Part shown: one piece after another, positions 1 through 64,000 of the stretch
Position numbering within the stretch: the first letter of the stretch is position 1
Layout: every line of letters begins with the position of its first letter
From: a virus
DNA length: 64,000 nt
Virus record (IMG/VR): IMGVR_UViG_3300017963_000239
Location: 17,880 to 81,879 of that record
Strand: one strand, 5' to 3'
Translations under genes and position numbers: made by a program
The notes under the pieces: model-generated
Databases searched by the model: none
The model's input: the letters and a program-made list of their open reading frames with translations, nothing else
Told to the model about the DNA's origin: nothing

Positions 1-2
1 CC

Positions 3-182
3 ATTCCTGGTGGTGAGGGTGCTCATCTGACCCCGCAGGACGTCGACCCCGAGCAGTTGGCTTTGGGGGCCGCGGTCGAGATGGAGCACACGAAGGACCC
101 GAAGACGGCCATGGAGATCGCGCTCGATCACTTGGCCGAAGACCCGAAGTACTACGACAAGCTGCTGTCGCTCGGGCTCTGA
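3..182 (+). CDS. DUF5661-like small phage protein (5' end outside window)
   Basis: Open frame entering from the window edge and ending in TGA at 180-182; the start codon lies upstream. The visible 59 residues contain the pattern EMEHTKDP then EIALDHLAEDPKYYDKL, which I recognise from the DUF5661 family of short phage and bacterial proteins (acidic helix, conserved ALDHLxEDPxYYxKL). No biochemical role is known for the family. It is followed by a strong terminator, so it closes an upstream transcription unit that is separate from the tRNA region. The family call rests on motif recall and not on a search. Confidence 0.7.
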   Translation: MPGGEGAHLTPQDVDPEQLALGAAVEMEHTKDPKTAMEIALDHLAEDPKYYDKLLSLGL

Positions 183-200
183 GCAGCAACACATAGCTCC

Positions 201-250
201 ACGGAGGAGCGTTCCGAGCACTGGAACTTCACGTGCTCCTCCGTTTCTTT
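201..250 (+). terminator. Rho-independent terminator
   Basis: Ten-base-pair inverted repeat (201-210 with 235-244), with a second small stem (GTTCC/GGAAC) inside the loop, followed by TTTCTTT. It ends the unit of the preceding gene and isolates the tRNA array. Confidence 0.8.
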
Positions 251-257
251 GCGTCTT

Positions 258-332
258 GGGGATGTGGTCTAGCTAGGCGAGGACGCTGGATTGTCGATCC
301 AGAGGTCGCGGGTTCGAATCCCGTCATCCCCG
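258..332 (+). tRNA. tRNA-Asp (GTC)
   Basis: Full cloverleaf: acceptor GGGGATG/CATCCCC, anticodon loop TTGTCGA (GTC), T-loop TTCGAAT. CCA is not encoded. It is the first of two tRNA-Asp genes with the same anticodon. Confidence 0.93.
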
Positions 333-334
333 CT

Positions 335-378
335 GTGGTCGTAGCTCAATCGGTAGAGCGTCTGGATGTGGCCCAAAA
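335..378 (+). pseudogene. Severed 5' half of a tRNA-His
   Basis: Acceptor strand GTGGTCG, U8-A9, a perfect D-arm and the start of an anticodon arm reaching the GTG anticodon, then broken by an HNH gene. Its acceptor strand pairs at all seven positions with the orphan 3' fragment ending at 906, so both come from one interrupted tRNA-His gene. Confidence 0.7.
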
Positions 379-395
379 GTGTTAGGCTCACAACC

Positions 396-824
396 ATGCC
401 AGCGAAGACCAAGAAGTGTGGGAAGTGCCAGAAGCGCAAGCCTGTGGATCAGTTTTACTGGAAGGACAAGGCGCGGGGGACGAGGCATTCGTACTGCAGG
501 GCGTGTTTCGCCGCGCGCCACAAGACTTACTACCAGGAGAACAAGCAGTACTACTTGGAGAAGAAGGCGCGCTGCAAGCAGAGGCTCCGCGAGTATGTGA
601 ACGAACTGAAGCGCGCGCCGTGTACGGACTGTGGCCGGACGTACCCGCCCTACGTGATGGACTTTGATCACTTGAATGGGGAGGAGAAGGGGGGCCTCGT
701 GGCGCATTTGGTGGCGCAGGGGCAGGTTCGGAGAGCCAAAGAAGAGATAGCTAAGTGCGAGCTGGTATGCGCCAACTGTCACAGGATCAGAACGCACGAA
801 AGACGTATGGAGGTCGTAGCCTAA
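396..824 (+). CDS. HNH endonuclease inside a tRNA-His gene
   Basis: 142-residue treble-clef HNH protein. The N-terminus has CGKCQKRKP and CRAC zinc-ligand pairs; a basic helical stretch follows. The HNH core is CTDCG, then DFDHLNGEE with the catalytic FDH, then CELVCANCHRIRTHER. The start at 396 is preceded by TGTTAGGCT, an extended -10 seven bases upstream, which predicts a leaderless mRNA and is why I reject the upstream ATG at 366. The stop TAA lies within the D-arm of the following tRNA-His, so gene and tRNA share 16 bases. Role: DNA cleavage and homing into tRNA-His is inferred from context; the family assignment is strong. Confidence 0.85.
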   Translation: MPAKTKKCGKCQKRKPVDQFYWKDKARGTRHSYCRACFAARHKTYYQENKQYYLEKKARCKQRLREYVNELKRAPCTDCGRTYPPYVMDFDHLNGEEKGGLVAHLVAQGQVRRAKEEIAKCELVCANCHRIRTHERRMEVVA

Positions 825-881
825 CGGTTAAGGCACAGGATTGTGGCTCCTGGTATGCCGGTTCGATTCCGGTCGATCTCC
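809..881 (+). tRNA. tRNA-His (GTG), replacement copy
   Basis: Acceptor GAGGTCG/CGATCTC, anticodon stem CAGGA/TCCTG with loop TTGTGGC (GTG). It has the tRNA-His hallmark of an extra 5' G (809) facing C73 (881). The first 16 bases also encode the end of the HNH gene. Confidence 0.92.
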
Positions 882-883
882 CC

Positions 884-910
884 GGTGGTCGAGTCCGCTC
901 GGTCACCCCA
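884..910 (+). pseudogene. Severed 3' half of tRNA-His
   Basis: T-stem, a T-loop lacking one T (six bases, TCGAGT), acceptor CGGTCAC, discriminator C and encoded CCA. It pairs perfectly with the acceptor strand at 335-341. The shortened T-loop shows it has decayed. Confidence 0.65.
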
Positions 911-993
911 CTACGCCCCTGGAGCCGGGTACTCCGGCGGGGCCAACAAGGAGAAGAAGAGAGACAAGGGTGTGGCAACCCAGGCAGGTAGCC

Positions 994-2151
994 ATGAACA
1001 AGGTACACGTGAACGTCGGAACCATCGGACACATCGACCATGGGAAGACGACCCTCACCGCGGCGATCACCAAGGTGATGGCGGAGCTTCACGGTGGGAA
1101 GGTGGTCCCCTTCAACAAGATCGACAACGCACCGGAAGAGCAGAAGCGCGGCGTGACCATCAACACGTCGCACGTGGAGTACGAGTCGGCGACGCGGCAC
1201 TACGCGCACGTCGACTGTCCGGGGCACGCTGACTACATCAAGAACATGATCACCGGTGCGGCCCAGATGGACGGCGCGGTGCTTCTGGTCGATGGGTCGC
1301 AGGGTCCGCAGGTGCAGACCAAGGAGCACATCCTGCTTGCGAAGCAGGTGGGTGTGGAGAGGATGGTGGTGTTCATCAACAAGGTGGACATCGCAGACCC
1401 CGAGCTGCTGGAGTTGGTCGCCTTGGAGACGGCCGAGCATCTGGAGGCGCAGGGATACGAGGACTCTCCGGTGGTCCAGGGCTCCGCTCTGAAGGCTCTG
1501 GAGGGCTCTGAGACGGGCTGCATCGTCGAGCTGGTCGAAGCCATGGACAGGCACTTCCCGGACCCTGTGAGGGACTTCGAGGCGCCTTTCATGCTGCCTA
1601 TCGAGGGAGTCCACACCATCGAAGGCCGCGGCACTGTGGTCACCGGTCGTGTGGAGCGTGGTGTGTTGCCTCTCGGGGCGACGGTCGAGATCATCGGTCT
1701 GGTGGACGAGGACTCCAAGCCTCGCCAGGTCGTGGTCACGGGCATCCAGATGTTCCACAAGGACCAACCCGAAGCGCGGGCCGGAGAGAACTGTGGCCTG
1801 TTGCTGCGCGGTGTTCGTCGGGACGAGGTGGTTCGGGGTCAGGTGCTCATCGTGCCGGGCTCCGTGCGGTCTCACATGAAGGCGAAGGCCGAGCTGTTCG
1901 TGTTGTCGAAGGAGGACGGGGGTCGGCACACTCCGATCTTCAAGGGCTACCGCCCACAGTTCTTCTTCGGCACGACCAACGTCACGGGCACCGTGGCGGA
2001 CATCGGCGAGCTGGACTTGGTCAAGCCTGGCGAGCACGCCGAAGTAGCGCTGGAGTTGCAGAAGCCTGTCGGCATGGAAGCTGGCATGCGATTCGCTGTT
2101 CGTGAGAGCAGCAAGACCGTCGCTGCAGGTGTGGTCCTCAGCGTCACGTAG
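994..2151 (+). CDS. tuf: Translation elongation factor EF-Tu
   Basis: 385-residue, full-length EF-Tu (bacterial forms are about 390-400). It has the G1 P-loop GHIDHGKT at residues 12-19, switch I with [12 protein letters not shown]3 DCPGH, G4 NKVD and G5 SAL, then the two beta-barrel domains ([25 protein letters not shown]). All residues needed for GTP hydrolysis and aminoacyl-tRNA delivery appear present, including the histidine of DCPGH, so it is probably active in the host cytoplasm. The start is the first ATG aligning with the EF-Tu N-terminus. Its position inside a tRNA array, near a tmRNA and a peptidyl-tRNA hydrolase, suggests a phage translation toolkit. Encoding EF-Tu is rare and known mainly from very large phages. 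Confidence 0.97.
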
Positions 2152-2158
2152 AACGGGC

Positions 2159-2179
2159 AGGCCGGTCCCGCAAACCGGC
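2159..2179 (+). other. Stem-loop after tuf
   Basis: Perfect seven-base-pair hairpin (GGCCGGT/ACCGGCC) eight bases after the tuf stop and five before a tRNA. It has no T-run, so it is more likely an mRNA 3' end protector or processing site than an intrinsic terminator. Confidence 0.5.
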
Positions 2180-2183
2180 CATT

Positions 2184-2260
2184 GGGGATGTGGTGCAGTC
2201 GCGTAGCACACTTGCCTGTCACGCAAGAGGTCGCGGGTTCAAGTCCCGTCATCCCCGCCA
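2184..2260 (+). tRNA. tRNA-Asp (GTC), second copy
   Basis: Acceptor GGGGATG/CATCCCC, anticodon loop CTGTCAC (GTC), T-loop TTCAAGT, CCA encoded at 2258-2260. The body differs from the first tRNA-Asp, so it is not a recent duplicate. Confidence 0.9.
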
Positions 2261-2289
2261 AGCGCCCATCGGATCAGATCAAACAAGCA

Positions 2290-2362
2290 TCCTACGTAGC
2301 TCAGATGGTAGAGCAGCGGCCTCTCAAGCCGCCGGCCATGGGTTCAATTCCCATCGCGGGTA
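2290..2362 (+). tRNA. tRNA-Glu (CTC), weak acceptor stem
   Basis: Anticodon stem GCGGC/GCCGC with loop CTCTCAA (CTC); good D- and T-arms (T-loop TTCAATT). The acceptor TCCTACG/CGCGGGT has a T-T and an A-C mismatch, so it may function poorly. A second tRNA-Glu (CTC) lies at 11791. Confidence 0.7.
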
Positions 2363-2398
2363 ACACAACATGATCTTTTCACTCGGGCGCCCATTTTT

Positions 2399-2935
2399 CT
2401 AGGGCTCGTGACATCCTCGGCACCTCGCCTCGTAGGACTCGGCGCCGCCGACTTTCACTTGTTCTTCACCATGCACGAGCCTCTGGGTTCGACTGGCTTC
2501 CTTGCCGCACCGGGAGCACACAGCGCGTACTTTGGTCACGGTTTCAGCGATGGCCATCAACTCAGGGACAGGGTGGAAGGGGCGCCCCTGAAAGTCTTGG
2601 TCTAGGCCGGCGACGATGACGCGGTAGCCCTTGTCTGCCAGGATGTTGATTCCATCGATCATGTCGTTGTCGAAGAACTGCGCTTCGTCGATGGCTACGA
2701 CGTCGGTCTCAGGCTTGACGCGACGAATGAGATCGTAGCTCGAAGCCACTGGCTCGGCTTCGATGTCGATCCCTTGGTGGCTTACGATCTTCTCTTTGGC
2801 GTAGCGGTCGTCAACGGACGGCTTGAACGCCTGAACGGTTTGCTTCGCGAACAGGGCTCGGCGCACGCGGCGGATCAACTCTTCGGTTTTGCCGCTGAAC
2901 ATCGAGCCCACAACAACTTCAACATGTCCTGACAT
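2399..2935 (-). CDS. tdk: Thymidine kinase
   Basis: 178-residue type II thymidine kinase (TK1 family): ATP + thymidine to dTMP, salvage for DNA synthesis. Visible motifs are the P-loop GSMFSGKT (residues 10-17), the Walker B-like DEAQFF, the substrate-binding lasso [11 protein letters not shown], and a zinc site built from CSRCG and the C-terminal CRGC. Length and motif order match the family. It is one of few minus-strand genes in this part, lying between two plus-strand tRNAs and starting six bases before tRNA-Trp. No convincing Shine-Dalgarno element is seen. Confidence 0.95.
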
Positions 2936-2940
2936 GTTCT

Positions 2941-3014
2941 AGGGGTATAGCTCAGCTAGGGAGAGCAGCGGATTCCAAATCCGCAGGTCGGGAGTTCGAT
3001 TCTCTCTGCCCCTG
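2941..3014 (+). tRNA. tRNA-Trp (CCA)
   Basis: Acceptor AGGGGTA/TGCCCCT, anticodon stem GCGGA/TCCGC with loop TTCCAAA (CCA), T-loop TTCGATT. All arms are canonical. Confidence 0.9.
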
Positions 3015-3018
3015 CTAC

Positions 3019-3085
3019 GGGCCAGTAGCTCAGTAGGTTAGAGCGTCCGCCTGATAAGCGGGAGGTCGTTTATTCTAACCTGGAC
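3019..3085 (+). pseudogene. Broken tRNA-Ile (GAT)
   Basis: Good acceptor 5' strand GGGCCAG, D-arm and complete anticodon arm (CCGC CTGATAA GCGG), then the T-arm degenerates (GTTTATTCTAACC) and no matching 3' acceptor strand follows. A complete tRNA-Ile with the same anticodon begins nine bases later. Confidence 0.65.
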
Positions 3086-3093
3086 AATTTCTT

Positions 3094-3165
3094 GGACTGC
3101 AATGCTCTGGTTGAGCTACGATGCCTGATAAGCATCGTGGCGGGGTCCAATTCCCCGGCGGTCCA
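3094..3165 (+). tRNA. tRNA-Ile (GAT)
   Basis: Acceptor GGACTGC/GCGGTCC (one G-T), anticodon stem GATGC/GCATC with loop CTGATAA (GAT). Unusual A at position 8 and T-loop TCCAATT. The HNH start codon lies three bases after the discriminator, so this tRNA and HNH form one unit. Confidence 0.8.
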
Positions 3166-3168
3166 CCG

Positions 3169-3744
3169 ATGAGCAAACAACGCAGGGATTCCCAGGGCCG
3201 TCTTCTTCTAGAATTTCGGTGTCCTTGTGGGAAGAGGTTCTGGGCACGCCCCAGACCTCCGAACAAGTCGGGGAAGCGGTATTGTAGCTTGGTGTGCTAC
3301 GGGAGGCTTAGGGACTTTTCTGGATCTAAAAACCCCAACTGGAGGGGAGGGTCGTTCCAGAGTGGCAAGGGTTACTGGTATGTTCATATGCCAGATCATC
3401 ACCGAGCGATGAAGAATGGCTACGTCAAGAGGGCGGATGTTGTAGCCGAGAAGAAGATCGGGAGGAAGTTGTTGCCTAACGAGGTGGTGCACCACGAAGA
3501 TTCAGATCCGAGCAACGACAGCCTAGACAACCTAGTGGTCAAGGACTCCCTAGCGCATATCAGAGAGCACGCAGTGAAGAGGCGAAAGCCTAAGAAGTCA
3601 AAGAAGGCTCGAAAGTCTGTTTGTTGGCCCTCCGATAGCGTGCTTTTGGAGATGGCTAAGACCATGACACAGCGCCAAATGGCAACGCTTCTTGGGTGCA
3701 GTCAGCCCGCCGTATTCTATCGCCTGCACCGTTCTCGTCGTTGA
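3169..3744 (+). CDS. HNH endonuclease following tRNA-Ile
   Basis: 191 residues. An N-terminal zinc module (CPCGKRFWARP, CSLVC) is followed by an HNH_3 core with EVVHHEDSDPSNDSLDNLVV (HH pair, asparagines, DNL) and a C-terminal helix-turn-helix-like MTQRQMATLLGCSQPAVFYRL. I start at 3169, directly after the tRNA-Ile 3' end; the in-frame ATG at 3121 is in the tRNA anticodon stem and cannot be used. It belongs to the same paralogous group as the HNH genes at 4208, 5699, 13192, 20134 and 22332. Here the replacement tRNA precedes the nuclease instead of following it. Confidence 0.82.
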   Translation: MSKQRRDSQGRLLLEFRCPCGKRFWARPRPPNKSGKRYCSLVCYGRLRDFSGSKNPNWRGGSFQSGKGYWYVHMPDHHRAMKNGYVKRADVVAEKKIGRKLLPNEVVHHEDSDPSNDSLDNLVVKDSLAHIREHAVKRRKPKKSKKARKSVCWPSDSVLLEMAKTMTQRQMATLLGCSQPAVFYRLHRSRR

Positions 3745-3908
3745 GCCCTGAGCAGCTTCCGCACATCATCTGCGGACCGGCTGCTCAGGACGAGGCGCAG
3801 CTGCGTGGAAAGCTCCCGCATGCGCGCGCAGACGTCGCACTGGCAGCCGGGTTTGGTCTGTTGGTGCTCGTTCCAGATCTTCAGCTCTTGCTCTTCGACG
3901 GCAGTCAT
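3717..3908 (-). CDS. Small cysteine-containing protein, unknown
   Basis: 63-residue frame with a CQCDVC motif near the middle, an acidic N-terminal helix and a basic C-terminus. It converges on the HNH gene at 3169 and overlaps its last 28 bases. There is no clear ribosome binding site. The reading frame is protein-like and the interval has no better gene, but the call is uncertain. Confidence 0.4.
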   Translation of the reverse strand: MTAVEEQELKIWNEHQQTKPGCQCDVCARMRELSTQLRLVLSSRSADDVRKLLRAQRRERCRR

Positions 3909-4030
3909 GCTGCCATCATGCCTGAGAGCTGAAGCTCATCTTGCACGACGCCGGTCGATTTCCGGCTGGAGGTAGACATGAAGAGGTCGATGCCGCCGTA
4001 GCCCCTCCTTCTGCGTGAAGGAGGTGGCCT

Positions 4031-4132
4031 ATGTGTCGCTACTGCCAAATCGTCTGGTCCCTGCTGGGGCCGGGCTATCTCTGTCGCCCTTGCTGGAGGA
4101 AGAAGTATCGGAATGCGAAGAAGGGTCGGTAA
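4031..4132 (+). CDS. 33-residue zinc-finger micropeptide
   Basis: Very short gene with an excellent Shine-Dalgarno element: AAGGAGGT ends six bases before the ATG. The product has two CxxC pairs (CRYC near the N-terminus, CRPC in the middle) and a basic tail ending KKGR, so it should fold around one zinc ion and may bind nucleic acid. Similar Cys-rich miniproteins recur in this window (9251, 9833, 17490). Function unknown. Confidence 0.6.
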   Translation: MCRYCQIVWSLLGPGYLCRPCWRKKYRNAKKGR

Positions 4133-4161
4133 GACCGGCTGAGGGCTAGCTGCCCTCACAC

Positions 4162-4200
4162 GGGCCTGTAGCTCAGCTGGGAGAGCGCTTCGTGCTACAC
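4162..4200 (+). pseudogene. Severed 5' half of a tRNA (probably Ala)
   Basis: GGGCCTG acceptor strand, U8-A9 and a perfect D-arm, nearly identical to the intact tRNA-Ala (CGC) at 5462, then interrupted in the anticodon stem. The acceptor pairs (two G-T) with the orphan 3' fragment ending at 4808. Confidence 0.65.
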
Positions 4201-4207
4201 TGGCAAA

Positions 4208-4699
4208 ATGCTGGAAGTGGTTGTGAGGTACGAGAAACCTGGAGATCCGTATGTCCGTGTTCGGCTGTCGGATGGCCGGGTCGTGCGTGAGCACAGGTTC
4301 ATCATGGAGTGCAAGCTAGGTCGGAAGCTCTCCCCTAGCGAGCACGTCCATCATAAGGACTTGAACCCCCGGAACAACGAGGAGAGCAACTTAGAATTGA
4401 AGTCGCGGGCGGATCACTGCCGCCTGCACCGCCCTGTGGCGCGGAAGGTTAGACTGCGCTGTCCTACTTGCGGGTGTTGTTTCGAACGCACTGCCAGGTA
4501 TGTCAGGTCCAAGAAGAAGCTAGGCCAGCACAGTTTCTTCTGCGGTCGTAGCTGCCGGGGACCTAGGGGCGGAGAAACAACACGAAAGGTCACCGCGCAT
4601 GGGTCTCGCGGAGGCTATTTGAGGGGCTGTCGGTGTGCTGAGTGTCGAGAGGCGCAGGCGCACTACATGCGCGAGTACAGATCAAAGGGGCTGTGGTGA
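4208..4699 (+). CDS. HNH endonuclease inside a tRNA-Ala gene
   Basis: 163 residues in three modules: HNH_3 core (EHVHHKDLNPRNNEESNLEL), a zinc finger (CPTCGCCFER ... FFCGRSC) and a C-terminal module HGSRGGYLRGCRCAEC shared with the HNH proteins at 13192, 20134 and 22332. TACACT lies six bases before the ATG, a leaderless -10. The last codons GGG-CTG-TGG and the TGA stop are the first bases of the downstream tRNA-Ala, so the nuclease ends where the replacement tRNA begins. Homing at tRNA-Ala is inferred from position. Confidence 0.85.
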   Translation: MLEVVVRYEKPGDPYVRVRLSDGRVVREHRFIMECKLGRKLSPSEHVHHKDLNPRNNEESNLELKSRADHCRLHRPVARKVRLRCPTCGCCFERTARYVRSKKKLGQHSFFCGRSCRGPRGGETTRKVTAHGSRGGYLRGCRCAECREAQAHYMREYRSKGLW

Positions 4700-4757
4700 A
4701 AGGGGATCACGCAACCATGGCATGGTTGTATTACGGGTTCGAATCCCGTCAGCTCCA
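4687..4757 (+). tRNA. tRNA-Ala (GGC), replacement copy
   Basis: Acceptor GGGGCTG/CAGCTCC, D-arm GTGA/TCAC, anticodon stem CAACC/GGTTG with loop ATGGCAT (GGC), T-loop TTCGAAT. Its first 13 bases encode the end of the HNH gene. Confidence 0.87.
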
Positions 4758-4770
4758 CTAGGGACCTTCC

Positions 4771-4812
4771 GGTCGGCGGGGGTCGGGGGTTCGAGTCCCC
4801 CTAGGTCCACCA
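4771..4812 (+). pseudogene. Severed 3' half of a tRNA
   Basis: Variable loop, perfect T-arm (GGGGG TTCGAGT CCCCC), acceptor TAGGTCC, discriminator A and encoded CCA, but no 5' half beside it. It pairs with the acceptor strand at 4162-4168. Confidence 0.65.
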
Positions 4813-4890
4813 TCGGCCCCTCTGAGGGCAGCTTAGGCGTCAGGGCAGCGCGACGAACGACCCAGTACTCGGACAGCTGCAAGTCGAGCT

Positions 4891-4920
4891 GCGGGGCATC
4901 CTCCTGACGGGAGGCCCCGC
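4891..4920 (-). terminator. Hairpin downstream of the lipoprotein gene
   Basis: Seven-base-pair stem GCGGGGC/GCCCCGC with a further CTCC/GGAG stem inside, just past the minus-strand stop. There is no T-run, so it may be a weak terminator or RNA-stabilising element. Confidence 0.45.
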
Positions 4921-4927
4921 CGATGAC

Positions 4928-5143
4928 CTACTTCTTCTCGGGCTCGGCGGTCGCAGCGGCCGACGCGGTGGCGCTGGCTGTCGCTGTGGCGGTCGCCGTA
5001 GCAGTCGCTTCGGCAGTCGCGGTGCTGGTCTCTGCGGCGGCGGTCGACGTCTCCTTGGTGGGGACGGTTTCTTCGGCCTTCTTCTCGTCGCAGGCGGACA
5101 GGAAGCAGATCGCGATCACGAGGGTAGCTGCTAGGGTCTTCAT
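4928..5143 (-). CDS. Small Ala/Thr-rich lipoprotein
   Basis: 71 residues. Classic lipoprotein signal: MKTLAATLVIAICFLSAC with lipobox LSAC and lipidated Cys18, then a short charged linker and an AT-repeat tail ending EPEKK. The Shine-Dalgarno AAGGAGAA lies well placed upstream. Mature length is about 54 residues, so an extended surface lipopeptide in the host envelope. Phage lipoproteins of this size include superinfection-exclusion proteins and outer-membrane spanins; the sequence lacks the Pro-richness of Rz1, so I favour an exclusion or surface role, as inference only. Confidence 0.8.
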   Translation of the reverse strand: MKTLAATLVIAICFLSACDEKKAEETVPTKETSTAAAETSTATAEATATATATATASATASAAATAEPEKK

Positions 5144-5215
5144 CGGATTTCTCCTTGCGGTGGAGGTTATACTTCACACCCCGGAGATCGCGCAAAGGGG
5201 ATTGTCAGAGTGGCC

Positions 5216-5235
5216 ATACGTCCATGTGGACGCAT
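5216..5235 (-). repeat. Palindrome related to the one at 61238
   Basis: Inverted repeat around GTCCATGTGGAC, ten bases upstream of a -35 element. Its reverse complement matches the hairpin core at 61238-61257 (GCGTCCACATGGACG), so the same 15-base palindromic word occurs twice. Confidence 0.45.
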
Positions 5236-5243
5236 ACGCCTAC

Positions 5244-5272
5244 TTGACTATCGCTTTTCTATAGGCTAATTC
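5244..5272 (+). promoter_or_regulatory. Promoter, TTGACT-17-TAATTC
   Basis: Member of the recurrent TTGACa-ATC promoter family of this genome. The -10 ends eight bases before the ATG at 5281, predicting an almost leaderless transcript. Confidence 0.5.
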
Positions 5273-5280
5273 TTGAGCCC

Positions 5281-5460
5281 ATGGCGACGAAGAAGGTGAT
5301 TGTCGACTTCGACGAGGACATCCAGAACCTGCGCGACCCCGAGACAGGCCGTTATGTCGAGCTGAACTCCGTTGTGGGAGCCAAGGTCGTAGGGGTGGAG
5401 CGGGGTGAGGACGACCAGCTCGTGTTGATCCTCGAAGGGGTCGAAGACGAAGAAGACTGA
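5281..5460 (+). CDS. 59-residue acidic protein, unknown
   Basis: Short frame from ATG 5281 to TGA 5458-5460. The product alternates beta-like segments (KKVIVDFDEDI, VVGAKVVGVERG, QLVLILEGV) and ends in an acidic EDEED tail, suggesting a small beta-barrel. It has its own promoter at 5244-5272 and ends one base before tRNA-Ala (CGC), so mRNA and tRNA may be co-transcribed and separated by RNase P. Confidence 0.6.
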   Translation: MATKKVIVDFDEDIQNLRDPETGRYVELNSVVGAKVVGVERGEDDQLVLILEGVEDEED

Positions 5461-5461
5461 C

Positions 5462-5534
5462 GGGCCTGTAGCTCAGCTGGGAGAGCGCTGCGTTCGCAAT
5501 GCAGAGGTCAGGGGTTCGATTCCCCTCAGGTCCA
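5462..5534 (+). tRNA. tRNA-Ala (CGC)
   Basis: Acceptor GGGCCTG/CAGGTCC, anticodon stem CTGCG/TGCAG with loop TTCGCAA (CGC), T-loop TTCGATT. Uninterrupted relative of the severed tRNA at 4162. Confidence 0.92.
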
Positions 5535-5630
5535 CCAGCTCCGGAGCCAAGTCTGTGGGCTCAGTAGCTACACGCGGAGTGACGCCCGCAGCCGGAGTTA
5601 GGAGCCTCGCCAGCGCAGCGCGGCTCTGTT

Positions 5631-5672
5631 GGGCTCATAGCTCAGATGGGAGAGCGCGGCATATTGCAACTG
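5631..5672 (+). pseudogene. Severed 5' half of tRNA-Ala (TGC)
   Basis: GGGCTCA acceptor strand, perfect D-arm and a partial anticodon arm reaching TTGCAA, then interrupted. All seven acceptor bases pair with the 3' fragment TGAGTCC at 6286-6292. Confidence 0.7.
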
Positions 5673-5698
5673 GAGATCGTCGCTGATACTGTACCTGT

Positions 5699-6088
5699 AT
5701 GGGGTACAAGTTCGTTAAGGCTCCCTCTAGCTATCCGGGCAGAACGTATCGCTGGGGCAACCGAGTTCTGGAGCACCACTTGGTATGGTGGGAGAACACA
5801 GGACAGGTCGTTCCGGAAGGGTACGTTGTTCACCATCTGAATGAAGACAAGGAGGACAATCGTTTCGGGAACCTCGCGCTGAAGAAGCGTGGGGAGCACA
5901 CAACGGATCACCAATTGAAGGATCCGCCTGTGGCGTTGGTGTGCTCTTGGTGCGGGAAGAAGATCGAACGTAGCTCTAGAGATGTTCGAAGCAAACGCAA
6001 GCAAGGGCAGAGTCGTTTCTTCTGTTGTTCCGCTCACGCAGCCGCTGCGGGTTGGTCGAGCAGAAGAGCGAGAGGGGTCATCGTCTAA
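5699..6088 (+). CDS. HNH endonuclease inside tRNA-Ala (TGC)
   Basis: 129 residues with an HNH_3 core (YVVHHLNEDKEDNRFGNLAL) and a zinc finger (CSWCGKKIERSSRD ... FFCCSAH). Compared with its paralogues at 4208, 13192 and 22332 it lacks the C-terminal CRCxxC module; the frame is cut short by the TAA in the D-loop of the overlapping tRNA-Ala. TACTGT lies six bases before the ATG as a leaderless -10 (extended form TGATACTGT). Confidence 0.84.
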   Translation: MGYKFVKAPSSYPGRTYRWGNRVLEHHLVWWENTGQVVPEGYVVHHLNEDKEDNRFGNLALKKRGEHTTDHQLKDPPVALVCSWCGKKIERSSRDVRSKRKQGQSRFFCCSAHAAAAGWSSRRARGVIV

Positions 6089-6145
6089 TCGGGAGGACGC
6101 TAGCCTTGCACGCTGGTAATACGGGTTCGAGTCCCGTTGGCTCCA
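6074..6145 (+). tRNA. tRNA-Ala (TGC), replacement copy
   Basis: Acceptor GGGGTCA/TGGCTCC, anticodon stem CTAGC/GCTGG with loop CTTGCAC (TGC), T-loop TTCGAGT. The first 15 bases encode the end of the HNH gene. Confidence 0.87.
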
Positions 6146-6244
6146 CTGCGGCAACGTGTGGTCGTCCGCAGGGCTTGACCCGTCCCTGCTAAGTGATCAC
6201 GCAAGATCCCTAACGGGTCGCACAAAGCCGGAAGGCGTGGGGAC

Positions 6245-6296
6245 GCCGCGCCTTGCAAGCCTGAGGTCGGGAGTTCGATCCTCCCTGAGTCCACCA
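6245..6296 (+). pseudogene. Severed 3' half of tRNA-Ala (TGC)
   Basis: Anticodon loop CTTGCAA, variable loop, perfect T-arm (GGGAG TTCGATC CTCCC), acceptor TGAGTCC, discriminator A and encoded CCA. There is no 5' acceptor strand beside it; the partner lies at 5631-5637. Confidence 0.7.
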
Positions 6297-6743
6297 ATGC
6301 AGACGTTCCTACCCTTTCCGGACTTTCAGAGATCTGCCTCTGTGCTCGACTGGCGGCGTCTGGGCAAGCAGCGCATCGAGGCGAGGCACATCGTGGAGGT
6401 GCTTCTAGGCATCAAGCCTCACAGTCGTTACCGGAACCACGCGGCGGTCCGCATGTGGCGAGGCTTCGGACACTTCTTGTGTTCCTACGGCGTCGCCATC
6501 TGCCAGGAGTGGCGTGGGCGTGGCTACCGAGATCAGCAGCTCGAAGCCTTCCAACGCCTGCGGAAGCTCGCCGAGCGCGAGGATCAACACGGAACGCCGC
6601 CTTGGTTTGGAGACGCTGCGTTCCACGCGGCGCACCGAGCTGCTTTGCTCGCCAAGGCTCCGGAGTGGTACGGCCAATTCGGATGGCAGGAGATCCCGCT
6701 CGTGGACTACGTGTGGCCTGCCGGTGTAGCCTATGGCGCATGA
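6297..6743 (+). CDS. Pyrimidine-dimer DNA glycosylase-like protein
   Basis: 148 residues. The N-terminus MQTFLPFPDFQRSASVLDWRRLGKQRIEA and later RNHAAVRMWRG with GVAICQEWRGRGYRDQ resemble the MSMEG_6572/Pyr_excise group, distant relatives of T4 endonuclease V that incise DNA at UV photodimers. The conserved LGKQR and NHxAVxMWRG motifs are intact. Starts one base after the CCA of the old tRNA-Ala 3' half and overlaps the next gene by ATGA. Likely DNA repair; the exact lesion is unknown. Confidence 0.72.
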   Translation: MQTFLPFPDFQRSASVLDWRRLGKQRIEARHIVEVLLGIKPHSRYRNHAAVRMWRGFGHFLCSYGVAICQEWRGRGYRDQQLEAFQRLRKLAEREDQHGTPPWFGDAAFHAAHRAALLAKAPEWYGQFGWQEIPLVDYVWPAGVAYGA

Positions 6744-7648
6744 GCACCATCGACGTCGTTCAGCTAGTCAAGGACGGGAAGGCGAAGTTCGAGTGGGCGG
6801 ACGTGCTGTCGACGCACGAGGACAAGGAGCTGACGATCAGCGTCTTTAGGGACGCGATGAAGTTCGACGACATCCCGGCGTTGACATGGGACTTCAAGCC
6901 GATTCCGGGAAACGACCAGATCTACAACGGTGTACGGCTGCCAGCTTCGGCTGACCAGTTGCAGCAGATCGCCGACGTGCTCGGGTGCATGCTGCTGACC
7001 CCGAAGGTCGTAGATCTCATCTGGCTCCAAGCGCAGCTCAAGTTCAACCCGGTCATCAACGACGGCCCCCCGCGGTACAACATCGTGGCAATCTCCAACA
7101 TCAACGATGTCCACGACCTCATTCAGAAGAAGATCGAGGGAGCTGGCGGTGACGACGGCTACAAGCTCATCGCCTGTGTGGGCAAGTACTGGGTGCTTTG
7201 CAATGCGCTTGGGCAGATGGTCGTGGTCCACGGAGATCTGCAGGCATTCAACTACGGATGGCCTGATGCGAACGCTCCTACCTCACGCCGCGGTGTCACG
7301 TCGGGCGTGAAGGTATGGCAGAACCTAGCGGGAGCCCACAACAAGCTGCACTGGGATCCATCGCAGACCATTCGGCTGATGTTCCAGTGGGCCTGGTTGA
7401 AGGTGGGCGATGCGGATCCCGTTCAGATCCATCTGCATGACGTGGCCTCCGATCCCGAGCTGGCGCCACTGTTGCACCACGAGGGTGAGCTGAAGGTGTT
7501 CCGGCAGTCGGGGGTGCCCGAGCCGAAGGGCGAGGTGCAGGAAGACGGAACCATTCTGATGCCCGAGATCATCATCTACGGCGCTCCTCCGAAGCACCCG
7601 ATGGTTCCCGTCCGCGAGGGCGGTCATCGAGTGAAGGTGATTTCTTAG
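6740..7648 (+). CDS. 302-residue phage protein of unknown function
   Basis: Starts at ATG 6740 in an ATGA overlap with the glycosylase-like gene, so translationally coupled. Soluble mixed alpha/beta protein rich in Trp and Asp, without a signal peptide or membrane segment. A central motif GAHNKLHWDPSQTIRLM and a Gly/Asp-rich region resemble conserved uncharacterised phage proteins, but I cannot name a family. The end is followed after seven bases by a tRNA-Thr, so the transcript probably continues into the tRNAs. Confidence 0.7.
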   Translation: MSTIDVVQLVKDGKAKFEWADVLSTHEDKELTISVFRDAMKFDDIPALTWDFKPIPGNDQIYNGVRLPASADQLQQIADVLGCMLLTPKVVDLIWLQAQLKFNPVINDGPPRYNIVAISNINDVHDLIQKKIEGAGGDDGYKLIACVGKYWVLCNALGQMVVVHGDLQAFNYGWPDANAPTSRRGVTSGVKVWQNLAGAHNKLHWDPSQTIRLMFQWAWLKVGDADPVQIHLHDVASDPELAPLLHHEGELKVFRQSGVPEPKGEVQEDGTILMPEIIIYGAPPKHPMVPVREGGHRVKVIS

Positions 7649-7655
7649 ACGAAGT

Positions 7656-7733
7656 GCCGCTGTAGCTCAGTTCTGGCAGAGCACAGTCTTGGTAAGACTG
7701 GGGTCATCGGTTCGACTCCGATCAGCGGCTCCA
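7656..7733 (+). tRNA. tRNA-Thr (GGT)
   Basis: Acceptor GCCGCTG/CAGCGGC, anticodon stem CAGTC/GACTG with loop TTGGTAA (GGT), T-loop TTCGACT, CCA encoded. Confidence 0.93.
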
Positions 7734-7736
7734 CAT

Positions 7737-7811
7737 GCGGGTGTAGTTCAGGGGTAGAACGTCAGCTTCCCAAGCTGAATGTCGTCGGTTCAAATCCGAT
7801 CATCCGCTCCA
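7737..7811 (+). tRNA. tRNA-Gly (CCC)
   Basis: Acceptor GCGGGTG/CATCCGC, anticodon stem TCAGC/GCTGA with loop TTCCCAA (CCC), T-loop TTCAAAT, CCA encoded. Confidence 0.92.
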
Positions 7812-7815
7812 ACTT

Positions 7816-7887
7816 GCGGGCATAGCCAAGTGGTAAGGCCGTGGGTTTCCAACCCACCATTCGCCGGTTCGAATCCGGCTGTCCGCT
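7816..7887 (+). tRNA. tRNA-Gly (TCC)
   Basis: Acceptor GCGGGCA/TGTCCGC, anticodon stem GTGGG/CCCAC with loop TTTCCAA (TCC), T-loop TTCGAAT. CCG, not CCA, follows the discriminator. Confidence 0.92.
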
Positions 7888-7889
7888 CC

Positions 7890-7962
7890 GCCGGGGAAAT
7901 GGAGTACCCGGATGGTCTGTTTGATCAAACCGACTAACCAAGCCGGCTCGGGAGGGCCGGCA
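7890..7962 (+). other. Three-hairpin spacer between tRNA-Gly genes
   Basis: No frame. It contains CCGGG/CCCGG, the palindrome GTTTGATCAAAC, and GCCGGC/GCCGGC with an eight-base loop. Possibly a processed structured RNA; no known family recognised. Confidence 0.35.
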
Positions 7963-7965
7963 TCT

Positions 7966-8040
7966 GCGGGTGTAACTCAGTGGTAGAGTACTTGCTTGCC
8001 AAGCAAGATGCCGTGGGTTCGAATCCCATCACCCGCTCCA
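7966..8040 (+). tRNA. tRNA-Gly (GCC)
   Basis: Acceptor GCGGGTG/CACCCGC, anticodon stem CTTGC/GCAAG with loop TTGCCAA (GCC), T-loop TTCGAAT, CCA encoded. Confidence 0.93.
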
Positions 8041-8058
8041 ACGTGTAGAGTAGGCGCC

Positions 8059-8208
8059 ATGGGTGCAGCGTTCATCGCAGTGACCGCCATCTTCGTTCTC
8101 GGCTTTTTGCCCGGCTACTTCGTGGGCTACGTTCACGGAGGGAACGACGAGAAGGCCAAGCGCCCCGAACCCGAACCTGTGTGGGGGGAGGACGTCGAAG
8201 ATGGGTAG
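8059..8208 (+). CDS. 49-residue single-pass membrane protein
   Basis: Starts with MGAAFIAVTAIFVLGFLPGY, a hydrophobic segment of about 20 residues, then a charged cytoplasmic-type tail rich in Pro and Glu. TAGAGT sits seven bases before the ATG, a leaderless -10. It overlaps the methyltransferase start by eight bases (ATGGGTAG), so both are probably expressed together. Function unknown. Confidence 0.6.
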   Translation: MGAAFIAVTAIFVLGFLPGYFVGYVHGGNDEKAKRPEPEPVWGEDVEDG

Positions 8209-9022
8209 CCCGCCGTTTCGAGAGTTCGAGGACGGGGTGGTCATTCGGGGCGACTGCATGTCCCCCGAGGTGCTGGCGGTGGTGGTGGAGTTTTCCCCGC
8301 TCCCCCTGATTCTCGCCGATCCTCCTTACGGCGGCATCGTCAGCGATGAGTGGGACAAGATCGAAAGCGCCGTGAAGCACGCGGCCTGGATGGTCTCGTG
8401 GTGCAGGACGTTGCAGTCCTTCTGTTGGGACGGTGCAGCGCTGTACGTGTGGGGCGGCTACGGGACTCCGGAGAACCGGCCCTTCTACCGCTTCGTCGTC
8501 CATGCAGAGGTCGAGACCGCGTGGAACATGGCCATGATGATCACGTGGCGGAAGCGCAAAGCCTACGGGGTGCAGCACAACTACCTGTCGACTCGCGAGG
8601 AGTGCGCCTACTTCGTCAAGGGGGACATCAAGAAGCCTCGTTGCTTCAACGTCCCGTTGTTGGACCAGGAGCGCGGCTACCCTGGTTGGAACAAGAACTA
8701 CCCGGCCAAGTCGAAGTACCTGCGTCGCACGGCGGTGTGGGACGACGTGACGGAGATTTTGCGAGGGAAGCTCGTCACGGCCAGCGGGAAGAAGGCGACG
8801 GCTCAGAAGCCTGTGAGGCTCTGCGAGATCCCTATCGAGGTTCACACCCAGCCGGGGGAGGTCGTGTTCGATCCTTTCGCCGGCACCGGAACGACGGGCG
8901 TCGCGGCGCGCCGGCTGGGCCGTCGCTTCGTGCTCGTAGAGAGGGACGAGGAGATGTTCGAGCTGTGCTGCGAGAGGCTGTCAGAAAAAAGCGATGCGGA
9001 GTCGAAAAAAGGTGTTGACTGA
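8201..9022 (+). CDS. DNA methyltransferase (N6-adenine or N4-cytosine)
   Basis: 273-residue amino-methyltransferase of the beta-like order: the catalytic motif IV DPPYGG at residues 40-45 comes first, and the S-adenosylmethionine motif FDPFAGTGTTGVAARR lies near residue 224. It transfers methyl groups to exocyclic amines of A or C in double-stranded DNA. No target recognition domain or cognate endonuclease is seen, so this is an orphan methylase, probably protecting phage DNA from host restriction. Whether the base is A or C cannot be told from DPPY alone. Confidence 0.87.
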   Translation: MGSPPFREFEDGVVIRGDCMSPEVLAVVVEFSPLPLILADPPYGGIVSDEWDKIESAVKHAAWMVSWCRTLQSFCWDGAALYVWGGYGTPENRPFYRFVVHAEVETAWNMAMMITWRKRKAYGVQHNYLSTREECAYFVKGDIKKPRCFNVPLLDQERGYPGWNKNYPAKSKYLRRTAVWDDVTEILRGKLVTASGKKATAQKPVRLCEIPIEVHTQPGEVVFDPFAGTGTTGVAARRLGRRFVLVERDEEMFELCCERLSEKSDAESKKGVD

Positions 9023-9250
9023 TCAGGTCTCGATCTGGCAGTATCGCCCGGCTTCGAACGAACCAGGACCGAAACCGGCGGCTTGCCGCAGGCTAGGGAC
9101 TCGGGGAGGGAGAGGCGGCTGTTTCGGGCTGAGTGCCGCGGGAATGGTCGAGCCGTCCACGGGCGGTGAGATAAGCGTAGCGAGAGCTACCACCCTCCCA
9201 GTAAGGGCTCAGCGGGAAACCCGACCGAGGAAAAGCGGTCACCAAAGCAG
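9023..9250 (+). ncRNA. Candidate structured non-coding RNA
   Basis: 228 bases without a plausible frame but dense in inverted repeats: CGGC/GCCG; GCGGC/GCCGC around a 15-base loop; CCGTC/GGCGG; GTAGC-GAGA-GCTAC with a GNRA loop; CGGG-AAA-CCCG. A CAAGC-AATA-GCTTG hairpin with GGGGTTTCTT just downstream could terminate it. It does not match tmRNA, RNase P or SRP signatures that I can recall. Confidence 0.4.
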
Positions 9251-9490
9251 TCAAGATTCCCTGGCAAGCAATAGCTTGGCGGGGTTTCTTACTTTGGGGG
9301 GCAGGCCGCGCAGGCTGAAGTCGTTCCTCCGGCACTCGGGGTTCAGGCAGGCGCCCGTCTTGCTCATGGTGTGGGACCCACAGACGAGGCAGCTACGAAG
9401 ACCCTTCTGCTTCTCGAAGCAGGCGTCGCAGATGTCGATGTGAGAAGGGACCTGTGCGTTGCAGCTCATGCAGTTCATCAAGAACAGCAT
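9251..9490 (-). CDS. Small double zinc-ribbon protein
   Basis: Up to 79 residues with four CxxC-type pairs (CMSC, CDAC, CLVC, CLNPEC), a rubredoxin-like double zinc ribbon. Two starts are possible, ATG 9490 or ATG 9478; the latter is favoured if the minus-strand TACCAT overlapping 9490 is a -10. Function unknown; such proteins often bind nucleic acids or act as adaptors. It lies 11 bases past the peptidyl-tRNA hydrolase stop, in the same direction. Confidence 0.65.
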   Translation of the reverse strand: MLFLMNCMSCNAQVPSHIDICDACFEKQKGLRSCLVCGSHTMSKTGACLNPECRRNDFSLRGLPPKVRNPAKLLLARES

Positions 9491-9501
9491 GGTAGCACTG
9501 C

Positions 9502-9834
9502 TCAGGCGACATCGCGCAAGGCCAGCTTGATGTTGGGCACGAGGTGCTTGGCGTCGGGGCCGAGTGCGACTCCGGTGATGGTGTTGTCGAAGTCAGGCTC
9601 TCGGAAGATGGCGCAGGCCAGACCTTCCGATCGAGCGCGCAGAGCGAGCTTGTACAACTCGGTCTCGTCGGGTACTTCGAGCAGCACGATGTTGTTGGAC
9701 TTGGCGTACCACTCTTTGTCTATCTCGGGGTGCTCGGACACAAAGGCGCGCATCGCGTGGCAGGACTGCGCAGCGCGGGCGCCCGGTATGAGATCGGCAC
9801 GGGTGATGATGTAGAGCTTGGAATCTGGAGTCAT
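9502..9834 (-). CDS. Peptidyl-tRNA hydrolase, PTH2 type
   Basis: 110 residues. The pattern KLYIITRADLIPGARAAQ, then SCHAMRAF, NNIVLLEVPDE, and FREPDF ... TGVALGP matches the PTH2 fold, which cleaves peptidyl-tRNAs that drop off ribosomes and recycles the tRNA. It is smaller than cellular PTH2 but the conserved core is present. Start at ATG 9834, overlapping the divergent gene at 9833 by two bases. Together with EF-Tu, tmRNA and the tRNAs it fits a phage translation-support set. Confidence 0.78.
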   Translation of the reverse strand: MTPDSKLYIITRADLIPGARAAQSCHAMRAFVSEHPEIDKEWYAKSNNIVLLEVPDETELYKLALRARSEGLACAIFREPDFDNTITGVALGPDAKHLVPNIKLALRDVA

Positions 9835-10048
9835 GGTGGAGGTCTCAGAGCTGAAGTGGATCGTGGAATGCACGGTTTGCGGCTCGATATGCGAGCCGGT
9901 TGAAGAGATGGCGGACTGCTTCCTGTGCAAGCGCGACGATGGCACGCCACACTCACACTGGCGTTGTCCAGGGCCGCATGAAAGCGTGCCCTTCGTGATC
10001 GCTCCTCGGGTGCGTCTGAAGGACGGCCCGGAGTCTGGAGAGGCTTAG
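9833..10048 (+). CDS. Small zinc-binding protein
   Basis: About 71 residues from ATG 9833. It contains ECTVCGSICEP, CFLCKRD, and HSHWRCPGP, enough ligands for two zinc sites (C4 and C2HC). Divergent from the PTH2 gene, with start codons overlapping by two bases. The exact start is uncertain because GTG and further ATG codons follow. Function unknown. Confidence 0.55.
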   Translation: MVEVSELKWIVECTVCGSICEPVEEMADCFLCKRDDGTPHSHWRCPGPHESVPFVIAPRVRLKDGPESGEA

Positions 10049-10118
10049 CGCATCGAGCGGGTGTCGAACCCACGAACCGAGGGGCATTAGTCCCCGGTGC
10101 TCTGCCGAGAGTCGATGC
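10049..10118 (-). tRNA. tRNA-like RNA, aberrant D-arm and anticodon loop
   Basis: Perfect acceptor GCATCGA/TCGATGC and good T-arm (GTGGG TTCGACA CCCGC). D-arm shortened to CTC-GGCA-GAG without U8-A9. The anticodon region GGGG-ACTAATG-CCCC has either a C at position 33 or an A-C closing mismatch, so no anticodon can be assigned safely. Confidence 0.5.
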
Positions 10119-10119
10119 T

Positions 10120-10193
10120 TGGTGGGCAGGGGAGGACTTGAACCTCCAACCCTTCCGGTTATACCGGATGCTCTGAACTTGAGCTACCTGCCC
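10120..10193 (-). tRNA. tRNA-like RNA, loop GTATAAC
   Basis: Acceptor GGGCAGG/CCTGCCC, good D- and T-arms, encoded CCA. The anticodon arm is TCCG-GTATAAC-CGGA with an A-A mismatch at 27-43, giving a formal anticodon ATA, or a five-base loop TATAA with a five-pair stem. Confidence 0.6.
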
Positions 10194-10198
10194 GTGGG

Positions 10199-10273
10199 TG
10201 GGAACAGCAAGGTTCGAACTTGCGGCCTCGAAGGGCATTACTCTTCGTGCTCTGCCAACTGAGCTATGTTCCC
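10199..10273 (-). tRNA. tRNA-like RNA with nine-base anticodon loop
   Basis: Acceptor GGGAACA/TGTTCCC, canonical D-arm and T-arm. Anticodon stem CGAAG/CTTCG closes a nine-base loop AGTAATGCC, nearly the same as the loop of the neighbour at 10049. Confidence 0.6.
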
Positions 10274-10277
10274 TAGG

Positions 10278-10378
10278 TCCACCAGGGAGGGGTTGAACCT
10301 CCGCGATTCCGGACTCGCTTACGTGGTCCAGGCCGCCCCAGCTCGCCGCGTCCGGCGAAGCTGGGTCCTGTCTGGTGG
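10278..10378 (-). tRNA. tRNA-like RNA with long hairpin in place of D-arm
   Basis: 101 bases. Acceptor CCACCAG/CTGGTGG and T-arm GGAGG TTCAACC CCTCC are perfect. In the D-arm position is an 11-pair hairpin (CCCAGC...GCTGGG and TCGCC/GGCGA); the anticodon stem CTGGAC/GTCCGG closes an 11-base loop. Confidence 0.5.
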
Positions 10379-10383
10379 ATTGG

Positions 10384-10468
10384 CGCGCGGGGGAGGACTT
10401 GAACACTCCGACCTTCGGTTCGTTGATCCTGCCAACGCTCCGACGCTCTACCACTGAGCTACCCGCGC
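10384..10468 (-). tRNA. tRNA-like RNA with extended anticodon arm
   Basis: Acceptor GCGCGGG/CCCGCGC and canonical D-arm. The anticodon stem TCGG/CCGA continues through an internal loop into a second stem CGTTG/CAACG with loop GCAGGAT. The T-arm has an extra base. Confidence 0.5.
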
Positions 10469-10568
10469 TCGGTCGGCGCGGAAGGCCCGAAGCCTTCGCT
10501 GCACCGCCCTTTCCCCCAGGTACTTGTGCACAGTTGCCTGGGGTCCGGAGACGGCTTCTGTGCGCCGG

Positions 10569-10651
10569 CACGCGGGGAAGGACTCGAACCTCGGACCTTC
10601 GGGAGTGCGCTACGGCAGTACCCGATGCTCTGGCCGCTGAGCTACCCGCGT
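10569..10651 (-). tRNA. tRNA-like RNA with 17-base anticodon loop
   Basis: Acceptor ACGCGGG/CCCGCGT, canonical D-arm, anticodon stem TCGGG/CCCGA closing a 17-base loop, T-loop TTCGAGT with one T-stem mismatch. It is the most upstream member of the minus-strand cluster. Confidence 0.5.
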
Positions 10652-10788
10652 AGAAACGAAGAAAGCCCGTGAGCAACAAGGCCCACAGGCTGTTCGTCAA
10701 GGGGTTGCCCCGTGAGGCAGAGCCCCAGCCCAGTGACAACGCGCGGTCCCCGAAGGGCTGACTGTCAATGTCGGCTGAGCATGAACTC

Positions 10789-10817
10789 AGGGTAGGCACT
10801 GGACCTCAGATTGTCAA
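10789..10817 (-). promoter_or_regulatory. Promoter of the minus-strand tRNA-like cluster
   Basis: TTGACA at 10812-10817, spacer of 17, TACCCT at 10789-10794. The -35 continues as TTGACAATC, the signature of the recurrent promoter family. It points towards the tRNA-like genes at 10651-10049. Confidence 0.6.
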
Positions 10818-10830
10818 GGCCGCCCGTTTT

Positions 10831-10904
10831 GGCGACGTACCCAAGCCTGGTAAGGGAATCGGTTGCAACCCGATGATTCGTCGGTTCAAATCCGACCGTC
10901 GCCT
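10831..10904 (+). tRNA. tRNA-Cys (GCA)
   Basis: Acceptor GGCGACG/CGTCGCC, anticodon stem ATCGG/CCGAT with loop TTGCAAC (GCA), T-loop TTCAAAT. Confidence 0.92.
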
Positions 10905-10978
10905 CCGGAGCCGCAAGAATGGAAGCGACTCGGCGCCCGAGTTCTAGGGAGAGGCGTTGGGGAGGGTGGCTCCTTTTT

Positions 10979-11052
10979 GCTCCCGTAGCTCAACTGGATA
11001 GAGCGACGGTTTTCTACACCGTAGGTTGCTGGTTCGAGTCCAGCGGGGAGTG
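10979..11052 (+). tRNA. tRNA-Arg (TCT)
   Basis: Acceptor GCTCCCG/GGGGAGT with one G-G mismatch, anticodon stem ACGGT/ACCGT with loop TTTCTAC (TCT), T-loop TTCGAGT. Confidence 0.87.
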
Positions 11053-11085
11053 CTACCATGGCCTTTGTTTGCCTAGATCGTCTAT

Positions 11086-11113
11086 TTGACAATCGCCGGC
11101 CATGTGATACATT
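11086..11113 (+). promoter_or_regulatory. Promoter, TTGACAATC-type with extended -10
   Basis: TTGACA (11086-11091), 16-base spacer, TACATT (11108-11113) preceded by TG. It sets the start of the following gene downstream of an in-frame ATG at 11058. Confidence 0.6.
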
Positions 11114-11132
11114 GACACCAGAGGTGACGAAG

Positions 11133-11744
11133 GTGATCGACATTCTGAAAGCGAAGGCCCGAGGGGATTGGGAAGCGGTGAACGAGGCTTCTCTGAGCCG
11201 CGTGTGGCAGCACACGAAGAAGTCAGGGGAGCGCGGGTTTGCGATCCTCACTTCCTGGCGCGCGGGCAAGAGCAAGCGCGAGAACCTAGCCGACTTCAAG
11301 AAGCTACAGGGCGAAGTTCGAGGTACGGGCAGCGGCTTCTTCAAGCTGCTCGGGCACTGGAAGGAATGCCAGGATCCGGACATCCCTTACGACGAGTGTC
11401 CAGCCGACCAGCTCGTGGACAGCGCAGAGCCGGCGCTTTTCGTTCCGGGTCTGTCGCTGAAGGACATCAAGCGGCTCGGCGCGAAGTACGAGCAGGACGC
11501 GGTGGTGTTCGCCGGCCCGGAGACGAAGGGCGATGTGGTGCTGGTGACGCGCGGCGGCGGTGTGAGCAAGCTGGGCGCCTTCAGCCCCGGCAAGGTCTCC
11601 CAAGCCTACTCGCGAGTCCGCGGCCGTCCGTTCGTGTTCGAGTACGTGGCTCAGTCGTGGGGCGAGAAGCTGGTTGAGAAGCAGTTCGACCCGCAGCTCG
11701 GGGCACTCATTGACGAGCTGCGTGACGCCACCGAAGCGCTGTAG
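11133..11744 (+). CDS. Conserved phage protein of unknown function
   Basis: 203 residues from GTG 11133. Upstream in-frame starts are rejected because the -35/-10 elements lie inside that extension; AGAGG eight bases upstream serves as ribosome binding site. N-terminal half: RGFAILTSWRAGKSKRENLADFKKLQ ... GFFKLLGHWKEC, a pattern I have seen in uncharacterised phage proteins that recall nucleotide-binding or DUF3293-like folds, but I cannot assign one. Charged, no membrane segment. Alternative GTG start at 11124. Confidence 0.65.
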   Translation: MIDILKAKARGDWEAVNEASLSRVWQHTKKSGERGFAILTSWRAGKSKRENLADFKKLQGEVRGTGSGFFKLLGHWKECQDPDIPYDECPADQLVDSAEPALFVPGLSLKDIKRLGAKYEQDAVVFAGPETKGDVVLVTRGGGVSKLGAFSPGKVSQAYSRVRGRPFVFEYVAQSWGEKLVEKQFDPQLGALIDELRDATEAL

Positions 11745-11761
11745 CGGGCGCCTCGGCTTTC

Positions 11762-11790
11762 TTGACAATCAGGTTGCTGCCTGAAACAAT
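11762..11790 (+). promoter_or_regulatory. Promoter-like TTGACA-17-AACAAT
   Basis: Same family (TTGACAATC, TGnA before the -10). It abuts tRNA-Glu directly, so a start seven bases on would fall inside the acceptor stem; it may instead serve the gene at 11873. Confidence 0.4.
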
Positions 11791-11868
11791 GCTCCCGTCG
11801 TCTAGTTTGGCCTAGGACGCCGGCTTCTCACGCCGGTAACGCGGGTTCAAGTCCCGCCGGGAGCGCCA
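11791..11868 (+). tRNA. tRNA-Glu (CTC)
   Basis: Acceptor GCTCCCG/CGGGAGC, anticodon stem CCGGC/GCCGG with loop TTCTCAC (CTC), T-loop TTCAAGT, CCA encoded. Better folded than the tRNA-Glu at 2290. Confidence 0.92.
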
Positions 11869-11872
11869 AGAG

Positions 11873-12271
11873 TTGAAGTTGGAGATCGTACTTCGGGTTG
11901 GTGAGCACGAGGCGGTGATCCCTACGCGGGGGAAGCTGCCCACGGCTGCCGAGCTGGCGGAAATGCCTCCCACGTTCGGGATTCCTCCGGAGGTGGACCT
12001 CACGCACGCTGTGGCTTCGGAAGTGGCGCTCTACATGGTCGACTACCAGGGCGAGATGGTCCGGCAGAAGGAGTACGGAGACACGTACTTGGTGAGCCAC
12101 CCCCCATCAGACCGGCTGAAGCAGGCCGTGATCGAGGTGTTGGCTCGCTCGAACGAGGAGTACAGACGGAGGACTTTGAATGGACGAGTCGAAGGAAGGG
12201 CAGGGGAAGCTGAGCCAGGAAGACCTGGGAGCGCTGCTGAAGGCGCTGGAGGAAGTCCAGAAGGAGGCTGA
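11873..12271 (+). CDS. Small phage protein, unknown
   Basis: About 132 residues, probably from TTG 11873 just after the tRNA-Glu CCA. The N-terminal 100 residues look protein-like (beta-strand-rich opening, then acidic helix), while the last 30 are low complexity Gly/Glu and overlap the next gene by 92 bases. No domain recognised. The long overlap is unusual for this compact genome. Confidence 0.45.
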   Translation: MKLEIVLRVGEHEAVIPTRGKLPTAAELAEMPPTFGIPPEVDLTHAVASEVALYMVDYQGEMVRQKEYGDTYLVSHPPSDRLKQAVIEVLARSNEEYRRRTLNGRVEGRAGEAEPGRPGSAAEGAGGSPEGG

Positions 12272-12716
12272 GTTCGAGTTCCCTCTCTTGGTGCAGCAGG
12301 TCGAGAAGAAGGGCCGCTTCGTCACCGAGGGCCGTAGCTGCCCCTGCGGGGCGCTGGTGAAGGTCCGGCCGGTGGTGGACAGGGGGCAGGAAGCCAAGAC
12401 CTACCTCGGCATCTACATCGGCGACATCGCCACCGACGTGCTCCTGGCGTTCGCCGACGACGGGTCGAGTCTCATTACCCCCAAGAGCGGCGTGCTGAAG
12501 CTCCTGGTCGGCGGCAACAACCCGGCAATCTTCGTCCCGGCCCTGAGCCGGCTCGTCTTCGGCTACGAGTCCTGGTGGGGTCCCATCAAGACTGCGGAGG
12601 AAGCCGAAGAGTCGATCACCGACGAGGACATCGAGAACGTGCCCTACGTCAAGGCCCTCAGGGCCATGGCCGCCCGAGCTGCTGCGGAGGAAAGCGATGC
12701 CGGCGAAGCCGACTGA
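12180..12716 (+). CDS. Acidic phage protein, unknown
   Basis: 178 residues with a strong GGAGGAC ribosome site before ATG 12180. N-terminal charged helix, a CPCG zinc-like knuckle near residue 54, then a beta-rich region (TYLGIYIGDIATDVLLAF; SGVLKLLVGGNNPAIFVPAL). Ends in an acidic tail that overlaps the next start. No family recognised. Confidence 0.65.
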   Translation: MDESKEGQGKLSQEDLGALLKALEEVQKEAEFEFPLLVQQVEKKGRFVTEGRSCPCGALVKVRPVVDRGQEAKTYLGIYIGDIATDVLLAFADDGSSLITPKSGVLKLLVGGNNPAIFVPALSRLVFGYESWWGPIKTAEEAEESITDEDIENVPYVKALRAMAARAAAEESDAGEAD

Positions 12717-12966
12717 CCCCGAGGTCCCCTTCCTTACCTTCACCGTTTCCGAGGAGCCCGTCCGGGACGTCGTGAGGGTACACCACTTCCTGGCCCCTGG
12801 AGGCCCCTCTAACGCCGTTTCGACCGAAACATATGTCAGGGTGGGGGCTCTGCCGAAAGAGCTTCAGAGGGCCGCCAGGGCGGCTCTACAGCCCACTCTG
12901 GAGGATCGCGAGTGGGAGGCACAGCAACGGGCCATCGCGGACCTCGCCAAACGTCTGCCCGCGTAG
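12697..12966 (+). CDS. 89-residue protein ending in a tRNA remnant
   Basis: Starts at ATG 12697 behind GGAGGAAA, overlapping the previous gene by 20 bases. Mixed alpha/beta, no recognisable domain. Its last codons CCC-GCG and stop TAG are bases 2-10 of a tRNA-Arg-like 5' half: the stop is U8-A9-G10 of the tRNA. The same stop-borrowing is seen at 17423 and 18109 and in the HNH genes. Confidence 0.65.
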   Translation: MPAKPTDPEVPFLTFTVSEEPVRDVVRVHHFLAPGGPSNAVSTETYVRVGALPKELQRAARAALQPTLEDREWEAQQRAIADLAKRLPA

Positions 12967-12985
12967 CTCAACGGATAGAGCACCG
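12957..12985 (+). pseudogene. 5' half of a tRNA (Arg-like) without nuclease
   Basis: GCCCGCG, U8-A9, perfect D-arm (GCTC/GAGC) and the first anticodon-stem strand, then broken. A complete tRNA-Arg starts 17 bases later. Resembles the severed halves next to HNH genes, but no nuclease remains. Confidence 0.55.
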
Positions 12986-13001
12986 AGGGCTGCTTTCTTT
13001 T

Positions 13002-13075
13002 CCGCGCGTAGATCAATTGGATAGATCGCTGGTCTACGAAACCAGAGGTTAGAGGTTCGAATCCTCTCGTGCGGG
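13002..13075 (+). tRNA. tRNA-Arg (ACG)
   Basis: Acceptor CCGCGCG/CGTGCGG, D-stem GATC/GATC, anticodon stem CTGGT/ACCAG with loop CTACGAA (ACG), T-loop TTCGAAT. Confidence 0.9.
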
Positions 13076-13129
13076 CTGCGCCGACCCTCTCAGGCAACTC
13101 CGGAAGGTAAGGAGGGTCAGGCGCTCTTT

Positions 13130-13165
13130 CTTTCTGTAGCTCAACAGGTCAGAGCTTTACCAAAA
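13130..13165 (+). pseudogene. Severed 5' half of a tRNA
   Basis: CTTTCTG, U8-A9 and D-arm GCTC/GAGC, then lost in the upstream region of an HNH gene. The acceptor strand can pair, with three G-T pairs, with the 3' strand of the tRNA-Arg (CCG) after the HNH gene. Identity uncertain. Confidence 0.5.
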
Positions 13166-13191
13166 CGGAGTGCCGTGCTAGCTCTGTTGGG

Positions 13192-13710
13192 GTGGGCAAC
13201 GAGGTGAAGAGATGGGGGCCGTATCTGCACAAGCAGACGGGGTATCTGTACTACACGGTCAAGTTCGCTTCGGGTCGTGTTCGAAAGGTACAGGCGCACC
13301 GTGAGGTGATGGAGAAGCATTTGGGGCGGCGGTTGCGACGGAACGAGGTGGTTCACCACGAGAACGAGGACAAGACGGACAACCGTGTGGCCAACCTGAA
13401 GGTTCTCACGAGATCGAGGCATGCTGTGGAGCACGCTAAGGATCGAACTACCACCTTCGTGTCACTCACCTGTGCTTGCTGCGGCAAATCTTTCCAGCGC
13501 CGCAAGGGCCAGGAGCCGGAGCCGAAGGGCTACCAACAGGCATTCTGTGGCCGCCGGTGTGCAGGCAAGATCAACGGTCCCAAGGGAGGGGGAAGGAGCA
13601 ACGAGGAATTTTGCCACGGGACTCCTTCGGCGTACTCCTACCGAGGGTGTCGTTGCTCTGTGTGTCGCGCGGCGCATGCTGAGCGACTTCGGAAGTATCG
13701 CTCCCCGTAG
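13192..13710 (+). CDS. HNH endonuclease linked to tRNA-Arg (CCG)
   Basis: 172 residues in the three-module form: HNH_3 core (NEVVHHENEDKTDNRVANLKVL), zinc finger (CACCGKSFQRRKG ... FCGRRC) and C-terminal HGTPSAYSYRGCRCSVC. GTG start, with TGCTAGCTC seven bases upstream as extended -10 (leaderless). The stop TAG is exactly U8-A9-G10 of the downstream tRNA-Arg. Same layout as the tRNA-His and tRNA-Ala cases but without a separate old 3' half. Confidence 0.85.
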   Translation: MGNEVKRWGPYLHKQTGYLYYTVKFASGRVRKVQAHREVMEKHLGRRLRRNEVVHHENEDKTDNRVANLKVLTRSRHAVEHAKDRTTTFVSLTCACCGKSFQRRKGQEPEPKGYQQAFCGRRCAGKINGPKGGGRSNEEFCHGTPSAYSYRGCRCSVCRAAHAERLRKYRSP

Positions 13711-13773
13711 TCCAGCGGATAAGACGCACGGCTCCGGACCGTGAGATCGCTGGTTCGAATCCAGCCGGGGAGG
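13701..13773 (+). tRNA. tRNA-Arg (CCG)
   Basis: Acceptor CTCCCCG/CGGGGAG, anticodon stem CACGG/CCGTG with loop CTCCGGA (CCG), T-loop TTCGAAT. Its first ten bases encode the HNH C-terminus and stop. Confidence 0.92.
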
Positions 13774-13777
13774 CTAG

Positions 13778-13852
13778 CGCTGGGTAGCTCAGATGGATTA
13801 GAGCGCCGCTTTCATACGGCGGGCGTCGGCGGTTCAAATCCGCCTCCAGCGA
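13778..13852 (+). tRNA. tRNA-Met or tRNA-Ile2 (CAT)
   Basis: Acceptor CGCTGGG/TCCAGCG, anticodon stem CCGCT/GGCGG with loop TTCATAC (CAT), T-loop TTCAAAT. A C1-G72 pair argues against a classical initiator. One of two CAT tRNAs; elongator Met versus lysidine-modified Ile cannot be told. Confidence 0.88.
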
Positions 13853-13856
13853 CTGA

Positions 13857-13929
13857 TGGGGAATAGCTCAACGGCAGCAGCGCCGGGCTTTGAACCCGGA
13901 GGTTGAGGGTTCGAATCCCTCTTCCCCAG
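13857..13929 (+). tRNA. tRNA-Gln (TTG)
   Basis: Acceptor TGGGGAA/TTCCCCA, anticodon stem CCGGG/CCCGG with loop CTTTGAA (TTG), T-loop TTCGAAT. Confidence 0.92.
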
Positions 13930-13931
13930 CA

Positions 13932-14008
13932 CGGGACATGGTGCAGTCTGGCAGCACGCGCGCTTCGGGAGCGCGAGGTCGGCGGTTCGAATCCGCCTGT
14001 CCCGACCA
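13932..14008 (+). tRNA. tRNA-Pro (CGG)
   Basis: Acceptor CGGGACA/TGTCCCG, anticodon stem CGCGC/GCGCG with loop TTCGGGA (CGG), T-loop TTCGAAT, CCA encoded. Confidence 0.92.
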
Positions 14009-14010
14009 AC

Positions 14011-14039
14011 TATACAATCAGCAGCCTATGTGGTAACAA
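14011..14039 (+). promoter_or_regulatory. Promoter TATACAATC-type
   Basis: TATACA-17-TAACAA with TGG before the -10. The -10 ends eight bases before ATG 14048, so the transcript would be leaderless. Confidence 0.5.
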
Positions 14040-14047
14040 AGGTAGAC

Positions 14048-14452
14048 ATGGACGTACCCGAGCTAGCCGAGGTAGGTGCGCAGATTGCGGAGATAGGTGT
14101 GAAGCTCAAGTCGCTGCGAGTGAAGCGGGACGAGTTGAACACGGAGATCTCCGAGCTGGAGCAGGAGCTTCACCCTCTCGTGGTGAAGCACTCCAAGCTC
14201 ATCGCGGAGATCGTCGGCACTTCGGCGCAAACTCCCGCGCCCGCTGCTGCGGCCCCCGTCGTGCCAGGGGCTCCTGCGCCTCCCACAGAAGGGCCGCCGA
14301 GCGAGGCCATGAAGAAGCGGGTCTTGCAGTTTCTGAAGCGGACGCACGATCAGGTTTCCGCGCAAGAAGTCGCCGAGGCCCTGTCGATTCCTGCGCAGGT
14401 CGTCCGAGATGTCATGCGGGACATGATGCGGACGCCCCCGTCGTCTGCCTAG
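14048..14452 (+). CDS. Coiled-coil protein with C-terminal winged-helix-like domain
   Basis: 134 residues. N-terminal heptad region (about 5-55, GAQIAEIGVKLKSLRVKRDEL onwards), an Ala/Pro linker, then a helical domain (KKRVLQFLKRTH ... VSAQEVAEALSIPAQVVRDVM) that reads as a winged helix. ATG 14048 is chosen over the in-frame GTG 14030 because the promoter -10 overlaps the latter. Possible DNA-binding regulator or nucleoid-associated protein; inference. Confidence 0.6.
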   Translation: MDVPELAEVGAQIAEIGVKLKSLRVKRDELNTEISELEQELHPLVVKHSKLIAEIVGTSAQTPAPAAAAPVVPGAPAPPTEGPPSEAMKKRVLQFLKRTHDQVSAQEVAEALSIPAQVVRDVMRDMMRTPPSSA

Positions 14453-14478
14453 ACAATCAGCTGCCCATGTGGTAGCTG
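14450..14478 (+). promoter_or_regulatory. Promoter TAGACAATC-type overlapping a stop codon
   Basis: TAGACA-17-TAGCTG. The -35 includes the TAG stop of the preceding gene, and the -10 ends six bases before ATG 14485, predicting a leaderless mRNA. Confidence 0.55.
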
Positions 14479-14484
14479 TGGAGC

Positions 14485-15057
14485 ATGGTCATCGACGCGT
14501 TCTACAGCGATCCTCATTTCGGGCACGACAAGATTCGTCTGCCTACGCATGCGGACCGGCCCTTCGACAGCTTGGAGGAGATGAACGCGCAGCTCGTGAA
14601 GCGCTACAACGCCACGATAGGCACGGGAGAGACTGTGCTGTGGCTAGGCGATGCCTTCTGGCGCGTGTCCCAGCGCTACCGAGATCTCATGGCCGACTTG
14701 AACGGCCACAAGCTGCTCATCATGGGAAACCACGACCCGAGCCGGTCGAAGATGGCCAAGATGGGATTCGACCTCGTGATGAAGGACGCGGTGATGCGCA
14801 TTGCTGGACGCACGTGCCGCCTGAGTCACTACCCCTATGCAGGCGCACCGGGGCGCGTCGTGGCGCGGGACGACCGCTACGCGGACCGCCGCCCTCGCAA
14901 GGTCAAGGGGGAGGTGTTGATTCATGGGCACACGCACATGAAGGAGCGCGTGCGCGAGAACATGATCCACGTTGGCGTCGATGCATGGGACTTTCGACCA
15001 GCTCGGTTCGACGAGGTTGAGGCGCTGATCAAGAAGCGCTTTCCGGTGAAGTCGTGA
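14485..15057 (+). CDS. Calcineurin-like metallophosphoesterase
   Basis: 190 residues. Metal-binding motifs in order: SDPHFGH (residues 8-14), LGDAFW, MGNHD, and GHTH near residue 150. These define the two-metal phosphoesterase fold acting on phosphodiesters or phosphomonoesters. The size suits the single-domain phage and bacterial subfamily with YfcE-like or 2',3'-cyclic phosphodiesterase activity; the substrate is unknown. Close to other phosphate/RNA enzymes (15862 and 17636), possibly part of nucleic-acid end processing. Overlaps the next gene by four bases. Confidence 0.85.
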   Translation: MVIDAFYSDPHFGHDKIRLPTHADRPFDSLEEMNAQLVKRYNATIGTGETVLWLGDAFWRVSQRYRDLMADLNGHKLLIMGNHDPSRSKMAKMGFDLVMKDAVMRIAGRTCRLSHYPYAGAPGRVVARDDRYADRRPRKVKGEVLIHGHTHMKERVRENMIHVGVDAWDFRPARFDEVEALIKKRFPVKS

Positions 15058-15269
15058 GCGAGTGGAAGGTCTACGCGTGGCATCGGAAGGAGCGGGCGTG
15101 GAAGTTCCTTCAGAGCGCCCCCAACGATGAAGCCGCTGAGCTGGCTGTGCGCGTCATTGTGGGCCGCGGAGTTACTGCTAGGGCAGTGACGAAGGGGCAG
15201 GAGATGCGCGGAGGAGCGAACTCCTTCTACCGAATCAAGTACCTGGGTGGTGCTTCCGGTACAGCTTGA
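15054..15269 (+). CDS. 71-residue protein, unknown
   Basis: GTG start overlapping the stop of the phosphoesterase gene (GTGA), so probably co-translated. Contains Trp-rich MSEWKVYAWHRKERAWKF and a small alpha/beta body. Its 3' end overlaps the convergent zinc-finger gene by 35 bases. No family recognised. Confidence 0.55.
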   Translation: MSEWKVYAWHRKERAWKFLQSAPNDEAAELAVRVIVGRGVTARAVTKGQEMRGGANSFYRIKYLGGASGTA

Positions 15270-15471
15270 TCATGTCTCGGAAGGTGTGGCCGTTTCCATC
15301 GCAGTAGGGGCACAGGGCCTTGCGGTAGTACGACTTCCGGTACTCCTGATCGATCATCCCCGAGCCCTCGCAGCTCGGGCACGGTAGGAGCGTGTCTCGG
15401 TCTTCAGGATCGTTTTCCTGCCGTTCTTTCTGAAGCCGCTGGCAGAGGCTTCTGATTTCGTCGTGGGTCAT
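15235..15471 (-). CDS. DnaJ-type zinc-finger small protein
   Basis: 78 residues with two CxxCxGxG-type repeats (CPSCEGSG and CPYCDGNG), the zinc-finger signature of DnaJ/Hsp40 co-chaperones, but without a J-domain. Could bind unfolded proteins or act as a stand-alone zinc module. Convergent with and overlapping the gene at 15054. Confidence 0.7.
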   Translation of the reverse strand: MTHDEIRSLCQRLQKERQENDPEDRDTLLPCPSCEGSGMIDQEYRKSYYRKALCPYCDGNGHTFRDMIKLYRKHHPGT

Positions 15472-15511
15472 CTCCCACAGACCTACTGTTTTCCAAGGAG
15501 TAGGACAACAC

Positions 15512-15583
15512 GGGCGGGTAGCTCAGCGGTAGAGCGTCGGCCTTACAAGCCGGTGGTCGCCGGTTCGATCCCGGCTCCGCCCA
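15512..15583 (+). tRNA. tRNA-Val (TAC)
   Basis: Acceptor GGGCGGG/TCCGCCC, anticodon stem TCGGC/GCCGG with loop CTTACAA (TAC), T-loop TTCGATC. Confidence 0.92.
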
Positions 15584-15606
15584 CTACAGTGGTATCCTTA
15601 GCCCCC

Positions 15607-15846
15607 ATGGCCGGGGTTAAGTTGGTTCTCAGGTACGAGGATCATGAGGTTCATACGGAGGTGCCTCTTCGAGTGGACCTCCCCGAGATGATCCGAAGGT
15701 CACGGTTGAAGGCAGGCGTTCAGGTCTCTACCGAGGTGGGGTTCCAGCTTTTTCGAGAACTGGAGGAGTCGCTGGAGCACCATCGGATTCTTCATCGCAT
15801 GTCGGAGAGTCTGGTCGCCAAGGTCGCGGATGGAAGCGACCCGTAG
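15607..15846 (+). CDS. 79-residue helical protein, unknown
   Basis: Starts at ATG 15607, eight bases after TATCCT (extended -10 TGGTATCCT), so likely leaderless. N-terminal beta strand then long amphipathic helices (GFQLFRELEESLEHHRILHRM). No domain recognised. Confidence 0.55.
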   Translation: MAGVKLVLRYEDHEVHTEVPLRVDLPEMIRRSRLKAGVQVSTEVGFQLFRELEESLEHHRILHRMSESLVAKVADGSDP

Positions 15847-15861
15847 TAGAAAGGAGCGGTC

Positions 15862-16431
15862 ATGTCGTTTCTCGGGATCTCTCTGCCAGCGGACGTCTGC
15901 CGCCTGTTTCGGGACATCAACTGCCCCGGCAACAAGGTGGACATGGGGACCTACCACATCACGATGCTGTACATCGGGGACAAGACCCCCATCAGCGTCG
16001 TGACCAAGGCCATCGAGGTGGCCGCCCCCGTCATGCAGCAGACGCGGCCCTTCGACCTGCAGGTCCGGAAGATTGGCCACTTCCCCGAGAACCCCGACGA
16101 CCGGCCCGGACACCCCATCATCGCGAGGGTCGACAGCCCGATGCTCCACGAGCTTCGCGGTGAGCTGGCGCAGGCGTTCGACGATCGGGAAGTGCCCTAC
16201 TCGAAGAAGTTCCCCGACTTCAATCCGCACGTGACGCTCTCGTACAGCCCCGAACCGTTCGAGACGGAGCTGGAAGAGCCCATCAAGTGGACGTGCAGTG
16301 AGACGGTGCTGTGGGCCGGCGACGACTACGGTGATCGGTTCATCGTGACCTTCCAACTGCCGCGGGAAGGTCCGAAGTACGAGGGGTTCGAGCAGTTCGA
16401 GCACGAGATCAGAGCGCTGCTCAATTCCTAG
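15862..16431 (+). CDS. 2H phosphoesterase (2'-5' RNA ligase-like)
   Basis: 189 residues with both hallmark motifs, YHITML (His32) and PHVTLS (His123), of the LigT/2H phosphoesterase superfamily, which opens or forms 2'-5' and 2',3'-cyclic phosphates. Good ribosome site GAAAGGAG before ATG 15862. Family members repair or process RNA ends, and some phage members (Acb1) degrade cyclic oligonucleotide immune signals. With so many tRNAs around, tRNA-end repair or anti-signalling are both plausible; sequence alone does not decide. Confidence 0.83.
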   Translation: MSFLGISLPADVCRLFRDINCPGNKVDMGTYHITMLYIGDKTPISVVTKAIEVAAPVMQQTRPFDLQVRKIGHFPENPDDRPGHPIIARVDSPMLHELRGELAQAFDDREVPYSKKFPDFNPHVTLSYSPEPFETELEEPIKWTCSETVLWAGDDYGDRFIVTFQLPREGPKYEGFEQFEHEIRALLNS

Positions 16432-16440
16432 GGCAGCTTT

Positions 16441-16517
16441 GCGCGGGTAGCCCAACTGGCAGAGGCGCCAGATTTAGGATCTGGTTAGTGCGGGTTCGAC
16501 TCCCGCTCCGCGTACCA
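16441..16517 (+). tRNA. tRNA-Leu (TAG), class I body
   Basis: Acceptor GCGCGGG/TCCGCGT, anticodon stem CCAGA/TCTGG with loop TTTAGGA (TAG), T-loop TTCGACT, CCA encoded. The variable loop is short (five bases), unlike the four other tRNA-Leu genes here, which have long variable arms. Confidence 0.85.
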
Positions 16518-16564
16518 GAGGGGATTTCTCTTGCGAGCTGAACGCGTCTACTTAGACTGGGTTC

Positions 16565-16861
16565 ATGCCGCCGAGCAAGAACCCTTCTTCTCCTTCTTTG
16601 GCGGCGGTCCGTTCTGAGGAGCCCCGGCTTGACCCCAACGCGCTGGACGTGTTGGTGAAGAAGCTGAGCGCCAAGACCGAAGTCACCAACCGGACCGTGG
16701 AGCAGATCTCCGAGCATCTGTCGGAGCAAGCTGTCCTGTTGCGGTCGATGCGGCACGACTTGGGGGTCATGGGGGCTCAGGTCGACAAGGTTGCTCGGGA
16801 CCAGAGCGTGATCAAAGATCTGCTCGCCGATGTCTTATCTCGGCTTCCCAGCAACGACTAG
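16565..16861 (+). CDS. 98-residue coiled-coil protein
   Basis: Pro/Ser-rich N-terminus, then heptads between residues 30 and 95 (LDVLVKKLSAKTEV; VEQISEHLSEQAVLLRSM; KVARDQSVIKDLLADVL). TAGACT six bases before the ATG and a TTGCGA 16 bases further up form a leaderless promoter. Function unknown. Confidence 0.6.
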   Translation: MPPSKNPSSPSLAAVRSEEPRLDPNALDVLVKKLSAKTEVTNRTVEQISEHLSEQAVLLRSMRHDLGVMGAQVDKVARDQSVIKDLLADVLSRLPSND

Positions 16862-16867
16862 GCACTT

Positions 16868-16950
16868 GCCGGGGTGGCGGAATGCAGACGCAGTCGGCTT
16901 AAAACCGACCGCCGCAAGGCGTGAGGGTTCAAGTCCCTCCCTCGGCACCA
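16868..16950 (+). tRNA. tRNA-Leu (TAA)
   Basis: Acceptor GCCGGGG/CCTCGGC, anticodon stem GTCGG/CCGAC with loop CTTAAAA (TAA), long variable arm (GCC/GGC), T-loop TTCAAGT, CCA encoded. Confidence 0.92.
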
Positions 16951-16953
16951 TCG

Positions 16954-16982
16954 TTGACTATCTGGCGCCTACCTGATAGTGT
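16954..16982 (+). promoter_or_regulatory. Promoter TTGACT-17-TAGTGT
   Basis: Extended -10 (TGATAGTGT) ends six bases before GTG 16989; leaderless. Family member of TTGACaATC. Confidence 0.6.
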
Positions 16983-16988
16983 CTCTGG

Positions 16989-17423
16989 GTGGCCAAGAAG
17001 CAGAGAGCGTTCGATCTTTTCGAAGAGGCCATGCGGGAGGCGCGTGCGCAGGGCATCAAGATCGTGCGCCAGCCGATGTTCGACTGGACAGGTCTTGGAG
17101 AGGACCGGAGCAAGCCGAAGGCGTGTGACGCGACGGGCGCGATGCTCATCAAGATGGGCTACGGCCGAAGCGAGTACACGTACAACGGCAAGACGGAGGT
17201 GTACGGCAGCGGAGAGGTTCGGCCGAAGGGCTGGCCGTTGTTGGTGCAGAAGCACTTGGGCGTTGGGGTGTGGTGGCTCTGGTGTTTCTGGATGGGCTGG
17301 GACTACGGCAATCAGATCCAGGTCGCGGAGACGAACGACAACGGCGACGTGGTTGGGTGGCGAGATGAAGAAGTCAGCAAAGCGGCGATCAAGCTCGCCA
17401 AGAAGTGGGTTCGGCGCCTCTAA
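16989..17423 (+). CDS. 144-residue protein, unknown
   Basis: GTG start placed by the promoter. Basic N-terminal helix (AKKQRAFDLFEEAMREARAQ), a Trp-rich middle (GVWWLWCFWMGWDYG) and a charged C-terminal helix. The stop TAA is bases 8-10 of the following tRNA-Met, and the last codons CGC-CTC are its acceptor strand. No family recognised. Confidence 0.65.
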   Translation: MAKKQRAFDLFEEAMREARAQGIKIVRQPMFDWTGLGEDRSKPKACDATGAMLIKMGYGRSEYTYNGKTEVYGSGEVRPKGWPLLVQKHLGVGVWWLWCFWMGWDYGNQIQVAETNDNGDVVGWRDEEVSKAAIKLAKKWVRRL

Positions 17424-17490
17424 CTCAAGTGGTCAGAGTACCCGCCTCATAAGCGGGTAGTTCAGGGTTCGAACCCCTGGGGGCGCACCA
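17414..17490 (+). tRNA. tRNA-Met or tRNA-Ile2 (CAT)
   Basis: Acceptor GCGCCTC/GGGGCGC, anticodon stem CCCGC/GCGGG with loop CTCATAA (CAT), T-loop TTCGAAC, CCA encoded; the A of CCA is also the first base of the next ATG. Confidence 0.9.
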
Positions 17491-17636
17491 TGAAGAAGGG
17501 TTGGAGGAAGAAGACGTGGAGGAAGCAGATCAACTGGTTGTTCAGGTACGTTCGGTGGCGGGTGTGCGGGAGTCCTGAGCCCGAGTTCTGCACCTGCTTG
17601 GACCCGTGGACTTGCGGTAAGCCGCACAGGGCGTGA
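17490..17636 (+). CDS. 48-residue basic, Cys-rich protein
   Basis: ATG shares its A with the tRNA-Met CCA end. Strongly basic N-terminus (MKKGWRKKTWRKQ), then several Cys (CGSPEPEFCTC, TCGKPH) fit for one zinc ion. TGATG overlap with the HAD gene indicates coupling. Function unknown. Confidence 0.5.
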   Translation: MKKGWRKKTWRKQINWLFRYVRWRVCGSPEPEFCTCLDPWTCGKPHRA

Positions 17637-18109
17637 TGAAGATCGTGTTCTTGGACTTCGATGGGGTCATCAACAGCTCCATCTTCTTCAACAAGCGCAA
17701 GCTCGACGAGTCGTTGCGCATGAGCAGTCCCGAGTGGTGGGCTGAGATGATCGACCCCGAGCCTGTGGCGCTGCTCAATCAGATCTTGGACCAGACAGGC
17801 GCGAAGGTGGTCATCTCGTCGACCTGGCGGTTCGCGAACACGTGGGAGGAGTTGCAGGAGATCTTGGAGGTGCGCGGTTTCACCGGAGAGGTCATCGGTG
17901 CGACGAAGAAGATGGACGCCGAAGATCGATGGGTGAAGATTCAGATGTGGCTGGACGAGTCGTCAGAGCCCGTCGAGTCGTTCGTCATCCTTGATGACCT
18001 CGAAACGATGGGAGACCTACAGCACCGTTTGGTGCACACGCACATGAGGTACGGTCTGAAGAAGAAGCATGTGAAGGCGGCCGTGAGGCTGCTGAACAAG
18101 AGCGCGTAG
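17636..18109 (+). CDS. HAD-family phosphatase (HAD_SAK type)
   Basis: 157 residues. HAD motif I FLDFDGVINS (nucleophile Asp7), motif II VVISSTWR, a lysine-bearing GATKK region and acidic motif FVILDD. The layout and ISSTWR pattern match the HAD domain found in 'Swiss Army Knife' RNA repair proteins and in many phages. Probable phosphomonoesterase, possibly on polynucleotide ends. Starts in a TGATG overlap and its stop TAG is U8-A9-G10 of tRNA-Val. Confidence 0.82.
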   Translation: MKIVFLDFDGVINSSIFFNKRKLDESLRMSSPEWWAEMIDPEPVALLNQILDQTGAKVVISSTWRFANTWEELQEILEVRGFTGEVIGATKKMDAEDRWVKIQMWLDESSEPVESFVILDDLETMGDLQHRLVHTHMRYGLKKKHVKAAVRLLNKSA

Positions 18110-18171
18110 CTCAGTGGGAGAGCACTACCCTGACACGGTAGGGGTCGGAGGTTCAAATCCTCTCGCGCTCA
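18100..18171 (+). tRNA. tRNA-Val (GAC)
   Basis: Acceptor GAGCGCG/CGCGCTC, anticodon stem CTACC/GGTAG with loop CTGACAC (GAC), T-loop TTCAAAT. Overlaps the end of the HAD gene by ten bases. Confidence 0.92.
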
Positions 18172-18184
18172 CCGAAAGGAACAT

Positions 18185-18269
18185 GCACAGGTGGCGGAAC
18201 TAGGCAGACGCGCGGGCTTCAGGTGCCCGTACCCTTCGGGGTGTGAGGGTTCGATTCCCTCTCTGTGCA
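18185..18269 (+). tRNA. tRNA-Leu (CAG)
   Basis: Acceptor GCACAGG/TCTGTGC, anticodon stem CGGGC/GCCCG with loop TTCAGGT (CAG), long variable arm (ACCCTTCGGGGT), T-loop TTCGATT. Confidence 0.92.
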
Positions 18270-18271
18270 CC

Positions 18272-18347
18272 GCTGGTCGAGGACAGCAGTCCGGGGAAAG
18301 CCTGGTGAGAGAAGCAGGCCCACGGAAGGCGAAGCCTGCCGACCAGC
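18272..18347 (+). ncRNA. 76-base cloverleaf-like RNA of unknown type
   Basis: Closed by a perfect eight-pair stem GCTGGTCG/CGACCAGC; inside are hairpins GGAC-AGCA-GTCC, GCCTG/CAGGC and AGGC-GAA-GCCT. Same length as a tRNA but with no T-loop or anticodon signature. It lies between two tRNA-Leu genes and would be released by their processing. Confidence 0.45.
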
Positions 18348-18351
18348 ATTC

Positions 18352-18440
18352 GCGAACGTGGCGGAATTTTGGTAGACGCGCAGGCTTGAGGTGCCTGTGG
18401 CCCACTAGTGGCTGTGAGGGTTCGATTCCCTCCGTTCGCA
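18352..18440 (+). tRNA. tRNA-Leu (GAG)
   Basis: Acceptor GCGAACG/CGTTCGC, anticodon stem CAGGC/GCCTG with loop TTGAGGT (GAG), long variable arm, T-loop TTCGATT. Confidence 0.92.
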
Positions 18441-18467
18441 CTGCTTCTTCGGAAGCGTGGTGGAGCC

Positions 18468-18500
18468 GCCGACCGGGCTTACCCCCGGTCGGCCCTTTTT
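18468..18500 (+). terminator. Rho-independent terminator before ssrA
   Basis: Ten-pair perfect stem (18468-18477 with 18484-18493), six-base loop, then CC and five T. A UUCG-type hairpin (GCTTC-TTCG-GAAGC, 18443-18456) precedes it. It ends the long tRNA transcript just upstream of the tmRNA. Confidence 0.85.
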
Positions 18501-18507
18501 CACCTCC

Positions 18508-18853
18508 GGGCTCGATCGGTTTCGACGTGGAGGAAAGGAAAGATTCGCGTGTAGGCAGCGCTCGACCTGCCTTGATCAATCGAGCAATTTGCAGTTGCCA
18601 ACGACAACAGCACCCCTCTGGCCGCGAAGGCGGCCTGAGCGCTGGGCGGGTAGGAGTCCGAGTACCCCGCAGGCGCCAATACCACACGGACTGTGCTCGG
18701 GGAGGTTGGCACCGCCGATGCCCGAGCGAGACTTTCGGTGCTGGACAGGCTGGAGAGACGGCCAAGCCCTGCTGTGAGGGTAGATCAGCTACGCACGTGA
18801 ACGAGGATCTTGACGGAACTCGGCGGACCAGGGTTCGATTCCCTGCGGGTCCA
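18508..18853 (+). ncRNA. ssrA: tmRNA (ssrA) with tag ANDNSTPLAAKAA
   Basis: 5' end GGGCTCGATCGGTTTCGAC is the conserved tmRNA opening and pairs at all seven acceptor positions with CGGGTCC at 18846-18852; the T-arm is AGGG TTCGATT CCCT. The tag frame starts at GCC 18597 and reads ANDNSTPLAAKAA then TGA (18636-18638). 346 bases, a normal one-piece tmRNA size. It rescues stalled ribosomes with EF-Tu and SmpB and marks the peptide for proteolysis. CCA is not encoded (CG follows); a second 3' end with CCA lies at 19519-19546. Confidence 0.9.
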
Positions 18854-18906
18854 CGAAGTCTCCATTGAGCATTGCAGGGAGCGTCCATAAGAGGTACATT
18901 GGTCGA

Positions 18907-19518
18907 ATGGCTCTTGTGGACGTGACCTGCGCTCAATGCGGGAAGAAGGTGAAGAAGCCGGTGGGAGAGGTGAACAGGTCGGTCAGGCTAGGGCGCAAGT
19001 TTTTCTGTGGCTCTGTCTGTTCCGGGTTGTTCAGCGGACAAGCTCGGGCTGCGGTGGAGGTCAAGAAGACGTGCCCTCATTGTGGGGAGGACTTCGTGAC
19101 GACGACCAAAGCACGAGCCAAGAAGTTCTGTTCTAGATCCTGTGCCAGTAAGGGGAGCATGTCCGAAGAGCGCCGGGAGGCGCAGCGTCTGGCGGGCCTC
19201 GCGCACGCGCAGAATCTTCTTTCCCCTGCGGAGACCTTGAAGCAGCGCGAAGCCTGGAAGTACGCAGCGCTGGAGAAGGTGTTGCGGGAGGCGGATCGGG
19301 ACTTCGAGTTCGAGTATCAGGTCGGTGGGTTCGTGTTCGACCTGGCTCTTTTGGACGAGAAGGTTCTGGTAGAGTTCGACGGCCCTCACCATCGAGGGGA
19401 CGAAGCAGAACGAGACAAGCACAAGGAGAAGATGGCGAAGAAACGAGGATTCGTCGTGGTCCGTCGAGAAGTAAAGGCGGCCTCGGTGATTTCCCCAGAC
19501 ACGATCAAGGAACTCTAG
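18907..19518 (+). CDS. Vsr/DUF559-like homing endonuclease with zinc fingers
   Basis: 203 residues. Two N-terminal zinc modules (CAQCGKKVKK ... FFCGSVC; CPHCGEDF ... KFCSRSC), a helical linker, then a nuclease domain: GGFVFDLALLDEKVLVEFDGPHH with Asp and Glu ligands and a C-terminal KRGFVVVRRE. This is the PD-(D/E)XK fold of very-short-patch-repair, DUF559 and EDxHD homing nucleases. TACATT six bases before the ATG is a leaderless -10. It sits between the tmRNA and a detached tmRNA/tRNA 3' end, so it probably homes into ssrA. Confidence 0.82.
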   Translation: MALVDVTCAQCGKKVKKPVGEVNRSVRLGRKFFCGSVCSGLFSGQARAAVEVKKTCPHCGEDFVTTTKARAKKFCSRSCASKGSMSEERREAQRLAGLAHAQNLLSPAETLKQREAWKYAALEKVLREADRDFEFEYQVGGFVFDLALLDEKVLVEFDGPHHRGDEAERDKHKEKMAKKRGFVVVRREVKAASVISPDTIKEL

Positions 19519-19546
19519 TGGGGTTCGATTCCCCGCAGGTCCACCA
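19519..19546 (+). pseudogene. Detached tmRNA 3' end (T-arm, acceptor, CCA)
   Basis: Starts right after the nuclease stop: T-arm TGGGG TTCGATT CCCCG, acceptor CAGGTCC, A and CCA. Close to the tmRNA 3' end (AGGG TTCGATT CCCT ... CGGGTCC), and it pairs with the tmRNA 5' strand at six of seven positions. It is probably the original 3' end displaced by the nuclease insertion. Confidence 0.6.
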
Positions 19547-19590
19547 CGGTTCTCTCGACGCGGCACCGAAGCCGCAGAGAGGCAGACATC

Positions 19591-19914
19591 ATGAAGCGAG
19601 AGTACAACACAGGACAGCACGTCATCTTCGTCGATCCTCACGGCATTCGACGGGACGCGCTCGTCACCATCTGGCACTGCACCGACAACCGCGAGGCTTG
19701 GTTGGAATCTCAACAGGTCAACCGGGAGTCGTGGGCCAAGCAGGATCCCCCGGTCGATGTGCCGGTGACAGAGACCTGCTGCAACTTGGTCTGGGTCAGC
19801 GGAGACGAGAAGCGGACGGACTCCTACGGTCGTCAGATCGTTCGAGAGTCGTCGGTAGTCCACAAGGGCAGCCAGCCTGCCCACGGGAACTACTGGCTCT
19901 GGCCTGACGAGTAG
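19591..19914 (+). CDS. Conserved phage protein, unknown
   Basis: 107 residues, ATG 19591 behind AGAGAGGCAG. Beta-rich N-terminus (GQHVIFVDPHGIRRDALVTIWH) and a C-terminal motif SVVHKGSQPAHGNYWLWPDE that I have seen in uncharacterised phage proteins. No catalytic signature. Soluble, near neutral. Confidence 0.7.
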   Translation: MKREYNTGQHVIFVDPHGIRRDALVTIWHCTDNREAWLESQQVNRESWAKQDPPVDVPVTETCCNLVWVSGDEKRTDSYGRQIVRESSVVHKGSQPAHGNYWLWPDE

Positions 19915-20002
19915 TCGAGCTTGACTGCCAGGCCGGAACCGCGCAGGAACCGGAAGGCTGTTTCGATGTCGCGTCGAGAGGATCGATCAAGCCGAGACGC
20001 GT

Positions 20003-20042
20003 TGATCTGTGGCGTTATTGGCAGACACGTGATAGCTTAAAG
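20003..20042 (+). pseudogene. 5' half of a tRNA-Leu (TAA)
   Basis: Leu-type D-arm (TGGCGTTATTGGCAGACACG) and anticodon loop CTTAAAG (TAA), then ends where the complete tRNA-Leu (CAA) starts. It resembles the severed halves found beside HNH genes. Confidence 0.55.
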
Positions 20043-20045
20043 ACT

Positions 20046-20132
20046 GCCCGGATGCTGGAATTGGTTTACAGGCCGGTTTCAAAAACCGGTGTCCTCCGGG
20101 GCATGAGGGTTCGACTCCCTCTCCGGGCACCA
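20046..20132 (+). tRNA. tRNA-Leu (CAA)
   Basis: Acceptor GCCCGGA/TCCGGGC, anticodon stem CCGGT/ACCGG with loop TTCAAAA (CAA), long variable arm, T-loop TTCGACT, CCA encoded. An HNH gene starts one base after the CCA. Confidence 0.92.
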
Positions 20133-20133
20133 G

Positions 20134-20682
20134 ATGTTCAACCCCTACGATAAGGAGATCAAGAAGGTCTATGGGCCGTACATGCGTTCTTACCCTCGGG
20201 GGGTGTCAAGGCGGCAAGTTGTGATCTGTTTCGAGGACGGTTCGCGAACAACAATGTCGTACTCCCGATGGTTGATGACACAGCACTTGGGCCGGGCTCT
20301 CGGCGGTGGCGAACATGTAGATCACGAGAACGAGGACCCGCAGGATGACAGGATCGAGAACTTGCAGTTGCTGTCTCCTGGCGAGAATGCGGCGAAGTCG
20401 AATCGGTCACGCCCGTCCCCTTTGAAGGGTGTGGAGAAGGGTTGGTCACATGGGACGGTCTACGGTTGGATGAAGAAGAAGTGCTCGTGTGGGGAGTGTT
20501 CAGCCGCTAAGCGGCGCTGGTTGGACGCTCGCAACGAGGCGCGTCGTGGAGGGGGCGAGGGGCGCAGTTATCAGAAGGCTGTGCATGGTTCCCGGTCGAT
20601 GTACCGGAAGGGTTGTAGGTGCCCCTTGTGTCGTCAGGCTCAGACTGAGTATGCCCGCGAGTACAGGAATCGCAGAAGATGA
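20134..20682 (+). CDS. HNH endonuclease following tRNA-Leu (CAA)
   Basis: 182 residues. HNH_3 core GEHVDHENEDPQDDRIENLQLL (first His of the usual VHH pair replaced by Asp) and two tandem C-terminal zinc modules (HGTVYGWMKKKCSCGEC and HGSRSMYRKGCRCPLC), the second matching the single module of its paralogues. The start lies one base beyond the tRNA CCA, so tRNA 3' processing would create the mRNA 5' end. Overlaps the next gene by ATGA. Confidence 0.82.
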   Translation: MFNPYDKEIKKVYGPYMRSYPRGVSRRQVVICFEDGSRTTMSYSRWLMTQHLGRALGGGEHVDHENEDPQDDRIENLQLLSPGENAAKSNRSRPSPLKGVEKGWSHGTVYGWMKKKCSCGECSAAKRRWLDARNEARRGGGEGRSYQKAVHGSRSMYRKGCRCPLCRQAQTEYAREYRNRRR

Positions 20683-20972
20683 GCGCAGTCGCAGCATACG
20701 CGAGGAGATACCGGGAGGACGCTTTGCCTTCGCGCCAGCAGATTCCTCCGACGTGCGACCCCCGATGGGAGCGCTGGTGCGCTCCCCTGCTGGAGTTCAT
20801 CCGGCAGTCTCCGCGGACGTGGGAGGACTTGCGCGTGTGGGAGAAGGAGAACAGCATTCGGCCGTCGCTTCTTCTGCAGATGCTCTGCTGGCTTGAGTTC
20901 AATCACCGCGTGGTTGCGGTGACAGAAGGCGGACCCGTTCTGTGGTGCGCCGCAAGGAGAGATCCGAAATGA
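20679..20972 (+). CDS. 97-residue helical protein, unknown
   Basis: Starts at ATG 20679 inside the HNH stop (ATGA). Helical with several Trp; the segment WEDLRVWEKENSIRPSLLLQMLCWLEFNHRVVAV could form a winged helix. No family recognised. Followed after 30 bases by another nuclease gene. Confidence 0.55.
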   Translation: MSAVAAYARRYREDALPSRQQIPPTCDPRWERWCAPLLEFIRQSPRTWEDLRVWEKENSIRPSLLLQMLCWLEFNHRVVAVTEGGPVLWCAARRDPK

Positions 20973-21002
20973 CATGGAAGCAATGAAGGTGAGGTGATCA
21001 AG

Positions 21003-22244
21003 ATGACTAGGAGAACATTGAAGCTGACGAGTTGGTACATGCCGATCCAGATCATGTCCTGGCAGGACGCGATCAGCGACGTGTACTTGGGTAGGGTGGT
21101 TCCGGTCGTGGACTACGACGCGGAGGTCCGCTCGCCTTCCACCGTGATGAAGATTCCGGCGGTGGTCCGCATTCCGCGCGCCACGGGAACCATCAAGCGA
21201 GGCATCAAGTTCTCCAAGCTCAACGTGGCAGCTCGGGACCAGTACCGCTGTCAGTACTGTTTGTCTCCAGATCACAGGGTGCTTACGGCGGGGCTGCGGT
21301 GGGTTTCTCTGGGTGACCTAGGTGTTGGAGATCAACTCGTAGGGTTCGATGAAAGCGCGGGGTATGGGATGCTTCGACGCTTCAAGACCTCAGTCGTGGA
21401 GGAGATCAGGCTTACGAGGGCTCCGTTGTTTCGTGTGGTTTTGGACGATGGGACTGTCTTCAGAGCTACGATCGACCACCGCTGGTTGGTGTACAAGTCG
21501 CAGGCGCTTCGTTGGAGAACCACGAAACAGCTCAAGCCTGGTCGCAGAGTTCCTCGTTTGTTTGACCTGTGGTCAGATCTAACAAGTTGGGATGCTGGGT
21601 GGCTGGCCGGCATGTTCGACGGAGAGGGGTGGTTGGAGACAACGACTAACCTCGGTATTGCAGTAGGGCAGAACCCTGGATACTGCTACGATCGCATAAG
21701 CGCGCTAGTCGCCGTTTTCGGTTTCGACTATTCCTCGACTCAGGTGAATACCGACAGGGACTGTCACCGTCTACGTATCCTTGGGGCGGCTTCGGACAAA
21801 TCCAGGTTTCTTGGCAGTGTTCGGCCTCGGAGGTTGTTGGATCAGTTTCGCCCTGAGATGCTGGGAGCCCTCCGCGCTCGGTCGGTTGCCGCTGTGGAAT
21901 GTGTTGAGTCTGCCGGGTCTGGGGAGATTGTAGAAATACGGACTTCTACGGGGACGCTGGTGGTGGAGGGTTTCCCCCATCACAACTGCCTGACGAAGCT
22001 GCCGGTCTCGAAGATCACCTACGACCACGTGTTCCCAAAGTCCCGCGGAGGCGAGACGACGTGGGACAACGTGGTGAGCGCGTGCTCCGAGTGCAACTCG
22101 CGTAAGGACAACAAGACGCCGGAAGAGGCGGGCATGCGGCTGCACACCGTGCCTCGGCGTCCGCACTCGCTGCCGGTCGAGCCGCTGCGGTTGAAGGACA
22201 TGCCTGGCATTCCTGAGCAGTGGCTGGAGTTCGCTGTAGCGTAG
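21003..22244 (+). CDS. HNH endonuclease precursor containing an intein
   Basis: 413-residue precursor. Exteins: residues 1-85 ending YRCQY, and the C-terminal part starting CLTKLPVSKITYDHVFPKSRGG ... CSECNSRKDNKTPEEAGM. Spliced, they give a 170-residue HNH protein with CxxC, DHVFPKSRGG and CNSRK motifs, close to the HNH_5/RRXRR-type nucleases common in bacteria and phages. GAGGTGATC in front of ATG 21003 is a near-perfect ribosome site and excludes the GTG at 20994. The intein interrupts the first zinc-binding CxxC motif, so unspliced protein should be inactive. Confidence 0.88.
   Translation: MTRRTLKLTSWYMPIQIMSWQDAISDVYLGRVVPVVDYDAEVRSPSTVMKIPAVVRIPRATGTIKRGIKFSKLNVAARDQYRCQYCLSPDHRVLTAGLRWVSLGDLGVGDQLVGFDESAGYGMLRRFKTSVVEEIRLTRAPLFRVVLDDGTVFRATIDHRWLVYKSQALRWRTTKQLKPGRRVPRLFDLWSDLTSWDAGWLAGMFDGEGWLETTTNLGIAVGQNPGYCYDRISALVAVFGFDYSSTQVNTDRDCHRLRILGAASDKSRFLGSVRPRRLLDQFRPEMLGALRARSVAAVECVESAGSGEIVEIRTSTGTLVVEGFPHHNCLTKLPVSKITYDHVFPKSRGGETTWDNVVSACSECNSRKDNKTPEEAGMRLHTVPRRPHSLPVEPLRLKDMPGIPEQWLEFAVA
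21258..21986 (+). mobile_element. LAGLIDADG intein in the HNH gene
   Basis: 243 residues starting CLSPDHRVLTAG (Cys1, block A), with block B-like GTVFRATIDHRWLV, a LAGLIDADG-like segment WLAGMFDGEGW, and block G ending in HHN followed by Cys+1. All splice residues (Cys1, His-Asn end, Cys+1) are present, so it should splice and home. Confidence 0.88.
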
Positions 22245-22249
22245 CTCGT

Positions 22250-22271
22250 GGCCCCGGAGCGAAACGGGGCA
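22250..22271 (+). other. Stem-loop after the intein-bearing HNH gene
   Basis: GGCCCC-like stem (GCCCC/GGGGC) with a ten-base loop directly after the stop and just before the severed tRNA; no T-run. Confidence 0.35.
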
Positions 22272-22275
22272 ACCA

Positions 22276-22316
22276 CGGGATGTGGCCTAGTCTGGTTAAG
22301 GCGCCAAGCTTTTGCT
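22276..22316 (+). pseudogene. Severed 5' half of a tRNA (Pro- or Gln-like)
   Basis: CGGGATG acceptor strand, Leu/Gln-like D-arm and an anticodon arm start CAAGCTTTTG, then interrupted. The acceptor pairs perfectly (7 of 7) with CATCCCG, the 3' strand of the tRNA-Pro after the HNH gene, so that 3' half may be the original. Confidence 0.55.
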
Positions 22317-22331
22317 AGGCTAGGCTACATC

Positions 22332-22841
22332 ATGTGGAAGCTGCGGGGTCGGAAGCGGGAGAGTAAAGGGCTGTCAGGGTACGAAACAGTCTGTCTTCCG
22401 GAGCACCCGAAGGCGGACGGTCGTGGTCGTGTGTATCTCCATAGGGTTCTGATGGAGAACCACTTAGGGCGCGTGTTAGGGGAAGATGAAGTTGTCCATC
22501 ACAAGAATGGTGACCCCCGAGACAATAGGATCAAAAATTTGGAGATCCTATCGAGAGTGGACCATGCCGCGTTCCACGGGAAAGCCCGACGCGGTCGGGT
22601 CGAAGAGTGCGAGTGCGCGAATTGTGGGACTCGGTTTGAGCGCCTTCGGAGGAAGCTTCAGGGGCAGCGAACCTTTTGCAGTAGGCGCTGTGTGATGCTT
22701 TTCTACAAGCCCCGGCCGCCTCGTACACCGAGGGTCGTAGAGCACGGCACGAACTCCATGTACAAGAACCACGGCTGTCGCTGTTTTGACTGCCGCCGTG
22801 CTCATGCCGAGGCCATGAAGTCGTACAGAAACGGGGTGTAG
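22332..22841 (+). CDS. HNH endonuclease linked to tRNA-Pro (GGG)
   Basis: 169 residues, three-module form: HNH_3 core (DEVVHHKNGDPRDNRIKNLEIL), zinc finger (CANCGTRFERLRRK ... TFCSRRC) and HGTNSMYKNHGCRCFDC at the C-terminus. TAGGCT repeats just upstream of the ATG give a leaderless -10. The stop TAG is U8-A9-G10 of tRNA-Pro and the last codons AAC-GGG-GTG contain its acceptor strand. Confidence 0.85.
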   Translation: MWKLRGRKRESKGLSGYETVCLPEHPKADGRGRVYLHRVLMENHLGRVLGEDEVVHHKNGDPRDNRIKNLEILSRVDHAAFHGKARRGRVEECECANCGTRFERLRRKLQGQRTFCSRRCVMLFYKPRPPRTPRVVEHGTNSMYKNHGCRCFDCRRAHAEAMKSYRNGV

Positions 22842-22908
22842 TTCAGCTTGGAAGAACGCCGCGCTGGGGGCGCGGAGGCCGGAGGTTCAAATCCTCTCAT
22901 CCCGACCA
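22832..22908 (+). tRNA. tRNA-Pro (GGG)
   Basis: Acceptor CGGGGTG/CATCCCG, anticodon stem CCGCG/CGCGG with loop CTGGGGG (GGG), T-loop TTCAAAT, CCA encoded; the A of CCA starts the next ATG. Confidence 0.9.
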
Positions 22909-23300
22909 TGAATTACGATCACGTCATCTTCGCATCCTACGGCAACGACTCGGTGGCGCTGATTCAGTGGGCGCACATCCACAAGCTGGAGAACGTCGCG
23001 GTTGCCTACTCCGACACGGGGTGGGCCTCCGAGGTCTGGAAGGATCGGGTGGCCGAGTGTGAGGAGTGGGTCAAGACGTTGGGCTTCACGCCCTTCCGCA
23101 TCCCTTCGATGGGTATGGTGGAACTCATCAAGTCCCGGAAGGGTTGGCCGCTTCCGCGCAAGTACCAGTTCTGCACGACGGTGCTGAAGATCGAACCGGC
23201 GCAGAAGTGGCTGGACGAGATCGACGTGGGAGTGGTGGCTGATGGATCAGCGCCTCCCCAAACGCTAGGGATCTTCCGTCTTTCTTGGCGTTTCTGCTAG
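22908..23300 (+). CDS. PAPS reductase/ATP-pyrophosphatase-like protein, probably truncated
   Basis: 130 residues. SYGNDSVALIQWA (residues 9-21) is the PP-loop of the adenine nucleotide alpha hydrolase superfamily; AYSDTGW and FCTTVLKIEPAQKWLDEID follow as in phage phosphoadenosine phosphosulphate reductase-like proteins. Homologues I know continue well past LKIEPA with a CxxGxR(R) segment; here the frame ends with an unrelated-looking tail (PPQTLGIFRLSWRFC). It may be a broken gene or a shortened thiolation/DNA-modification enzyme. Confidence 0.65.
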   Translation: MNYDHVIFASYGNDSVALIQWAHIHKLENVAVAYSDTGWASEVWKDRVAECEEWVKTLGFTPFRIPSMGMVELIKSRKGWPLPRKYQFCTTVLKIEPAQKWLDEIDVGVVADGSAPPQTLGIFRLSWRFC

Positions 23301-23322
23301 ACTCCTCGCTCGGAGGACGACA

Positions 23323-25596
23323 GTGGCCAAGAAGAGGACGACTAAGAGGACCAAGGCCCCCGAGCCCGATCCGCTATACGACCATCCGACCGGGATGTCG
23401 GCCCCCGCGCCGAAAACTCCCCCGGCCCCGGCGGCGCCCCCGAGCGACGACGGCTCAGGCATCGACTTGCCCGAGCTGGACATGGAACCGTTCGTGAGCG
23501 ACGACGGCACCGATGTCGAAGTGCTGGAGGACTCGTTCGACTCTGCCATCCGGCTGGCGTTCGTCGGCGCTGGGCAGGGCGGAGGAAGGATCGCCGAAGC
23601 GTTCGCCAAGCTCGGCTACGCTCGGGTCTGCGCGGTCAACACAACCGACCAGGATTTGGTGGAGCTGAAGTCCATCAAGCACAAGCTCGTCATCGGCAAC
23701 AACCGCGGCGGTGCAGGGAAGGACCCCACCGAGGGCCGTCTCGCCGCGGAGGAGTCCGCCGAGGACATCATGGACATGATGATGCGGGCTTGGGGCCAAG
23801 GCGTCGAGCAGGTCTTCATCTGCGTGGGCACTGGTGGTGGTTCGGGGACGGGAAGCTGGCCGAAGATCGTGGACCTCGTGGGCGAGTACTGCCGCTCGAC
23901 CGACATCGAGAAGCCCTTTGGGAAGCACATCGGGGTCATCATGACGATGCCGAAGCGCTCCGAGGGGGCTCGGGTTCAGAAGAACGCCTTCAGCTCGATC
24001 ATGCAGGCGGTGAAGATGGCGGAGGAGAAGAAGATCTCTTCCTTGGTGTTGGTCGACAACGCGAAGATCCACGAGCTGTTCCCGCGGCTGCCGGTCAAGC
24101 GCTTCTGGAGCGTCGCCAACCAGAACTTCGCTGCGGTGCTGCACACCTTCAACCTGCTCGCCGCGAAGAACAGCGAGTACAACTGTGTCGACGCAGAGAC
24201 GGAGGCTCTCACGCAGCGTGGTTGGGTGAAGGGGTTCGACCTGGATCCGAAGGACGTTCTGCTCACCAAGAACGCCGAGACTGGTGAACTGGAGTGGCAG
24301 CAGATGACCGATCTCAAACTCTTCCCCGAGTATGAGGGGAAGCTCTACGAGATCGAGACTCGCACGCTCTCGGCGGTGACCACCCCGAACCATCGTTGGT
24401 TGGTCACGAACTACAAAGGTGAGGACGTGTGCAAGGTGTCGGAGGATCTCTCTACCTCCGGCCACGATCGTATCCATCGCGGCGGTACGTACCGTGGGCC
24501 GACGACCTCTCCGTGGACCGACGACTTCGTGGAGTTGATGGGATGGTTCCTCACCGATGGAACCTGCCTCGTCACTCCACGCGTTCGCGAACCTTCCCAA
24601 CCGCGTGTCAGCGTCGCGCTCTACCAGAGCCAACGAGCCAACCCGCAGAAGGTGGCCCGCATCGACGCGTTGCTCGAACGTCTGAAGTGTGTCGCGCATC
24701 GCGGTTTCTACGAGCCGGACGAGCGAGTCACGTGGCGTCTCAACCGTTCTACCTCGGAGATCTTGCACTCGCTCTTTCCCGATCGCGTGCTCACGCCCGA
24801 GATGGCTTCGAGCCTGACTCCGGCACAGGTTCACCGGCTCATGGAGTCGATGATGCTCGGCGATGGCAACATGGCGGGAACCGACAACCGACAGCAGTGT
24901 TTCACTGCTGGTTCGCAGGAAGCGATCGACGCCTTCCAGATGCTCTCGATGCTCACCGGAAAGGCGTCAACATCGCGGTGGCGAGACATGAGTGCGTACG
25001 CCCCGACTTCGGAGAAGCTCACGAACACGCCCAACATGAACGGCGTCTTCACGGGAACAGTGTTGCGCCGTCAAACCACGCAGCTTCAGAAGGAGCACGT
25101 TACGGTGCGTGATGCGGAGAAGGGCGAAGGCGTCTGGTGTCCGGTGGTCCCGAACACCTACTTCGTAGCTCGTCGCAAGGGTACGGTCTACATCACCGGC
25201 AACACGTTCGACCGCGCCGATCTCCGAAGCGTCATCCGCAACGGGTTGATGATCTTCGGCATGACGCGGGTGCACCGTTGGAGGGCCACCGAGGACGTGA
25301 GTCAGGCGGTACGCAAGAACCTGACGGGCACTCTTCTCGCCGAGGGGTTCGATCTCTCCCAGGCGAACATGGCGGGCGCCATTGTGGTGGCGCACGACAG
25401 CGTTCTCGATGAGATCCCGATGGAGAACATCGACTACGCCTTCGCCAGCTTGGGTCGCGCGCTTGGCAACGAGGGGATCACCCTGCACAATGGGATCTAC
25501 GAAGGACGCCAGGAAGGTATGCGGGTGTTCACGATCATCAGCGGTCTCGGGCCGCCGTCAGAGCGCTTGGAAGAATTGGAGGCATTGGCAGACTGA
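23323..25596 (+). CDS. FtsZ/tubulin-like GTPase precursor with intein
   Basis: 757-residue precursor, GTG start behind GGAGGACGACA. After a Pro-rich 65-residue N-terminus comes FVGAGQGGGRIAEAF and the tubulin signature VGTGGGSGTGSW, then (after the intein) TFDRADLRSVIRNG, the T7 loop with the Asp residues that trigger GTP hydrolysis in the next subunit. The spliced product is about 417 residues. Phage tubulins (PhuZ, TubZ) form filaments that centre or segregate DNA. Which of these roles applies is unknown. It is followed directly by an HNH gene. Confidence 0.87.
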   Translation: MAKKRTTKRTKAPEPDPLYDHPTGMSAPAPKTPPAPAAPPSDDGSGIDLPELDMEPFVSDDGTDVEVLEDSFDSAIRLAFVGAGQGGGRIAEAFAKLGYARVCAVNTTDQDLVELKSIKHKLVIGNNRGGAGKDPTEGRLAAEESAEDIMDMMMRAWGQGVEQVFICVGTGGGSGTGSWPKIVDLVGEYCRSTDIEKPFGKHIGVIMTMPKRSEGARVQKNAFSSIMQAVKMAEEKKISSLVLVDNAKIHELFPRLPVKRFWSVANQNFAAVLHTFNLLAAKNSEYNCVDAETEALTQRGWVKGFDLDPKDVLLTKNAETGELEWQQMTDLKLFPEYEGKLYEIETRTLSAVTTPNHRWLVTNYKGEDVCKVSEDLSTSGHDRIHRGGTYRGPTTSPWTDDFVELMGWFLTDGTCLVTPRVREPSQPRVSVALYQSQRANPQKVARIDALLERLKCVAHRGFYEPDERVTWRLNRSTSEILHSLFPDRVLTPEMASSLTPAQVHRLMESMMLGDGNMAGTDNRQQCFTAGSQEAIDAFQMLSMLTGKASTSRWRDMSAYAPTSEKLTNTPNMNGVFTGTVLRRQTTQLQKEHVTVRDAEKGEGVWCPVVPNTYFVARRKGTVYITGNTFDRADLRSVIRNGLMIFGMTRVHRWRATEDVSQAVRKNLTGTLLAEGFDLSQANMAGAIVVAHDSVLDEIPMENIDYAFASLGRALGNEGITLHNGIYEGRQEGMRVFTIISGLGPPSERLEELEALAD
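24184..25203 (+). mobile_element. LAGLIDADG intein at the tubulin T7 loop
   Basis: 340 residues. Cys1 (CVDAETEAL), block B TTPNHRWLV, LAGLIDADG-type motifs LMGWFLTDGT and MESMMLGDGN, C-terminal VYITGN followed by Thr+1. The insertion falls exactly before the TFDRADL catalytic loop, a highly conserved site. The penultimate residue is Gly instead of His. Confidence 0.87.
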
Positions 25597-26090
25597 TGGA
25601 CTCTGCTTTTCTCCGGCGCGTTAGGAAGACCCCTGACGGTTGTTGGGTGTGGACGGGCGCCACGATTCGGGGCACTCGCGGAGGAAGGTACGCTTACCTG
25701 ACGCGAGACGGCGAGAACTGGCTGGGGCATCGTTGGGCCTATACGCAAGCACGCGGAGAGATCCCCGATGGTCTCGTTTTAGATCATATCTGCAGAAACA
25801 CCCTCTGTGTTAACCCAGACCATCTGGAAGCCGTGACGAATCAAGTAAACAGTCGGCGCGGGCGCATAGGAGACAAGCAGCGGTCGAAGTTCGAATCTCG
25901 AACCCACTGCCGCCACGGCCACCCGATGACTTCGGAAAACACGAGGTTGCAGCGTACTAGGCCGAAGGGTCGTACCAACCCTGACGGATCCCCCTACGAA
26001 TTTTGGGCTCGTCGCTGTCGGTTGTGCGAGAAGATTCAGAACAAGCGGTATCGAGAGAAACGATCCAGCGCTGGAGATCATCATGGGTAA
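25596..26090 (+). CDS. HNH endonuclease
   Basis: 164 residues. N-terminal GCWVWTGATIRGTRGGRYAYL and the core GLVLDHICRNTLCVNPDHLEAVT are typical HNH_3 free-standing homing nucleases; the C-terminal HCRHGHP and RRCRLC form a second zinc site. ATG overlaps the tubulin stop (TGATG) and the HNH stop lies inside the first codons of the next gene (ATGGGTAA). It therefore sits seamlessly between two genes, as the other invading nucleases do. Confidence 0.87.
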   Translation: MDSAFLRRVRKTPDGCWVWTGATIRGTRGGRYAYLTRDGENWLGHRWAYTQARGEIPDGLVLDHICRNTLCVNPDHLEAVTNQVNSRRGRIGDKQRSKFESRTHCRHGHPMTSENTRLQRTRPKGRTNPDGSPYEFWARRCRLCEKIQNKRYREKRSSAGDHHG

Positions 26091-26379
26091 GCTAGGACAC
26101 TTGGTAGAGTCGCTGCGGGCTCGCGCGAGACGGCCGGTCAACGAGGACGTCATCGGCAGCCTGTTCATCATCGCCAAGGATGTAGGCGGCAAGGGGAAGA
26201 ACACCACACGCGGAGACTTCATCGGCAACTTCCGCGATGACAAGCAGGCCGAGAAGTTCCTGCGAACCGTGCGCATGGAGTACCCCGGCATCGAGAAGTA
26301 CATCAAGCGCTCCCCAACGTCGGACGGCCGCATCGAGATGGTCTTCGATCCCAAGGGTATTCGAAAGTACGACCGGTGA
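26083..26379 (+). CDS. 98-residue phage protein, unknown
   Basis: Basic protein beginning MGKLGHLVESLRARARRPV, with GSLFIIAKDVGGKGKN and later FRDDKQAEKFLRTVRMEYPG. Small alpha/beta. The start overlaps the HNH stop by eight bases. No family recognised; possibly a nucleic-acid-binding protein. Confidence 0.65.
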   Translation: MGKLGHLVESLRARARRPVNEDVIGSLFIIAKDVGGKGKNTTRGDFIGNFRDDKQAEKFLRTVRMEYPGIEKYIKRSPTSDGRIEMVFDPKGIRKYDR

Positions 26380-26675
26380 CGGAGGCCCATCAGCACGACT
26401 GGGGGCCATACGAGGAAGTACCGTTCGGGGAGAATCCGGGCCGCTACAAGCGCTGCCAGGACCCCGACTGCCGCGTAGTCGGCTACGTTCGGTACTCCGC
26501 TCTCAGCTTCAGCGGAGGTGATGGATCTCGCCTCCGGGTCCAGCCGTACAAGTGCGGCGTGAAAGGCTGCCGAGGTGAGGCAGTGGATCGTAAGAAGGGG
26601 CGCTGCGGCCCCCGCAACAACTTCTTCTGGCTCTGCGCCGAACACCTTCATCTGAGGGACGAGCAGAAGAAGTAG
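26376..26675 (+). CDS. Zinc-binding protein, unknown
   Basis: 99 residues from GTG 26376 in a GTGA overlap. Ligand pairs CQDPDC, CGVKGC, and CGPRN ... CAEHLH suggest two zinc sites. No family recognised; similar small zinc proteins are frequent in this genome. Confidence 0.65.
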   Translation: MTEAHQHDWGPYEEVPFGENPGRYKRCQDPDCRVVGYVRYSALSFSGGDGSRLRVQPYKCGVKGCRGEAVDRKKGRCGPRNNFFWLCAEHLHLRDEQKK

Positions 26676-26691
26676 AACGCACACAGCTTCG

Positions 26692-26730
26692 GGGAGGATG
26701 GCCGAGCGGACGAAGGCGCCTGCCTTGTTT
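26692..26730 (+). pseudogene. 5' half of a class II tRNA without nuclease
   Basis: GGGAGGA, U8, Ser/Leu-type D-arm (GGCCGAGCGGACGAAGGC) and first anticodon-stem strand, ending at the first base of the complete tRNA-Ser (TGA). Confidence 0.55.
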
Positions 26731-26815
26731 GGAGAGTGCCGTCACTGGAGGCAAAGCGGCTTTGAACGCCGTGGGGCGTGAAAGCGTCGGGGTTCGAGTC
26801 CTCCACTCTCCGCCA
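26731..26815 (+). tRNA. tRNA-Ser (TGA)
   Basis: Acceptor GGAGAGT/ACTCTCC, anticodon stem GCGGC/GCCGT with loop TTTGAAC (TGA), long variable arm, T-loop TTCGAGT, CCA encoded. Confidence 0.88.
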
Positions 26816-26817
26816 CT

Positions 26818-26905
26818 GGAGGGGTGACCGAGTGGCTTATGGTGCACGCTTGGAAAGCGTGTGTGTGGCAACGCACCGTGGGTTCGAATCCCGCCCTCTC
26901 CGCCA
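26818..26905 (+). tRNA. tRNA-Ser (GGA)
   Basis: Acceptor GGAGGGG/CCTCTCC, anticodon stem CACGC/GCGTG with loop TTGGAAA (GGA), long variable arm, T-loop TTCGAAT, CCA encoded. Confidence 0.92.
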
Positions 26906-26908
26906 ATC

Positions 26909-26936
26909 TTGACAATCACTAGCAGCCTGTTACTAT
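26909..26936 (+). promoter_or_regulatory. Promoter TTGACA-16-TACTAT
   Basis: Best consensus match of the family (TTGACAATC, TGT before TACTAT). It probably drives the von Willebrand gene with a leader of about 175 bases, in which I see no convincing leader gene. Confidence 0.65.
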
Positions 26937-27118
26937 GCCGGTGAGGTAAGTCCGCGCCTTTGGGCTTTGGGGCAGACCTTGCGACTGCTCGCACCTCGTT
27001 CGAGGTTTTGGAGTGGTTGGGACATGGATGGCTCGATACGTCGAGACGGACCTGGGAGGTCTGTCCGCCTCCGCTCCCCGACGTTGAACCCGAAAAGCAA
27101 CGTGGAGAGGAAACGGAC

Positions 27119-28579
27119 ATGAAGACGAACGCTAGGTTCGATTACGACGCTGTGCGCCACGATCAAGAGAACGAGGTGCACTTGGTGCTGACGCTGAACG
27201 CTCCGAAGAAGGAGTGGGAGAAGGACCGCTCGCCGGTGTGCATCATGCCGGTCATCGACGTGAGCGGTTCGATGGGTGGAGACAAGATCCACTACGCCAA
27301 GCAGTCAGCCATGAAGCTGGTGGACCATCTGAAGCCGGGCGACTTCGCTGGGCTCGCGGTGTTCACCTGCGGAGCGACGCTCATCTCGCCGCCGGTGGAG
27401 ATGACGCAGGCCAAGAAGGACGAGCTGAAGTCGAAGATCGGGGAGCTGAGCGCGCAGGCCAGCACCAACTTCAGCGACGGCATGCTGATGGGCTTGCAGA
27501 ACGTCAACCAGGCGGACCTGCCGGCCAAGATGCTGTTCCGGGTGGTGATGCTCACGGACGGCTTGGCCAACCGCGGCGTGACGGGTCGAGATCTCATTCC
27601 GCTTCTGAAGGCCAACCGGAAGAGGGCTTCTCTCAGCGCGTTCGGCTACGGCCGCGATGCAGACCAGGAGCTGCTTGCGGACCTCGCTGTGGCGGGTGAC
27701 GGCAACTACGCCTTCATCCAGAACCCCGACGATGCTCTCAGCGCCTTTGGCAAGGAGCTGGGCGGTTTGCTCGCGGTCTACGCTCGGAACGTCCGGGTGG
27801 AGGTCGAACTGTCGAACGGTCACACGCTGAAGAGCGTAGTCAGCGACGTCGACTCCGAGGGAGACGAGAAGAAGGTGACCGTCAAGCTGCCGGAGATACT
27901 GAGCGAGGAAGAGCGCCATCTGGTGTTCGAGCTGGCGTTGTCGAAGCAGTCCAAGGCGCTCCCTCGGGCGACCAACGTGGCGATGGTGAAGGTCCGCTAC
28001 GAGGTCATCAACAAGGATGGTTCGATCACCGAGAAGGTCACCGAAGCAAAGGCCAAGCTCAAGTTCGTCAAGAGCGGCAAGGAGCAGGACAAGCCGACGC
28101 AGGCGGTGGCCGACATCGTGGGCCGGGCGAAGCTGGTTCAGATGCAGATCGAGTCGGAGGAGAAGGCCAAGGCAGGAGACTTCGCTGGGGCCAAGGAGGT
28201 GTTCGACCTCGGGGCTCAGGTGCTTGCGGCCATGGGCGCTGAGGGGGCTTCGCAGCACGCACAGGCCATGAGCGCCAAGGTCAGCAGCCCGGCCATGTAC
28301 TTGGCCAACGCGGGCTACCTAGCGTCCAACAAGGCGGTGTTGAACCGTGGTGTGGGCACTTCGGCGCTCCACGCTGAAGCGGCGCACGACGTCAACTGCT
28401 TCTACCAGGGCGACGTGCAGCTCGGGACCGAGGCGCAGCAGCAGGTGCTGGAGAGCTTCACCGGTGGAGGGGAGGTTACTCCGCCCCCGGCGGCGCCCAC
28501 TCCGACGCCGGCATCGACTCCTACTCCGCAGTCTTCTGGTTCGAGCGGGGTGAGCAAGACGCGCAGTTCCAGGTGGTGA
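27119..28579 (+). CDS. von Willebrand factor A domain protein
   Basis: 486 residues from ATG 27119 (AGAGGAAAC upstream). The vWA domain spans about 40-210: MIDAS DVSGSM at 47-52, STNFSDG for the conserved Thr, and LTDGLANRG. A beta-sandwich-like region and a helical region follow, then a Pro/Thr/Ser-rich tail. Such domains bind partners through a metal ion; related proteins in tellurite-resistance and ternary-system operons act as protein-interaction hubs. No signal peptide, so cytoplasmic. The upstream in-frame extension is rejected because it runs through a promoter and leader. Confidence 0.85.
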   Translation: MKTNARFDYDAVRHDQENEVHLVLTLNAPKKEWEKDRSPVCIMPVIDVSGSMGGDKIHYAKQSAMKLVDHLKPGDFAGLAVFTCGATLISPPVEMTQAKKDELKSKIGELSAQASTNFSDGMLMGLQNVNQADLPAKMLFRVVMLTDGLANRGVTGRDLIPLLKANRKRASLSAFGYGRDADQELLADLAVAGDGNYAFIQNPDDALSAFGKELGGLLAVYARNVRVEVELSNGHTLKSVVSDVDSEGDEKKVTVKLPEILSEEERHLVFELALSKQSKALPRATNVAMVKVRYEVINKDGSITEKVTEAKAKLKFVKSGKEQDKPTQAVADIVGRAKLVQMQIESEEKAKAGDFAGAKEVFDLGAQVLAAMGAEGASQHAQAMSAKVSSPAMYLANAGYLASNKAVLNRGVGTSALHAEAAHDVNCFYQGDVQLGTEAQQQVLESFTGGGEVTPPPAAPTPTPASTPTPQSSGSSGVSKTRSSRW

Positions 28580-28580
28580 T

Positions 28581-29150
28581 GTGATAATTGGGATCGACGA
28601 GGTCGGCTACGGGTGTTGGGCGGGGCCAGTTTTTGTGTGCGGCGTAGCCGCTGAGGACGACTGGGCGCCTCCCGGCCTCCGAGATTCCAAGAAGCTGTCG
28701 AAGAAGCGCATCGTAGAGGTCAGCGAAAGCCTGCGCCGGGTGGTGCCGTACCTCGTGGTCGACGGCGACGTAGAGCACATCGACAAGTACGGCATCGGCG
28801 CAGTGCTTCGCACGTTGCAGAAGCTGGTTGCCGAGTCGTTGTTGGAGGAGTTCCCCGGCGCTCGGGTGGTGGTCGACGGGAACATCGCCATCCCTGGGAT
28901 CCCTGACTGTGAGGCCATTCCGAAGGCGGACGACACGGTGCCCGCGGTCTCGGCGGCGAGCATCATCGCGAAGGATGCTCGGGACGCGAAGATGCGTGAG
29001 CTGGCCAAGGAGTATCCGGGCTACGGTTTCGAAAAACACGTTGGGTATGGCACCCAGCAGCACGCACAGGCTTTGGACAGGTTGGGCGTCTGTCCGATCC
29101 ATCGCAAGAGCTACAAGCCGATAGCGAAGCGGATCAAGAGTACGTCCTAG
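28581..29150 (+). CDS. rnhB: Ribonuclease HII
   Basis: 189 residues. The opening IIGIDEVGYGCWAGP carries catalytic Asp-Glu; SKKLSKKRI follows; DGN and SAASIIAKDARD hold the other acidic residues, as in RNase HII, which removes RNA from RNA-DNA hybrids and single ribonucleotides. GTG start two bases after the vWA stop. The GYGT(Q)QH ... G segment is the usual conserved end. Probably primer removal in phage replication. Confidence 0.93.
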   Translation: MIIGIDEVGYGCWAGPVFVCGVAAEDDWAPPGLRDSKKLSKKRIVEVSESLRRVVPYLVVDGDVEHIDKYGIGAVLRTLQKLVAESLLEEFPGARVVVDGNIAIPGIPDCEAIPKADDTVPAVSAASIIAKDARDAKMRELAKEYPGYGFEKHVGYGTQQHAQALDRLGVCPIHRKSYKPIAKRIKSTS

Positions 29151-29241
29151 GGAGAGGTGGCCGAGTCAGGTTAAGGCGCCCGTTTCGAATGCGGGTGTGC
29201 GCGCGAGTGCACCGGGGGTTCGAATCCCTCTCTCTCCGCCA
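29151..29241 (+). tRNA. tRNA-Ser (CGA)
   Basis: Acceptor GGAGAGG/TCTCTCC, anticodon stem CCCGT/GCGGG with loop TTCGAAT (CGA), long variable arm, T-loop TTCGAAT, CCA encoded. Confidence 0.92.
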
Positions 29242-29242
29242 A

Positions 29243-29334
29243 GGAAGGTAGAATCGTGCTGTGGATGCCGACCTGGGTTGCTACCCCATGGGTGCCCGCA
29301 AGGGCATGGAGTTCGACTCTCCCACCTTCCGCCA
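29243..29334 (+). tRNA. tRNA-Ser (GCT)
   Basis: Acceptor GGAAGGT/ACCTTCC, anticodon arm CTGGG-TTGCTAC-CCCAT (GCT), variable arm TGCCC-GCAA-GGGCA, T-loop TTCGACT, CCA encoded. The D-arm is poorly formed. Confidence 0.82.
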
Positions 29335-29369
29335 GTTCGGATGTACTATCCGGTTCTTGGAGGTTCGCC

Positions 29370-29699
29370 ATGTTGATTTCTGAGAAGACTGCCCGTGACC
29401 TTCGAGCCCTTGGAGTTCTCGAAGGTGCGGTGACCCCGGACTACATCGAGAACGACGTGCGCAACGCCATGAAGTCTGCGCACATCGAGAAGGCCGACTT
29501 GAAGGTCTCCGAAGAGGGAGGGATGATCAAGGTACAGGTCACGTGCCGCGATCAGGAAGGGTTGAAGGCCGCAGGAGAGAACGTCGTCAAGCACTTGGAG
29601 AGTGAGCAGGTTCCCGCCACGAACGTGAAGTTCTCGGAGGCCGGCGAGGGTGTGTGGCGGCTCACCTTCGACGTGGAGACCGTCGAACCGCAGCACTGA
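29370..29699 (+). CDS. 109-residue protein, unknown
   Basis: ATG 29370 with a strong TTGGAGG site. Alternating helix and strand pattern (MIKVQVTCRDQEGLKAAGENVV; VWRLTFDVETVE) resembling a ferredoxin-like fold. No family recognised. Confidence 0.65.
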   Translation: MLISEKTARDLRALGVLEGAVTPDYIENDVRNAMKSAHIEKADLKVSEEGGMIKVQVTCRDQEGLKAAGENVVKHLESEQVPATNVKFSEAGEGVWRLTFDVETVEPQH

Positions 29700-29729
29700 T
29701 GATCTTTTGGCGCTACACTAGAAGGGATC

Positions 29730-29954
29730 ATGAGCTGGGAAAGCGGAGTGTTGGCCTACCTGTTGGTGGCCGTCGTGCTGTTTTTCGCTGGGTTGTACCG
29801 GGCGAAAGGGAGCGAGGAGATGCGCGCCCGGCTGCGCAACCCTCTGGAGGTCTTCGCGCTCGTGGTGATGACGCTCCTGTGGATCATCATGGTTCCCGTT
29901 GCGGCGCTCGTAAGAGATCGAGAAGAAGCGAATCCGGGGGAGAAGAGAAGCTAG
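29730..29954 (+). CDS. Two-pass membrane protein
   Basis: 74 residues with two hydrophobic segments (LAYLLVAVVLFFAGLY and VFALVVMTLLWIIMVPVAALV) separated by a basic loop, and a charged C-terminus. AGAAGGG before the ATG. Size and topology are holin-like, but it lies far from the muralytic gene at 53810, so the role is open. Confidence 0.65.
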   Translation: MSWESGVLAYLLVAVVLFFAGLYRAKGSEEMRARLRNPLEVFALVVMTLLWIIMVPVAALVRDREEANPGEKRS

Positions 29955-29956
29955 CT

Positions 29957-30032
29957 GCTGGCGTGGCACAATTGGTAGCGCACCTGCCTTGTAAGCAGGG
30001 GGTTAGGGGTTCGAGTCCCCTCGCCAGCTCCA
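29957..30032 (+). tRNA. tRNA-Thr (TGT)
   Basis: Acceptor GCTGGCG/CGCCAGC, anticodon stem CCTGC/GCAGG with loop CTTGTAA (TGT), T-loop TTCGAGT, CCA encoded. Last tRNA before the tail genes. Confidence 0.92.
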
Positions 30033-30101
30033 ACGTCTACATCAGGATCCCTGTCGGGTTGTCAGTGGCTACTACCTCGCTCGTGGTGTAGAGTGGGCGA
30101 C

Positions 30102-30821
30102 ATGGCCCGCACGACGATTCTGGAGCCGCTACAGAACTACCCTTTCTGGTTGATGGATGTGGGGCCGAACGATTCCCTGGGCCTTCCCATCCTCACTCCG
30201 ATCTTCGGGTTTTCGGCGATCACTGCCCCGGAGATTACAGCGGACGTGATGGATGTGGTGGAGGGCAACTGGTACTTCAACCGCAAGGTTCTCAAGCGCT
30301 TCGACATCGCCAACATGACGTTGCAGCGCGGGGTGACGTGGTACGACTCGGACTTCTGGAAGTGGATGATCGCGGCTGTCACCGGAGACATGACGGATCT
30401 GTCGTCTCTGCCTTTCCTCGGGCTAATTCCAGGTCCGCCTTTGGAGTCGGGGCCGACGTACCGCCGAACTCTGGTTCTGGTGGAGTACTTCCCTCACCTG
30501 AACATCGGTGGTGGGGGAGGTGTTGCCGGGCTCGCCACGGAAATCGGAACGCTGGGGCTGTTGCTGACGGCTTCGGGAGTCACGGGGGTGGACGTGGCCG
30601 GTCTTACCTTGGCTTCGACCGGCGTGGCGGCGCTGTTCAAAGCGGCTCTCGGTCCCTACGAGTTCGCTTCGAGGATTCCAGCGAGGGCCTATGTGCTGAA
30701 GGACTGCGTGCCCATCCGGTACAAGTCCGGTTCAGATCTGGACGCCAACTCGGGCGCCGTCATGATTTCCGAGCTGGAGCTGGCCATCGAGATGGTGGAG
30801 GAGATCAGCCTCGCCGCCTAG
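30102..30821 (+). CDS. Tail tube protein (T4 gp19-like)
   Basis: 239 residues. The pattern GFSAITAPEITADVMDVVEGNWYFNRKVLKR ... NMTLQRGVTWYDSDFWKWM and later YVLKDCVPIRYKSGSDLDANSGAVMISELELAIE matches the phage tail-tube family (T4 gp19 fold), with the typical final strands. It polymerises into the inner tail tube. A Gly-rich insert (HLNIGGGGGVAGLA) is unusual. TAGAGT seven bases before the ATG suggests a leaderless start. First structural gene of the tail block. Confidence 0.82.
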   Translation: MARTTILEPLQNYPFWLMDVGPNDSLGLPILTPIFGFSAITAPEITADVMDVVEGNWYFNRKVLKRFDIANMTLQRGVTWYDSDFWKWMIAAVTGDMTDLSSLPFLGLIPGPPLESGPTYRRTLVLVEYFPHLNIGGGGGVAGLATEIGTLGLLLTASGVTGVDVAGLTLASTGVAALFKAALGPYEFASRIPARAYVLKDCVPIRYKSGSDLDANSGAVMISELELAIEMVEEISLAA

Positions 30822-30826
30822 GGCCG

Positions 30827-30851
30827 CTCAGGGCCTTCTGGACGCCCTGAG
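30827..30851 (+). terminator. Hairpin after the tail tube gene
   Basis: Perfect eight-pair stem CTCAGGGC/GCCCTGAG with a nine-base loop directly after the stop; GGGGCG follows instead of T, so attenuation or mRNA protection is as likely as termination. Confidence 0.5.
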
Positions 30852-30874
30852 GGGCGTTGGGGTACGCTCACCCC

Positions 30875-31144
30875 ATGGCGATGGCGAAAGCGGCTCTGAT
30901 GGCCCTTCTCGGCCCCGTACAGGGCCGTGAGGAGCAGACCACGACGGCGAACGCGGGTGCGGTGGAGGTTCCGCTGGGGCGCCCGCTCCGGCAGGTGTTC
31001 CCTCGCTCGGTGGGGCCGAGGAAACGGCGCAAGACGCTGGAGATTCCTACGGTGGGTGGAGCTGAGATCGAGGTCTTCGAGATACCGGACGACCAGGAGC
31101 TGATTCGCCGCGCCGAAGAACAGCTCGCGCGGCTGCGTCGGTAG
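30875..31144 (+). CDS. Small basic protein in the tail operon
   Basis: 89 residues. TACGCT six bases before the ATG, leaderless. Basic middle (RSVGPRKRRKTLEI) and an acidic-then-basic C-terminal helix. No family recognised; position between tail tube and chaperone suggests a tail completion or assembly factor. Confidence 0.6.
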   Translation: MAMAKAALMALLGPVQGREEQTTTANAGAVEVPLGRPLRQVFPRSVGPRKRRKTLEIPTVGGAEIEVFEIPDDQELIRRAEEQLARLRR

Positions 31145-31226
31145 GCTGGATCCCAAGATCGTCTACCTCAGTGCAGAGGTAGTTTTCCCTTGGCGGATAC
31201 TCCATATCTGAGGTAGGAATGGGTGC

Positions 31227-31829
31227 ATGGGAGATGACAGCACGAAGGTGGCGCTGGGTGCTGATGAGCATGTCGAGTTCCTTCGGGGGATCGACCCCAG
31301 CAAGATGACCTGGAAGCAGAAGTACGCTCTGTGGGTCCAGAAGATCCTGGAGCGTTGCCAGGGGAAGTGTTCCAACTGCGGCGGCGAGCACAAGGTTCGG
31401 GTCCGCATGGTGGTCCCGCGCGAGGCCGGTGGAAAACTCTCCTTGGAGAACGGCCGGGTGCTCTGCCGGGCCTGTGAGATGGCTGCCGAGGTGGTGGCGA
31501 AGACGGGAAACGGCGAAGCGAAGCGGCCCGTCAACTTCTGGGTGAGCCGGCGGCTGTTCAAGAAGATCAAGGCGCTCAACGGCTTCACCAGCAACGGGGC
31601 GCTCGTGCGCTACCTGATGCAGAAGTACGTGATGGACGCCGACCGTTTCGATGACTTGGAGAGCTGGCAGGACACGGGATGCGACGTGAAGGTCAACGTG
31701 TGGGTGGACAACGACATCTACGAGACCTTCAAGGCGATCGTGGGCAAGCGGGGCTCGACGGTGACGGACGCGCTCAAGTCGTTGATCCGCATGTACGAGG
31801 ATGAGGCGGAGCCTTTGGTGAGGAAGTAG
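31227..31829 (+). CDS. Degenerate HNH-fold protein fused to ribbon-helix-helix-like domain
   Basis: 200 residues. Residues about 45-95 keep the treble-clef scaffold (CSNCGGEHKVRVRMVVPREAGGKLSLENGRVLCRAC) but the catalytic His residues are replaced, so nuclease activity is unlikely. The C-terminal half has two segments, FWVSRRLFKKIKALNGFTSNGALVRYLM and VWVDNDIYETFKAIVGKRGSTVTDALKSLI, that each read as strand-helix-helix, like tandem ribbon-helix-helix DNA-binding units. Possibly a transcriptional regulator derived from a homing nuclease. Confidence 0.6.
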   Translation: MGDDSTKVALGADEHVEFLRGIDPSKMTWKQKYALWVQKILERCQGKCSNCGGEHKVRVRMVVPREAGGKLSLENGRVLCRACEMAAEVVAKTGNGEAKRPVNFWVSRRLFKKIKALNGFTSNGALVRYLMQKYVMDADRFDDLESWQDTGCDVKVNVWVDNDIYETFKAIVGKRGSTVTDALKSLIRMYEDEAEPLVRK

Positions 31830-31831
31830 CC

Positions 31832-32245
31832 ATGGCGAGAGCACTGGTCACCGACATCTACGCAGGGTACTGCTTCATCCTTCATCTCCCCGAGCGCGAC
31901 GTCTGGGTGAGCGCGAAGGCTGCGTTCAACGACGTGTTCACCGGAGATCTCTGGGTCGGCGCGGCGCACCGCGTGAACGAGAAGACCCTCGGGGAGTACT
32001 TCTTGGAGTGCCACCGGGTGGAGGTGTGGATGTTCCAGCCCGCTCGCAATTCCGGGGCTTTCGCGCGCTGTATCACGGCGAGCTACGAGGGGTTGTTCCT
32101 TCAGCCCGTCGACCTCGATGCGAGCGCGTCGAAGGTCGCCATGGAGTGGGTGCGGCTGGAGAACACGAAGATGGGCAAGGTTCAGGACGTTCCGAGGGCC
32201 GAGTGGCCGGCGGGGCTTGTCCGAGAGTTCGACACGGGAAAGTAG
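31832..32245 (+). CDS. 137-residue phage protein, unknown
   Basis: ATG two bases after the previous stop. Beta-rich N-terminus with many aromatics (DIYAGYCFILHLPERDVWVS), Cys and His residues and an acidic C-terminal helix. No family recognised. It lies directly before the tail assembly chaperone. Confidence 0.6.
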   Translation: MARALVTDIYAGYCFILHLPERDVWVSAKAAFNDVFTGDLWVGAAHRVNEKTLGEYFLECHRVEVWMFQPARNSGAFARCITASYEGLFLQPVDLDASASKVAMEWVRLENTKMGKVQDVPRAEWPAGLVREFDTGK

Positions 32246-32265
32246 CCTAGGGGACGAGGGAAAAC

Positions 32266-33096
32266 ATGACGGACCAGCAACAACCGGAACAAGGTGATCA
32301 CGTACTCGATACGGTACGCCAGGCGCAACTGGAGAACCCCAAGGGGACTCACGGCGTGTTCGAGCTGCCATGCGGCTACTTGGACGACGCGGGCGAGCTG
32401 CACACGGAAGTGCAGGTGAGGGAGATCACAGGCCACGAGGAAGACATGCTCGGGTCGAAGTCGGTGCCGAACCACAAGAAGGTCGGCAACCTCATTTCGT
32501 CCTGTGTCGAGCGCATCGGGAACATCACGGACCGCAAGACGCTGAGTACCATCGGTGGTGAGCTGACGCTCGGAGATCGAGTGTTCCTGATGTTCGCCAT
32601 CCGGCGCACGACGCTGGGCGACGAGTACCCCTTCCGGGGGGCGTGCCCCAACGAGAACTGCAACTACCGAGGGCTCTTCACGTTGGATCTGTCCGATCTC
32701 GAAGTGAGGAAGATGCCCAACCCGAAGCAGCGCATCTACGAGAGAGAGCTACCTTCGGGCAAGGTGGTGCGCTACCGTCCGTTGCTCGGGCGCGACGAAG
32801 AGGAGCTGGCGAAGGCTTCGAACTCCGACGAGGCGCTTTCTCTTTCGATCCTCATGCACTTGGAGATGCTGGACGAGAAGCCCCCCACTTTGGTCATGGT
32901 GAAGAACCTCGGTATGCGGGACCGCAATGCTCTGCGGGACGCTTTCGAGGAGATCGAAGGGGGTGTGGACACCACGCTGGAGATGAGCTGCCCCATGTGT
33001 GGCACGGAGTTCGAGGAAGAGCTGAATGTGGGGCAAGCGGGTTTTTTCTTCCCTTCCTCGATCCAGAAGGGCTCGAAGAAGAACTCTTCTACTTGA
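32266..33096 (+). CDS. Tail assembly chaperone/baseplate hub chaperone, short form
   Basis: 276 residues in the unshifted frame. N-terminal GVFELPCGYLDDAGELHTEVQVREITGHEEDML and central ALRDAFEEIEGGVDT resemble the gp26-like chaperone family of contractile-tail phages. Two zinc-knuckle pairs (CPNENCNY; CPMCG). The last 15 residues (PSSIQKGSKKNSST) look out of character, while the -1 frame encodes a better continuation after a TTTTTTC slippery site at 33042-33048. Located between tail tube and tape measure, the normal place for a frameshifting chaperone pair. Confidence 0.75.
   Translation: MTDQQQPEQGDHVLDTVRQAQLENPKGTHGVFELPCGYLDDAGELHTEVQVREITGHEEDMLGSKSVPNHKKVGNLISSCVERIGNITDRKTLSTIGGELTLGDRVFLMFAIRRTTLGDEYPFRGACPNENCNYRGLFTLDLSDLEVRKMPNPKQRIYERELPSGKVVRYRPLLGRDEEELAKASNSDEALSLSILMHLEMLDEKPPTLVMVKNLGMRDRNALRDAFEEIEGGVDTTLEMSCPMCGTEFEEELNVGQAGFFFPSSIQKGSKKNSST
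33042..33048 (+). promoter_or_regulatory. Programmed -1 frameshift slippery site TTTTTTC
   Basis: T-TTT-TTC in the zero frame GGT-TTT-TTC, a canonical X-XXY-YYZ heptamer. Slippage gives a 325-residue fusion with a 64-residue C-terminal extension. Confidence 0.6.
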
Positions 33097-33242
33097 TGGA
33101 GGTGTGGCAGGGGGCGCAGTACGAAGACCTCATGGCCATGCCCACGACGAGACGCAGGCGATTTGTAAGACGCAAGGTAGACTTGGAGGACAGAAGGCAG
33201 AAGGCCCACGAAGCGTCGATGTCGAAGATGCGTCGGCGGTAG
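33048..33242 (+). CDS. Frameshifted C-terminal extension of the tail chaperone
   Basis: Read in the -1 frame after the slippery site: LPFLDPEGLEEELFYLMEV then WQGAQYEDLMAMPTTRRRRF and a basic tail ending KMRRR. The YEDLMxMP(x)xxRRxF motif is characteristic of the C-terminal part of this chaperone family. It could also be reached from ATG 33096 (overlapping the short-form stop, TGATG) as a 48-residue product. A sequencing indel cannot be excluded. Confidence 0.6.
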   Translation, partial: LPFLDPEGLEEELFYLMEVWQGAQYEDLMAMPTTRRRRFVRRKVDLEDRRQKAHEASMSKMRRR

Positions 33243-33327
33243 TACATGGGCCGCAGGGCTTGGTAGAATCGCCCATCATGATCCCCGAAGGAGCACGAAC
33301 CCAAAACCGAAGTGAAATGGGGCGCAC

Positions 33328-33357
33328 ATGGCATTGAACTCACTTCGAGCCCTTCGG
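33328..33357 (+). pseudogene. Possible remnant of the tape measure start
   Basis: ATG then MALNSL..., preceded by GGGGCGCAC, resembles the true tape measure start MSLNFL (34158) preceded by GGTGGCGCC. The HNH gene on the opposite strand lies between the two. Short similarity, tentative. Confidence 0.35.
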
Positions 33358-34122
33358 CGGGCGCCCTCGCGGGCGTCCTGTGATGAGGGGGCCACCTATG
33401 TGGCTCCACGATTCCCCTCTGGCGATCTTGCCTACCATGACCGAGCTGACGCCGAAGGCTTCGCCCAAGACCCGGTAGTTATCCCCCGCCGCGGCCCGCT
33501 CACGGAGTTCGAGAACTCGCTGTTCGGTGAGTTTAGCGGCCGGGTTCTTGGCGCCTTGGCGTGTGCTGCCCAGCACTTCGATCGAGTGCTTCACGTTCTG
33601 CGGCTTCGTGATGTACTCCAGATTTTCCAGCCGGTTGTTTTGCCGGTTGCCGTCTTTGTGGTTGGTTTCTTGTCCCGGCGGTCGGGGGCCAACGAAAGCC
33701 GCCAGAACAACGAGCGAGACGCGGCAGTTCCTCGGGGTTCTCGTGTCAGTAAGCGTGACGATGAGGTAGCCGTCCGGATCAGGAGTCTGCCGGAGATGAG
33801 TGCCTGTTCGGATGTTTCGACGCGTGACTTCGATGCGCACGTTTCCACAGTCCGACACGCTGTAAAGTCCCTCGTACCCTGGTACGGGTCGCCAACGCTC
33901 TGTGGTTTCTTCTGTCGGCGGCGCCGAAGTACGTGGAGGCAGATCTTTCAACGGGCCTTGTATGTCCGACCAAGTAACTCCTCGGATGATCATGGAGACG
34001 GCGGCGGGGGATACTCCGAACTCCTTGGCGAGTGCGGATCCTTTTTCACCCCTTTCGGATCTTTTACGTATCTTTTTCACTTGGGCTGCTGTGAGCTTCG
34101 GGGTGCTCCTGTACTTCGACAT
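33340..34122 (-). CDS. HNH endonuclease with NUMOD4 and helix-turn-helix modules
   Basis: 260 residues on the strand opposite to all tail genes. N-terminal HTH (VKKIRKRSERGEKGSALAKEFGVSPAAVSMIIRG), NUMOD4 motif WRPVPGYEGLYSVSDCGNVR, HNH_3 core ETNHKDGNRQNNRLENLEYIT, and a second C-terminal HTH (ELRERAAAGDNYRVLGEAFGVSSVMVGKI). Classic free-standing homing nuclease. It interrupts the tail operon between chaperone and tape measure. Start chosen at the ATG before SKYRST; an ATG four codons earlier is possible. Confidence 0.9.
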   Translation of the reverse strand: MSKYRSTPKLTAAQVKKIRKRSERGEKGSALAKEFGVSPAAVSMIIRGVTWSDIQGPLKDLPPRTSAPPTEETTERWRPVPGYEGLYSVSDCGNVRIEVTRRNIRTGTHLRQTPDPDGYLIVTLTDTRTPRNCRVSLVVLAAFVGPRPPGQETNHKDGNRQNNRLENLEYITKPQNVKHSIEVLGSTRQGAKNPAAKLTEQRVLELRERAAAGDNYRVLGEAFGVSSVMVGKIARGESWSHIGGPLITGRPRGRPPKGSK

Positions 34123-34157
34123 AATGTGAAGCATACCTCTGAAACTTTGGTGGCGCC

Positions 34158-37100
34158 ATGAGTTTGAATTTCTTAGGGCTCGGCTTCTCCTTCGGCGCGA
34201 AGGATATGGGGCTCAAGAAGCTCCAGCAGCAGGTGACCACCGGCTTCGAGGGGATCAACAAGGAGATGGGGCGTCTCCACGAGACGTCCCAGCCCGCCTT
34301 CGACTTCGTTACCGACGCCATGGAAGGCGTCGACTCGGTACTCGCGCGACAGGAGAAGCGTGTAGGCGAGTGGAGCCAGTCGTTCGCGGACTCGATTGAT
34401 CGCGTGGCTGGAATGCCTCAGCAGGTGACGGACGCCTTCCAGCCTCTGTCGGACTCCCTGCGCAGAGGAGCCGAGTCGGTGTCGCGGACGTGGGAAGGCA
34501 CGTTCGGTAAGAGCTTCGCTGCGGTCGGGGAAGGGTTCGACAAGCTCAAGATGCGGATGGGCGGCATCGTGGCCGCCACGGAGCCTCTGACCAAGAAGTT
34601 CCGTCCGGTGTTCAAGATCGGCGCGGAGGGCGCCAAGTTGTTCGGGAATGCCATGCAAGGCATCTTGGACAAGTTCCGCGGGCTGGGCGACGACGTAGAG
34701 GAGAGCGAGGGGATTCTCAAGAAGTTCACCTTCTTCTTCAAGAAGAGGGGGGCGGAGATCGGCAAGACTCAGCAGGTCATCGAGACGGGCTTCGATGGCA
34801 TCAAGACGATGGTTCACAAGATGAACCAGCTCTTGCGCGTCAACAAGCTGCGCGGCTTCATGGAGGCGATCTCCGTAGGCACGCTGTCGAAGATCTCCGG
34901 CGCGCTGCAGAACCTCGGCTCCGCCGGGATGAACCTCACCACAGGGCTCGAAGCGCAGGGCGTAGCGCTGGCAAAGCAGTCGAAGGCCACAGCGGTCAAC
35001 CTTGGTCTTACCGGCAAGGAGCTACGGAAAGTTTCTGGGCAAGCATCCGGCATGGCTCTCGGGCTCAACATCGGGGCCGAGCAGGCCACCCAAGCCATCG
35101 TCGGGTTCAAGGACGCTGCCGGAGAGATGGGGCTCATCGGCATTTCGTCCTCGGCAGACCTCGCCAAGCTAACTGAGGTCACGGGGCTAAGCGCCAAGGA
35201 TCTTGCCCTGCAGCTTCGCACGATGCGCAAGACTTTCGGGCTTGCGGACGACGACATCAAGGGGCTGATGTCCAGCTTCACCTCGATGGGGCAGGTAACC
35301 CGAGACGTCGCTGGCGGAATCGGGACGCTGCCTGAGGTGATGCAGCGCATGAGCAAGCAGGCGGAGCTTATGGGGCGCAAGCTCGACCCCAAGCAGCTCG
35401 CCAACTTCGCGAAGCAGACGGCAGCTCTTTCGGCCGGGCTTTACAAGATCACAGGGAGTGCCGACCAGGCTCGGCAGCAGTCCAGTGAGCTAGCTGACGC
35501 CATGCTCGGCGCGCAGAAGGAGTTTGCCAACATGTTCGCCGGCACGGCCAACGACCTGCCGGGGTTCGTCAAGGAGTTGGCCATCATGGGCGGCGACGTG
35601 GATGCCGCCTTCGAACTCATCGACCGTGGTCCTGCGGGCTTCGTGGAGGGTCTGAAGATGATGCTTCAGAACGCCAAGAAGTCCGGGGCGGACATGGATC
35701 AGGTGATGAACTTCATGCGCGGTCGGTTGGAGGCTGCGGGTATCACCAACACCGACACCATCATGTCGTTCCTGCGAACGACGGACGACGAAGTGCTCGA
35801 CGTGATGAAGTCGGTGCACAAGTCCACCGCGAGCCTCGGGAAGCTCGCCAAGGAGGGATTCTCGACGGGGCGCACGCTACAGGAAGCGTTCGACTTGGCA
35901 AGGGACTCGGCCATCGCGCACTTCCGAGCTGGCGGAAAGGCGAGCAAGACTTTTCTGAAGGACTTCACCAAGTCGGCTACGGCGTTCAACAAGATCTTGG
36001 ACGAGACGAGCAAGAAGGGCGGCCCGCTAGGCAAGTTCGTCGACCAGCTCCGCGACGTGCACCGTTTGGGGGCCGCGGGGCTGCTTCCTCGCGAGATGCA
36101 GGGGGCCGGTGTCTTGTTGGGGGAGATCATCTCCCAGCTCGGCCCGCTACTTGGCATTCTCGGTGGGGCCATTGTTTTCTTCCCTGGTCTGACCGCAGTG
36201 CTGGGGCCGCTGGTCACGGTGCTCGGGCTGTTCTCGATCAATCTGTTCAAGGCCAAGATGGCGGGGCAGTCGTGGTCGGAGGCGTTCCAGACCGCTTTCC
36301 AGGACACACTGAAGATCGTCAAGAAGGCGTTCACGTACTTCAAGCAGGCCATCCCGAAGTTCATCGCGGCGGCCAAGAAGATTCTGCCCGGCATCATCAA
36401 GGCCATCGCGAAGGAGATCCCGAACGTCCTGGCGGTGTTCTCGGAGATTCAGGATGCCGTGATCGAAGCGGTCATCAAGTACGCCCCCAAGATCGCAAAA
36501 GCCTTCGTGAAACTCGTCGAGAAGGTTGTTGAGCGGTTCGGGAAGTTCGCCCCGAAGCTCATCGAGGCGTTCACCACGTTGATTGACAAGCTGGTGGAGG
36601 CGCTGCCGGGCATCGTCCCGAAGCTGGTGGAGGCATTCGGCAAGGTTCTCGACGCGGTCATCAAGGGTCTAGTGAAGATCGTACCGGGCCTGGTCGGCGT
36701 GATCGTGGAGGTGGTTCCTACTCTGATCAAAGGTTTGGCGGATGCGCTTCCTAAGGTCGTTGGAGCCATAGCCAAGCTGGCTCCTACGCTCATCGAGGGG
36801 CTGGTCAGCATCCTCGTGTCTCTAGCAGGAGAGCTTCCAAATCTTCTTGGGAAGCTCATTCCTGCTGTGATCGACGGTCTTCAGGCCATCATCGAGGCGA
36901 TCATCAAGGAGGCGCCAAAGCTGTTCGACGCCATCTTGGATGCCGTCGTGGGAATTGCAGAGAAGCTGCCTGAGATGCTTCCGCAGCTCGTCAAGGCAAT
37001 CATGAAGCTCCTCCCCAAGCTCATCAAGGGCTTGGCGAAGATGATCGCCTCGTTGGCGAATGCGCTTCCTAAGATCTTGCCTCCGCTTCTAGACGCGTTC

Positions 37101-38993
37101 GTGAAGGGCATCTTGCTCATCGTCGAGATGCTTCCCGACATCATCCCTGATCTGGTCAAAGCGCTCATCACGGTCATCGAAGCGCTGACCAAGGCGGCCC
37201 CCAAGATCTTGCCCATCGTGGTCAAGGCGTTCATGGCCTTGTTCATGGGGCTGGTGAAAGCGCTGCCTCCGATTCTCCCCGCGTTGGTTTCGGGAATCAT
37301 CGATCTGCTGAAGGCCACCCTACCACTGCTGGGTAAAGCTGTGTGGGAGATCGCCAAGCAGCTGTGGAACATGATTTTCGCGGTGGGCGACCAGAACATC
37401 ATCACGCAGCTTATCGACGGCTTGGTGGACTTGGTTGTTGGTTTGGCCAAGGGTCTTCAGGAGTTGATCGACAAGTACATCATCAATCCTCTCGCCGACA
37501 TTTGGTCGTTGCTGGAAATCCCCTCGCTGGATGACTTGTGGAAGGACTTCAAGAAGGGTCTGGAGGCTGTAGGGAAGTTCTTCGACAAGTGGTTCGTCGA
37601 GCCCTTCCGCGTCTTCTTCGGGTGGTTCGAAGAGATCTGGGATCACTTGTTCGGCAACTCGTGGGTGCTCGACACTTTCACGGATGTGTCGAAGGGCATC
37701 CAGAAGATCTGGGACACGATCAAGGGGATCATCAAGGAGGTCTTCGACTTCTTCAAGAAGATCGCCAAGAGCGTCATCCGTTGGGTCCAGAAGCGGTTCG
37801 GCAAGTTCTTCGATTACGTCGAAGGCATGTGGACCAAGTTCGTGGAGTGGGTCGAGAAGGCTATCGAGGGGGTAAAGAGCGCTTTCCGCAGCATGAAGGA
37901 AAAGCTCACCGAGATCTTCAATGGGATCTTGGATGCTGCGAAGAAGCTCTGGCAGGACGTCGTCGATTCCGCGAAGAACATCTGGAACGACATGAAGGCG
38001 GCGTGGGGAGATCTGAAGAAGTTCTTCTCCGACATCTTCGCCGGGATCAAGGATTCCGTCATGGCGCCGGTCGACGCCATGGTCAAGTACGTCAAGGACG
38101 CTTGGGACGATGGTCAGGGGGGAGGTATTCGAGGGTGGTGGGAGAAGGCCAAGACGGTCTTTAGCGACATCTTCGAGGCCATCGCGAGGTCGGTGCGGGC
38201 TGCTTTCAAGAAGGTGACTGACTGGCTGAAGGACGCGTTGGGGCCGTTGAAGGGGCTGATCGAAACCCTGGACGGCTTGGTCGACAAGGTGTTCCGGAAC
38301 TCGATCCACGACGACATAGACGAGTCGATGGGGTTGTCCGCGAAGTACATTCAGGACAACGGTAAGATCATGACTGACTCGTGGGCGGCGACGATGAAGT
38401 CCATCTACGACACGGGGATCAAGGAGTTCAAGAACATCGAGGCGGCCACGAAGACGCACACGCAGAACCAGCTCAAGACGATGGAGGGCTTCCTGGGTAA
38501 GCTGAAGGGGGCATTCAAGAAAGCCTTCGAGGAGATGGACCTCTCTTCGCAGGACTTGACTGCCAACCTACGCTCTGCGGTCGACGACGTCGTGGAGATG
38601 GTCAACGAGGTTACCCGAGCGTTCCGCACTTTGCGCCGGGCGCAGGGGGCTGTGGAAGCCGCTAAGGCGCAGGCAATCGAGAAAGCCAAAGAGGAAGCCA
38701 AGGAGCTGGAGATCGCCACCGCCGAGACTCTTCGGATTGTGAGTGGCGATGCCGGGCACATCGTGAACGCCGTGAACCAACCGGACTGGTGGCGCAAGGA
38801 GGCGAGGATCACGTTCAACCAGATGGTGGAGGTATTGCAGGACGTGGTTCAGTCCACCAACAGCGTGAAGTCCTCGGTGGACGAGGTGAAGACCGCCGTC
38901 AAGCAGCGGCCTATCGGTTCCACGGCGGCGAGGAAGGCGGCGGCTACGGGAAACCCACCAATCACCGGATCTTCCAGATCTCCTCGACCCTAG
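34158..38993 (+). CDS. Tape measure protein
   Basis: 1611 residues, the longest gene of the window and in the canonical place. N-terminal coiled-coil region, a hydrophobic stretch near 650-700 (IGQ/LGGAIVFFPGLTAVLGPLV), then about 300 residues of short amphipathic repeats (KALPKILPxLVKAL type) and more coiled coil. It sets tail length and is injected with DNA. The central repeats LPKIVxxL-type pattern could be membrane-active. The start at ATG 34158 follows TTGGTGG. Confidence 0.93.
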   Translation: MSLNFLGLGFSFGAKDMGLKKLQQQVTTGFEGINKEMGRLHETSQPAFDFVTDAMEGVDSVLARQEKRVGEWSQSFADSIDRVAGMPQQVTDAFQPLSDSLRRGAESVSRTWEGTFGKSFAAVGEGFDKLKMRMGGIVAATEPLTKKFRPVFKIGAEGAKLFGNAMQGILDKFRGLGDDVEESEGILKKFTFFFKKRGAEIGKTQQVIETGFDGIKTMVHKMNQLLRVNKLRGFMEAISVGTLSKISGALQNLGSAGMNLTTGLEAQGVALAKQSKATAVNLGLTGKELRKVSGQASGMALGLNIGAEQATQAIVGFKDAAGEMGLIGISSSADLAKLTEVTGLSAKDLALQLRTMRKTFGLADDDIKGLMSSFTSMGQVTRDVAGGIGTLPEVMQRMSKQAELMGRKLDPKQLANFAKQTAALSAGLYKITGSADQARQQSSELADAMLGAQKEFANMFAGTANDLPGFVKELAIMGGDVDAAFELIDRGPAGFVEGLKMMLQNAKKSGADMDQVMNFMRGRLEAAGITNTDTIMSFLRTTDDEVLDVMKSVHKSTASLGKLAKEGFSTGRTLQEAFDLARDSAIAHFRAGGKASKTFLKDFTKSATAFNKILDETSKKGGPLGKFVDQLRDVHRLGAAGLLPREMQGAGVLLGEIISQLGPLLGILGGAIVFFPGLTAVLGPLVTVLGLFSINLFKAKMAGQSWSEAFQTAFQDTLKIVKKAFTYFKQAIPKFIAAAKKILPGIIKAIAKEIPNVLAVFSEIQDAVIEAVIKYAPKIAKAFVKLVEKVVERFGKFAPKLIEAFTTLIDKLVEALPGIVPKLVEAFGKVLDAVIKGLVKIVPGLVGVIVEVVPTLIKGLADALPKVVGAIAKLAPTLIEGLVSILVSLAGELPNLLGKLIPAVIDGLQAIIEAIIKEAPKLFDAILDAVVGIAEKLPEMLPQLVKAIMKLLPKLIKGLAKMIASLANALPKILPPLLDAFVKGILLIVEMLPDIIPDLVKALITVIEALTKAAPKILPIVVKAFMALFMGLVKALPPILPALVSGIIDLLKATLPLLGKAVWEIAKQLWNMIFAVGDQNIITQLIDGLVDLVVGLAKGLQELIDKYIINPLADIWSLLEIPSLDDLWKDFKKGLEAVGKFFDKWFVEPFRVFFGWFEEIWDHLFGNSWVLDTFTDVSKGIQKIWDTIKGIIKEVFDFFKKIAKSVIRWVQKRFGKFFDYVEGMWTKFVEWVEKAIEGVKSAFRSMKEKLTEIFNGILDAAKKLWQDVVDSAKNIWNDMKAAWGDLKKFFSDIFAGIKDSVMAPVDAMVKYVKDAWDDGQGGGIRGWWEKAKTVFSDIFEAIARSVRAAFKKVTDWLKDALGPLKGLIETLDGLVDKVFRNSIHDDIDESMGLSAKYIQDNGKIMTDSWAATMKSIYDTGIKEFKNIEAATKTHTQNQLKTMEGFLGKLKGAFKKAFEEMDLSSQDLTANLRSAVDDVVEMVNEVTRAFRTLRRAQGAVEAAKAQAIEKAKEEAKELEIATAETLRIVSGDAGHIVNAVNQPDWWRKEARITFNQMVEVLQDVVQSTNSVKSSVDEVKTAVKQRPIGSTAARKAAATGNPPITGSSRSPRP
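36400..37380 (+). repeat. Amphipathic 15-25-residue repeats in the tape measure gene
   Basis: The encoded protein repeats the pattern L-P-x-(I/L)-(I/L)-x-x-(L/F)-(V/I)-x-(A/G) followed by K-x-L-x-x-x-x about twice per 50 residues. DNA copies are diverged, so an old duplication series. Confidence 0.6.
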
Positions 38994-39003
38994 TGAGTAG
39001 AAG

Positions 39004-39333
39004 ATGGCAGCAACGGTAAAAACACGAAGCCGGCTTCGGTTCTACGACCTCGTGTTCGTCGAAGGGACAGATGGTGCGGAATACGAGTTCTGGGACCAGA
39101 ACGAGATGCCCGATATTCCGATCAACATCGACGACATCAAGGTCAGGGTGAAGTCGACGGACCGGCTAGACCTACTGGCTTTCAAGTACTACGGGGACGC
39201 CGTGTTGTGGTGGGTCATTGCGGTAGCGAACGACATCGAGCTGGTGCAGACACAGTTGAACGAAGGGGACGTGATCCGTATCCCTTCTCCGACCTATGTG
39301 CAGCAGACGTTGTTCAAGGGGGCGGTGTTCTAG
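39004..39333 (+). CDS. LysM-like baseplate wedge protein (gp53-like)
   Basis: 109 residues. DRLDLLAFKYYGDAVLWWVIAVANDI and later GDVIRIPSP form the LysM-type fold of phage tail protein X and T4 gp53, which joins baseplate wedges or hub. Sits between the tape measure and hub genes, as in contractile-tail phages. ATG 39004, ten bases after the tape measure stop. Confidence 0.8.
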   Translation: MAATVKTRSRLRFYDLVFVEGTDGAEYEFWDQNEMPDIPINIDDIKVRVKSTDRLDLLAFKYYGDAVLWWVIAVANDIELVQTQLNEGDVIRIPSPTYVQQTLFKGAVF

Positions 39334-40725
39334 ATGGCGACCTTGTACGACTTTGCGAACCCGGTGATGGTAGCCGCCATTGTGAATCCGGACGACACTA
39401 GGATCCCTCTGTGGTCCAACTCCTACGTGGATGGGGAACTTCCCCCGCTTCCAGTCTTGCAGGACTTGTCGATCCAGCTTCTGCTCAACAACTTCCCCAT
39501 CATCACGGCGACGCTAGCGGGTCCGTATGAGTACATGATTCGGCTTCTCAACGACGAGAAGATTCAGTACGGCTCTTCTCACATTCAGGTCCAGTTTGGA
39601 TACGCCCTGTCGTCCGGAGCAGCCGTTCTATCTCCCGTGTTTACAGGGCTTCTGACCACCCCAGACGTGTCGATCTCTGCCGAAGAAGTGACTATTGGGC
39701 TTGTTAGCCAGCCTGTGTTGGGCTTTAGCGCGACGAGAACGACGGCCCCCAACCACTACTACCATCGATCTAGGTTGCAGATCATAAAGAGCCTGCTCGC
39801 TGGCCCTGACCCCGACAATCCAAGAAAGATCGACGTAAACACAGACGCTGTCGAAGCCGGGGGGTTTGCTACCGACGCTCAGAAGCTGTTGTTGCTCGAC
39901 AGGCAGCCCACTTTCTCCGCGGGCTATTTGACGGAGTGGACGCTTATCCAGAGATTGATCAAGGAAAGCAAGTGCTGGTTCACTTTTGAGCAGCAGGAGC
40001 TAGGTAGCGCCCTGCTACGTATCTTCCCAGTCGACACACAGTGGATCTCTGAGCCAGGCTGGCGATTTCAGCTTTTTCCTGGGGACATCACCGAGGAGAT
40101 TTCCACGGGCGGGGGCATCGGCCCCGCCACCGGCGTGTACCCCATCCTTACCTTCAACACGCCCACGCAAGCTGTTTTCTACCCAGCCTCCATTTTGGGC
40201 GCCCACTCGGCCGGGATCGACGACAAGACTGGAGAGGTTGTCCACAACAGCTTTGCGGACAAGGACAAGTTTGGGGGTAAGCCCGTCAATCGGTCAGGCC
40301 CTGGCACAGCGAGGGGGAAGAAGGGGGCGTTTCAGGAGCCGGATAAGAAGAACGGCGCCGCCATGGACATATTCCACTCGGACAACCCAAACGCCAAGAA
40401 GCACGCGGAGAAAGTCCACGCGGAGATCGGATCCATGACAAAGAACGGGGGAGCTAGAATCGAGGTAGAGACGTTGGGGGTTCCCGATTTGCTTCCGGGG
40501 CGCACGGCTCAGATCGACGGCATGGGGCCACGGTTCGACTGGAACTACGGAATCTACGAGGTAGTACACACCTTAGGGTCTAGCGGCTTCAGCACGCAGT
40601 GGGTGGGTTACTACAACAGTGCCTTTGTTCAGGGTGAGGTCATCAAGGCGTTTGGTCTTGTTGAGAACCCTCCAGCTAAGGCGGGGGAAGAGGGGGCTTC
40701 GACGGATGGGGGGTCAGGGACATGA
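39334..40725 (+). CDS. Baseplate hub protein (gpD/T4 gp27-like)
   Basis: 463 residues starting right after the preceding stop. Order of features fits late-control protein D: beta-rich N-terminus, central region with LSIQLLLNNFPIITATL, and a C-terminal segment LPGRTAQIDGMGPRFDWNYGIYEVVHTLGSSGFST typical for the domain that recurs in gpD, VgrG and gp27. Forms the trimeric hub on which the spike sits. A Gly/Lys-rich linker lies near 320-345. Confidence 0.82.
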   Translation: MATLYDFANPVMVAAIVNPDDTRIPLWSNSYVDGELPPLPVLQDLSIQLLLNNFPIITATLAGPYEYMIRLLNDEKIQYGSSHIQVQFGYALSSGAAVLSPVFTGLLTTPDVSISAEEVTIGLVSQPVLGFSATRTTAPNHYYHRSRLQIIKSLLAGPDPDNPRKIDVNTDAVEAGGFATDAQKLLLLDRQPTFSAGYLTEWTLIQRLIKESKCWFTFEQQELGSALLRIFPVDTQWISEPGWRFQLFPGDITEEISTGGGIGPATGVYPILTFNTPTQAVFYPASILGAHSAGIDDKTGEVVHNSFADKDKFGGKPVNRSGPGTARGKKGAFQEPDKKNGAAMDIFHSDNPNAKKHAEKVHAEIGSMTKNGGARIEVETLGVPDLLPGRTAQIDGMGPRFDWNYGIYEVVHTLGSSGFSTQWVGYYNSAFVQGEVIKAFGLVENPPAKAGEEGASTDGGSGT

Positions 40726-41681
40726 GGACCGTAGAAGAGCTGGAAGAAAGCGTCGCCCACTTTGGGATGGAGGACACGTTCCGTACTTACTACAGTTCCT
40801 ACAAAGCGATCGTTAGAGACAACGAGGACCCCGAGGAGCGGGGGAGGATTCAGATTTCTTGTCCTGAGGTCGGGCACGACGAGAATTTGCCCGCGGTGGA
40901 TGTCTGGGTTCCTCCGGCGGCGGACATTGCTGGAGATCGCTTTGGGTGGTTCAACCCCCCTCTTGTCGGATCCTATGTTCGGGTGGAGTTCGACAACGGG
41001 GATCCTTCTATTCCCAAAGCGTACTACGGGGGGTTTTTCACTGTCCCCTCCGGGAAGTGTCCGATCCCCTCCGAGTTTGGGTATGTGGACGGCAAGCCTC
41101 AGAAGCGGGGCTTTCGTTCGCGGGCCGGGCACTACTTGCTGTTCAACGATGCTGCGGGGGAGGAGAAGGTCGAGCTGTTCTGGCACCAGATTTCTTCTGG
41201 GGACCCGGCGGCGTCCGATCCAGACAAGGTGGCGGCGGATATGGCGGGGGGCGACAAGTTCGCGGTGCTTTCGTTCAACGAGGACGCCGTGCAGATCAGA
41301 GACGCCGAGGGGCAGTTGTTCGTGCTCAACACGAAGGAGAAGCAGATCACTCTTCAGGACGCGAACGGGAACTTGATCACGACTAGCGCGGACGGTATCT
41401 CGCTCATCGACGGCAAGAGCAGCATCGGGATGGATGGGAAGGGAGACGTCAATATCATCGCGGCCAAGAACCTCAATCTCAACGCGCCCAACATCAACCT
41501 GAAGAGCGGTGGGGTGTACTTGGGCGACGGTGCGGCGTTGTCAGTGGCCGTCGCGGACCTTCTTCTTCCTTGGCTCGCATCCCACACCCACAACGTGCCG
41601 CCGCCTGTGGGTGCGCCTACGGCTCCTCCGCTCGCGCCTCCCCCGCCCTTCAAGTCAGATGCCATCAAGGTGAAGGTGTGA
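40722..41681 (+). CDS. Baseplate spike protein (gpV/gp5 OB-fold and beta-helix)
   Basis: 319 residues, ATGA overlap with the hub. N-terminal OB-fold (YKAIVRDNEDPEERGRIQISCPEVG ... VEFDNGDPSIPKAYYGG), then beta-helical repeats (DAEGQLFVLNTKEKQITLQDANGN, GDVNIIAAKNLNLNAPNINLKSGG) and a C-terminal SHTHNVP with Pro-rich tail. It pierces the host membrane at the tail tip. The HTHxVP motif often marks the tip metal site. Confidence 0.87.
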   Translation: MRTVEELEESVAHFGMEDTFRTYYSSYKAIVRDNEDPEERGRIQISCPEVGHDENLPAVDVWVPPAADIAGDRFGWFNPPLVGSYVRVEFDNGDPSIPKAYYGGFFTVPSGKCPIPSEFGYVDGKPQKRGFRSRAGHYLLFNDAAGEEKVELFWHQISSGDPAASDPDKVAADMAGGDKFAVLSFNEDAVQIRDAEGQLFVLNTKEKQITLQDANGNLITTSADGISLIDGKSSIGMDGKGDVNIIAAKNLNLNAPNINLKSGGVYLGDGAALSVAVADLLLPWLASHTHNVPPPVGAPTAPPLAPPPPFKSDAIKVKV

Positions 41682-41686
41682 AGTGA

Positions 41687-42052
41687 ATGGCTTCGAAGTG
41701 TGCTCTTCCCCCCTTTCCTCCCACGCTCTCGTTGCCAGGGCTCCCCGCGTTGCCGGGGCTTCCCGGACTGCCTGCGCTGCCGGGGCTCCCTTCACTTCCG
41801 ACCATCGACCTGCCATTCCCATCCATTCCCTTCCCGTCGCTTTCGTTGCCGGGGCTCCCCGGACTGCCGGGGCTCCCCGGACTGCCGTCTCTTCCGACGC
41901 TCCCTTCACTTCCGACCATCGACCTCCCCTTCCCGTCGATCCCCTTTCCCTCTCTTTCTCTTCCTGGCCTCCCCGCGCTCCCAGGGCTTCCGGGTCTCCC
42001 AGCTCTCCCGAAGCTCCCATCTCTTCCCACTTGCCCTCTCGATGAGGTGTAG
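41687..42052 (+). CDS. Pro-Leu-Gly repeat protein of the baseplate
   Basis: 121 residues almost entirely of GLPxLP and LPFPSIPFPSLS repeats, beginning MASKCALPPFPP and ending CPLDEV. Similar low-complexity proteins with a conserved Cys near each end lie between spike and gp25 genes of other myoviruses, so I take it as real although the repeats open all three frames. Starts five bases after the spike stop. Possibly a tip or PAAR-substitute; function unknown. Confidence 0.6.
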   Translation: MASKCALPPFPPTLSLPGLPALPGLPGLPALPGLPSLPTIDLPFPSIPFPSLSLPGLPGLPGLPGLPSLPTLPSLPTIDLPFPSIPFPSLSLPGLPALPGLPGLPALPKLPSLPTCPLDEV

Positions 42053-42063
42053 ACTGAGGCACC

Positions 42064-42486
42064 ATGGCTAACGGCGACGAACCGATCTATCAGGGACTCG
42101 CTTTTCCCTTTGGCCCTGGCCCCACTTCTTTTCCAGAAGGAGCGCAAGACGACATACTCATTCGAGATGCGCTCATTCAGCTCATCCTTACGGGTTTCGG
42201 CGAGCGCGTGATGCGCCCCAACTTGGGGTCGGATGCCTTCAGCTTCGTGCACGAAGACAACGACGACCTGCTGAAGTCGGCCATCCGGACCACGATCGGG
42301 AACGCGGTAGCTAGGAACGAGAACAGAGTGATCCTTCAAAGAATCGACGTGCAGCGCCACCGCAACGAGGGGGAGGGCTCCTACCTGGACACGGTGATCA
42401 TCACCGTCTACTACGTCGTGCGGGCCACGCAGCAGCAAGGGCAGGTGTCGGTCGCTCTCGGTACGAACCAAGGCCCGGTGATCTAA
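42064..42486 (+). CDS. Baseplate wedge protein, GPW/gp25 family
   Basis: 140 residues. DDILIRDALIQLILTGFGERVMRPNLGSDAFSFVHE and later DTVIITVYYVVRAT are diagnostic of gp25/gpW, the initiator of sheath assembly with the EPR-like core represented by ERVMRP. TAGACT eight bases before the ATG suggests a leaderless start. Followed by the split gpJ-like gene. Confidence 0.88.
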   Translation: MANGDEPIYQGLAFPFGPGPTSFPEGAQDDILIRDALIQLILTGFGERVMRPNLGSDAFSFVHEDNDDLLKSAIRTTIGNAVARNENRVILQRIDVQRHRNEGEGSYLDTVIITVYYVVRATQQQGQVSVALGTNQGPVI

Positions 42487-42495
42487 GGAACAGCT

Positions 42496-42540
42496 ATGGC
42501 ACTCGCATCGGTCAACAGAGTCAGGTACGTCCGTGCCTAA
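42496..42540 (+). pseudogene. Severed 5' end of the gpJ-like gene
   Basis: AAGGAAC ribosome site, then ATG and codons for MALASVNRVR, identical in protein to the true start at 43548, after which the HNH gene takes over. At the DNA level six of the ten codons differ, all silently. Confidence 0.85.
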
Positions 42541-43577
42541 GAAAGCGGATCTTCTAGGACGCCGATTTGGGCGGCTCCTTGTGGTGGCTGCAGCACCCAA
42601 TCAGGGTAGGTGCACGGTTTGGGAAGTGCGGTGCGACTGCGGGGCCACGAAAGAGGTGCGCACGGATAGTCTGCGCAGCGGTAACACTAGCTCTTGTGGT
42701 TGTCTTGTAGGTCAGGGGATGAGGAAACACGGGGAGGCTCGCAAGACCGCTGAGTACACAGCGTGGCAACTGATGAAGCAAAGAGCGGGGGCGTCCAAAG
42801 GGCGCATCTGCGTAGCTTCTCGCTGGAAATATTCCTACGGGCACTTCTTGGAGGACATGAGGCGGAAATCAGATCCAGACGCCACTTTGGATCGTATCGA
42901 TTCGGATGGGCACTATGAGCCGGGGAACTGTCGCTGGGTGTCTCGAACGCAGCAAGCGCAGAATATCCGATCGAACAGACTCCTAGAGCACCAAGGGGAG
43001 ATCAAGTGCTTGACGCAGTGGGCGCGAGAAGTTGGATTGGCAGTGACTACAATATCGGGACGTTTGGGGCGTGGGTGGTCGGTGGAGCGAGCGCTGGAGA
43101 CGCCGCCGACTCATGGGACCTTCAAGCGGAAAGGTTCGCTGAAAAACGAGTACAGCGCGGAATACTCGACTTGGTCGCAGATGAAAGCTCGTTGCTACAA
43201 CCCAGACCACAAGAATTTCCCTACATACGGAGGGAGCGGAGTGAAGGTTTGCGGGCGCTGGAAAAAGTCGTTTGAGTGTTTCTTGGCAGACATGGGGCGC
43301 AGGCCCTCGGCAAAGCACTCTCTCGATCGAATCGACGTGCGGAAGGGCTATTCGCCTGAGAACTGTAGATGGGCCGACGCACGAACGCAGCAGCGCAACC
43401 GAAGCAACAACCGCCTCATAACTTTTGAAGGTCAGACTCGGTGCCTTCAAGAGTGGGCAGAGCGTCTTGGTATTGATCATCGCGTGATACGATCTCGCCT
43501 GCAACGGGGCTGGGACGAAGCTGTCGCGCTTACCACTGAGGTGTCCAATGGCTCTCGCATCAGTTAACCGTGTTCGT
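42526..43577 (+). mobile_element. HNH cassette with recoded gpJ 5' end
   Basis: From the end of the severed first ten codons to the end of their recoded copy. It contains the tandem HNH gene, whose stop lies inside the recoded copy. Confidence 0.7.
42533..43567 (+). CDS. Tandem-domain HNH/AP2-type homing endonuclease
   Basis: 344 residues from GTG 42533. N-terminal RRFGRLLVVAAAP ... RCDCGATKEVRTDSLRSGNTSSCGC zinc module, then two copies of the Y-x-x-W-x-x-M-K-x-R ... LDRID ... Y-x-x-x-NCRW nuclease/DNA-binding unit (about 80-165 and 205-300), each followed by an NR-LI/LL-x-x-x-G-x-x-x-CL-x-x-WA segment. Free-standing homing nuclease of the kind that moves among phage structural genes. The stop TAA is read from GTTAAC of the next gene. 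Confidence 0.87.
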   Translation: MPKKADLLGRRFGRLLVVAAAPNQGRCTVWEVRCDCGATKEVRTDSLRSGNTSSCGCLVGQGMRKHGEARKTAEYTAWQLMKQRAGASKGRICVASRWKYSYGHFLEDMRRKSDPDATLDRIDSDGHYEPGNCRWVSRTQQAQNIRSNRLLEHQGEIKCLTQWAREVGLAVTTISGRLGRGWSVERALETPPTHGTFKRKGSLKNEYSAEYSTWSQMKARCYNPDHKNFPTYGGSGVKVCGRWKKSFECFLADMGRRPSAKHSLDRIDVRKGYSPENCRWADARTQQRNRSNNRLITFEGQTRCLQEWAERLGIDHRVIRSRLQRGWDEAVALTTEVSNGSRIS

Positions 43578-45818
43578 TTTGTCGGTTTTGACTTCGACAC
43601 CCACGTGGATGATCTGCGAGCGCGCTTGCAGGTCAAGTTCGCAGCGTACTACAACGACTTCGCCCTGGCGTCGTTGGGCATGATGCTGCTCGACATGATC
43701 GCCTACGGGCTCGACTCGCTCAGCTTCTACCTGGATCGTCGTGCTACCGAGGTCTACCTTACGACGGCGCGGACTCGTAAGGGCGTCGCCCGTATCGCCC
43801 GCCAGCTCGGCTACAAGATGGGCGGCGCAGTAGCGTCCTCGACAGACCTGACAGTCAGCGTTGTCACGGCTCAGTCCTATACGGTGTCCATCCCCGCTGG
43901 ATTTCAGTTCGAGGGGCCGAATGACTTGATCTTCGAAGCCGGCGAGGCGGTAGAGTTTTCTCCGGCGGAGCAGACTGCGGGGACCTCGAAGCTCGTTCCT
44001 GTCTATGAAGGCGAGTCGGTGTCTGAGACGATCACCTCGGACGGTACAGCCAATCAGGTGTACGAGCTAACGCGTTTGCCGGAGGGGAAGAACGTGGCTT
44101 CCGGCTCTGTCGAAGTTTCTGTGGATGGGGTCTCCTTCAAGGAAGAGGACTTTCTCAAATTCGAGGAGACCGATCAGTACGAGGTAGGGTACAACGACGA
44201 TCCTCCTACCGTGCGGTTCGGGGATGGCACCGCGGGGAACATTCCAGCCACCGGCGCTTCGATTGTTCTTTCCTACGTAGCTACGTCGGGCAAGGCGGGC
44301 ATCGTGGGCAAGGAGACCATCCAGGCCGCCGTCACGCCGTTGGTCGTAGGAGGCGATACAGTCGACTTGTCCATCAACAACGTGAAAGGGTCCTCAGGCG
44401 GAGACGACTTGGAGTCGTTGGACCACGCCAAGTCGTTCGCTGGCCGCGTGTTCAACTCTCGCCGGGTGGCAGTCACGAGAGAGGACTACGACGCGCTGGC
44501 GGGTTCGTATGCCGACCCTGTGTATGGTCGTGTGGCGGTGGCGCAGGCCATCTCGTCGCGTTCGGCGGCCACGGACCTCGTGCTGCAGGACGCCATCTTG
44601 GCTATCACCAGCGCGTTGGAGGGGGCGGTAGACACCATCCGGGATGAGATCTCCGACGCGACGACGGCCACCACGGGCACGTTGAACCAGATCTTGGACT
44701 TCTCCTCCACGATCTCTTCGGCGCTGGACAACATCGTCACGGCGGTGGGGACCATAGACACCAACGCAGCTGCTTTGCTTTCAGGCGTCCGAGCCAACCG
44801 GAATCTGTCGTTGGAGGTCGACGTCGATGCCGACACTTCGAAGACCCACGTCACGGACGGTAAGGCGCTCGTGAATGGCTTCACGGTAGGCAGCCCTACG
44901 GTGATCACTACGGTGGATCGAGATGCCGTTTTGGCCTACTTCAACTCGATCGACACGTTGCAGGACTCCATCGTGTCTAAAGCAGCGACGATGAAGGGGT
45001 CATCCGATACACAGATTGGGGCCATCGGCCTGGTGAACGACGAGATCGACAAGATCGGTCTAGCCAAGACGTCGCTGCAGATCGACGGCTCCGACTCCTA
45101 TCTGAAGAGCGCCGAGGACTCCCGAGCTTCCATCGACGTCATCGTGGGCTTCTACGACAGCGCCGACCCCACATCGAGCACGGGACTGTTCCGGACTTTC
45201 AACTTCACGTTGGAAGGCGTAGCAGACGATCTCGACCCCAGCGAGGCGGGCGCCACGTCCACCACGGTCTCGGAGAACTTGACCATCATCGACGAGCACG
45301 TGGACAAGATCTTGTCTGCTGACTGCAAGGCCAATCTCGTGACGGTGCCCATCCTGGTTCGTGACGCGGCAGGCTTCTACACCGCGCCTAGCAACGGTCT
45401 CGTGGGGTCATTGGAGGACTACCTGAACGTCCGGAAGGAAGTCACTCAGACGGTGGAGGTGGTGTCGGGGGGCAAGTTCTTGATCTACCCCACTATTGCA
45501 GTACGTGTCGGCGTGAATCAGGGCTACTCGCTGGAGCAAACGAGGACCGCGGTGGAGACGGCGATCGACGGGGTGCTGAAGGACCGGGAGTTCGGTGACT
45601 CGCTGTACGTGTCCGATCTCATCCAGGTCGTTTTGGGCGTGGAAGGGGTGGGGTTCACCAACGTCACGATCTCCGGCTACACGACTCTGCTCGACTCCAC
45701 GGTGCAGACCGCTAAGCTGGATTCTGAGGGCAATTTGATCATCGAGACCTCAGAGGTCATCACCAAGACGCCGGGAGCCGTGACGGTTACACCCGAAGCC
45801 ATTCAGGTGGAGGCTTGA
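43548..45818 (+). CDS. Baseplate wedge protein (gpJ/gp6-like)
   Basis: 756 residues. N-terminal FDTHVDDLRARLQVKFAAYYNDFALASLGMMLLDMIAYGLDSLSFYLDRRATEVYLTTA is typical of the baseplate J/gp6 family, which forms the ring linking wedges; YDALAGSYADPVYGRVAVAQ and a C-terminal beta/alpha domain (YSLEQTRTAVETAIDGVLKDREFGDSLYVSDLIQVV) follow. About 200 residues of inserted helical material (560-640 region and before) lengthen it. Own ribosome site GAGGTG inside the HNH gene. Its first ten codons are a recoded duplicate of 42496-42525. Confidence 0.87.
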   Translation: MALASVNRVRFVGFDFDTHVDDLRARLQVKFAAYYNDFALASLGMMLLDMIAYGLDSLSFYLDRRATEVYLTTARTRKGVARIARQLGYKMGGAVASSTDLTVSVVTAQSYTVSIPAGFQFEGPNDLIFEAGEAVEFSPAEQTAGTSKLVPVYEGESVSETITSDGTANQVYELTRLPEGKNVASGSVEVSVDGVSFKEEDFLKFEETDQYEVGYNDDPPTVRFGDGTAGNIPATGASIVLSYVATSGKAGIVGKETIQAAVTPLVVGGDTVDLSINNVKGSSGGDDLESLDHAKSFAGRVFNSRRVAVTREDYDALAGSYADPVYGRVAVAQAISSRSAATDLVLQDAILAITSALEGAVDTIRDEISDATTATTGTLNQILDFSSTISSALDNIVTAVGTIDTNAAALLSGVRANRNLSLEVDVDADTSKTHVTDGKALVNGFTVGSPTVITTVDRDAVLAYFNSIDTLQDSIVSKAATMKGSSDTQIGAIGLVNDEIDKIGLAKTSLQIDGSDSYLKSAEDSRASIDVIVGFYDSADPTSSTGLFRTFNFTLEGVADDLDPSEAGATSTTVSENLTIIDEHVDKILSADCKANLVTVPILVRDAAGFYTAPSNGLVGSLEDYLNVRKEVTQTVEVVSGGKFLIYPTIAVRVGVNQGYSLEQTRTAVETAIDGVLKDREFGDSLYVSDLIQVVLGVEGVGFTNVTISGYTTLLDSTVQTAKLDSEGNLIIETSEVITKTPGAVTVTPEAIQVEA

Positions 45819-45922
45819 TACTTTCGGCTTCTCGACTGTAGGATGGGTCTAAGTTCAAGGACGTTAGCAGTTTCAGGACGGACGGCAGCACACACCCTCG
45901 TAGCCCCCTGAAGGAGAGGTAG

Positions 45923-47542
45923 ATGTCGCGAACATTCCTCCGTCCCGAGACGCAGATCAAAACCCTGGACACGTTCGATGACCAAGTTGCTTCTGGCTCC
46001 GGCCTGGAGACGACGACTTGGAACATGGAGCAGTTCCTTCAGGGCGTCATCTCGCAGCTCAACCGCTTCTTGAACACCACCACGTCCGGCAACGACTGGT
46101 TCGCCGGTCTCACGGTCCCGACGACGTTCGAGAACGGTGCAGCTCGCGGTATCGACGATCTGAACCAAGACTTGCACGACACGGAGCGCAAGCGCGTACT
46201 CCGCGGCGTGGCGAACCTGACGGACATTGGGCCACTTGGTTCGGTGCAGGTCGTCGTTCTCACGTTGGCTCAGCTGCCCTCCAACACGACGGCGGCGATC
46301 GGGTCCGTAACCACGCTGGGTACGGTGGCGGCGACGGCAACCACGTTTGCGACGGCGGGGCTGGACGAGGTTTCGGGGTCGACTGCCATCGCCCCGAAGA
46401 ACATCGTGGAGCTGGTGGACGGCGCCACGCGCGATCCGATTCTGGACTCCAGCGGGCGCCGGGTATGGGGCTTGTTCCAGACGGAGTCGAGCACCGATGG
46501 ATCGACGATGACGGGGACGACTCCCAACCGGGCGCAGATCTCCTTCGTCGTAGTCAACAGCGCGGGCGACGATTTGGAGCTGGTGACGGCCGCCGACATG
46601 AACGGCAAGACCATCAACTACGCTTCGGTCGAGCGCGTCGGTTTGGAAGACCTGAACGAGCAGGACTTTCTCCGCGGCGCCGTCGTGGACGTCCCCTCAG
46701 GATCCACGGTCACTCGGCAGGTGGCCTACGACAACCAGGGCACGACCCCGGTGGATGTGACGACGGCTTCCTACCTGGACCTCGAAGGGGCCGGGCTGGT
46801 CTGGCAGATCCGAGACGACAACGAAGCGGTCCTCTTCGGCGTCACGGAGAACAGCGGCACGAGCGCGAGTACCATCACCTTCGGTGCCGATGTCGACGTG
46901 TTCGACAACGACGCCGCGAGCAACGACTTCCTGAACGGAGCGAGCTTCGACACGGGTGCTGCGGGCACGACCATCAACGTGGGCGTGACGGCCAATCAGA
47001 TCGACAGCGGCGGAGCGCTGACGGTTGCTTCTGGTGGTGCGGGCGACTTGAAGCTGGACTCCGCAGCGCTGCTGGCTCTCACGGATCAGTACCAGGCGGG
47101 GTCTGGTTACGCCTCCGACCTCGTGCTGTCCGACAGCTCGGCGGAGTGGGACGCCTTCGAAACGGCTTTCGGCGAGGTTTCTTTGCTGAACGCCATCGTG
47201 CAGGCCAACGATGCAGACCAGCGGTATCGCGCGGTGGCCTCGGTCACCTCTGCCATCTCTGCCAACACGCTGATCGAGGGTCCGAACGGCCCCGGCTCGG
47301 CCAACATCTCGGCGGACTTGCTGGACTACCGCAACGTCAGCTTCGTGGATGACGTCGAGGTCTTCATCAACGGCCAGCTGATGTGGAACGGCGCCGACGC
47401 CTCGGCCAACAACGATGTCTACCCCTCAGCGACGGCGACCCCTGATCAGCAGTACGGCTGCTTCTACGCCGAGTTCAACCTGAAGGCGTCTCCAGGCAAC
47501 CCGGATGTCATTCAGATGTTCATCAGCGGGGCGCTGACGTAG
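45923..47542 (+). CDS. Large virion protein, unknown
   Basis: 539 residues with strong AAGGAGAGG site. Begins MSRTFLRPETQIKTLDTFDDQV, continues with Ala/Thr/Gly/Asp-rich beta segments and a motif FIDDVEVFINGQLMWNGADAS near the end, the 'x-V-F-(L/I)-NG-Q-L' strand common in tail-fibre and baseplate proteins (also in the protein at 60388). Predicted structural protein at the baseplate periphery. No family named. Confidence 0.65.
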   Translation: MSRTFLRPETQIKTLDTFDDQVASGSGLETTTWNMEQFLQGVISQLNRFLNTTTSGNDWFAGLTVPTTFENGAARGIDDLNQDLHDTERKRVLRGVANLTDIGPLGSVQVVVLTLAQLPSNTTAAIGSVTTLGTVAATATTFATAGLDEVSGSTAIAPKNIVELVDGATRDPILDSSGRRVWGLFQTESSTDGSTMTGTTPNRAQISFVVVNSAGDDLELVTAADMNGKTINYASVERVGLEDLNEQDFLRGAVVDVPSGSTVTRQVAYDNQGTTPVDVTTASYLDLEGAGLVWQIRDDNEAVLFGVTENSGTSASTITFGADVDVFDNDAASNDFLNGASFDTGAAGTTINVGVTANQIDSGGALTVASGGAGDLKLDSAALLALTDQYQAGSGYASDLVLSDSSAEWDAFETAFGEVSLLNAIVQANDADQRYRAVASVTSAISANTLIEGPNGPGSANISADLLDYRNVSFVDDVEVFINGQLMWNGADASANNDVYPSATATPDQQYGCFYAEFNLKASPGNPDVIQMFISGALT

Positions 47543-47556
47543 TAGTCTAGGCCCTC

Positions 47557-48357
47557 ATGGGCATCGACAAGGCCGAGCTGAAGAAGGCCATTCTACAGGA
47601 CATGGGCATCAAGGCGGACGATCGCCTTGATGCTCTTACGGCAGAATTGTATCGGACGGAAGGAGCGGCGGGGTCGCTGAAGACGGCGGCTGAGGTCATC
47701 GAGAGGGACGTTTTTGCTCGACTGCGGAGTGACTTGGAGGGCGGTCAGCTTGACGCCGACCAGGCCAAGACCGTGGATCGATACATTCGAACCTGCATTC
47801 ACTCCCTGCAGCATCTAGCTCAGCAGTCTAATGTTCAGGTTCCGATCATGAAGGGTCGGCTGGACGAGGCGACCGAGCAGGTCAAGAGAATCAAGGAGGA
47901 GTTCGACTCCGAAGAGGCCAAGATCCAGGCCATCCGGATAGCGGAGGCTGCTGGCACCATTCAGGAGACGGAAGAAGGTGGCCACGAGGCCGTCCCTTCG
48001 GACGAGAAGGGGCCTTCTAGGCGTCCGCCCGGCGTTCGGCCCTCGGGTAGCCTGAAGGACCGAAGGGCCGCGGAAGGGGCCTTAGAGCCCCCGGAATCGC
48101 CTGTTGAGGACACCTCGGAGGCTCCGGTGTCAGAGGAGCCTCCCGAGACCCCCAAAGCCTCCCCCAAACGGCCTCAGGCGGTCCGCAAGACCGCTCCGGC
48201 AGAGGCGCCGACTCCGGTAGCTCCGAAGCCTCAGAAGCCGGCGCCCAAGCCTCGGGGGGCGGGGCAAACGCCGGAGGACAAGAAGGCGGCTAGGAAGGAA
48301 GCGGCCAAGAAGAAGCGAGCTGCGGCAGCCAAGCAGCGCGGGAGGACCAAGAGGTAG
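47557..48357 (+). CDS. Protein with disordered Pro/Lys-rich tail
   Basis: 266 residues. N-terminal half helical and coiled-coil-like (KAELKKAILQDMGIKADDRLDALTAELY; EATEQVKRIKEEFDSEEAKIQAIRIAEA), second half Pro/Ala/Glu/Lys low complexity ending in a very basic KKKRAAAAKQRGRTKR. TAGTCT eight bases before the ATG. Possibly binds DNA or virion parts through its tail; unknown. Confidence 0.6.
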   Translation: MGIDKAELKKAILQDMGIKADDRLDALTAELYRTEGAAGSLKTAAEVIERDVFARLRSDLEGGQLDADQAKTVDRYIRTCIHSLQHLAQQSNVQVPIMKGRLDEATEQVKRIKEEFDSEEAKIQAIRIAEAAGTIQETEEGGHEAVPSDEKGPSRRPPGVRPSGSLKDRRAAEGALEPPESPVEDTSEAPVSEEPPETPKASPKRPQAVRKTAPAEAPTPVAPKPQKPAPKPRGAGQTPEDKKAARKEAAKKKRAAAAKQRGRTKR

Positions 48358-48846
48358 ATGGGGAGGACTCCGGATAGGCGGCCTGGGGCGCCTCTTCGGG
48401 AGGAAGAGGCGGCCTACTTCGACGAGCAGGCGTCTCCAGCGTCTGTTGAGGGGGAGCTTCGCTACTACAACGGCCGGTGGAGCATGGTCGACTCGTCGGG
48501 GGAGTACGACCCTCGGGTCGGGGGAGGGATCAGTCCGGCGCAGCACAAGGCCCTGTACGACCTGATCCACTTCATCGACGATGGCCCGGCAGACGGATTC
48601 GCCAGCGGGGCCTACAAGGAGACGACCTACGCGGGCATCTTCCCGCAGACGGAGATTTGGTACAACGAGAGCGGGGTGTCCAAGAAGAAGATCTTAGAAA
48701 AGATCGTGACCTGGACGGGCATCGTCCCCACCACCATCGTGTGGAAGATGTACGATGCTTCCGAGACGTTGCTGGTGACGTTGACGGACTCGATCACTTA
48801 TAGTGGCATCTTCGAGCAGTCGCGCACGAGGACTTGGACGACATGA
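48358..48846 (+). CDS. Virion-associated protein, unknown
   Basis: 162 residues starting at the base after the previous stop. Contains an ISPAQHKALYDLIHFIDDGPADGFASGAYKETTY segment and a beta-rich C-terminus with WTGIVPTTIVWKMYDASETLLVTLTDSI. The Q-H-K/R-x-L-x-x-LIHFI pattern recurs in fibre-associated proteins of other phages. Overlaps the next gene by ATGA. Confidence 0.6.
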   Translation: MGRTPDRRPGAPLREEEAAYFDEQASPASVEGELRYYNGRWSMVDSSGEYDPRVGGGISPAQHKALYDLIHFIDDGPADGFASGAYKETTYAGIFPQTEIWYNESGVSKKKILEKIVTWTGIVPTTIVWKMYDASETLLVTLTDSITYSGIFEQSRTRTWTT

Positions 48847-50234
48847 CCACGAGCCCCGCAGCCGTCCCCTACTCGTCCGAGAGCGTCGAGATCGGAATCA
48901 AAGACGCCACGACGCTGCCGGCGAACATCCGTGGCTTCATCACGGTCGGGGTAGACGGTACGACAGCTCGCTTCGTGTCCGTCGATTCGAGCGGGCGCCA
49001 GGTGCTGGTGGGCGCGGGGACTGCGGGGAGCCCGACCGGCGGAGTGGTGAGCGTTCAGGGGGTTTCCGGCGGCCAGGCACTTCCCATCTCGGATGGTGGG
49101 GGGTCGATCACCATCGACACCTCCCAGCTCCCTGCGGCGCTCGTGGGAGGCCGACTCGACGCCAACATAGGGGCTTGGCTCGGATCGACGACGCCTACGG
49201 TGGGGCAAAAGGTCATGGCGGCGTCGATTCCGGTGGCCGTGTCCTCTGACCAGAGCGCCATCCCAGTCAGCCAGAGCGGTACGTGGACCGTGCAGCAGGG
49301 GACTCCTCCGTGGACCGTCGCGGGGGCTGCAGCCCACGGAAGTGCCCCTGTCGGCTTTCCTGTTCTTGTTGCGGGCTACGACGGCGCCAACGTCAGGACT
49401 CAACTGGCGGACACGGCTGGTAGGCAGCGGGTGGTCGGCACGGTGGCTGATGGGGTTGCGGTCGACGGAGATCCTGTCAGGGTTGCTGGTTCTGATGGGA
49501 CGACAACTAGAGATCTTCTTACGGACACTGGCGGCCGACAGGTCGCGGTTGGGGCTGCGGCTGATGGGGCTGCTCCGGTTGGAGACCCCGTTCTGACGGC
49601 TGGCTACGACGGCACCAATGTCCAGACCGAGCTGACCGACACCGCAGGTCGGCAGCGCATTGTTGGCGCGGGCGGGGATGGTTCGCCCCCGGTGGGAGAT
49701 CCAGTTCTGCTGGCCGGCTGGGACGGAACCAACGTCGAGACGCTGAGGACCAACTCGGATGGTCGCATCGAGCCCGTCTTGGTGGACAGCTCCGGTAACG
49801 AGGTCACCATCACCCAGGATGGGGTGGTCTACCGTCTGGAGATAACCGGCAAGGTCAGCGTCGTAGGTGCTCTTCCCCCGCCCTCCACCACGGCTGTCGA
49901 CATCTTCGCTGACACCCCGCTGACGGTCGGGAGCCACGACACGACGTGGACGATTCCGAGCGGCGAGACCTTCCGTTTGCAGAACATCACGGTAGGCAAC
50001 GAGGACCCCACGAAGGGGGCGGTCACCGAGATCATCTTCGACGACGGAACCGAGCATGTGGTCGAACGGGTCTACACGACCGGCCAGTCGATTTCGATCA
50101 GCTTCCCCGACGAGACGACCGCCCGTGATGGCACAACGATGACGGGCAACGGGACCAACACGATCATCGTGCGACGCGCCAAGTACAGCGGCACGAACAT
50201 CGCCATCGACGCTGTGGTGAGGGGGTACTACTGA
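48843..50234 (+). CDS. Repeat-containing fibre-like protein
   Basis: 463 residues. Four imperfect repeats of about 40 residues between roughly 170 and 330, each with (P)V-G-D-P-V-L-x-A-G-x-D-G-x-N-V-x-T-x-L-x-D-T-x-G-R-Q-x-V-G. This YDG-N-x-R/Q-x-L-x-x-D-x-x-G-R module appears in many phage and bacterial surface proteins. A C-terminal domain with TFRLQNITVGNEDPTKG and many Thr follows. Probably a tail fibre or adhesin part. Start ATG 48843 preferred over TTG 48834. Confidence 0.65.
   Translation: MTTSPAAVPYSSESVEIGIKDATTLPANIRGFITVGVDGTTARFVSVDSSGRQVLVGAGTAGSPTGGVVSVQGVSGGQALPISDGGGSITIDTSQLPAALVGGRLDANIGAWLGSTTPTVGQKVMAASIPVAVSSDQSAIPVSQSGTWTVQQGTPPWTVAGAAAHGSAPVGFPVLVAGYDGANVRTQLADTAGRQRVVGTVADGVAVDGDPVRVAGSDGTTTRDLLTDTGGRQVAVGAAADGAAPVGDPVLTAGYDGTNVQTELTDTAGRQRIVGAGGDGSPPVGDPVLLAGWDGTNVETLRTNSDGRIEPVLVDSSGNEVTITQDGVVYRLEITGKVSVVGALPPPSTTAVDIFADTPLTVGSHDTTWTIPSGETFRLQNITVGNEDPTKGAVTEIIFDDGTEHVVERVYTTGQSISISFPDETTARDGTTMTGNGTNTIIVRRAKYSGTNIAIDAVVRGYY
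49330..49790 (+). repeat. In-frame tandem repeats in the fibre-like gene
   Basis: Four units of about 115 bases encoding the GDPVLxAGYDGTNVxTxLxD pattern; the second unit has lost the YDG Tyr. Copies are diverged. Confidence 0.6.
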
Positions 50235-51496
50235 TGCGCGTCCTCTACGTCGACTACGCCCTGTGGAAGCAGATCACTCAGGACCGCAGCTATGTGGTCT
50301 ATGACAAGCAGCTCGTGTCCACGGTGGGCAGCGAGCAAGCGAAGGCTTGGTCGGGCGCTCTCGACCTCGTGTACGCCACGGACATCGGGCCGAGTGATTG
50401 GTCGGACTACACGACAGCCTTCCCGACTCGCACGACGGTGGGAGATGAGGATGAGGCGGTGGCGCGCATCGTCGGCCTTTCCGGCACTATTCAGCCACGC
50501 TCGGTTGATGGCACACTTCAGACCTCGAAGCAGCAGCTAGAGCTAGGGCGTGCTCCTTTCCGGCGGACCGACACACAGTCCGAGCTGATGAACGTCAACG
50601 GCATCGCCGCTGGCACCCCCGTCAATGTTTGGAACGGCACCGGAGCTGGTGACACGGGGGCTGACTGGACGAGAACCGGAGTGGGCTCCGAGCACGGTCC
50701 TGCAAACCACACGCCGGGCGGGACCTACGGGCTCAACTCGGGCGCGACCAGCCAGAATGACACCATCGTGTTCGACTATGGATCGATGCAGGACATCGCT
50801 GGGACGGTCGACGAGTTGGGGTTCTGGCTTCAGCTCAAGGCCCTGGTGGCGGGCGGGAACCTTCGGGTGTTCTGGGTAGACGGGTCGAACAGCCAGGTTG
50901 GAGGTTCGGTGTTGGTGAGTTCTTACCTCAGCAACTTCGACCTCGATGAGTGGAAGAAGGTCGCCATTCCCATCTCGGACTTCAGCCTGACCGGGAACGT
51001 GCAGAAGCTCGTGCTCCGTTTCATCAACGCCAGTGGTCTGCACATCTGGCTGGACGACGTGTCCGTGACTCCAAGCGCTGGCGGCGGCCCGCACATCTAT
51101 CGGATCTCTGCGCCGACGGGGTTCATCTACCACGTCGAGCGGCTGGCCCTGATCGTCAGCGCTGGGGACACGGGCTGGGGCAGCACGAGCTTCGCCAACA
51201 TCGTGGGCGGGCTCACAAGTGGCCTGGCTTTCCGCTACCGGATGCTCGGAGGTGACACCTATTGGGCCTTCAACTGCCGGGACAACTCCGAGCTGTTCGG
51301 CCAGCTTCAAGTCATCAACGACGTGAGCTTCAGCAACGGAGACCGCCAGTTCACCTTTGCTTTGGAGCCCCGGCTCTCTTCGGTTGTCCTGGTGGACGAC
51401 GATGAGGTGGTCGAGATCATTGTTCGTGACGACCTCAGTAGTCTGGTGACCATGCGGGCGTTCCTGCACTACGGCACCGAGGTGATTCCGTCATGA
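50234..51496 (+). CDS. Fibre/adhesin-like virion protein
   Basis: 420 residues, ATG overlapping the previous TGA (TGATG). The central region (about 120-290) has a jelly-roll carbohydrate-binding look: GSMQDIAGTVDELGFWLQLKALVAGGNLRVFWVDGS ... DEWKKVAIPISDFSL ... LHIWLDDVSVTP. The C-terminal part is beta-rich with YHVERLALIV. Likely binds host surface glycans. No enzymatic motif. Confidence 0.6.
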   Translation: MRVLYVDYALWKQITQDRSYVVYDKQLVSTVGSEQAKAWSGALDLVYATDIGPSDWSDYTTAFPTRTTVGDEDEAVARIVGLSGTIQPRSVDGTLQTSKQQLELGRAPFRRTDTQSELMNVNGIAAGTPVNVWNGTGAGDTGADWTRTGVGSEHGPANHTPGGTYGLNSGATSQNDTIVFDYGSMQDIAGTVDELGFWLQLKALVAGGNLRVFWVDGSNSQVGGSVLVSSYLSNFDLDEWKKVAIPISDFSLTGNVQKLVLRFINASGLHIWLDDVSVTPSAGGGPHIYRISAPTGFIYHVERLALIVSAGDTGWGSTSFANIVGGLTSGLAFRYRMLGGDTYWAFNCRDNSELFGQLQVINDVSFSNGDRQFTFALEPRLSSVVLVDDDEVVEIIVRDDLSSLVTMRAFLHYGTEVIPS

Positions 51497-52677
51497 GGCA
51501 CGATCTCAAGAAGCCGAATATCCAGGCCGATGGCATTCCGCTTCAGGCTTACGCCCCTCGGGTTGGTTCAGAGACCGTCGTCGGCAGCCACAACTTCTGC
51601 GACAAGACGACGTGGTTCGGGGACTCCGAACGGGCGACGGACCAGGCCATGGAGGCCAAGGCGGGATCCTCGGGACTCATCTGGAAGAGCACCAGCACCG
51701 ATCCGGTCCATGACAATTGGATCGACCTACGCTCGGGCCGGCTGCACAACCAGGAGAAGTGGGTTGGTTCGGTCGAACATGGCTACGCCGTCGAGGTGAA
51801 GGTCGACGGCGTGGTCAAGACCCAGTGTCCCATCTTCGTCTTCGACGATGGGGGCGGCTCCTACGACTACTGGGTCGACTACGACAACGGGGAGGTCAAC
51901 TTCTTCTCCGACCAGACGGGCAACACGGTGACGGCGAGCTTCAGCTACGCCACCACGTCGAACTTCTACGTAACCCCCGTCGAGGGCAAGGTCCTCCGCA
52001 TCGAAGACGCCGAGGCGGACTTCTCCAGCGACATGGTGCTGGAGACGAGTTTCGGCTACACGGTCCGGGGCTACGTGGACGTGTTCGCCCCCGAGTACGT
52101 GCGGGGCTCCAATGAGCTAGGTCCTGTCCTCACAGCCTCGGAGACGGACCCTCCAGGTTCACCCAACGTGGGAGACCGGTACTTGGTGGCCGAGGGCGGG
52201 ACGGGCGCCTGGATGGGCCTGGACGGGGCCATCGTCGAGTGGTCTGGCTCTGAGTGGTCTATCACGGCTCCAGAGGTCGAGGACTGGACCACGGTCATCG
52301 ACATCGAGATGTACCTGACCTTCCGGGGAGGAACCTGGACCCCCACGCCCTTCCCCTCGGGCACCAGAATCCCCCTTCAAGAAGACTTCTACCATCGCAT
52401 CACTCAGATCATCACCGAGGCTAGGGGAGCCCTTCCGGCGGTGTCTTCCATCGGAGCCACCACAGAGCACCAGGGGATCTCGGACATCAAGGAGTTCCGC
52501 CGCAAGTCCAGGGGCATGAAGAACGACGTGCAGGCGGTTCCCTTCAACTACGCCACGGCTCGGGAGCTGATAGCTTCAGCGGGGATGGACCTCGTGGTCA
52601 GCACCCTCGATCACTCGGCGGTCGGCGGGGAGATGCTGACCCTCACTTTCTACTGCACGGCGAAGGACGAAGAGTAA
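51493..52677 (+). CDS. Virion protein with DUF2793-like segment
   Basis: 394 residues, ATGA overlap. A segment ASETDPPGSPNVGDRYLVAEGGTGAWMGLDGAIVEWSG near residue 215 matches the DUF2793-type module of tail-fibre proteins (SPxxGDxYLV...GxW). N-terminal part with WIDLRSGRLHNQEKW and DYDNGEVNFFSDQTGNTVTASFSYATTSNF looks like a beta-sandwich. Structural, probably part of the fibre network. Confidence 0.65.
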   Translation: MRHDLKKPNIQADGIPLQAYAPRVGSETVVGSHNFCDKTTWFGDSERATDQAMEAKAGSSGLIWKSTSTDPVHDNWIDLRSGRLHNQEKWVGSVEHGYAVEVKVDGVVKTQCPIFVFDDGGGSYDYWVDYDNGEVNFFSDQTGNTVTASFSYATTSNFYVTPVEGKVLRIEDAEADFSSDMVLETSFGYTVRGYVDVFAPEYVRGSNELGPVLTASETDPPGSPNVGDRYLVAEGGTGAWMGLDGAIVEWSGSEWSITAPEVEDWTTVIDIEMYLTFRGGTWTPTPFPSGTRIPLQEDFYHRITQIITEARGALPAVSSIGATTEHQGISDIKEFRRKSRGMKNDVQAVPFNYATARELIASAGMDLVVSTLDHSAVGGEMLTLTFYCTAKDEE

Positions 52678-53535
52678 ATGAGAGCGCTAGTTCTGTCCGG
52701 TGGCGGATCCCGAGGGGCGTACCAAGTTGGGGTTCTTCAGAAGGTGATGAAGGACGAAGGCCGGGACTACGACATCTTGTGCGGGGTTTCGGTGGGGGCG
52801 TTGAACACTGCGGGGCTTGCGCAGTTCAAGCTCGGAGACTCCAAGGCGGCTTGGGAGTGGCTGCATCAGCTTTGGTTGGGGATCAACACGAAGAAGATCT
52901 ACAAGAAGTGGGCGTTCTGGCCGTTGTCAGTTCCTTCCAAGGCGTCGGTGTTCAACACGGCCCCGCTTCGAGATCTCGTGACCAAGACGCTGAACGAGGA
53001 AGCCGTTCGAGTCTCCGGACGAAAACTCCGAATCGGTGCGGTGAGCTGGGAGACGGGTGAGTACACCTTGGCCACGGAGACCTCCACGAACTTGGCTTGG
53101 TGGGTTCTTGCCAGCTCGTCTTACCCCGTGATGTTCGAGCCCATCCGTGTTGGGGGCGAGGTACGGACGGACGGAGGAGCCCGGAACGTGACCCCATTGG
53201 CCGCAGCGCTGGAGCTGGGGGCGACGGAGATCGACGTCATCATGTCGGCAGATCCGGATGTTCGGGGGAGTTGGGATCCGAAGGGTAAGTTCTCCTACGA
53301 CTACCTGTTCCGCTACCTTTCGGTCAGCGGTGATGAGATCATGCGAAACGACCTGCGCTGCTTGGGCATCGACAACCCCTTCGTCGAGCCGAAGCCCGAG
53401 TACAAGAACGTGAAGATCAGAGTACAGAAGCCTCGGCACTCGATGACGAAGTTCGACTCGCTGAGCTTCGACCCGGCGATGATCAGGGAGATGATCAAGC
53501 TCGGGCACAAGGAAGCCTACGAAGAGAACTTCTGA
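52678..53535 (+). CDS. Patatin-like phospholipase
   Basis: 285 residues, starting at the base after the previous stop. Oxyanion motif SGGGSRGAYQ (residues 7-16), nucleophile elbow GVSVG (Ser38), and DGG near residue 164 for the Ser-Asp dyad, plus WVLASSSYPVMFEP typical of patatins. It would hydrolyse phospholipid acyl chains. No signal peptide. Location between fibre genes and the lysis-like cluster fits either a virion-associated lipase or a lysis aid. Rare in phages. Confidence 0.9.
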   Translation: MRALVLSGGGSRGAYQVGVLQKVMKDEGRDYDILCGVSVGALNTAGLAQFKLGDSKAAWEWLHQLWLGINTKKIYKKWAFWPLSVPSKASVFNTAPLRDLVTKTLNEEAVRVSGRKLRIGAVSWETGEYTLATETSTNLAWWVLASSSYPVMFEPIRVGGEVRTDGGARNVTPLAAALELGATEIDVIMSADPDVRGSWDPKGKFSYDYLFRYLSVSGDEIMRNDLRCLGIDNPFVEPKPEYKNVKIRVQKPRHSMTKFDSLSFDPAMIREMIKLGHKEAYEENF

Positions 53536-53588
53536 CCCCCTCAACTTCGCACTCGCGGAAGCGACGTCTTTGCGTACCATGGTCAGTC

Positions 53589-53798
53589 GTGGAGTTCTTG
53601 GAGGGAACGACAGAGGACGGGAAGCCCTTCGTCGTGTTGGCGGAGGGCGGTTGGGCGCTGGGTCCGGTGTTCAGCTCGATGGATGACGCGCGGGACTTCT
53701 TTCACCACATGGACGGAGACCCAGGCCGTTTCTCTCCGTGGGAGTTGCGAAGTTGCTACCGCGGCTGGCTGCTTGAGAAAGCGCAGCACCGCAGGTAA
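53589..53798 (+). CDS. 69-residue protein, unknown
   Basis: GTG start eight bases after TACCAT, a leaderless pattern. VEFLEGTTEDGKPFVVLAEGGWALGPVFSSMDDARDFFHHM suggests a small alpha/beta domain. Lies just before the muralytic gene. No family recognised. Confidence 0.5.
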   Translation: MEFLEGTTEDGKPFVVLAEGGWALGPVFSSMDDARDFFHHMDGDPGRFSPWELRSCYRGWLLEKAQHRR

Positions 53799-53809
53799 GG
53801 TATTTCGTC

Positions 53810-55162
53810 ATGAAATCAGACGAGTACCTACCTCTGGTTCGTTGGGGGTCGTATCGGGAGTACTCAGGACCCATCACGCTGGGGAAGCATCGTTACAAGA
53901 TCCCGGAGAACCCTGGCTACTGGGACAAGGTGCTTGCGACGCTGACGGCGACCGAAGGCGGGCGCTATGGCGCCGCGAACATGTATGACAGATGCATTCT
54001 CAGCGTCGGTCTGATCCAGTTCTGCGAAGCAGCTTCGATCTACGGCGTCACGCGCATGCTCGGTTACTGCGCGGGCGAGGACCATGACCTGCTCATGTCG
54101 TACTTGGACGAGATGCCGGTCTCCTGCGGGTTTCGTCGTACAGCGCAGGACAGCTGGGCTTTCCACTACAAGGGCCAGCAGGTGGCCTCGAAGGCCGAAC
54201 AACGGGAGATTTTCCTCGGGGGTGCCACGGGCTACAAGGGGCAGTGGACCGACGAGCAGATCGAGAAGGCCAAGCGCGTAGCTGCGGTGATGAGCTGCTT
54301 GTGGCAGGAGCGCCCCTTCCGCGAGGCACAGGAGAAGTTCACCCACGAGCGCCTGTTGCTCTTTGCCATGAAGAAGAGTCGGGACATCCTGTTCCCCTCG
54401 GGCGGCTACCCAACTGGAGGAGCGGCCGGAGCGCTCCGTTCGGCATTCTTGAGCTTCGCGGGCAACCTGCCGGCGGTGGCCGACGAGCACTTCCGGAAGG
54501 CGTACAACTCCAAGGAGTTCCAGAGCGCGTCGTTGGACGACCAGCTCGTCATCGCGCTGAAGGAGATGACCTTCGGTCCTGGCATTGCGATCTACCCACA
54601 CCGCTACGAGGCCATTCGTCCCGTGCTGGAGCGCGAGTGGGGGCTGGACCTTCCAGACTTCACTTCGGAGCTGAAGGAGTTCGAGGCAGAGATGCCCGAG
54701 CTGTCGATGTTCCCGACTCCGGCGCATATCCAGCAGGAGTTGATCAACCAGGGGTACGACCTAGGGCCTTCGGGAGCGGACGGGGACATCGGGCCGAAGT
54801 CTCGGGCGGCCATCAAGCAGTTCGAGATCGACAATGAGCTTCCCTACCCAGATGGGATCCCCGACGCAGCCTTCATGAAGAAGCTCGCCGACAATTCGGT
54901 GAAGAAGGACGAGCCGACGAAGCCCGCAGAGGTGGAGGCTCCGGAGCCAGACGACGAGCCGTTGGAGACCCCAGAGGACCGTGCCCCGGTCGAAGAGCCC
55001 GAGTCGCCACCGAAGGTCGTGGATGCTGTTGACAGCGAAGTCCCAGATGAAGAGCCGGACGACGAGGGTGAGGGGAGCAAAAGCAGAGGGCTATCAGTGA
55101 TGATCGTCGCCATTCTGGCGGCTCTGGTGGTCATCGTCGGCAAGGCGATGGGCTTGTATTGA
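53810..55162 (+). CDS. Muralytic enzyme with PG-binding domain and C-terminal membrane anchor
   Basis: 450 residues. N-terminal domain with TATEGGRYGAANMYDRCILSVGLIQFCEA has the lysozyme/transglycosylase look (Glu49 then YxxxSVGLIQ). A peptidoglycan-binding module lies at about 300-350 (HIQQELINQGYDLGPSGADGDIGPKSRAAIKQFE). Then comes an 80-residue Pro/Glu/Asp-rich tail and a final hydrophobic helix VMIVAILAALVVIVGKAMGLY. Cell wall hydrolysis is likely. A C-terminal transmembrane anchor after an acidic linker is unusual for an endolysin. Confidence 0.75.
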   Translation: MKSDEYLPLVRWGSYREYSGPITLGKHRYKIPENPGYWDKVLATLTATEGGRYGAANMYDRCILSVGLIQFCEAASIYGVTRMLGYCAGEDHDLLMSYLDEMPVSCGFRRTAQDSWAFHYKGQQVASKAEQREIFLGGATGYKGQWTDEQIEKAKRVAAVMSCLWQERPFREAQEKFTHERLLLFAMKKSRDILFPSGGYPTGGAAGALRSAFLSFAGNLPAVADEHFRKAYNSKEFQSASLDDQLVIALKEMTFGPGIAIYPHRYEAIRPVLEREWGLDLPDFTSELKEFEAEMPELSMFPTPAHIQQELINQGYDLGPSGADGDIGPKSRAAIKQFEIDNELPYPDGIPDAAFMKKLADNSVKKDEPTKPAEVEAPEPDDEPLETPEDRAPVEEPESPPKVVDAVDSEVPDEEPDDEGEGSKSRGLSVMIVAILAALVVIVGKAMGLY

Positions 55163-55176
55163 AAGGACGAGGGACC

Positions 55177-55452
55177 ATGAAGGACGCAGACCGAAAGCAG
55201 CTCGTGGCGAACCTGTACGATCTAGTGACCAAGCTCGGAGTGGCCGCGCAGAACTCGTTGGAGTTTTCCGCAACGGCCATCCCCAAGGACGCCGCATTGC
55301 TCAAAGCAGACGGCCCCGCGAGCAAGGTCGCCGAGCTGGGTGTCGAAGCGCTGAAGGCCGGGACGAAGGCCGTCGAGCTGTTCCACATCGTTTCGGTGGC
55401 GGCGATCGACCTCGCTGAAGAGACGGAGGGGGAGGACTCCAGCGATGCTTAG
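55177..55452 (+). CDS. Helical protein in the lysis-like cluster, unknown
   Basis: 91 residues, good GAAAGGACGAGG site. Long amphipathic helices (QLVANLYDLVTKLGVAAQNSLEFSA; VEALKAGTKAVELFHIVSVAAIDLAEE), weakly hydrophobic end. Could be a membrane-associated lysis regulator. Overlaps the next gene by eight bases. Confidence 0.6.
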   Translation: MKDADRKQLVANLYDLVTKLGVAAQNSLEFSATAIPKDAALLKADGPASKVAELGVEALKAGTKAVELFHIVSVAAIDLAEETEGEDSSDA

Positions 55453-55666
55453 GAAGCCGATCCATTTCGAAGCGGTCGACCAGAGCGACGAGCCCGCGCC
55501 CAAGCCGAATCGGCGCCAGAGGCGCGCTCAGGCAAAGCAGCAGAAGAAGGAGTTGAAACAGCTGCGCAAGCGCCTGGAAGATCGAGCGAAAAAGCAGTAC
55601 GACAAGATGCGGCGCGAGCAGACGGCGGCGGAGCCCGAAGTCGCGGACCAGTACAGTTTCGGGTAG
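55445..55666 (+). CDS. Highly charged coiled-coil protein
   Basis: 73 residues; the central 40 (NRRQRRAQAKQQKKELKQLRKRLEDRAKKQYDKMRREQ) form one strongly basic helix. Soluble and possibly nucleic-acid-binding. Overlaps both neighbours' transcripts in the lysis-like cluster. Function unknown. Confidence 0.6.
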   Translation: MLRKPIHFEAVDQSDEPAPKPNRRQRRAQAKQQKKELKQLRKRLEDRAKKQYDKMRREQTAAEPEVADQYSFG

Positions 55667-55681
55667 AGTGGAAGGTGACTG

Positions 55682-56092
55682 ATGACTACAACCCTTCTCT
55701 CCGCTGCAGCGCAAGCGCAAGCGACCTCAGATTCCCTGAGTGCCCTCGCCAAGTACGGCCCTCTCGGTATCTTCTGTATTCTTCTCATCGCAGCATTGGT
55801 TTGGACTGTGAAGGCGTGGCGGTCTTCCATGGAGGCTCGAACGGCGGACGCCAAGGAGTACGCCAAGGGTCTGAAGGAAGTCGGCGACGCAGGGGCGGCG
55901 CTAGCAGTCGAAGCCAACAAGGTTCAGGAGTCAGCCAAGACCGCACTCGACAAGCTCACAACAGCCTGTTCGGAGCTGAAGGCCCAGAGCAGCAAGGAGC
56001 ATGGGGATATGTGCGAGTCCGTCGACAAGCTGCGGGAGAAGCAGGTGGAGTTCGTCGCCGCGGCCAAGGCCCAAGCCAAAGGTCAAGGGTGA
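55682..56092 (+). CDS. Single-pass membrane protein with coiled coil (holin/spanin-like)
   Basis: 136 residues. Transmembrane segment YGPLGIFCILLIAALVWTVKAW at about 25-46, then a long heptad-rich helix to the C-terminus (RTADAKEYAKGLKEVGDAGAALAVEANKVQ onward). N-out/C-in or reverse topology cannot be told. Type III holins and i-spanins have this look. GGAAGGTG ahead of the ATG. Confidence 0.65.
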   Translation: MTTTLLSAAAQAQATSDSLSALAKYGPLGIFCILLIAALVWTVKAWRSSMEARTADAKEYAKGLKEVGDAGAALAVEANKVQESAKTALDKLTTACSELKAQSSKEHGDMCESVDKLREKQVEFVAAAKAQAKGQG

Positions 56093-56096
56093 TCTG

Positions 56097-56336
56097 ATGT
56101 TCGCATGGCTCAAGCTCCTGTTTCGAGACCCGAATGGGGACTCGCACGAGGCGATCGAAGAGTTCCGCAAAGAGAGGTCCAGGTCCAACGGCGTCAAGTC
56201 CGAGCTAGCGAAGGTCACCTACAGGCTGAAGAAAAGCCGAGAGGCCGTGCAAGCGAAGGCGCGAGCCATTCAAGCCGAGGGAGAAGAACGTGTCTCGACA
56301 GAAGGACTCCAACCCACCCAAGAGTCGTCCAGCTGA
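56097..56336 (+). CDS. Small charged protein, unknown
   Basis: 79 residues, ATG 56097. MFAWLKLLFRDPNGD start, then a basic/acidic helix (AIEEFRKERSRSNGVKSELAKVTYRLKKSREAVQAKARAIQ). Overlaps the next gene by 47 bases. A short amphipathic N-terminus could dock on the membrane. Confidence 0.5.
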   Translation: MFAWLKLLFRDPNGDSHEAIEEFRKERSRSNGVKSELAKVTYRLKKSREAVQAKARAIQAEGEERVSTEGLQPTQESSS

Positions 56337-57144
56337 CGACGACATCCACACCACGCCGCCCGAGGGCCTGAAGGACGCTTTGGACAGTGAGGGGTCCGAC
56401 GAGCTGGAGGAGCGAGGGCGCAAGGCTTTGGAAGAAGCTGTGAAGTCTAGGAGCGTGGCGCCCCCGAGCCGGTCTGTACGCGTACCAGCGGCGGAGAAGG
56501 AAGAGCAGGAAGAAGACGCCGACGCCGAGGAAGACTCCCGAGAGGAGACGGAGGACGACCTCGTGGCGGCTACTGGCGCTTTCGCTGAAGGTGTCGACAC
56601 GATCACCAGCGCGCTCCTCGTGCTGCTCGGCAAGTACGAGGAGTCCTCGGAGCGCCTGGCTACGGTGTCCCGGATTCTTTTGCTCTGCGTGGTCATTCAA
56701 ATTCTCGTTTTCGCGGTCGTGGGCTTCATGGTCTACCGCATGGAGGGCATGATGCAGCGTCTGGAGCGCGATCGGCAAAGTCTGAACGGTATGTCAGTCA
56801 AGCTGAACGACGCGGCGGTGCAGCTCGCAGACATTGTGCAGTCGCAGAAGGACACCGACGTCAAGATCGAAGAAGTGAAGAAGGAGACGGAGAAGAAGCC
56901 GGACATCGAGATTGTCGCCGACGAGCGGGGAGGCGCGAAAGTGGTCATCACCCCCAAGACCGATGAGGACAAGAAGGACAAGCCACTCCCGCCGTCCTAT
57001 CCGCCCAAGGGGCCGAAGGACGCCAAGCCTCCGGCCATCGAGATCCCAATCCCTGGTGCCAAGACGAGCCAGGCTCCGGTGCCGCCGAAGCCCCCGCAAG
57101 GGCCTTCCACTGCTCAGCAGGCTCCGCCCCCGCCCCCTCAATAG
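56290..57144 (+). CDS. Transmembrane protein with acidic N- and Pro-rich C-terminal regions
   Basis: 284 residues from GTG 56290. Acidic disordered N-terminus to about 90, one transmembrane helix (ILLLCVVIQILVFAVVGFMVY near 140-160), coiled coil (MEGMMQRLERDRQSLNGMSVKLNDAAVQLADIVQ), then a Pro/Lys tail ending QAPPPPPQ. A long periplasmic, Pro-rich stalk suggests an i-spanin-like or envelope-connecting protein. No enzymatic motif. Confidence 0.65.
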   Translation: MSRQKDSNPPKSRPADDDIHTTPPEGLKDALDSEGSDELEERGRKALEEAVKSRSVAPPSRSVRVPAAEKEEQEEDADAEEDSREETEDDLVAATGAFAEGVDTITSALLVLLGKYEESSERLATVSRILLLCVVIQILVFAVVGFMVYRMEGMMQRLERDRQSLNGMSVKLNDAAVQLADIVQSQKDTDVKIEEVKKETEKKPDIEIVADERGGAKVVITPKTDEDKKDKPLPPSYPPKGPKDAKPPAIEIPIPGAKTSQAPVPPKPPQGPSTAQQAPPPPPQ

Positions 57145-57170
57145 ACAATCGCTAGGCCATGTGATAGCCT
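57142..57170 (+). promoter_or_regulatory. Promoter TAGACAATC-17-TAGCCT overlapping a stop codon
   Basis: The -35 again includes the upstream TAG stop. Extended -10 TGATAGCCT ends six bases before ATG 57177; leaderless. Nearly identical in spacing and words to the promoter at 14450. Confidence 0.65.
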
Positions 57171-57176
57171 TGTCGC

Positions 57177-57617
57177 ATGGCAAACGTGCTGACTGTCCAC
57201 GAGCTGGACGACCTGCGCAATTGGGCGCGGGCTGCTCAGGACGAGGACCCCGACGACGAGTTCCCTCCGCTGCTCCTGCGGTTGCTGGATGAGAACGCGG
57301 AGCTGCGGACGCTGTTGTATGGGGCCAAGGAGTCGGGGGAGCTGGCGGCGGCGACTCGTCTTGCTGACGAGGTGGACCGCCTGCGTTCCGCCGAGAAGGA
57401 GTGGGCTCGTTTGGAGGGACAGTACAAGGAGCGTGTGAAGGAGTTGGAGGACCGCATCAACTTGCATGCTCTGGTGCTTGAGAAGCTGGTCAAGACACTG
57501 GGGCTAGCTCGGGACCGCTTGGTTGGAGGGGAGGGGACGAAGCCTGAAGTGTTCTCTCGGTTGTTGGAGATGGCGACTCGGGAGTACGACGAGGACAAGC
57601 GGCGGAGGGGGCTTTGA
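57177..57617 (+). CDS. Coiled-coil protein, unknown
   Basis: 146 residues with heptads through most of the length (LLRLLDENAELRTLLYGAKESGELAAATRLADEVDRLRSAEKEWARLEGQYKERVKELEDRINL). Acidic N-terminus. Transcribed from the leaderless promoter at 57142 and overlapping the next start. No family recognised. Confidence 0.65.
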   Translation: MANVLTVHELDDLRNWARAAQDEDPDDEFPPLLLRLLDENAELRTLLYGAKESGELAAATRLADEVDRLRSAEKEWARLEGQYKERVKELEDRINLHALVLEKLVKTLGLARDRLVGGEGTKPEVFSRLLEMATREYDEDKRRRGL

Positions 57618-59053
57618 GCAACGACATCAAGGCATTCTTCGACGCTCTTACTCCGGAGCTGGAGCGCATTCGGTCGAAGGACCCGGCCGAAATTCGGCTG
57701 CTAGAGGTGGACCAGGGTCAGAGGGCCGACGTCGAGATGGCGTTCCACGGGAGCGCGGCTCGTCGGGGAACGATGGTCTGGTCTGTTCCTTTCGCGACGA
57801 TCGAGGACGCTACGGCGCTAGGTCGTTCCGCCATTGCTTTCTTGATCCAAGAGCTGAAGGACGCTGTTGAGAAGGATTTGGACAAGAAGGGCCTGCTCTA
57901 CGACCCCCCGTACCGAGTGGTTCGGAAGCACTATCTTGGCGACGAGGACGACGAAGAGGTCAAGTGGACTGAGGAGAAGCACCGGACGGTCGCCATCTGG
58001 GAGGGCTTCGACCTGAGCAACTACGCGGTGGCTACGGACGGAAGGTTGGGGAGAATCGACCAAGGCGGCCGTGGGGGCAGGCTGTTCAAGACGGTTCTGG
58101 TGGCGCAGACCAGCAGCGGGGGTGGTTGGGTGGACATGGACCCGCAACCTCGGATTGTTCCGGGGACGACCGCGCCGTCCACGTCGAAGCGGCCCCCGGA
58201 CCCTTCGCTAGCTGACGCGCTCACCCGGAACATCCCTCAGCAACCGATGATGCCTGGTATGCAGCAGGCGATCGACTCGGCGAAGTCCGCTTCGGAGCGC
58301 AAGCGGGAGCGCCGGGATCAGGCCATCGCCAACCGCCAGGCAGCTCAGGCTCAGGCGGCTCATCTCGACCCCGAAGCAGAAGCACGGCGGGAGCAGCAGC
58401 GACAGGAAGCCGAGCGGCGGGCGGAGGAATCCCGGAGGCGCGCGGAGGAAGAGCGCGTGCGACGCGAGCGTGTGGAGAGCATCGAGAAGGCCGCCGGGGC
58501 TCCTTGGCTGAAGGCGCCGGAGGCGCTGCAGGAGTGCATCCGGACATGGCAGGCTGCGGCGGTGCACGAGGCGGACGCTCGGGACGCGCAGGTGGAGGCA
58601 GAGCTATTCGGAGGCGGCTCCGACTTGGACGCGGGGGCGGGGTGGGTAGAGGCCGAGAAGTCCGCGAGGGCGCTGCTGGACTTCCTGCAGGAACGCGTGG
58701 ACGAGGCGCAAGCGCGCAGGACCGGCAAGGGGTTCGAGAACATCTACGCCGAGGAAGACGACGCTGCGGTGGAGCGGGCCGCGCAAGAGGGCATTCAGGA
58801 GCATGCGGACGAAGCCGAGGCGGAGGTCGCGAAGCAACGTCGTGAAGCCGAGGAGCTTCGGCGCGAGACAGAGAGGTCCAAGCCGGAGACAGGGGACGAT
58901 GATCTGGACGATCTGCTGGAAGGTGGTCTCGGCCCCGACGCAGACGAGGACGACTCGATGCAGGCTTCCCCGCAGCGCGGCGGCCTTCGAGATCCGATGC
59001 CTAGCGTGGCCCTTTCTTCGATCCCTGGACTCTTCACGAAGCCCGCCCTGTGA
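57614..59053 (+). CDS. Large charged coiled-coil protein, unknown
   Basis: 479 residues from TTG 57614 overlapping the previous TGA. The N-terminal 190 residues are globular (VEMAFHGSAARRGTMVWSVPFATIED; RVVRKHYLGDEDDEEVKW), followed by a Glu/Arg/Ala-rich helix of about 120 residues (RREQQRQEAERRAEESRRRAEEERVRRERVE), a second globular part and an acidic tail. Candidate scaffolding or internal virion protein; no family recognised. Confidence 0.65.
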   Translation: MSNDIKAFFDALTPELERIRSKDPAEIRLLEVDQGQRADVEMAFHGSAARRGTMVWSVPFATIEDATALGRSAIAFLIQELKDAVEKDLDKKGLLYDPPYRVVRKHYLGDEDDEEVKWTEEKHRTVAIWEGFDLSNYAVATDGRLGRIDQGGRGGRLFKTVLVAQTSSGGGWVDMDPQPRIVPGTTAPSTSKRPPDPSLADALTRNIPQQPMMPGMQQAIDSAKSASERKRERRDQAIANRQAAQAQAAHLDPEAEARREQQRQEAERRAEESRRRAEEERVRRERVESIEKAAGAPWLKAPEALQECIRTWQAAAVHEADARDAQVEAELFGGGSDLDAGAGWVEAEKSARALLDFLQERVDEAQARRTGKGFENIYAEEDDAAVERAAQEGIQEHADEAEAEVAKQRREAEELRRETERSKPETGDDDLDDLLEGGLGPDADEDDSMQASPQRGGLRDPMPSVALSSIPGLFTKPAL

Positions 59054-59110
59054 GCCCTCGGCTGTCCGTGAGGCCCGTTTCGTGTATGATGCGGGCAGGC
59101 GAGGATCACT

Positions 59111-59425
59111 ATGAGCAAGCGACTGGAGAGGTTGCAGGCTGCAGCCAAAAGCGCCCGAGTAGACGAGACGATCGAAGGTCCAATTTGCTTCGAGAGCGTC
59201 GCCGAGCTGCACGACTTTTTGACCCAGGCGGTTATCGGTGAGTCTGAAGGGCTCGAAGAGGCCGGCAAGTGGATTCAGAAGGCCGTCAAGAACCCAGGAC
59301 GCTGCTCCGGTGAGAACTTCGGTGGGGCCGATTGCCCCAAGGGCAGCCCCCAGTACAACCTCGCAGTCCGGCTCAAGCCGGGCGGCGACCTCTACAAGAA
59401 GGCCCACGACAAGGGGAAGAAGTAG
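59111..59425 (+). CDS. 104-residue protein, unknown
   Basis: Helical N-terminus (MSKRLERLQAAAKSARVDE), then CFESVAELHDFLTQAV and a C-terminal GRCSGENFGGADCPKGSPQYNLAVRLKPGGDLYKK with two Cys. The last part resembles small conserved phage proteins of unknown role. Ends two bases before the next gene. Confidence 0.65.
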   Translation: MSKRLERLQAAAKSARVDETIEGPICFESVAELHDFLTQAVIGESEGLEEAGKWIQKAVKNPGRCSGENFGGADCPKGSPQYNLAVRLKPGGDLYKKAHDKGKK

Positions 59426-59427
59426 TC

Positions 59428-59805
59428 ATGGCCGATACGATGAACGAGTTCCGCCGCTTGGCGGGCATGGGGCCGATGTTCGAGGACCGCCGTCTCACCG
59501 AGCGGAAGAAGCTCGATGTGAAGGGCATTGTGAAGAAGGCCGAGCAGGCTCTCGGAGCCCCCGGTCCACCGGAGTTCGACCGCAGCGGGTTCGAGATGCG
59601 CCTTGCAGTTCGAGGCAAGCCCTCCCCGTTCACGGCGGTGATGGACACGTCGGCGCAGACGGAGCACGAGCTGATGTGGTTCGAGGTCGACGGCGACGTC
59701 TACGACAAGGTCAAGGGTCTGCTTCCTCCGCACAGCGCGAAGAAGGAGCGCGGGGGAAAGCTGATCATCGCCCACCCCAAGGAGAGCTACAGCTCCAAGT
59801 TCTGA
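59428..59805 (+). CDS. Conserved phage protein (FRRLAG family leader)
   Basis: 125 residues. The N-terminus MNEFRRLAGM matches the short N-terminal leader shared with the next protein (DFKRLAGLD). Central beta strands (FEMRLAVRGKPSPFTAVMDTSAQ; LMWFEVDGDVYDKVKGLLP). Such leaders are common in sets of co-regulated small phage proteins. Function unknown. Confidence 0.65.
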   Translation: MADTMNEFRRLAGMGPMFEDRRLTERKKLDVKGIVKKAEQALGAPGPPEFDRSGFEMRLAVRGKPSPFTAVMDTSAQTEHELMWFEVDGDVYDKVKGLLPPHSAKKERGGKLIIAHPKESYSSKF

Positions 59806-59815
59806 GGAGACCGAC

Positions 59816-60241
59816 ATGGCCGAAGAGCGCGTAGAACAGGACGAGAAGTGGCCTTCCATCTGGGGGCGCAGCGAGCCCGAGCTGAACGAGGGCGGTGACT
59901 TCAAGCGGCTGGCAGGTCTCGACTACGAGCCTCTGCACGAGGCGAAGGTCGGGGAGATCATTCTGAAGCAGATGGGCGGCGGCGGGCGCATCATGGCGAT
60001 GCTCGGTGCGCGCAAGTTCCTGATGCTTCCGAAGGGTGTGGCCATCGGCTGGCCGAGCCGGCATCGGTCGAAGGGCAACTACGTGGAGATCACGCTGCGG
60101 CCGGACGACACCTACACGATGATCTTCTTCAATGTCTCCCCCAAATTTGGGAAGAAGAAGGTCAAGTCATACGACGGCATCTATGCCGATCAGCTCGTGC
60201 CCGTTTTTGAGAAGCAAACGGGTTACTACTTGAGACTTTGA
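59816..60241 (+). CDS. Conserved phage protein, unknown
   Basis: 141 residues. VGEIILKQMGGGGRIMAMLGARKFLMLPKGVAIGWPSRHRSKGNYVEITLRPDDTYTMIFFNV and YADQLVPVFEKQTGYYLRL match a widespread uncharacterised phage domain (GGxGRxxxMxGAxxF ... RSKxNxVxITLxxxDxYxxxF). Small alpha/beta fold. Function unknown despite wide distribution. Confidence 0.75.
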   Translation: MAEERVEQDEKWPSIWGRSEPELNEGGDFKRLAGLDYEPLHEAKVGEIILKQMGGGGRIMAMLGARKFLMLPKGVAIGWPSRHRSKGNYVEITLRPDDTYTMIFFNVSPKFGKKKVKSYDGIYADQLVPVFEKQTGYYLRL

Positions 60242-60316
60242 TCGTCTCTGGACGGTTGGAAAGAATGGCCGATGATCGGTAAGGTGGTCGGTCCGACAGA
60301 TTGAAAGCAGATCGTG

Positions 60317-60344
60317 AAGGGCGTGTTCTTCGGAACGCGCCCTT
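60317..60344 (+). terminator. Rho-independent terminator
   Basis: Stem AAGGGCG-GTTC / GAAC-CGCCCTT with one mismatch, a TTCG tetraloop, and TTGCGTTGTTG after it. It separates the conserved small genes from the fibre genes. Confidence 0.7.
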
Positions 60345-60387
60345 TGCGTTGTTGTGAGTACACCGGGCGTGAGGTAGAGTTGGGTGC

Positions 60388-60849
60388 ATGCCGGAGCCCC
60401 GATTCGAGATCCCTGCAGGTGCGATCGACGGCGTGAACGTCACGTTCGTGACCTCTCAGCCGTACCGGCCCGGTTCGACGGCGGTGTTCCTGAACGGGCA
60501 GCTCAAGACGCAGGCGTTGGACGACGGCTGGGCGGAGACGGACCCGGCGGGTGGGGTGGTGACGCTGAACGAGGCGCCGCGCGGCTCGCCGGGCTGCCCG
60601 GACGTTGTTCAGATCTTCTACATCGACACCAGCCCCGTGCTGCCCGAGACGGTGGTCGACACGCGCCTTGTGGGGGTTATCAGGGCGGTGGGTGCCTTGG
60701 AGGCTGAAATCGTCTCTACGGGGCTGCTAGGGGGCGTAGTGGACGATTCTGAGGTGGGTCTGCAGGCTGAGGTCTTGGATGTAGACCGGCTGCGCGGGGT
60801 AGTGCAGGATGTGGAAGCTCTGCAGGGCGAGATCATAGGGGTGTGCTGA
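60388..60849 (+). CDS. Fibre-associated protein, unknown
   Basis: 153 residues, TAGAGT seven bases before the ATG (leaderless). The start FEIPAGAIDGVNVTFVTSQPYRPGSTAVFLNGQLK is a beta-sandwich motif common at the N-terminus of tail-fibre and baseplate adhesin proteins; the C-terminal half has two GLLG/LRGVV ... L(E/Q)A-E(V/I) repeats. Overlaps the next start by one base. Confidence 0.65.
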   Translation: MPEPRFEIPAGAIDGVNVTFVTSQPYRPGSTAVFLNGQLKTQALDDGWAETDPAGGVVTLNEAPRGSPGCPDVVQIFYIDTSPVLPETVVDTRLVGVIRAVGALEAEIVSTGLLGGVVDDSEVGLQAEVLDVDRLRGVVQDVEALQGEIIGVC

Positions 60850-61238
60850 TGCCGCTACAGCCAGGAATCACTCAACCGAAGAACACCATCCGGATGCTCC
60901 GTGGGACGAACAAGACCTTCCTGCTGTCGGTGACGGACGAGGAAGGTGAGCGGGTGGACCTTGCGGGGGCGCGCATCATCTTCTCGGTGAAGCGTGCGCT
61001 CGATGACGAGCACACCGTCATCCAGAAGGACAGCCAGAAGGGGGCGGCTCAGGTGGAGATTCTGACCCCCACCAAGGGGGGCCAAGCCAACATCTATCTC
61101 GCGCCTTCCGACACCAACACGCTCGACGTGCGCGAGTACGTGTTCGACGTCTGGGCCGTGCTGTCGAGTGGGAAGCGGTATGCCGTCATCCCGCCGAGCA
61201 TCTTGGAGCTGGAAGCGGGAGTGACTGTGATCACCTGA
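60849..61238 (+). CDS. BppU-like N-terminal domain protein
   Basis: 129 residues. IRMLRGTNKTFLLSVTDEEGERVDLAGARIIFSVKRALDDEHTVIQKDS ... APSDTNTLDVREYVFDVWAVLSSGKRYAVIPPSILELEAGVT is the immunoglobulin-like domain found at the N-terminus of baseplate upper proteins and fibre attachment proteins. Probable fibre-to-baseplate adaptor. Confidence 0.75.
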   Translation: MPLQPGITQPKNTIRMLRGTNKTFLLSVTDEEGERVDLAGARIIFSVKRALDDEHTVIQKDSQKGAAQVEILTPTKGGQANIYLAPSDTNTLDVREYVFDVWAVLSSGKRYAVIPPSILELEAGVTVIT

Positions 61239-61257
61239 TGCGTCCACATGGACGCAT
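61238..61257 (+). repeat. Eight-pair palindrome shared with 5216
   Basis: ATGCGTCC-ACAT-GGACGCAT beginning in the stop codon of the preceding gene and 16 bases before the next ATG. A closely similar palindrome precedes the promoter at 5244. Confidence 0.5.
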
Positions 61258-61272
61258 TGAGAGGAACGACCG

Positions 61273-61398
61273 ATGCCCACAAGTCCGCGATTGAATTGGC
61301 CTACTCCGGACGACTGCAAGTCGAGCTGTGAGAAGGGGAGTAGCGATCGGGACCACTGGAAGGAGCACTTCCTTGGTCTACTCAGGGAGGCTAGCTAG
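61273..61398 (+). pseudogene. Severed, differently coded copy of a fibre gene 5' end
   Basis: GAGAGGAAC ribosome site, ATG and codons for MPTSPRLNWPTP, nearly the same protein as the true fibre start MPTSPRLNWPYP at 61402, but six of the first ten codons differ silently. The frame then continues with unrelated DDCKSSCEKG... to a stop at 61396-61398. Probably the old gene start left behind by a past insertion whose nuclease has been lost. It could still be translated as a 41-residue peptide. Confidence 0.7.
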
Positions 61399-61401
61399 CA
61401 A

Positions 61402-62292
61402 ATGCCCACATCTCCAAGGCTAAACTGGCCCTATCCGGGCCAGTATTCGGATCCCTGGTGGCAGAAGTTCAAGTCCTTCGTCGAAGCGGTGGACGCTAGC
61501 TTCTACACCACGCGCGAGGACAAGAACTTCGTGCTGTTCGGGGGAGGAACCGTCTCCTTCAACTCCACCACGGGCGTGCTGTCGTGGACGGACCCGTTGG
61601 AGGGGGTGGCGGCCACGACGGGCTACCGCTGGAACATTCCGAACCCAACTTCGGGCGGCAGCGTCACGCTGGCGGATGGGGAGTTTTTCTACGTCGAGCT
61701 GACGCGGGCACCTCAGTCGACGCAGAGCCTCGCGGCCCTGAGCGGTTCGAGGATCCCAGTCAGCGACGACGCCTTGGTCATCGCTCAGCGCTTGGGCTCC
61801 GCGGTCATCTTTCGCAACGGGGCCGTCGTTGGGAACGGACAGAGCGTCATTCTGTTCGGCCCTCGCATCTTCACTTCGATCTCCGACGTCGTCGGCATCG
61901 CCGGCCAACAGGACACCGACCAGACGGGTTGGCAGGACAAGGGAGGCTTTCGCTACGACCCCGCGGCTTACTTCCCCGGCGGAGCAGGCATCACGAGAGA
62001 GATCAAGTTCTACGCGATGCTCTGGACGACCGACGACACGACGCCTCTACCTGCGCAGGCTCGGCTCTACAACATCACGGATGGCGCGGAGGTGACGGGC
62101 TCCGAGCTGTCGTCTTCATCGCTCACGCCGGACATGCAGGTTTCGAGCGCGCTTTCGCCAGGCACGGGCAACTTCAAGAGCACGGTGGCCGACTACGCGG
62201 TGCAGCTCAAGCTGGATGACTCGTCGGGTTCGCCGACGCCGAGCGACCGCATCTTCTGCGTGCAGGCGTTCATCAGGACTTCTTGGTCGTAG
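61402..62292 (+). CDS. Tail fibre-like protein
   Basis: 296 residues. The N-terminus MPTSPRLNWPYPGQYSDPWWQKFKSFVEAVDASFYTTREDKN is typical of a fibre attachment region (P-x-x-YPxPxxDPWWxxFxxFxxxxD). It continues as beta-rich repeats (FVLFGGGTVSFNSTTGVLSWTDPLE) and ends in a compact lectin-like domain. Ribosome site AGGGAGG lies within the upstream remnant. Its start is the recoded half of the duplication. Confidence 0.75.
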   Translation: MPTSPRLNWPYPGQYSDPWWQKFKSFVEAVDASFYTTREDKNFVLFGGGTVSFNSTTGVLSWTDPLEGVAATTGYRWNIPNPTSGGSVTLADGEFFYVELTRAPQSTQSLAALSGSRIPVSDDALVIAQRLGSAVIFRNGAVVGNGQSVILFGPRIFTSISDVVGIAGQQDTDQTGWQDKGGFRYDPAAYFPGGAGITREIKFYAMLWTTDDTTPLPAQARLYNITDGAEVTGSELSSSSLTPDMQVSSALSPGTGNFKSTVADYAVQLKLDDSSGSPTPSDRIFCVQAFIRTSWS

Positions 62293-62304
62293 GGAGAGAT
62301 CGAA

Positions 62305-63504
62305 ATGGCTGGAACCGTACATGGGATGGTGAACAAGAGTTGGCCGCGCTACGCGGTCAACAACTACTACAACATGGAGCACTTGTTCGCTGCCATCGCG
62401 CAGTTCTTCGATCACCTGAGCACTGCGGGCGGTGGGAACATCCTGACGAGGATCGCATCGAACTTCAGCGGTGGGACCGGATTCGACTTCCCCGGCGGCT
62501 CAAATCCGATTGGGTACAACCAGGCGCCGATGGGCGTCTGGAAGATGAACACCAGCACGTTGCGGCCCGGTGGAGGCTCGGCGTTGGGCGAGATCTACAT
62601 CTTCCTTGCTGGCTTTGGGCCGTCCCCCTACAGGTCGCAGGACTTCGGGCTCCTAGTGGGCAACGACACCTCGGCGCAAGGGAAGATAGGCATCCAGGTG
62701 TGCTTCCGAGAAGACGGAGGCAACCCATGGAACGGAGGGGTCGTCAATACTGGCTCCGACCGCCCCGGCTCTCCCGTGTGGGACGCAGGAGCGAGCACGC
62801 TGCACTTCCTCTGTCCTCGGGCGTGCAACCCTGGCGGGTCGTACAACACGAACAAGGAGTGCCTATCCAACTTCGCCGATGGTAACGGCAACTGGTACGC
62901 CTTCGACATCGTGGATGCCTACTTCCACGGAGTCGCTGACGACGATAACCTGCTCCTCTTTTACACGTCACAGAACGGCGTCCAGTCCACGGACGAGCCG
63001 AAGGACTACGCCTGCTTCTACTTGGGGACCGGGGAGCTGTTCCCCAACTGCGGCAGCGACCCTTACTTCTCGTACAGTTGGTTGAACACCGTGCCTGGGT
63101 TCAACCGGGGGAGCACCTACGGGGACACGGCGGGGACACAAGACAACCAGGGTGGAGTGAAGCAGCCTCGCGGTCAGGTCATCGGTCTTCAAGCCTCCAC
63201 GTTTCAGACGGGTCTGGATCAGAACCGTTCCCCCAATCCGTACTCCCCCGGAGGAGTGGTCTTCGACGAGAAGGCTGTTCAGATCTACGTCAGCGACGGG
63301 GTGCTCGGCTATGGGCATGAGCCTAGCGGGGACGACTTCTGGCGCTTCATCTACGGCGTGCCCAACGAGTCGCTGGACGCGACGAACGAGCGCGCGGCCT
63401 TCGGCGCGAACAGCACGCTGAGCGAGAAGATTACCATCCCGTGGCCGAGCACCATCGGAGAAGCTCCCGGAGCGACGCGCACCTACGCGGGGGTGACCTT
63501 CTGA
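62305..63504 (+). CDS. Virion surface protein, unknown
   Basis: 399 residues, Gly/Asn/aromatic-rich and beta-rich (FSGGTGFDFPGGSNPIGYNQAPMGVWKMNTSTLRPGGGSALGEIYIFLAGFG). Six Cys including CFRED, CPRACN, CLSNF and NCGSD could form disulphides in an extracellular protein. No known fold recognised; position between two fibre genes suggests a receptor-binding component. Confidence 0.6.
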   Translation: MAGTVHGMVNKSWPRYAVNNYYNMEHLFAAIAQFFDHLSTAGGGNILTRIASNFSGGTGFDFPGGSNPIGYNQAPMGVWKMNTSTLRPGGGSALGEIYIFLAGFGPSPYRSQDFGLLVGNDTSAQGKIGIQVCFREDGGNPWNGGVVNTGSDRPGSPVWDAGASTLHFLCPRACNPGGSYNTNKECLSNFADGNGNWYAFDIVDAYFHGVADDDNLLLFYTSQNGVQSTDEPKDYACFYLGTGELFPNCGSDPYFSYSWLNTVPGFNRGSTYGDTAGTQDNQGGVKQPRGQVIGLQASTFQTGLDQNRSPNPYSPGGVVFDEKAVQIYVSDGVLGYGHEPSGDDFWRFIYGVPNESLDATNERAAFGANSTLSEKITIPWPSTIGEAPGATRTYAGVTF

Positions 63505-63514
63505 GCGTGTCGCC

Positions 63515-64000
63515 ATGGCGCTGTTCCAGTCCACCAAGAGCGTCCTGTTCAACGGGACCACCCAGTACGGCACTGCGGGGGACGTGCTCGATTTCGAGTA
63601 CACGGATCCGTTTTCGATCTCGTGCTGGTTCAAGACTACAGCATCGGATGCGCTCATCCTGTCGAAGGAAGATACGACGGACTTCCGAGGTTACGAAATT
63701 GGGCTCCAGAGTGTGTTGGGGAACGCTTTGGACTTCATCCTGCGCAACGACAATTCACCTTCCAACCAGATTACAGTCTACGGGGACACTACTGGGCTCA
63801 ACGATGGTAAGTGGCATCATGCTGTTGTCACCTGGAAAGGAGATCCGACTCCAGACGCCAACACCGATGTTGCGATGTACGTGGACGGGGTGCCGCAGAC
63901 CCTTACGATCATAGACAACTCGCTTACCGGGACGACCCTGAATGCTGCCTCTTTCAATGTGGGGGCACGAAACGACGGGACGGATGGGTGGTGGGATGGA
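63515..64000 (+). CDS. LamG/concanavalin A-like lectin fibre protein (3' end outside window)
   Basis: First 162 residues. MALFQSTKSVLFNGTTQYGTAGDVLDFEYTDPFSISCWFKTTASDALILSKED ... NDGKWHHAVVTWKGDP ... MYVDGVPQTLTI has the LamG/Con-A-like hallmark sequence F-S-I-S-x-W-x-K and WHHAVVTW. Such domains bind sugars, so a receptor-binding fibre. Truncated by the window edge. Confidence 0.85.
   Translation, partial: MALFQSTKSVLFNGTTQYGTAGDVLDFEYTDPFSISCWFKTTASDALILSKEDTTDFRGYEIGLQSVLGNALDFILRNDNSPSNQITVYGDTTGLNDGKWHHAVVTWKGDPTPDANTDVAMYVDGVPQTLTIIDNSLTGTTLNAASFNVGARNDGTDGWWDG

Follow-up and report, generated by a model that had tools for sequence, protein, structure and literature searches.

Probable HNH homing cassettes of viral tRNA genes that carry their own tRNA repair piece

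Mobile endonuclease genes that regenerate the gene they enter have been described in fungal mitochondria. In Allomyces (atp6) and Glomus (atp6, atp9, cox2 and nad3), mobile endonuclease ORFs bring in a foreign C-terminus that rebuilds the host gene, and the native part is displaced downstream (PMC3630166). This combination of an endonuclease gene, a carried gene part that rebuilds the target and a displaced native part is the closest in principle to the arrangement reported here. The fungal elements, however, have protein-coding mitochondrial targets, employ LAGLIDADG or GIY-YIG nucleases and replace the 3' end only, whereas the cassettes considered in this study involve tRNA genes of phages and bacteria, encode an HNH nuclease and supply a 5' half, a 3' half or the whole gene. 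SegB of T-even phages is a free-standing homing endonuclease tied to a tRNA array, with cleavage sites within tRNA genes (PMC13096335; Brok-Volchanskaya 2008), and its motif RAWTSGAAC reads as the complement of the T-loop. It is a GIY-YIG nuclease, its gene is located beside and not inside a broken tRNA, and no carried repair tRNA has been described for it; the cassette nucleases, in contrast, match HNH families only in Pfam and PHROG, with no GIY-YIG domain.

For cluster M mycobacteriophages, one study is cited as implicating HNH endonucleases in the diversity of the tRNA repertoire (Pope et al. 2014, J Virol 88:2461). Group I introns and HNH homing into tRNA anticodon loops share the target region with the present cassettes, but the latter contain no intron RNA, and function would be kept by a replacement tRNA and not by splicing. 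The engineered home-and-rescue gene drive HomeR is described as cutting an essential gene and carrying a cut-resistant version of it (PMC7968924); the logic is the same, but HomeR is a synthetic CRISPR system while the HNH cassettes are apparently natural and nuclease-specific. No earlier description of tRNA-rebuilding HNH cassettes was found in the literature searched, most subscription papers being outside its scope. Gene-regenerating endonuclease elements are already known from fungal mitochondria, and the tRNA-gene version with an HNH nuclease apparently represents a new variant. We consider it likely that the locus described below is a cassette built around a free-standing HNH homing endonuclease, a cassette that specialises in tRNA genes and brings its own tRNA repair piece.

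The window analysed here is a stretch of 64,000 nucleotides comprising bases 17,880-81,879 of the 81,879-base IMG/VR virus record IMGVR_UViG_3300017963_000239, and all positions below refer to it. The record contains about 50 tRNA genes, one tmRNA and an EF-Tu gene (994-2151), and the His cassette is situated between a tRNA-Asp (258-333) and this EF-Tu gene. Its parts were checked with ARAGORN, Infernal and direct reading (Table 1). An earlier note, made from the letters of the DNA, had described a four-part layout at this place, and the layout stands with corrected limits, the 5' half covering 335-377 (not 335-378) and the 3' remnant 888-910 (not 884-910); its description of an HNH gene at 396-824 that is overlapped at the end by a complete tRNA-His at 809-881 is confirmed.

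Table 1. Parts of the His cassette and of related cassettes in the window.
Feature	Position	Strand	Basis
Orphan tRNA-His 5' half (acceptor GTGGTCG, D-arm, anticodon arm with GTG)	335..377	+	Direct reading; weak Infernal tRNA match 335-398
Imperfect inverted repeat of the anticodon-loop sequence, left end of His cassette (TGTGGCC 367-373 / GGCTCACA 385-392, one bulged base)	367..392	+	Coordinates; comparable repeats in other cassettes
HNH endonuclease gene, 142 aa; frame open from ATG 366, stop TAA inside next tRNA	396..824	+	PHROG 2255 HNH endonuclease, E=5e-32; motifs
Complete tRNA-His (GTG), putative replacement; G-1 at 809	809..881	+	ARAGORN 810-883; Rfam 810-881, 62 bits
Orphan tRNA-His 3' remnant (T-loop, T-stem 3' strand, acceptor CGGTCAC, C73, CCA)	888..910	+	Sole 7/7 acceptor partner of orphan 5' half in 64 kb
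Cassette 2, orphan tRNA-Ala 5' half (GGGCCTG...)	4162..4192	+	
Cassette 2, HNH gene (HNH_3 family), end 13 nt inside tRNA-Ala	4208..4699	+	Pfam HNH_3
Cassette 2, complete tRNA-Ala (GGC)	4687..4758	+	ARAGORN
Cassette 2, orphan tRNA-Ala 3' half (T-arm, TAGGTCC, ACCA), 7/7 with orphan 5' half	4781..4812	+	
Cassette 3, orphan tRNA-Ala 5' half (GGGCTCA..., anticodon TGC)	5631..5669	+	
Cassette 3, HNH gene, end 15 nt inside tRNA-Ala	5699..6088	+	Pfam HNH_3, E=9e-12
Cassette 3, complete tRNA-Ala (TGC)	6074..6146	+	ARAGORN
Cassette 3, orphan tRNA-Ala 3' half (TGAGTCC, ACCA), sole matching 3' end in window	6251..6296	+	
HNH gene 13192-13710, end 10 nt inside tRNA-Arg CCG (13701-13774); degenerate tRNA 5' half just upstream	13192..13774	+	
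Half-replacement cassette, orphan tRNA-Pro 5' half (CGGGATG...)	22276..22308	+	7/7 with 3' strand CATCCCG of downstream tRNA-Pro
Half-replacement cassette, HNH gene, end 10 nt inside tRNA-Pro	22332..22841	+	PHROG
tRNA-Pro (GGG): 5' half fused to HNH end, 3' half fits orphan 5' half better	22832..22908	+	

The GTG anticodon of the orphan 5' half is placed within the loop ATGTGGC (366-372). The stretch that follows is degenerate, and Infernal reads 335-398 as a poor whole tRNA (24.7 bits; cut-off 29). Separately, a sub-threshold Rfam match to YrlA, a Y RNA-like family, spans 293-372 (31 bits against a cut-off of 69), covering the 3' part of tRNA-Asp together with the orphan 5' half, and probably reflects tRNA resemblance.

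The HNH gene has its own start and its own stop, and the motifs PCxDCG, DFDH and KCELVCANCH are conserved, as are the catalytic and zinc residues. An intact endonuclease domain, as looked for in a homing endonuclease gene, is indicated by matches to PHROG HNH families with E-values down to 5e-32; Pfam is nearly blind to this protein, which PHROGs detects, and a search of the PDB gave one weak HNH match (E=0.07). The last codons of the gene double as the first 16 nt of the complete tRNA-His, which possesses both G-1 and, at 881, the discriminator C73, the hallmarks of tRNA-His.

The two outer acceptor strands, GTGGTCG and CGGTCAC, pair at 7/7 positions, two of them as G-U; the perfect pairing claimed in the earlier note thus holds in the sense that every position is paired and not in the sense that every pair is Watson-Crick. 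A T-loop followed by a CCA 3' end with 7/7 acceptor pairing to GTGGTCG occurs exactly once in 64 kb, at 888 just after the cassette, and not at all in 20 shuffles of the 82-kb record. Only 888-910 is clearly tRNA-derived in the 3' remnant, which is devoid of a variable loop and of the 5' strand of the T-stem, and because these are missing the joined His halves are unable to fold as a tRNA today. The stretch 884-907 folds on itself as a 10-bp hairpin, since GGTGGTCG precedes the T-loop. The remnant could equally be an internally deleted tRNA-His and not a clean 3' half. The expectation that the outer halves join into an intact tRNA is therefore not borne out for His; it is borne out in the viral contig L044, where the joined halves give a clean tRNA-Arg(ACG), which may be read as a sign of recent insertion.

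A search of 250-1000 at E<=1 matched neither group I nor any other intron family, in agreement with the earlier view that no intron-sized RNA is present at this cassette. This result bears on a different explanation of the locus, that the outer halves are joined as RNA, by intron-like excision or by trans-ligation, to yield a second tRNA-His. Splicing is unlikely, since no intron family was found and the His remnant is too short to make a tRNA. The still-pairing acceptor strands and the perfect fold of the L044 halves would suit such a split tRNA, as would the RNA ligases encoded near the array in some tRNA-rich phages (A3Wally, Blueeyedbeauty and Bongo); the present record, itself a fragment, has no RtcB or RNA_ligase match, however, and a complete tRNA of the same anticodon is always present. 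We regard a split tRNA as very improbable.

The His cassette is not unique but one of a large family, some members of which supply only half a tRNA. In the 82-kb record, eleven HNH ORFs were detected near tRNAs by similarity, eight of which end inside the 5' part of a tRNA, and the full four-part layout was observed at two sites besides His, Ala-GGC and Ala-TGC (cassettes 2 and 3 of Table 1). The tRNA-Pro(GGG) locus differs from these. The 3' end of this tRNA forms seven Watson-Crick pairs out of seven with the orphan CGGGATG, while its own HNH-fused 5' strand needs a G-U pair, a pattern that would be expected had a new 5' half arrived with the HNH gene while the resident 3' half was kept. At many HNH-tRNA pairs, such as Tyr and Lys in this record, orphan halves were undetectable, which counts against the cassette model.

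Two further loci of the window may be mentioned. At 3019-3744, a degenerate tRNA-Ile (3019-3087, 36 bits) is followed by a full, diverged tRNA-Ile(GAT) (3094-3167) and then by an HNH gene, an order that resembles mirror-type cassettes in which the HNH gene comes after the tRNA. At 10120-10651, the minus strand encodes a few clustered tRNAs whose anticodons are unusual (Tyr ATA, Ile AAT and one unassigned), the rest of the array being on the plus strand.

Five other viral contigs contain seven more four-part cassettes, which brings the total to ten in six contigs: Met-CAT (L011), Asn-GTT and Arg-TCT (L015), Arg-ACG (L044), Leu-CAA and Val-TAC (L097) and Cys-GCA (L181). In all ten, which were partly found by eye, the broken tRNA agrees in anticodon with the carried one. 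At loci for which a script located both orphan halves, acceptor pairing of at least 6/7 was seen in 5 of 6 own combinations as against 2 of 207 swapped ones. Two other scans discriminated less: joined halves gave some ARAGORN match at a relaxed threshold in 28/54 real and 115/257 swapped pairs, and 5' halves sought by D-arm shape and anticodon numbered 20 against 12 by chance, which is weakly above chance. HNH searches of viral contigs provided 223 distinct HNH ORFs, 101 of them with a tRNA downstream in the stretch examined. The HNH stop falls inside that tRNA in 40 of the 101 cases, with overlaps peaking at exactly 10 nt and 15 nt; an overlap of 10 nt places the HNH stop codon TAG on tRNA positions 8-10. 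Small non-HNH ORFs also sometimes end inside tRNAs (StarPlatinum), an observation that counts against the cassette model.

Close relatives among cultured phages show presence/absence polymorphism at fixed sites in five comparisons, so that occupied and empty alleles are available ready-made in culturable Streptomyces and Mycobacterium phages. At tRNA-Gly(TCC), where EGole and Samisti12 have the empty allele, Tribute and EGole have near-identical flanks, and Tribute has an insert of ~500 bp comprising a scrap of the old anticodon loop (ACTTCCAATCA), an HNH gene and a new tRNA 5' half with anticodon arm, to which the T-arm and acceptor of the resident tRNA connect; the anticodon stem is CTATC/GTTAG in Tribute and GTCTGA/TCAGAC in EGole. 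TunaTartare and Faust, again with nearly identical flanks, differ at tRNA-Arg(ACG), where the resident 5' half is in place and is followed by a new 3' half, the HNH gene and the displaced resident 3' half. The same mirror order, new 3' half, HNH gene and displaced resident 3' half, distinguishes Elmer from Starbow at tRNA-Phe. In PumpkinSpice, as compared with Genie2 and IchabodCrane, the whole tRNA-Pro is replaced and the sequences rejoin at the tRNA 3' end. PegLeg and Bongo differ at tRNA-Met and tRNA-Glu by an HNH gene that overlaps a different copy of the tRNA, by 10 nt at Met and 15 nt at Glu, and both HNH genes are absent in Bongo. A carried part that rebuilds the target, with the native part displaced, is seen in TunaTartare/Faust and Elmer/Starbow as well as at His, Ala-GGC and Ala-TGC of the window. 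As read from these alleles, each insert is located within or beside a tRNA gene and restores it, supplying either one new half (5' or 3') or the entire tRNA.

For the His locus itself, INPHARED holds no near-identical phage of the window, and a pattern scan of viral contigs found no intact homologue of the broken tRNA-His. In the EF-Tu neighbourhood of 21 related viral contigs, tRNA-Asp adjoins EF-Tu in several (L062, L064, L067 and L069), and in none does a tRNA-His occupy the position it has in the window. The prediction that relatives without the cassette would be found is thus borne out at other tRNA loci, with the tRNA rebuilt from carried sequence, and not at this one. The broader claim, that an HNH cassette is inserted in a tRNA gene near the anticodon together with a diverged replacement tRNA, gains support from the occupied and empty relatives at those other loci and from the ten four-part cassettes.

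The main competing explanation is passive hitch-hiking, in which HNH genes land between the tRNAs of an array and unequal recombination between tRNAs of the same isotype produces the halves and duplicates, with no targeting by the nuclease. Phage tRNA arrays are dense and recombinogenic, T-arm and D-arm sequences are common to tRNAs, and the PegLeg and PumpkinSpice loci do resemble tRNA swaps. In Tribute/EGole and TunaTartare/Faust, however, the flanks are nearly identical, the insert is at the tRNA gene and the tRNA is rebuilt. Passive landing also fits poorly with the shared anticodon of the broken and carried tRNAs in 10/10 four-part cassettes, with the fixed position of HNH stops relative to the tRNA and with the presence of the HNH family on bacterial chromosomes, directly against solitary tRNA genes outside any array. 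Hitch-hiking is accordingly judged unlikely, if less so than the other alternatives.

The content of the inserts also bears on an integrase-type element, which would use a tRNA gene as attachment site and restore it afterwards in the manner of genomic islands. The outcome would be the same, with the tRNA rebuilt from element-borne sequence and a displaced fragment at the other end. The inserts, however, are ~0.4-0.6 kb long and consist only of an HNH gene and tRNA sequence, with no recombinase and no attachment-site repeats seen, and insertion is observed inside the anticodon arm, the T-arm or the whole gene and not at a fixed 3' att core. Such an element is unlikely since no integrase is present in the insert, and we hold it to be the least probable of the explanations considered.

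On the homing reading, the HNH protein would cut a still intact tRNA gene belonging to one anticodon family, within the anticodon arm or close to it, and repair of the break would copy in the cassette of a donor, either co-infecting or resident. The next step is seen in the alleles compared: the resident tRNA is interrupted or replaced by the HNH gene together with a carried segment, which is a 5' half, a 3' half or a full tRNA with the same anticodon. A diverged but intact gene for a tRNA of that anticodon remains, as is apparent at the sequence level, while the displaced halves stay as orphans and decay. The carried tRNA would be different enough, through its anticodon-stem sequence (as in Tribute against EGole), to escape cutting. 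At the His locus, a tRNA-His gene between tRNA-Asp and the EF-Tu gene would have been the target and 809-881 the replacement. We infer that the HNH protein cuts DNA, that the cassette spreads when the break is repaired and that the carried tRNA resists cutting.

An anticodon-proximal insertion with a diverged tRNA copy would also fit an anticodon nuclease, that is, an HNH protein acting on tRNA and not on DNA, the carried tRNA being a resistant copy; phages do carry tRNAs against tRNA-cutting defences. This reading leaves unexplained why the gene is placed inside the DNA of the broken tRNA, and the families matched in PHROG, HNH and endonuclease VII, are generally regarded as DNA endonucleases. 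We give it little credence, about as much as the split tRNA.

Sequences upstream of the HNH genes provide a further link to the anticodon loop. The exact 7-nt anticodon loop of the downstream tRNA recurs upstream of the HNH gene in 10 of 58 phage cases, where 0.65 are expected (p=1e-9), and in five of these ten the reverse complement is next, immediately ahead of the HNH start, at a start-to-start distance of 19-21 nt. An inverted copy of the anticodon loop before the HNH start codon was noted at the left ends of cassettes in L097 (HNH 3966), L101, L105, L108, L262, L258 and L266, as well as at 367-392 of the window. It could be an operator, an mRNA hairpin or a mimic of the target. For HNH genes located after a tRNA in L257 (EGole), L271 (Blueeyedbeauty), L272 (Bartholomune) and L268 (Cursive), the upstream inverted repeat is T-loop-like (GGTTCGAA or GGTTCAAA) and does not resemble the anticodon loop, which suggests relatives that may target the T-arm.

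Members of the same HNH family were also detected in GTDB genomes, and of 82 such genes 43 lie directly against a tRNA on their downstream side. This tRNA is chiefly Arg-UCG, the partner in CPR as well as other bacteria, or Pro-UGG, the partner in Chloroflexi and Actinobacteria. The anticodon loop is repeated upstream of the HNH gene in 8 of these 43 (0.65 expected; p=2e-7), and recognisable orphan 5' halves are kept in L344 and L333. In the Beckwithbacteria (CPR) chromosome, of which 1.00 of 1.05 Mb was searched, the 47 tRNAs found include no UCG copy other than the HNH-linked tRNA-Arg(UCG), so the rebuilt tRNA must work. The HNH group on chromosomal tRNA-Arg(UCG) extends over CPR, Nitrospirae, Planctomycetota and others (L281, L283-L285, L287, L296, L298, L302, L304, L306, L308, L309, L312, L329, L333, L336, L344 and L345).

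Most of the HNH proteins linked to Arg-UCG and to Pro-UGG group into clades in the tree, and the tRNA label changes 42 times over all sequences against 56 when shuffled, a significant difference; among phage sequences alone, with 28 changes against 29.3 shuffled, there is no signal relating HNH phylogeny to anticodon, which counts against the cassette model.

Taken jointly, the phage and bacterial data incline us, by a modest degree, towards widespread natural home-and-rescue selfish elements that specialise in tRNA genes, both of phages and of bacterial chromosomes (the single-copy tRNAs of CPR among them), and each lineage of which would cut one kind of tRNA gene and rebuild it from a carried half or whole. 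They would be a main source of the growth of tRNA arrays and of aberrant phage tRNAs, and may use the inverted anticodon-loop copy as an operator upstream of the HNH gene. If this is true, the cassettes would form, as a recurrent class, a natural counterpart of engineered home-and-rescue gene drives, and would give a selfish-element explanation for HNH-rich phage tRNA arrays and their duplicate and odd tRNAs, and also for foreign halves in tRNA genes of bacterial chromosomes. They would likewise represent an intron-free way for a homing nuclease to occupy an essential RNA gene.

Adjacent to the His cassette, a conserved structured leader was observed upstream of the phage EF-Tu gene, at 915-996 of the window and in L062, L063, L064, L065, L066, L067 and L069. 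It has no Rfam match and consists of a bulged hairpin GCCCCTGGAGYCGGATRGTCCGRCGGGGY, a purine-rich spacer and a short GGGCTGGCAACCC hairpin, after which the start codon follows. RNAalifold predicts 14 pairs, six of them with changes on both sides, and the element is possibly a regulatory leader.
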